Source: an uncultured Bacteroidales bacterium
GTDB taxonomy: Bacteria; Bacteroidota; Bacteroidia; Bacteroidales; Bacteroidaceae
NCBI GenBank assembly: GCA_902768605.1
Contig: CACXLY010000098.1
Location: forward strand, 1-7,908
Direction: 5' to 3'
Length of the DNA stretch: 7,908 nt
The notes beneath the pieces are model-generated. The model worked only from the letters and a program-made list of their open reading frames with translations. It had not been told where the DNA came from and did no database searches. Shown here one piece after another: positions 1-7,908 of this stretch (within the stretch, counting starts at the first letter, position 1; each line of letters begins with the position of its first letter). Position numbers and translations under genes: made by a program.

Positions 1-26
1 AGCATCAGCGGCATTTCAAAATGTCG

Positions 27-34
27 TACCTTTG
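27..34 (+). promoter_or_regulatory. Possible Bacteroidetes -7 promoter box (rightward)
   Basis: TACCTTTG fits the Bacteroidetes -7 consensus TAnnTTTG. No TTTG/TTG box is visible about 20 bases upstream, so only half the promoter is supported. It points right, toward repeat element A and antisense to the CotH gene. The identical octamer on the minus strand at 4126-4119 serves the CotH gene from the other side. It could be the promoter of a small transcript or a relic of a lost gene. Confidence 0.35.
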
Positions 35-73
35 TATCGTCAAAACAAACGACACCCTGCCAAGTGAGCAAAC

Positions 74-121
74 ATGAAACGTCGAAGTGCGCAATTCGAC
101 ACGACAGAATGCTCGACTTAG
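74..121 (+). other. Tiny ORF overlapping a hairpin; leader peptide or nothing
   Basis: An ATG about 40 bases after the possible -7 box opens a 15-codon frame (MKRRSAQFDTTECST, stop TAG at 119-121). Within it lies a perfect 6-bp inverted repeat, GTCGAA at 81-86 and TTCGAC at 95-100, followed directly by ACGACAGA. That octamer recurs at the right end of the window next to REP-like hairpins, so the stretch may be a degraded repeat unit rather than a gene. No Shine-Dalgarno sequence is visible. Coding status is not supported beyond the open frame. Confidence 0.15.
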
Positions 122-123
122 CA

Positions 124-330
124 TAATTAAAAAATTAAGAGTTAAAAATTAAAAAATAAAAAATTATGAAGAGGAGTTAAGATTAGGAGTTAAGAAGAGA
201 AGTTTAGAAGAGAAGTTATGAGGAGCCGATACATTTGGCCCACCATAACTCCCCATCATAACTCCCCATTATAACTCCCTTTTATAACTCCCCATTATAA
301 CTCCCTTTTATAACTCCCTTTTATAACTCC
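124..330. repeat. Repeat element A: core palindrome with inverted 13-bp tandem arms
   Basis: The core is GCCGATACATTTGGC at 225-239. The left arm has five 13-bp units at 160-224, such as gaagttatgagga at 212-224 and ggagttaagaaga at 186-198. It fades outward into an A/T-rich degenerate stretch (124-159). A 5-base spacer follows the core. The right arm has six exact-length 13-bp units (245-322: ataactccccatc, ataactccccatt, ataactccctttt and so on) plus an 8-base partial unit to 330. The arms are inverted relative to each other, so the whole can fold as one long imperfect hairpin. It ends 6 bases from the CotH stop codon. Read on the minus strand, the hairpin is followed by a T-rich tract, so it could act as the CotH terminator (inference). 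Confidence 0.9.
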
Positions 331-336
331 AAGGGC

Positions 337-3300
337 TTACTTGACGAATACCCTCTTGCCTCCTACGATATAGATGCCGGGCTTCGTGATGTGGTCGAGG
401 CGGATGCCGCTGAGGGTATAGACTTCGTCCTCATCCTTCATCCCTCTTCCATCATCCTTCATCCTTCTTCCCTCTTCCCTTATCTCGGCGATGCTGGTGG
501 CGTCGCTATAGACGATGATGCGGGCAGAGCCCTCGCGGTTCGAGCCGTCGGTGGCGCGCGCTGTGACGGTGGCGGTTCCTGCCCTGAGCGCCGTGACAGT
601 GCCCTCGCTGACGGTCAGCACATCCTCGTCCGAGCTGAGCCAGTCGAGTTCCTTGACCGTTGCCGTGGCGGGCTGTATGGTGGCGAGCAGCGTGGTGTCG
701 CATCCCACTACCATCTCGACCGTTGTGGGCCAGAGTGCAATGTCGGTGATGTAGGTCTTGGCGAGCGTCACCTCGTAGTTAGTGTCGGCGGGCCGGTGGA
801 AGACGCCGTCGGCTGCCACGATGGTCTGATGCTTAATCTGATACGTGCCGCCGGCAAAGGAGTCGGACGCGGCGAGGGTGAAGGTGAAGGCCGTGCCGGT
901 GTTGGCTCCGAGATTGGCGTTGTCGGCTGCATAGACAAGGATATGATAGGTGGTTCCCTGCTGGCTGTCCATGGTCTTCTGCACGTGGGTGCTGTGGGCC
1001 GCGGTGTTAATCTTCGAGCCCCAAGCGAGCGAGCCCTCCTGTATGGAGAGGCCGCTGGAGAGGGCTATGTCGGCCTCGTAGGCTGTAGCGGCACGGCTGG
1101 CGTTGAGCCAAACGGTCACTTTGCGTGTGCCACCCGCCTTGACGGACGCGTTGCTGGAGTAGAGCTCTGCGGTGAGCTCTGCTGTGCCCTGCGGTTTGCC
1201 GTCGAGGATGCGCCGCACGGTCACGGCGTCGGCCACGTCGATGTGGCTGTCGAGGTTGGCGTCGGCATTAATCACCTCGAAGCCTTCCGGCTCGTCGCCC
1301 GAGAGATAGGCCGCTATCCAGAGCGCATCGGTCTCGTCGAGCACGCCGTTGCTGTTGACGTCGCCCGCGAGGTTGCTGATGTTGTAGTAGGTGTCGTCGT
1401 CGGACTTGAGCACTACGTGGTGGGTGTTGTCGAAGACGGGATAGGCGTCCTCGCCGAGCGTCTGATACCAGACGGGCTCCATGGTGACGCCGCCATTGAG
1501 TCTGTAGCAGAGCTTGCCGCCCTCGACGTCCTCGGTGGAGACGGGCGTCACTTGCGTGGTGGAGGTGCTGTAGCAGTTGACGGCCGAGGCGCTGCCCCGA
1601 TAGAAGTCGTTGCGGTAGTTGTAGCCGGTGACGGTGCCTATGTTGTAGCAGTTCTGTATGGAGGCTCCTGCGCCGACCCATCCGCTGATGGCAGCGCTTT
1701 CGCTGGTGCCCTTGATGTCGCCCGTATTGTAGCAGTTGGTGATGGTGAATATGGCGTTGGAGCCCTTGTTGGAACCGATGATGCCTGCGGCATTGACGCC
1801 CGTAGCGGTGACGTCCGCCTCGTTGCCCACATAGGATATGCTGACGTTACCGGCCACGGCAGAGCCGCCGATGAGTCCGACGTAATTGGTGCCTCGGATG
1901 GTGCAGGTGCTGTCGAGCACGACTTCCGAGATGCTGGCTCCTCCGCCCACGGCGCCGAAGAGCCCCGTGAATTCGCCGCCCTCGATGTGCAGGTTACTGA
2001 TGCGGTGGCCCTGTCCGTCGAAGACGCCGCGGAAGGCTTTCGTGCTGGTGCCTATCGGCAGGAACTGGTTGTCGTAGCCCGTCATGTCGAGGTCGTTCTC
2101 AAGATAGGCGTTGCTGTACTGCGCGCCGTCGCGAACGGCCTGACTGAACTCGATGAGCTCTTCGGGGGTAGAGATGTAGAACGTGGTGTCGGTATAGATG
2201 GAACCGGGCTCGTAGCCGAGGCAGTTGTCTATCCAAGCCAGTCGGGTCGGGATATAGTTGCGCAGCACATCGACCTCGGCATCGAAGGAGCCGAGGGCCG
2301 ACACGTTCTGATGGACTCTCTCATTGAGAATGGGCCATCGGATGAAGTTGAGCCGCGCGGATTCCTCCATCGACTCGGCCATGCTGTCCACGTATTCCAC
2401 GAGGGTCTTCTCGTCGAGGAACCCCTCTTTGCGGTTGTTCTTCCAGAGCTCCCGCAGTTCCTGGTCGGCAGCATTGTCGCTGAGGATGCGGCTGACGAAC
2501 GACTTCATGTTGCCTGCCGCGCTGCCGCCGCGATAGGCCCAGTCGCTGCGTCCGTTGACGGGATAGATACGCGTGTCGTTGTCGAAGGCAAGGTCGAAGT
2601 CCCATGCGGGCGAGACGTAGAATTGGGTCTCCTCGCGCTCCTTGTACATATAGGTGCTCCAATAGGTGTCCATGTTTCCCGAGAACTCTCCGATGAGGAA
2701 GTGCTTGAGGAATGATGTGACATCGAGGTACTTGCGGAAGCCGTTCTCGGGGTCGGTGTAGTTGGAGGCGAAGACGGAGGACTCCATCAGGTTGAAGTAG
2801 TTCCGGATGTAGTTGTGCTGCTGGGTCGTGATTTCGTCGTCGCCCGGATGCTTGATGGTGACGGGGTTTCCGCGGCTGCTGCTGAACCAGCTTGACTCTT
2901 GGCTGGCGTAAGCATCTACCTCGATGAGGTAGCCGCCCGTCACGTAAGGCTCCTCGTTATCGTCGGGCGTCATCTCCGTCACGGGGACGCGATGGGCATC
3001 GACGGATATTTGGTCGCAAAGCTGATAGCAACCCTTGTACTCGCCGTTCATGATGACATCGACGGGCTGAGCCCAAGGGGTATAGGGCGCTCCGAGTCGC
3101 TTGCTGACCTCGAAGGCGAGGCAGTTGCGCATGAGCGTCTTGTCGCCATAGTTGTTGATGAGCGTCCATTTCTTGGCTTTTGCAGGGCTCTCCATCGACG
3201 AGCCGCGAAGCATGTGGTGGCTCTTGCCGTCGGCAAACTTGATGCGCCACGGTTTCTTCGGGAAGCCCCACGAGGCGTTGCCGCGGCCGCGAGTCGTGAT

Positions 3301-3942
3301 GGGGTACTCCTGGATGCGAGTGCCGCCATCATAGGTTATGGTGATGTTCGACGGCATCTCCGTCACCTTGTCCCTCGGGTCGTAGCCAGCATAGGTGTGT
3401 ATGCTGACGGTCGGCAGGCCTGTTATCTGATAGAACTGGCTGTCGTCGCCTTCGCCCTCGTAGCCGTAGAACTCGATTTCGGCGATGTTACAGCGCGCAT
3501 CGGCGGGCCCCACGTAACGGACATAACGGAAGCCGCGCGAGACGGGGACGTCGGCATACGACATGCTGTTCGCCTTGCCCGGTTCGGGAATGAGATAGAG
3601 GGGGACGGCATCGAGGAAGTCGGGGCTGTTGCTGCCCTCGAAGACGGCAAGCTGGACGCGTGCGAGCTGGCTGGTGCGCGGGCTCCACCCCACGCGCGTA
3701 ATGACATGAGGCGTGCCCAAATCGAGGCCCACCCAAGTGCGCGAGCGGTCCATCGAGGCGTAGAACGTGTCGTAATTGCCATCGAAAGCATGGGCTGGCG
3801 TATTGACCGTCGAGCTCGAGTTGCCGGTACTGTAGTCGATATTGGGCGAACCGATTGGCGTGCCGATTAGCTTCGACGATTCCTGTCCGAAGCCATAAAG
3901 CGCTGCTGATAGCAGAAGGATTATTGTCAGAATACGTTTCAT
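337..3942 (-). CDS. Secreted CotH-type multidomain protein
   Basis: Large exported protein of 1201 residues. Residues 1-20 form a signal peptide (MKRILTIILLLSAALYGFGQ). Residues about 25-160 resemble an F5/8 type C (discoidin) carbohydrate-binding domain. Residues about 175-575 are a CotH-type domain: RGRGNASWGFPKKPWRIKF at 218-236, KWTLINNYGDKTLMRN at 258-273, and WDFD at 447-450 in the conserved acidic motif. Residues about 585-800 are a GLUG-like beta-helix. Two dockerin-like calcium loops start at D861 (D861/N863/N865/D869/D872) and D894 (D894/N896/D898/D902/D905). Residues about 922-1060 look cohesin-like and 1065-1145 Big2-like. The C-terminus (YTLSGIR...GIYIVGGKRVFVK) resembles type IX secretion tails. 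CotH proteins are atypical protein kinases in spore formers; the role in Bacteroidetes is unknown. The ATG at 3942 is chosen because the signal peptide starts there. Most likely a surface protein. Confidence 0.96.
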   Translation of the reverse strand: MKRILTIILLLSAALYGFGQESSKLIGTPIGSPNIDYSTGNSSSTVNTPAHAFDGNYDTFYASMDRSRTWVGLDLGTPHVITRVGWSPRTSQLARVQLAVFEGSNSPDFLDAVPLYLIPEPGKANSMSYADVPVSRGFRYVRYVGPADARCNIAEIEFYGYEGEGDDSQFYQITGLPTVSIHTYAGYDPRDKVTEMPSNITITYDGGTRIQEYPITTRGRGNASWGFPKKPWRIKFADGKSHHMLRGSSMESPAKAKKWTLINNYGDKTLMRNCLAFEVSKRLGAPYTPWAQPVDVIMNGEYKGCYQLCDQISVDAHRVPVTEMTPDDNEEPYVTGGYLIEVDAYASQESSWFSSSRGNPVTIKHPGDDEITTQQHNYIRNYFNLMESSVFASNYTDPENGFRKYLDVTSFLKHFLIGEFSGNMDTYWSTYMYKEREETQFYVSPAWDFDLAFDNDTRIYPVNGRSDWAYRGGSAAGNMKSFVSRILSDNAADQELRELWKNNRKEGFLDEKTLVEYVDSMAESMEESARLNFIRWPILNERVHQNVSALGSFDAEVDVLRNYIPTRLAWIDNCLGYEPGSIYTDTTFYISTPEELIEFSQAVRDGAQYSNAYLENDLDMTGYDNQFLPIGTSTKAFRGVFDGQGHRISNLHIEGGEFTGLFGAVGGGASISEVVLDSTCTIRGTNYVGLIGGSAVAGNVSISYVGNEADVTATGVNAAGIIGSNKGSNAIFTITNCYNTGDIKGTSESAAISGWVGAGASIQNCYNIGTVTGYNYRNDFYRGSASAVNCYSTSTTQVTPVSTEDVEGGKLCYRLNGGVTMEPVWYQTLGEDAYPVFDNTHHVVLKSDDDTYYNISNLAGDVNSNGVLDETDALWIAAYLSGDEPEGFEVINADANLDSHIDVADAVTVRRILDGKPQGTAELTAELYSSNASVKAGGTRKVTVWLNASRAATAYEADIALSSGLSIQEGSLAWGSKINTAAHSTHVQKTMDSQQGTTYHILVYAADNANLGANTGTAFTFTLAASDSFAGGTYQIKHQTIVAADGVFHRPADTNYEVTLAKTYITDIALWPTTVEMVVGCDTTLLATIQPATATVKELDWLSSDEDVLTVSEGTVTALRAGTATVTARATDGSNREGSARIIVYSDATSIAEIREEGRRMKDDGRGMKDEDEVYTLSGIRLDHITKPGIYIVGGKRVFVK
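433..474 (-). repeat. In-frame 21-bp tandem duplication in the CotH gene
   Basis: Two adjacent 21-bp units (433-453 and 454-474) match at 19 of 21 positions. On the coding strand they give the heptapeptides GRRMKDD and GRGMKDE (residues about 1158-1171). They lie between the Big2-like domain and the C-terminal tail, so they form a charged linker. The purine-rich composition resembles the intergenic repeats of this window more than the surrounding coding sequence. Confidence 0.85.
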
Positions 3943-3965
3943 AGTATATCTTATTTCAATAAATT

Positions 3966-4112
3966 GGAGTTATAAAAGGGAGTTAAAATAGGGAGTTATA
4001 ATGGGGAGTTATAATGGGCCGATACATTTGGCTCCTCATAACTCCACCTCATAACTTCTCCTCATAACTCCACCTCATAACTTCTCTTCATAACTTCTCT
4101 TCATAACTTTTC
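3966..4112. repeat. Repeat element B: core palindrome with inverted 13-bp tandem arms
   Basis: Same architecture as element A. The left arm is four 13-bp units at 3966-4017 (ggagttataaaag, ggagttaaaatag, then ggagttataatgg twice). The core is GCCGATACATTTGGC at 4018-4032, identical to that of A. After a 5-base spacer the right arm has five 13-bp units at 4038-4102 (ataactccacctc, ataacttctcctc, ataactccacctc, then ataacttctcttc twice) and a partial unit to 4112. It lies between the CotH promoter and the CotH start codon, so the whole hairpin should be in the mRNA leader. The unit type facing the gene matches the gene-facing arm of A, and the outer types match each other. Confidence 0.92.
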
Positions 4113-4118
4113 AACCCG

Positions 4119-4150
4119 CAAAGGTAATTGTATTTGCGTAAATATGCAAA
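4119..4150 (-). promoter_or_regulatory. Bacteroidetes promoter of the CotH gene
   Basis: On the minus strand TTTG (4150-4147) and TACCTTTG (4126-4119) are separated by 20 bases, matching the Bacteroidetes sigma-factor consensus of a TTTG/TTG -33 box and a TAnnTTTG -7 box. Transcription would start around 4113, right at the outer edge of element B. That leaves a leader of about 170 nt made almost entirely of the repeat hairpin before the ATG at 3942. Confidence 0.75.
4133..4150. promoter_or_regulatory. Operator-like dyad over the CotH -33 box
   Basis: TTTGC at 4133-4137 and GCAAA at 4146-4150 form a 5-bp inverted repeat with an 8-base A/T-rich centre. The right half contains the -33 box of the CotH promoter, so a dimeric regulator bound here would affect transcription. 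In AT-rich sequence such a dyad can also arise by chance. Confidence 0.3.
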
Positions 4151-4232
4151 CATTACGGCTCTTTTTTAATATAATAATGTAAGAAAACGCAAATTCCGTG
4201 CAACATAATATCAAAAAACGAGAAGAAATCGC

Positions 4233-4240
4233 TATCTTTG
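4233..4240 (+). promoter_or_regulatory. -7 promoter box for the propeller gene
   Basis: TATCTTTG matches TAnnTTTG and lies 70 bases before the ATG at 4311. No TTTG box is visible at the expected upstream distance, so the -33 region is weak or absent. This promoter is divergent from that of the CotH gene, with about 80 bases between the two. Confidence 0.55.
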
Positions 4241-4243
4241 CAT

Positions 4244-4300
4244 CGGAAAACGAGGAAAAACTGAAAAGGTGAAAAGACGAAAAACGAGAAATCGAGAAGT
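4244..4300 (+). repeat. Degenerate GAAAA-rich tract in the leader
   Basis: The leader between the -7 box and the ATG at 4311 is a purine-rich run of irregular GAAAA(A)-based units (gaaaac, gaaaaac, gaaaag, gaaaag, gaaaaac, gaaatc). It differs in sequence from elements A to C but belongs to the same general class of short intergenic tandem repeats seen throughout this window. It contains no strong Shine-Dalgarno site at a suitable distance from the ATG. Confidence 0.5.
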
Positions 4301-4310
4301 GATTAACAGG

Positions 4311-5654
4311 ATGAGACAGCTTTTATTATTTTTGCTCCTCTGCCTCCTGCCGACGAATGTTGCCCTGTCGCAAGACATGACGAGGGAGGTGGAGGCCGAC
4401 ACGACGCGTTGGCCCGTGCCGCATCCCGATGCGAGTTGGCAGCTGGAATACTTGCCCCACAATAACGCCAACCACAACGTCTACGTCTATAAGGACAAGC
4501 TTTACGACGGACTCTTCACCCGTACGCTTGGCTGGAACGGCGGCGACGGCGTGCAGACGACCGCCCTGCCCGACGGCAACGTCTTTTGGAGCTTCAACGA
4601 CAGCTTCTACGGCAAGGCGACGGGTGCCTCGACGCGCATAAGGCAGTCGTGCAACTTCCCCCGCAACAGCATCATGGTGCAGACAGCAGGCGACGACGGC
4701 CTTCCCGGCACGAAAAGCACCAACCTGAAATGGCTGGCCGACTGGGTGCAACGCTCCAACTCCTCCGGGAGTGGCTACTACCATGCCCGCACGCACCTGC
4801 GGCATCCGAAAGGCGAAAAGACGGACGCTCAAATCAGAAAGGGCGAGATTGACCAGACATACCTCTACTGGGCGGGCGACGGAACGGTGGTCGACGGACA
4901 GCTTCAAGTCCTGTGGGCGGGCGTCTATAACGGTACGGAGAATCTGATGCAGAGCGACAACCGCGCGCTTGCCATCTATTCCCTCGAAGGGACACCCGGC
5001 AGCAGCTCTTACCTCAAACTGCTGAGCGTGGACCATAACTTCTTCGAACAAGACCCCATCGGCTACGGACAGACACTTTGGGAGGACGAGGACGGACACA
5101 CTTACCTCTACGCCTGCAACCAGTTCAAGAAGAACCCCGACGACCAGCTCAACACCTCCTCGCCCGTAGTGGCACGCTCGCAGACGCACGACCTCCGCTC
5201 CCCGTGGCAGTATTACGTCAAGGACGCCAGCGGCACGTTCCGATGGCAAGACACGTACCCCACGGCCGAGGAAGTGAATCGCTCGGCCATCAGCTCGCGT
5301 AGCGTCTCGACGGCTTGGGTCTTCAAGGATGGCGACTGGTACTATATGACGGCACAAGGCTACGTCTTCTCCAAGCAGATGTACATCATGCGGAGCCGCT
5401 ATCCGTGGGGACCTTTCGAGGAGTGCCACCAGTTGTGGACGATGCCCTGGGTGCTCGACAAGCTCGGCACACGCACATACGGCAAGTTCTACATGCCACA
5501 CCTCCACCAGTCCCTTTCGCGCGAGGGGGAACTCGTCTTCTCCACCAATACGGATTGCGAGAACTGGGCGGACAACTTCAACAGCAAAGGCTCGGCCGAC
5601 TTCTACCGTCCCTTCTTCTTCCGCATCTATAACTGGAAAGCAATCTTTGAATAG
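4311..5654 (+). CDS. Secreted beta-propeller-like protein (DUF5005/DUF4185-like)
   Basis: Exported protein of 447 residues with the signal peptide MRQLLLFLLLCLLPTNVALS. The motif LPDGNVFWSFNDSFYG (86-101) resembles the first blade of the DUF4185/DUF5005 proteins, which look like the five-bladed propellers of glycoside hydrolase clans. Other blade-like signs are YLYWAGDG at 184-191, EDGHTYLYACNQF at 260-272, GDWYYMTAQGYVF at 341-353, and SRYPWGPFE at 362-370, typical of GH43-like folds. The C-terminus YRPFFFRIYNW (432-442) closes the domain; no sorting tail follows, so it is probably periplasmic or surface-bound by other means. I chose the ATG at 4311 over the in-frame GTG at 4269, which would add 14 basic residues encoded by the GAAAA tract ahead of a perfect signal peptide. 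The DUF5005 name is from memory. Catalytic activity is unproven; a sugar-related role is inference. Confidence 0.93.
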   Translation: MRQLLLFLLLCLLPTNVALSQDMTREVEADTTRWPVPHPDASWQLEYLPHNNANHNVYVYKDKLYDGLFTRTLGWNGGDGVQTTALPDGNVFWSFNDSFYGKATGASTRIRQSCNFPRNSIMVQTAGDDGLPGTKSTNLKWLADWVQRSNSSGSGYYHARTHLRHPKGEKTDAQIRKGEIDQTYLYWAGDGTVVDGQLQVLWAGVYNGTENLMQSDNRALAIYSLEGTPGSSSYLKLLSVDHNFFEQDPIGYGQTLWEDEDGHTYLYACNQFKKNPDDQLNTSSPVVARSQTHDLRSPWQYYVKDASGTFRWQDTYPTAEEVNRSAISSRSVSTAWVFKDGDWYYMTAQGYVFSKQMYIMRSRYPWGPFEECHQLWTMPWVLDKLGTRTYGKFYMPHLHQSLSREGELVFSTNTDCENWADNFNSKGSADFYRPFFFRIYNWKAIFE

Positions 5655-5655
5655 A

Positions 5656-5684
5656 CCTCCCTACCCCCCACTTCAGGGGGAACC
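5656..5684 (-). repeat. G-rich hairpin repeat, copy 1
   Basis: CCCCC at 5665-5669 and GGGGG at 5676-5680 form a short stem right after the propeller gene stop. No T-run follows on the plus strand, so a classic intrinsic terminator is not supported. Read on the minus strand, CCCCCTGAAGTGGGGGG then TAGGGAGGTC resembles the plus-strand sequence at 5925-5950 (CCCCCTAAAAGGGG then TTGGGGGGTC). The two are therefore inverted copies of one repeat type, one on each side of element C. Confidence 0.7.
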
Positions 5685-5701
5685 CGTTTAGTTAGAATCT
5701 G

Positions 5702-5859
5702 AAGTTTCTGAAGTAGTTAAGTAGACAGTAGTTAAGTAGTTAAGCCAACACCTTTTCCCGCCTATAATAAGCAGCCAAAACATTCGGCTCAACTACTAGC
5801 GAAGCGAAAACTACTGAACTACTTAACTACAACAAATACAATCAGAACTTCCGAAACTT
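5702..5859. repeat. Repeat element C: nested inverted repeats around a variant core
   Basis: The outer pair is aagtttctgaagt (5702-5714) and acttccgaaactt (5847-5859), 12 of 13 complementary. The inner arms are gtagttaag-type units at 5713-5744 and their inverted counterparts at 5809-5830. The innermost pair, AGTAGTTAAGCC (5735-5746) with GGCTCAACTACT (5786-5797), differs at one position. The core GCCAAAACATTCGGC (5774-5788) matches that of A and B at 12 of 15 positions in the same orientation. Unlike A and B, about 30 bases (5744-5773) sit between the left arm's GCC and the core's GCC, as if the core had been expanded. It fills the gap between the propeller gene and the next gene. Confidence 0.8.
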
Positions 5860-5888
5860 AAATTATAATGATAACAGAATCACAGAAA

Positions 5889-6719
5889 ATGAAGCAACTG
5901 ATAAATACGGAATCCGTCATCACTCCCCCTAAAAGGGGTTGGGGGGTCTTGTTTCTTTGCCTCCTTTTTGCCTCCTGCTACAAGCTCATCTCGACCTTCG
6001 CGCCGAGCGAAGTGGCGCCCGGGCAGACGTTTGAGGTCAGCTTTACCGTCGTGGACGATGGCTCCGACACTCAGAACTTCGTGACGGACTGGAGCTATGC
6101 GGGCGTCAGAGTGCCGAGAGGCTGGACCGTGACCGTACCGGCTGGCGCTCACCAGCAGTTTGCCGAGGACTGGGTTTACTATCGCGACGGCTCCCGGGTG
6201 AACAGCGCTCACGACATGGAACCCTGCGAGAAGCTCTCGCAATTCTATAACGCCGCCTGCCCCAAGACGGGGTACCAATGGGCGGGTTTCAAGAGCGTGA
6301 CGAAGATACCGAAAAACATCTCGGCCTGCTGGCGGAACGGCTGCGACAGCATTCGCGTCACGTTCCTCGTCACCGTGCCTGAAGACGCCAAGCCCGGCCG
6401 CTACCACATCGACTTCATGGGAGGCGACGAGGAGGACGACGCAGGTATCGACAAGTACAGCAGCTACAGCGCGGCCAAGGACTCACGGCTCTTCCACGTC
6501 GGCACGGCATCTGGCTCGTATGTCGACAACCGCAACGCAAGCCTCTCGCGCACGGTCATCGTCACGGATGCCACGGGCATCAAGGACGTTATAGCCGACA
6601 AGGACCTCAAGGACCTTCATGACCCACAATCTCCCGCTTACAATCTTTCCGGCCAACGCGTCACGTCGGCGCAGAGCGGCATCATCATCCAAAACGGCAA
6701 AAAAACGCTTAAGCCATGA
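5889..6719 (+). CDS. Uncharacterised secreted protein or lipoprotein, with C-terminal sorting-like tail
   Basis: About 276 residues from the ATG at 5889 (283 from the alternative ATG at 5868, whose numbering is used here). The N-terminus has a hydrophobic run, VLFLCLLFASC at 27-37, with Cys37 as a possible lipidation site (F at -3, A at -2, S at -1). The start MKQL matches the style of the neighbours (MRQLL, MKQLL), so 5889 is preferred. Residues 41-100 (EVAPGQTFEVSFTV at 48-61) and RVTFLVTVPEDAKPGRYHIDF at 163-183, in two halves, suggest an Ig-like beta-sandwich. Cysteines at 120, 131, 154 and 159 could form disulfides. The C-terminus (YNLSGQRV at 258-265, ending NGKKTLKP) is a sorting-like tail similar to that of the CotH protein. 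Its TGA overlaps the next ATG by 4 bp. I do not recognise the central domain. Function is unknown; coupling suggests it works with the SGNH hydrolase. Confidence 0.88.
   Translation: MKQLINTESVITPPKRGWGVLFLCLLFASCYKLISTFAPSEVAPGQTFEVSFTVVDDGSDTQNFVTDWSYAGVRVPRGWTVTVPAGAHQQFAEDWVYYRDGSRVNSAHDMEPCEKLSQFYNAACPKTGYQWAGFKSVTKIPKNISACWRNGCDSIRVTFLVTVPEDAKPGRYHIDFMGGDEEDDAGIDKYSSYSAAKDSRLFHVGTASGSYVDNRNASLSRTVIVTDATGIKDVIADKDLKDLHDPQSPAYNLSGQRVTSAQSGIIIQNGKKTLKP
5922..5950 (+). repeat. G-rich hairpin repeat, copy 2, inside a coding region
   Basis: CCCCC at 5925-5929, then GGGG at 5935-5938 and GGGGGG at 5941-5946, lie inside the signal-peptide region of the gene starting at 5889 and encode TPPKRGWGV. 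The sequence is an inverted copy of the G-rich hairpin after the propeller gene. It is in frame and sits between MKQL and the hydrophobic core of the signal. Confidence 0.7.
6600..6617 (+). repeat. 9-bp in-frame tandem duplication before the C-terminal tail
   Basis: AAGGACCTC (6600-6608) is followed directly by AAGGACCTT (6609-6617), giving KDLKDL at residues 245-250. It lies in the linker just before the YNLSGQRV tail, the same place where the CotH gene has its 21-bp duplication. Confidence 0.7.
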
Positions 6720-7600
6720 AACAACTACTCATCCTGTTCCTCTGCCTTCCAGTCTATTCGCAGAGCATGGTGGTAAACACCGTAGAGGGCAACGCCACAG
6801 CCTACCCCACCAGCCAGGTGGAGTCCATCACCTTCACCTACGACGAGACGGAACCCGTACGGCCGTCCGCAAAAATACGAATGAAGCGGAACATCGTCTT
6901 CCTGGGACACAGCATCTGGCGCAACGACAACCACTTCGTGAAGTATCAGAACTCGGGCTCGTTCGTGACGCCTTTCACGGGCACATTCAAGGCGCGGGGC
7001 TACCAGACGCTTCTCGGAGAGGTGTTCGACTTCCCCTCTGCGACGTCGCTCGGCCACAGCGGCGGCTACAGCGGCTACTCGTTAGGTGGACTGAGCGATA
7101 CGGACGAGAAGAGCATCGCCGTCGTAGCCCAGCAAGCCGACAACGGCTGGCCGAGCGTGCAGAACGCCATCTGGACCATCGACTTCATCTCAAACGACTT
7201 CAAGCGTAACGTGCCGCTCGGCTCTTTCTCCGACTATAAGAACGCGACCGGCCCGGCTACCTTCTACGGAGCCGTGCGCCAGCTCTACGACAAGATAAAG
7301 GAGCTGTCGGGCAACGACGTCATTATCGTCTTCGCCAACGCCACAAAGCGCAACAACGCGGACTACACAAGCACGAGCCGGAACACCGCCGGCTGCACGC
7401 TTGCCGACTACGAACTGGCCATGCTCACTTGCGCGGCAGCGAACTCGAACTGGTATTTCGTGGACCAGCACCGGCTGTCGGGCATCACGGACGAAAACCT
7501 GACCGCCGTCACCGCCGACGGTCTGCACCTCAACAACCTCGGGTACTCGATGGCTGTGCTACCGTGGATAGATGTCCTCCGCACCTTAGCAGACAAATAA
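6716..7600 (+). CDS. Secreted SGNH-fold hydrolase (putative esterase)
   Basis: Exported protein of 294 residues; signal peptide MKQLLILFLCLPVYSQ. Residues 17-43 (VVNTVEGNATAYPTSQVESI, then TFTYDE) are a short strand-rich segment often seen before domains of secreted Prevotella proteins. The SGNH blocks follow: GHSIW at 64-68 with Ser66 as likely nucleophile, a Gly-rich block II GHSGGYSGYSLGG at 113-125, FISNDFKRN at 157-165 with Asn160 as block III, and DGLHLNNLGY at 268-277 with Asp268 and His271 completing the triad. Block I reads GHS where GDSL enzymes have GDS. The layout fits a Bacteroidetes SGNH subfamily that I think is called DUF5040 (from memory). Deacetylation of a glycan is the natural guess; the substrate is unknown. 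The ATG overlaps the preceding stop (ATGA), so translation is probably coupled. No sorting tail or lipobox is present. Confidence 0.94.
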   Translation: MKQLLILFLCLPVYSQSMVVNTVEGNATAYPTSQVESITFTYDETEPVRPSAKIRMKRNIVFLGHSIWRNDNHFVKYQNSGSFVTPFTGTFKARGYQTLLGEVFDFPSATSLGHSGGYSGYSLGGLSDTDEKSIAVVAQQADNGWPSVQNAIWTIDFISNDFKRNVPLGSFSDYKNATGPATFYGAVRQLYDKIKELSGNDVIIVFANATKRNNADYTSTSRNTAGCTLADYELAMLTCAAANSNWYFVDQHRLSGITDENLTAVTADGLHLNNLGYSMAVLPWIDVLRTLADK

Positions 7601-7616
7601 TTGTAAACTGCGAAGT

Positions 7617-7634
7617 ACAAGAATTACAAGAATT
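7617..7634 (+). repeat. Two exact 9-bp tandem repeats
   Basis: acaagaatt at 7617-7625 is repeated exactly at 7626-7634, starting 16 bases after the SGNH stop. The second copy runs into AAGAATTGG, which has an inverted partner at 7706-7714. Confidence 0.75.
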
Positions 7635-7653
7635 GGGAGCAGTAGATTTTACT

Positions 7654-7680
7654 ACGGATTACACGGATTGAACGGAATTG
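7654..7680 (+). repeat. Three 9-bp tandem repeats
   Basis: acggattac, acggattga and acggaattg follow one another without a gap. Tracts built on acggatt are common between genes in Bacteroidales, as I recall. Period 9 differs from the 13 of elements A and B. Confidence 0.7.
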
Positions 7681-7820
7681 TGTTCTCGTGACTCATCGGA
7701 TTAGACCAATTCTTTCCTTATTCACAATTATTGGTGTCCGGGGAAAATTTCTCTCTCTTCCTTTTAGGTTCTCTCTCATCGGTCTTTCTGACGAATAGCA
7801 GCTCATGGAGGCTTGCCAAA

Positions 7821-7908
7821 AGTCTCGAAGAGACGAAAGACCACAGACGGGGGTGACAACCCCCGGTAATGTTGCGACGACAGAGAAAGTCCTGAAAGGA
7901 CGACAGAG
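7821..7908. repeat. Cluster of REP-like small hairpins, cut by the window end
   Basis: There are three compact stem-loops: GTCTC-GAA-GAGAC at 7822-7834, CGGGGG-TGACAA-CCCCCG at 7848-7865, and GTCCT-GAA-AGGAC at 7889-7901. The first and third share the frame GTCnn-GAA-nnGAC followed by GA(A/C)AGA, and the base changes between them preserve pairing. GACGACAGAG occurs twice, at 7876-7885 and 7899-7908. This resembles the REP-like palindromes that in other genomes are associated with REP-type (Y1) transposases. No transposase lies in the window; the array may continue to the right. Confidence 0.65.

What the first reader, a model, noticed from the sequence alone, without database searches (positions are those of the whole stretch)
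124..4112. Unrecognised repeat family: 15-bp palindromic core between 13-bp-period inverted tandem arms
Elements A and B have the same core (225-239 and 4018-4032). Their arms are built from units that are exactly 13 bp long (11 complete units in A, 9 in B), although unit sequence drifts from copy to copy. The units on the two sides of each core are inverted relative to each other. Ordinary slippage makes direct tandem arrays, not two arrays kept in mirror orientation around a fixed core. This suggests a mechanism that reads the core, such as hairpin-primed copying, or a protein or RNA recognising the folded form. I do not recognise it as a described element.
Basis: partly seen in the sequence, partly recalled or inferred. 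Interest (0 to 1): 0.8.

Follow-up and report, generated by a model that had tools for sequence, protein, structure and literature searches.

The report
Foldback mini-transposons with repeated arms
The mirrored repeats are copies of a small mobile DNA hairpin, probably moved by an insertion-sequence enzyme, that in rumen gut bacteria is often found just in front of genes and may have been kept there for use.

Summary
In detail: A (core 225-239, 4+7 units of 13 bp) and B (core 4018-4032, 4+6 units) are mirrored tandem arrays around one core. A third member, C (5699-5861, core 5774-5788), was missed. They belong to a dispersed family of foldback-shaped miniature inverted-repeat elements (MITEs) in a rumen Bacteroidaceae/Prevotellaceae genus. 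Intact members end in CTGAAGTTTCNGRAGT and are flanked by AT-rich direct repeats, typically 8 bp (21 of 31 have an exact one of 7 bp or more; 0.74 expected). An insertion sequence with matching ends encodes an IS4-family transposase. The arm unit GRAGTTAW has the spelling of the inner half of that end. A and B are of a 13-bp-arm form that mostly lacks the outer end box and shows no clear duplications. That form lies close upstream of gene starts (17 of 21 within 45 nt; 24% of intergenic bases do) and is about as conserved as its flanks in 3 of 3 ortholog pairs, so some copies may be recruited leader hairpins. Hairpin-primed copying is not needed. New variant of a known kind; nearest recorded: BrickBuilt/MITE464 of Porphyromonas and eukaryotic foldback elements.

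The parts
160..224 (+). Element A, left arm: 4 complete 13-bp units (173-224) and a degenerate fifth (160-172)
225..239 (+). Element A, core GCCGATACATTTGGC
240..330 (-). Element A, right arm: 7 inverted 13-bp units, ending 6 bp before the CotH stop codon
3954..3959 (+). TTTCAA left of B; possible target duplication with 4109-4114 (suggestive only)
   Evidence: read; several relatives have a single TTTCAA here
3966..4017 (+). Element B, left arm: 4 units of 13 bp
4018..4032 (+). Element B, core GCCGATACATTTGGC
4033..4110 (-). Element B, right arm: 6 inverted units of 13 bp
4119..4126 (-). -7-like promoter box TACCTTTG of the CotH gene, which puts B in the CotH 5' leader (motif TAnnTTTG recalled, not searched for)
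   Evidence: read
5699..5861 (+). Element C, whole: terminal repeat CTGAAGTTTCTGAAGT to ...CCGAAACTTAA; flanked by GTTAGAAT / ATTATAAT (6 of 8 alike, not an exact duplication)
   Evidence: one relative (L207) has this gap without C (by eye)
5744..5788 (+). Element C, long core, containing GCCAAAACATTCGGC at 5774-5788

Best explanation
A, B and C are members of one MITE family with a foldback shape. Shown: (1) copies with the same core and/or arms lie at many unlinked sites in related genomes and are missing from the orthologous sites that were read in most relatives; (2) intact members carry the terminal inverted repeat CTGAAGTTTCNGRAGTT / TTAAGTTTCGGGAGTT and AT-rich flanking direct repeats, typically 8 bp; (3) an insertion sequence with matching ends carries an open IS4-family (DDE) transposase gene, and copies with the same ends and only transposase fragments exist; (4) the arm unit GRAGTTAW has the spelling of the inner half of that end. 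Inferred: an IS4-family transposase moved the elements in trans; the arms arose when the inner, transposase-contacting half of the end was multiplied by slippage; they are mirrored because the ends are inverted. A and B are of a 13-bp-arm form that mostly lacks the outer end box (GTTTC) and so is probably no longer mobile. Copies of that form lie mostly a few tens of bp upstream of gene starts, in 5' leaders or between co-directional genes, and some probably now act as leader or intercistronic RNA hairpins (the least certain step).
For: Family and common plan. Ends: CTGAAGTTTCNGRAGT has 103 matches in 30 of 139 genus genomes against 9 reversed (a few single hits look coding). Flanking repeats: 21 of 31 with >=7 bp exact, mean 0.74 and maximum 4 in 500 re-pairings. 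Link of the 13-bp arms to the ends: L351 and L352; link of the core to the ends: window C, L244, L247. Insertion sequence L651: matching ends and NF049925 'IS4 family transposase' 400.9 bits, cut-off 250; left end alike in 16 of 18 (15 of 18 for the T variant), right-end consensus of the MITEs TTAAGTTTCGGGAGTTA. Deleted derivatives with the same ends: L515, L655, remnants in G127. Position: 17 of 21 within 45 nt upstream of a start against 24.2% of intergenic bases (p 7e-8). Ortholog identity: element 93.3, 95.8, 90.3%.
Against: A, B and most 13-bp-arm copies lack the outer end box (2 of 23 have GTTTC on one side) and have no clear duplication: >=6 bp in 4 of 23 against 1.5 expected; >=5 bp in 11 against 4.6, shuffle maximum 11. 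Window C has no exact duplication. The insertion-sequence copies L655, L660 and L661 show no obvious exact duplication by eye, and the left end of L651 is at a contig edge. The transposase was not found in the MITE-rich assemblies G003, G001, G015; G033 has an IS4-type gene with different ends. Only three ortholog pairs were compared. Transposase binding to the arm units was not tested.
Confidence: 0.75

Rival explanations
1. One reading: a self-building repeat, in which the folded core primes copying of one arm from the other (hairpin-primed or template-switch synthesis), so that arms grow in mirror orientation in place at each locus.
For: Arms of one element match each other in unit type and the whole folds as a hairpin. 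Unit number can change by one 13-bp unit between orthologs (third pair), and A and B have more units than most. Mirrored arms with other units occur elsewhere in the clade.
Against: Unit spellings recur at unlinked sites; ends, flanking repeats and a matching insertion sequence explain dispersal; copies without a core exist (L332, L338, L339, L352). The spacer bases of the two arms are not complementary in the elements laid out (by eye), which copying of one arm from the other would not give.
Confidence: 0.07
2. A cis-acting RNA family (leader or intercistronic hairpin) that spreads by recombination between spacers and not by transposition; likeness of the arms to the insertion-sequence end is secondary.
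For: Position just upstream of starts, 17 of 21; conservation in three ortholog pairs; loss of ends and no clear duplications in the 13-bp-arm form.
Against: Copies with the same arms or the same core have both ends and flanking repeats (L351, L352, L244, L247). Core orientation relative to the downstream gene is mixed. Downstream genes are unrelated.
Confidence: 0.1
3. A MITE family moved by another enzyme, such as a Y1 (RAYT/IS200-type) transposase that reads the core hairpin.
For: The core is a hairpin, and the MITE-rich assemblies examined lack the matching IS4-type gene.
Against: 8-bp flanking repeats suit a DDE transposase (that Y1 enzymes make none is recalled); ends agree with those of the L651 insertion sequence; transposase-fragment derivatives have the same ends. 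Y1 transposases were not searched for.
Confidence: 0.08

Closest known systems
BrickBuilt and MITE464/PgRS of Porphyromonas gingivalis (PMC4596501; abstract, found passages and section 7 part 1 read)
   Same: Bacteroidales MITEs, intergenic, about 10-20 copies per genome, with short tandem repeats inside and ends matching an insertion sequence.
   Different: As described there: one internal direct array (23 nt or 41 nt) between a leader and a tail, IS5-type ends, direct repeats of varying length. Here: mirrored arrays on both sides of a core, other ends matching an IS4-family insertion sequence, flanking repeats of about 8 bp.
Foldback elements of eukaryotes (Drosophila FB and Galileo, Mutator/Foldback Tm1; search listing only; details recalled)
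   Same: Long inverted ends made of short tandem repeats around a small middle (recalled).
   Different: Bacterial, under 400 bp in the copies measured here, likely IS4-type transposase; no shared sequence was tested.
Insertion sequence L651 (G005), NCBIfam NF049925 IS4 family
   Same: The ends, and probably the transposase that moves the MITEs.
   Different: About 1.6 kb with a transposase gene and one GGGAGTT motif at each end; the MITEs lack the gene and repeat the motif.
ERIC, REP and Correia/NEMIS elements (recalled; for REP only a search listing, PMC3733652)
   Same: Small palindromic intergenic elements, some in transcribed spacers.
   Different: No tandem-repeat arms as far as recalled; other sequences; not compared by computation.

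Membership tests
MITE | Short, no transposase gene | tested here: met
   31 end-bearing entries of 74-370 bp; A, B and C contain no ORF of 80 aa of their own
MITE | Terminal inverted repeats | tested here: met
   C and the end-bearing set. Not met for A and B themselves, which lack the outer box (for B; by eye for A)
MITE | Target-site duplication | tested here: met
   21 of 31 end-bearing elements. Inconclusive for the 13-bp-arm form including B and not exact for C
MITE | Several dispersed copies, absent at orthologous sites | tested here: met
   mnmG and leuS loci; no 13-bp array in 45 related loci, 23 of them with the CotH gene next to DUF5005
MITE | Autonomous partner with the same ends | tested here: met
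   L651; further copies L660, L661 with stops flagged in the frame, L659 with the right end found. Not in the same genomes as most MITEs
IS4 family (partner) | IS4-type DDE transposase | tested here: met
   NF049925 400.9 bits, cut-off 250; Pfam DDE_5
Foldback element | Inverted ends built of tandem repeats | tested here: met
Rfam-listed RNA element | Match above the family's cut-off | tested here: not met
   best on B is sR36, 21.9 bits, cut-off 55
Leader or intercistronic regulatory RNA | Changes expression of the downstream gene | not testable with these tools
   Only position and conservation were tested

The most novel reading that the evidence does not exclude
A bacterial foldback-transposon class whose ends are multiplied arrays of the transposase contact motif, and whose end-trimmed descendants have been taken over as 5'-leader or intercistronic hairpins of housekeeping genes (mnmG, leuS, folA and others): a parts supply for post-transcriptional control in Bacteroidales.
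Probability: 0.3. Interest if true: 0.75.

Novelty: new variant of a known kind. Interest (0 to 1): 0.55.

Why it matters
It turns an odd pattern into a defined mobile family with ends, flanking repeats and a candidate transposase, so its spread can be tested. Multiplication of a transposon end into mirrored arms is known from eukaryotic foldback elements (recalled); in the six paper searches made here no bacterial element with mirrored arms was seen in the listings. The copies upstream of housekeeping genes, about 16 in one genome (17 stretches fetched; two are probably one element), are natural cases of a hairpin added to a leader, with leaders of sister species that lack it as controls.

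Tried and rejected
blastn of A and B against 45 related loci gave nothing; C gave hits in L199 and L224. Pfam and NCBIfam of the L515 fragment: nothing.

Rejected: A and B as ends of a composite transposon carrying CotH, because CotH lies next to DUF5005 in 23 of 45 relative loci and no three-unit 13-bp array occurs in any of the 45. The core as such: of 23 matches in 42 genomes, 8 have no mirrored arms and were set aside (5 are one orthologous site upstream of a tRNA-like gene, 1 looks like another promoter, 2 look coding; by eye). Chance. Wide spread: in 393 genomes of the order the arm pattern is at chance outside G003 (10 hits in 9 genomes against 7 reversed).

Full report
What is there. 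The window is from a rumen-type Bacteroidaceae/Prevotellaceae genome: the best relatives of its DUF5005 protein are 83-90% identical and come from MAGs of sheep, buffalo, yak, deer and the like. The window's own genome is not held. Genes: CotH/F5-F8/dockerin/Big_2 protein 337-3942 (-), DUF5005 protein 4269-5654 (+), a small protein 5868-6719 (+), a weakly GDSL-like protein 6716-7600 (+). A lies just past the CotH stop codon, B between the CotH start codon and a -7-like box (motif recalled), C between DUF5005 and the next gene.

Cores at 225-239 and 4018-4032; 13-bp units; A 4+7 and a degenerate fifth on the left, B 4+6. RNA folding z-scores are -7.2 (B) and -6.5 (A), 0 of 200 shuffles as good in each.

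Is it chance? The core alone is not diagnostic: 195 IMG/VR loci with core variants have no mirrored arms. In 42 related genomes the core occurs 23 times against 2 for the reversed pattern; 15 of the 23 have mirrored arms; of the other 8, five are one orthologous site upstream of a tRNA-like gene, one looks like another promoter and two look coding. In 139 genomes of the genus GCCRATACATTYGGC has 16 hits against 0 reversed and CCAAAACATTYGGC 29 against 2. The arm pattern with up to one mismatch has 96 sites in 10 chosen genomes against 0 reversed; without mismatch it occurs in 7 of 139 genomes, 51 sites against 0.

Anatomy. Laying out the elements shows a common plan: four 13-bp units, core, four inverted units. 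By a unit pattern 12 of 21 elements count as 4+4, seven others are within one unit (some by neighbouring sequence), and window A and B have 4+7 and 4+6. The unit is GRAGTTAW plus a 5-bp spacer; 123 of 132 spacings are exactly 13; over 173 units position 8 is T in 84% and position 10 A in 91% (positions 3-6 are fixed by the pattern used). The core is short (15 bp) or long (about 45 bp, in effect two core hairpins in a row; G144 has the short core twice). L332, L338, L339 and L352 have lost the core and inner units. Spellings such as TTAACT in the third unit from the core recur at unlinked sites (by eye). These look like copies of an ancestor and not arrays built in place.

Ends and flanking repeats. 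Some copies carry an outer inverted repeat, CTGAAGTTTCNGRAGT ... ACTYCNGAAACTTAA. The first pattern has 103 matches in 30 of 139 genus genomes against 9 reversed; a few single hits look coding. Of 31 elements with both ends, 21 have an exact direct repeat of 7 bp or more at the junctions, typically 8 bp and AT-rich; 500 re-pairings of flanks give a mean of 0.74 and a maximum of 4. The 13-bp-arm form is tied to these ends by L351 and L352, and the core by C, L244 and L247. In G015 and G033 the same ends enclose arms of about 12-bp period with another core, and some other interiors.

Partner. L515 is an element of about 580 bp with the same ends and a transposase fragment. A search with that fragment found L651 in G005: left end ATTGAAGTTTCGGGAGTTA at the contig edge, an open transposase frame, right end AACTCCCGAAACTTAA. 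The protein is called IS4 family (NF049925, 400.9 bits, cut-off 250). With the whole protein 11 of 139 genus genomes match: L660 (G146) and L661 (G109) have matching ends, L659 (G081) a matching right end, and in these three the tool flags stop codons in the frame; G005 has a deleted copy with matching ends (L655) and G127 eleven matches, mostly short C-terminal remnants, several beside the same end. L655, L660 and L661 show no obvious exact flanking duplication; two G127 remnants do by eye (L683, L685). G003, G001 and G015 gave no match; G033 has an IS4-type gene with different ends. So the MITE ends match those of an IS4-family insertion sequence (left end 16 of 18, or 15 of 18 for the T variant), and the arm unit has the spelling of the inner half of that end. 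That the units are transposase contact sites is inference.

The 13-bp-arm form. Most copies in G003 and G001, like A and B, lack the outer box (2 of 23 have GTTTC on one side) and have no clear duplications: >=6 bp in 4 of 23 against 1.5 expected; >=5 bp in 11 against 4.6, shuffle maximum 11. B has TTTCAA on both sides where several relatives have one copy, which is suggestive only. This form lies close to gene starts: 17 of 21 within 45 nt upstream, while 24.2% of intergenic bases in related loci do (binomial p 7e-8), and 0 of 21 between convergent genes against 19.4% of bases (p 0.011). The set of 21 includes L351 and L352, which keep their ends, and L354, with another core. The end-bearing set is less biased: of 30, 19 could be typed, 12 within 45 nt (p 3.5e-4), 4 convergent. 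Downstream genes are unrelated; leuS, mnmG, gmd, folA and udk were named from recalled sequence, not from a search. In three ortholog pairs of G003 and G001 the element is 93.3, 95.8 and 90.3% identical, gaps apart; the 600 nt upstream 89.9, 89.0 and 82.6%, about 560 nt downstream 91.2, 91.8 and 86.3%. The third pair has 15 gap positions, consistent with one extra 13-bp unit, so slippage does occur.

Orthologous sites. Of 30 fetched mnmG loci (122 of 139 genomes have the gene) the element is in G003 and G001 only; G007 has a different element with the same kind of arm motif in the same leader; L393 could not be read and two (L368, L372) have unlike upstream sequence. Of 30 leuS loci it is in G003 only; L423 could not be read and two have little upstream sequence. 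For the window: CotH is next to DUF5005 in 23 of 45 relative loci and no three-unit 13-bp array occurs anywhere in the 45, so B is an addition. L207 has the gap of C without C (by eye); C itself has no exact duplication.

Range. End pattern: 27 of 399 genomes of the family, 82 hits against 19 reversed; many single hits look coding, but G208, G188 and, cut by a contig end, G225 have armed elements. Arm pattern in 393 genomes of the order: 10 hits in 9 genomes outside G003 against 7 reversed, that is, chance.

Mechanism. Shown: dispersed copies, ends, flanking repeats, an insertion sequence with matching ends, positional bias. Inferred: movement in trans by the IS4-family transposase, growth of arms by slippage of a repeated contact motif, loss of the outer box, retention upstream of genes. 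Not shown: any movement or any effect on expression.

Known or not. BrickBuilt and MITE464 of P. gingivalis are the nearest bacterial elements found (PMC4596501: abstract, found passages and section 7 part 1 read); they are described there with internal direct arrays and IS5-type ends. The foldback form is known from eukaryotes (search listing; details recalled). Six searches of open papers listed no bacterial element with mirrored tandem arms; subscription papers and ISfinder were not searched.

Noticed in passing
window 423-484: A 7-bp tandem array (CTTCATC) inside the 3' end of the CotH ORF, read as RMKDDGRGMKDEDE just before the C-terminal segment.
   Followed up: no
L211 1573-1660 and 15619-15707; L210 16080-16180 and 19237-19326; L228 10546-10622 and 15136-15215; L199 7517-7603: Mirrored tandem arms with other units of 7-8 bp (such as AAAAGTG, CATTGAC, GGGGCAA) around other centres; the two in L228 share the spellings AGAATAC and CAATC.
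   Followed up: partly
most of L196-L240: Tandem arrays of period about 22, often with palindromic units such as CCGCGTGCGGCGTTGGCAATCC, in most related loci.
   Followed up: no
window 7821-7866 and 7888-7908 (-): Matches to Rfam Acido-Lenti-1 below its cut-off (30.6 and 21.1 bits, cut-off 37).
   Followed up: no
L389 (G007, mnmG leader): A different element with TTAACTCC/ATAACTTCC arms and another centre in the same leader in which G003 and G001 carry the 13-bp form.
   Followed up: partly
L471, L473, L474, L477 (G015): Elements with the same left end but an unrelated GC-rich interior (CTGAAGTTTCTGAAGTAATGAAACC...); L473 and L474 also have the right end and flanking repeats.
   Followed up: no
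L241, L248, L251, L258, L262: The core spelling GCCAAAACATTTGGC also occurs, without arms, at a conserved promoter-like site upstream of a tRNA-like gene in five genomes (by eye).
   Followed up: no
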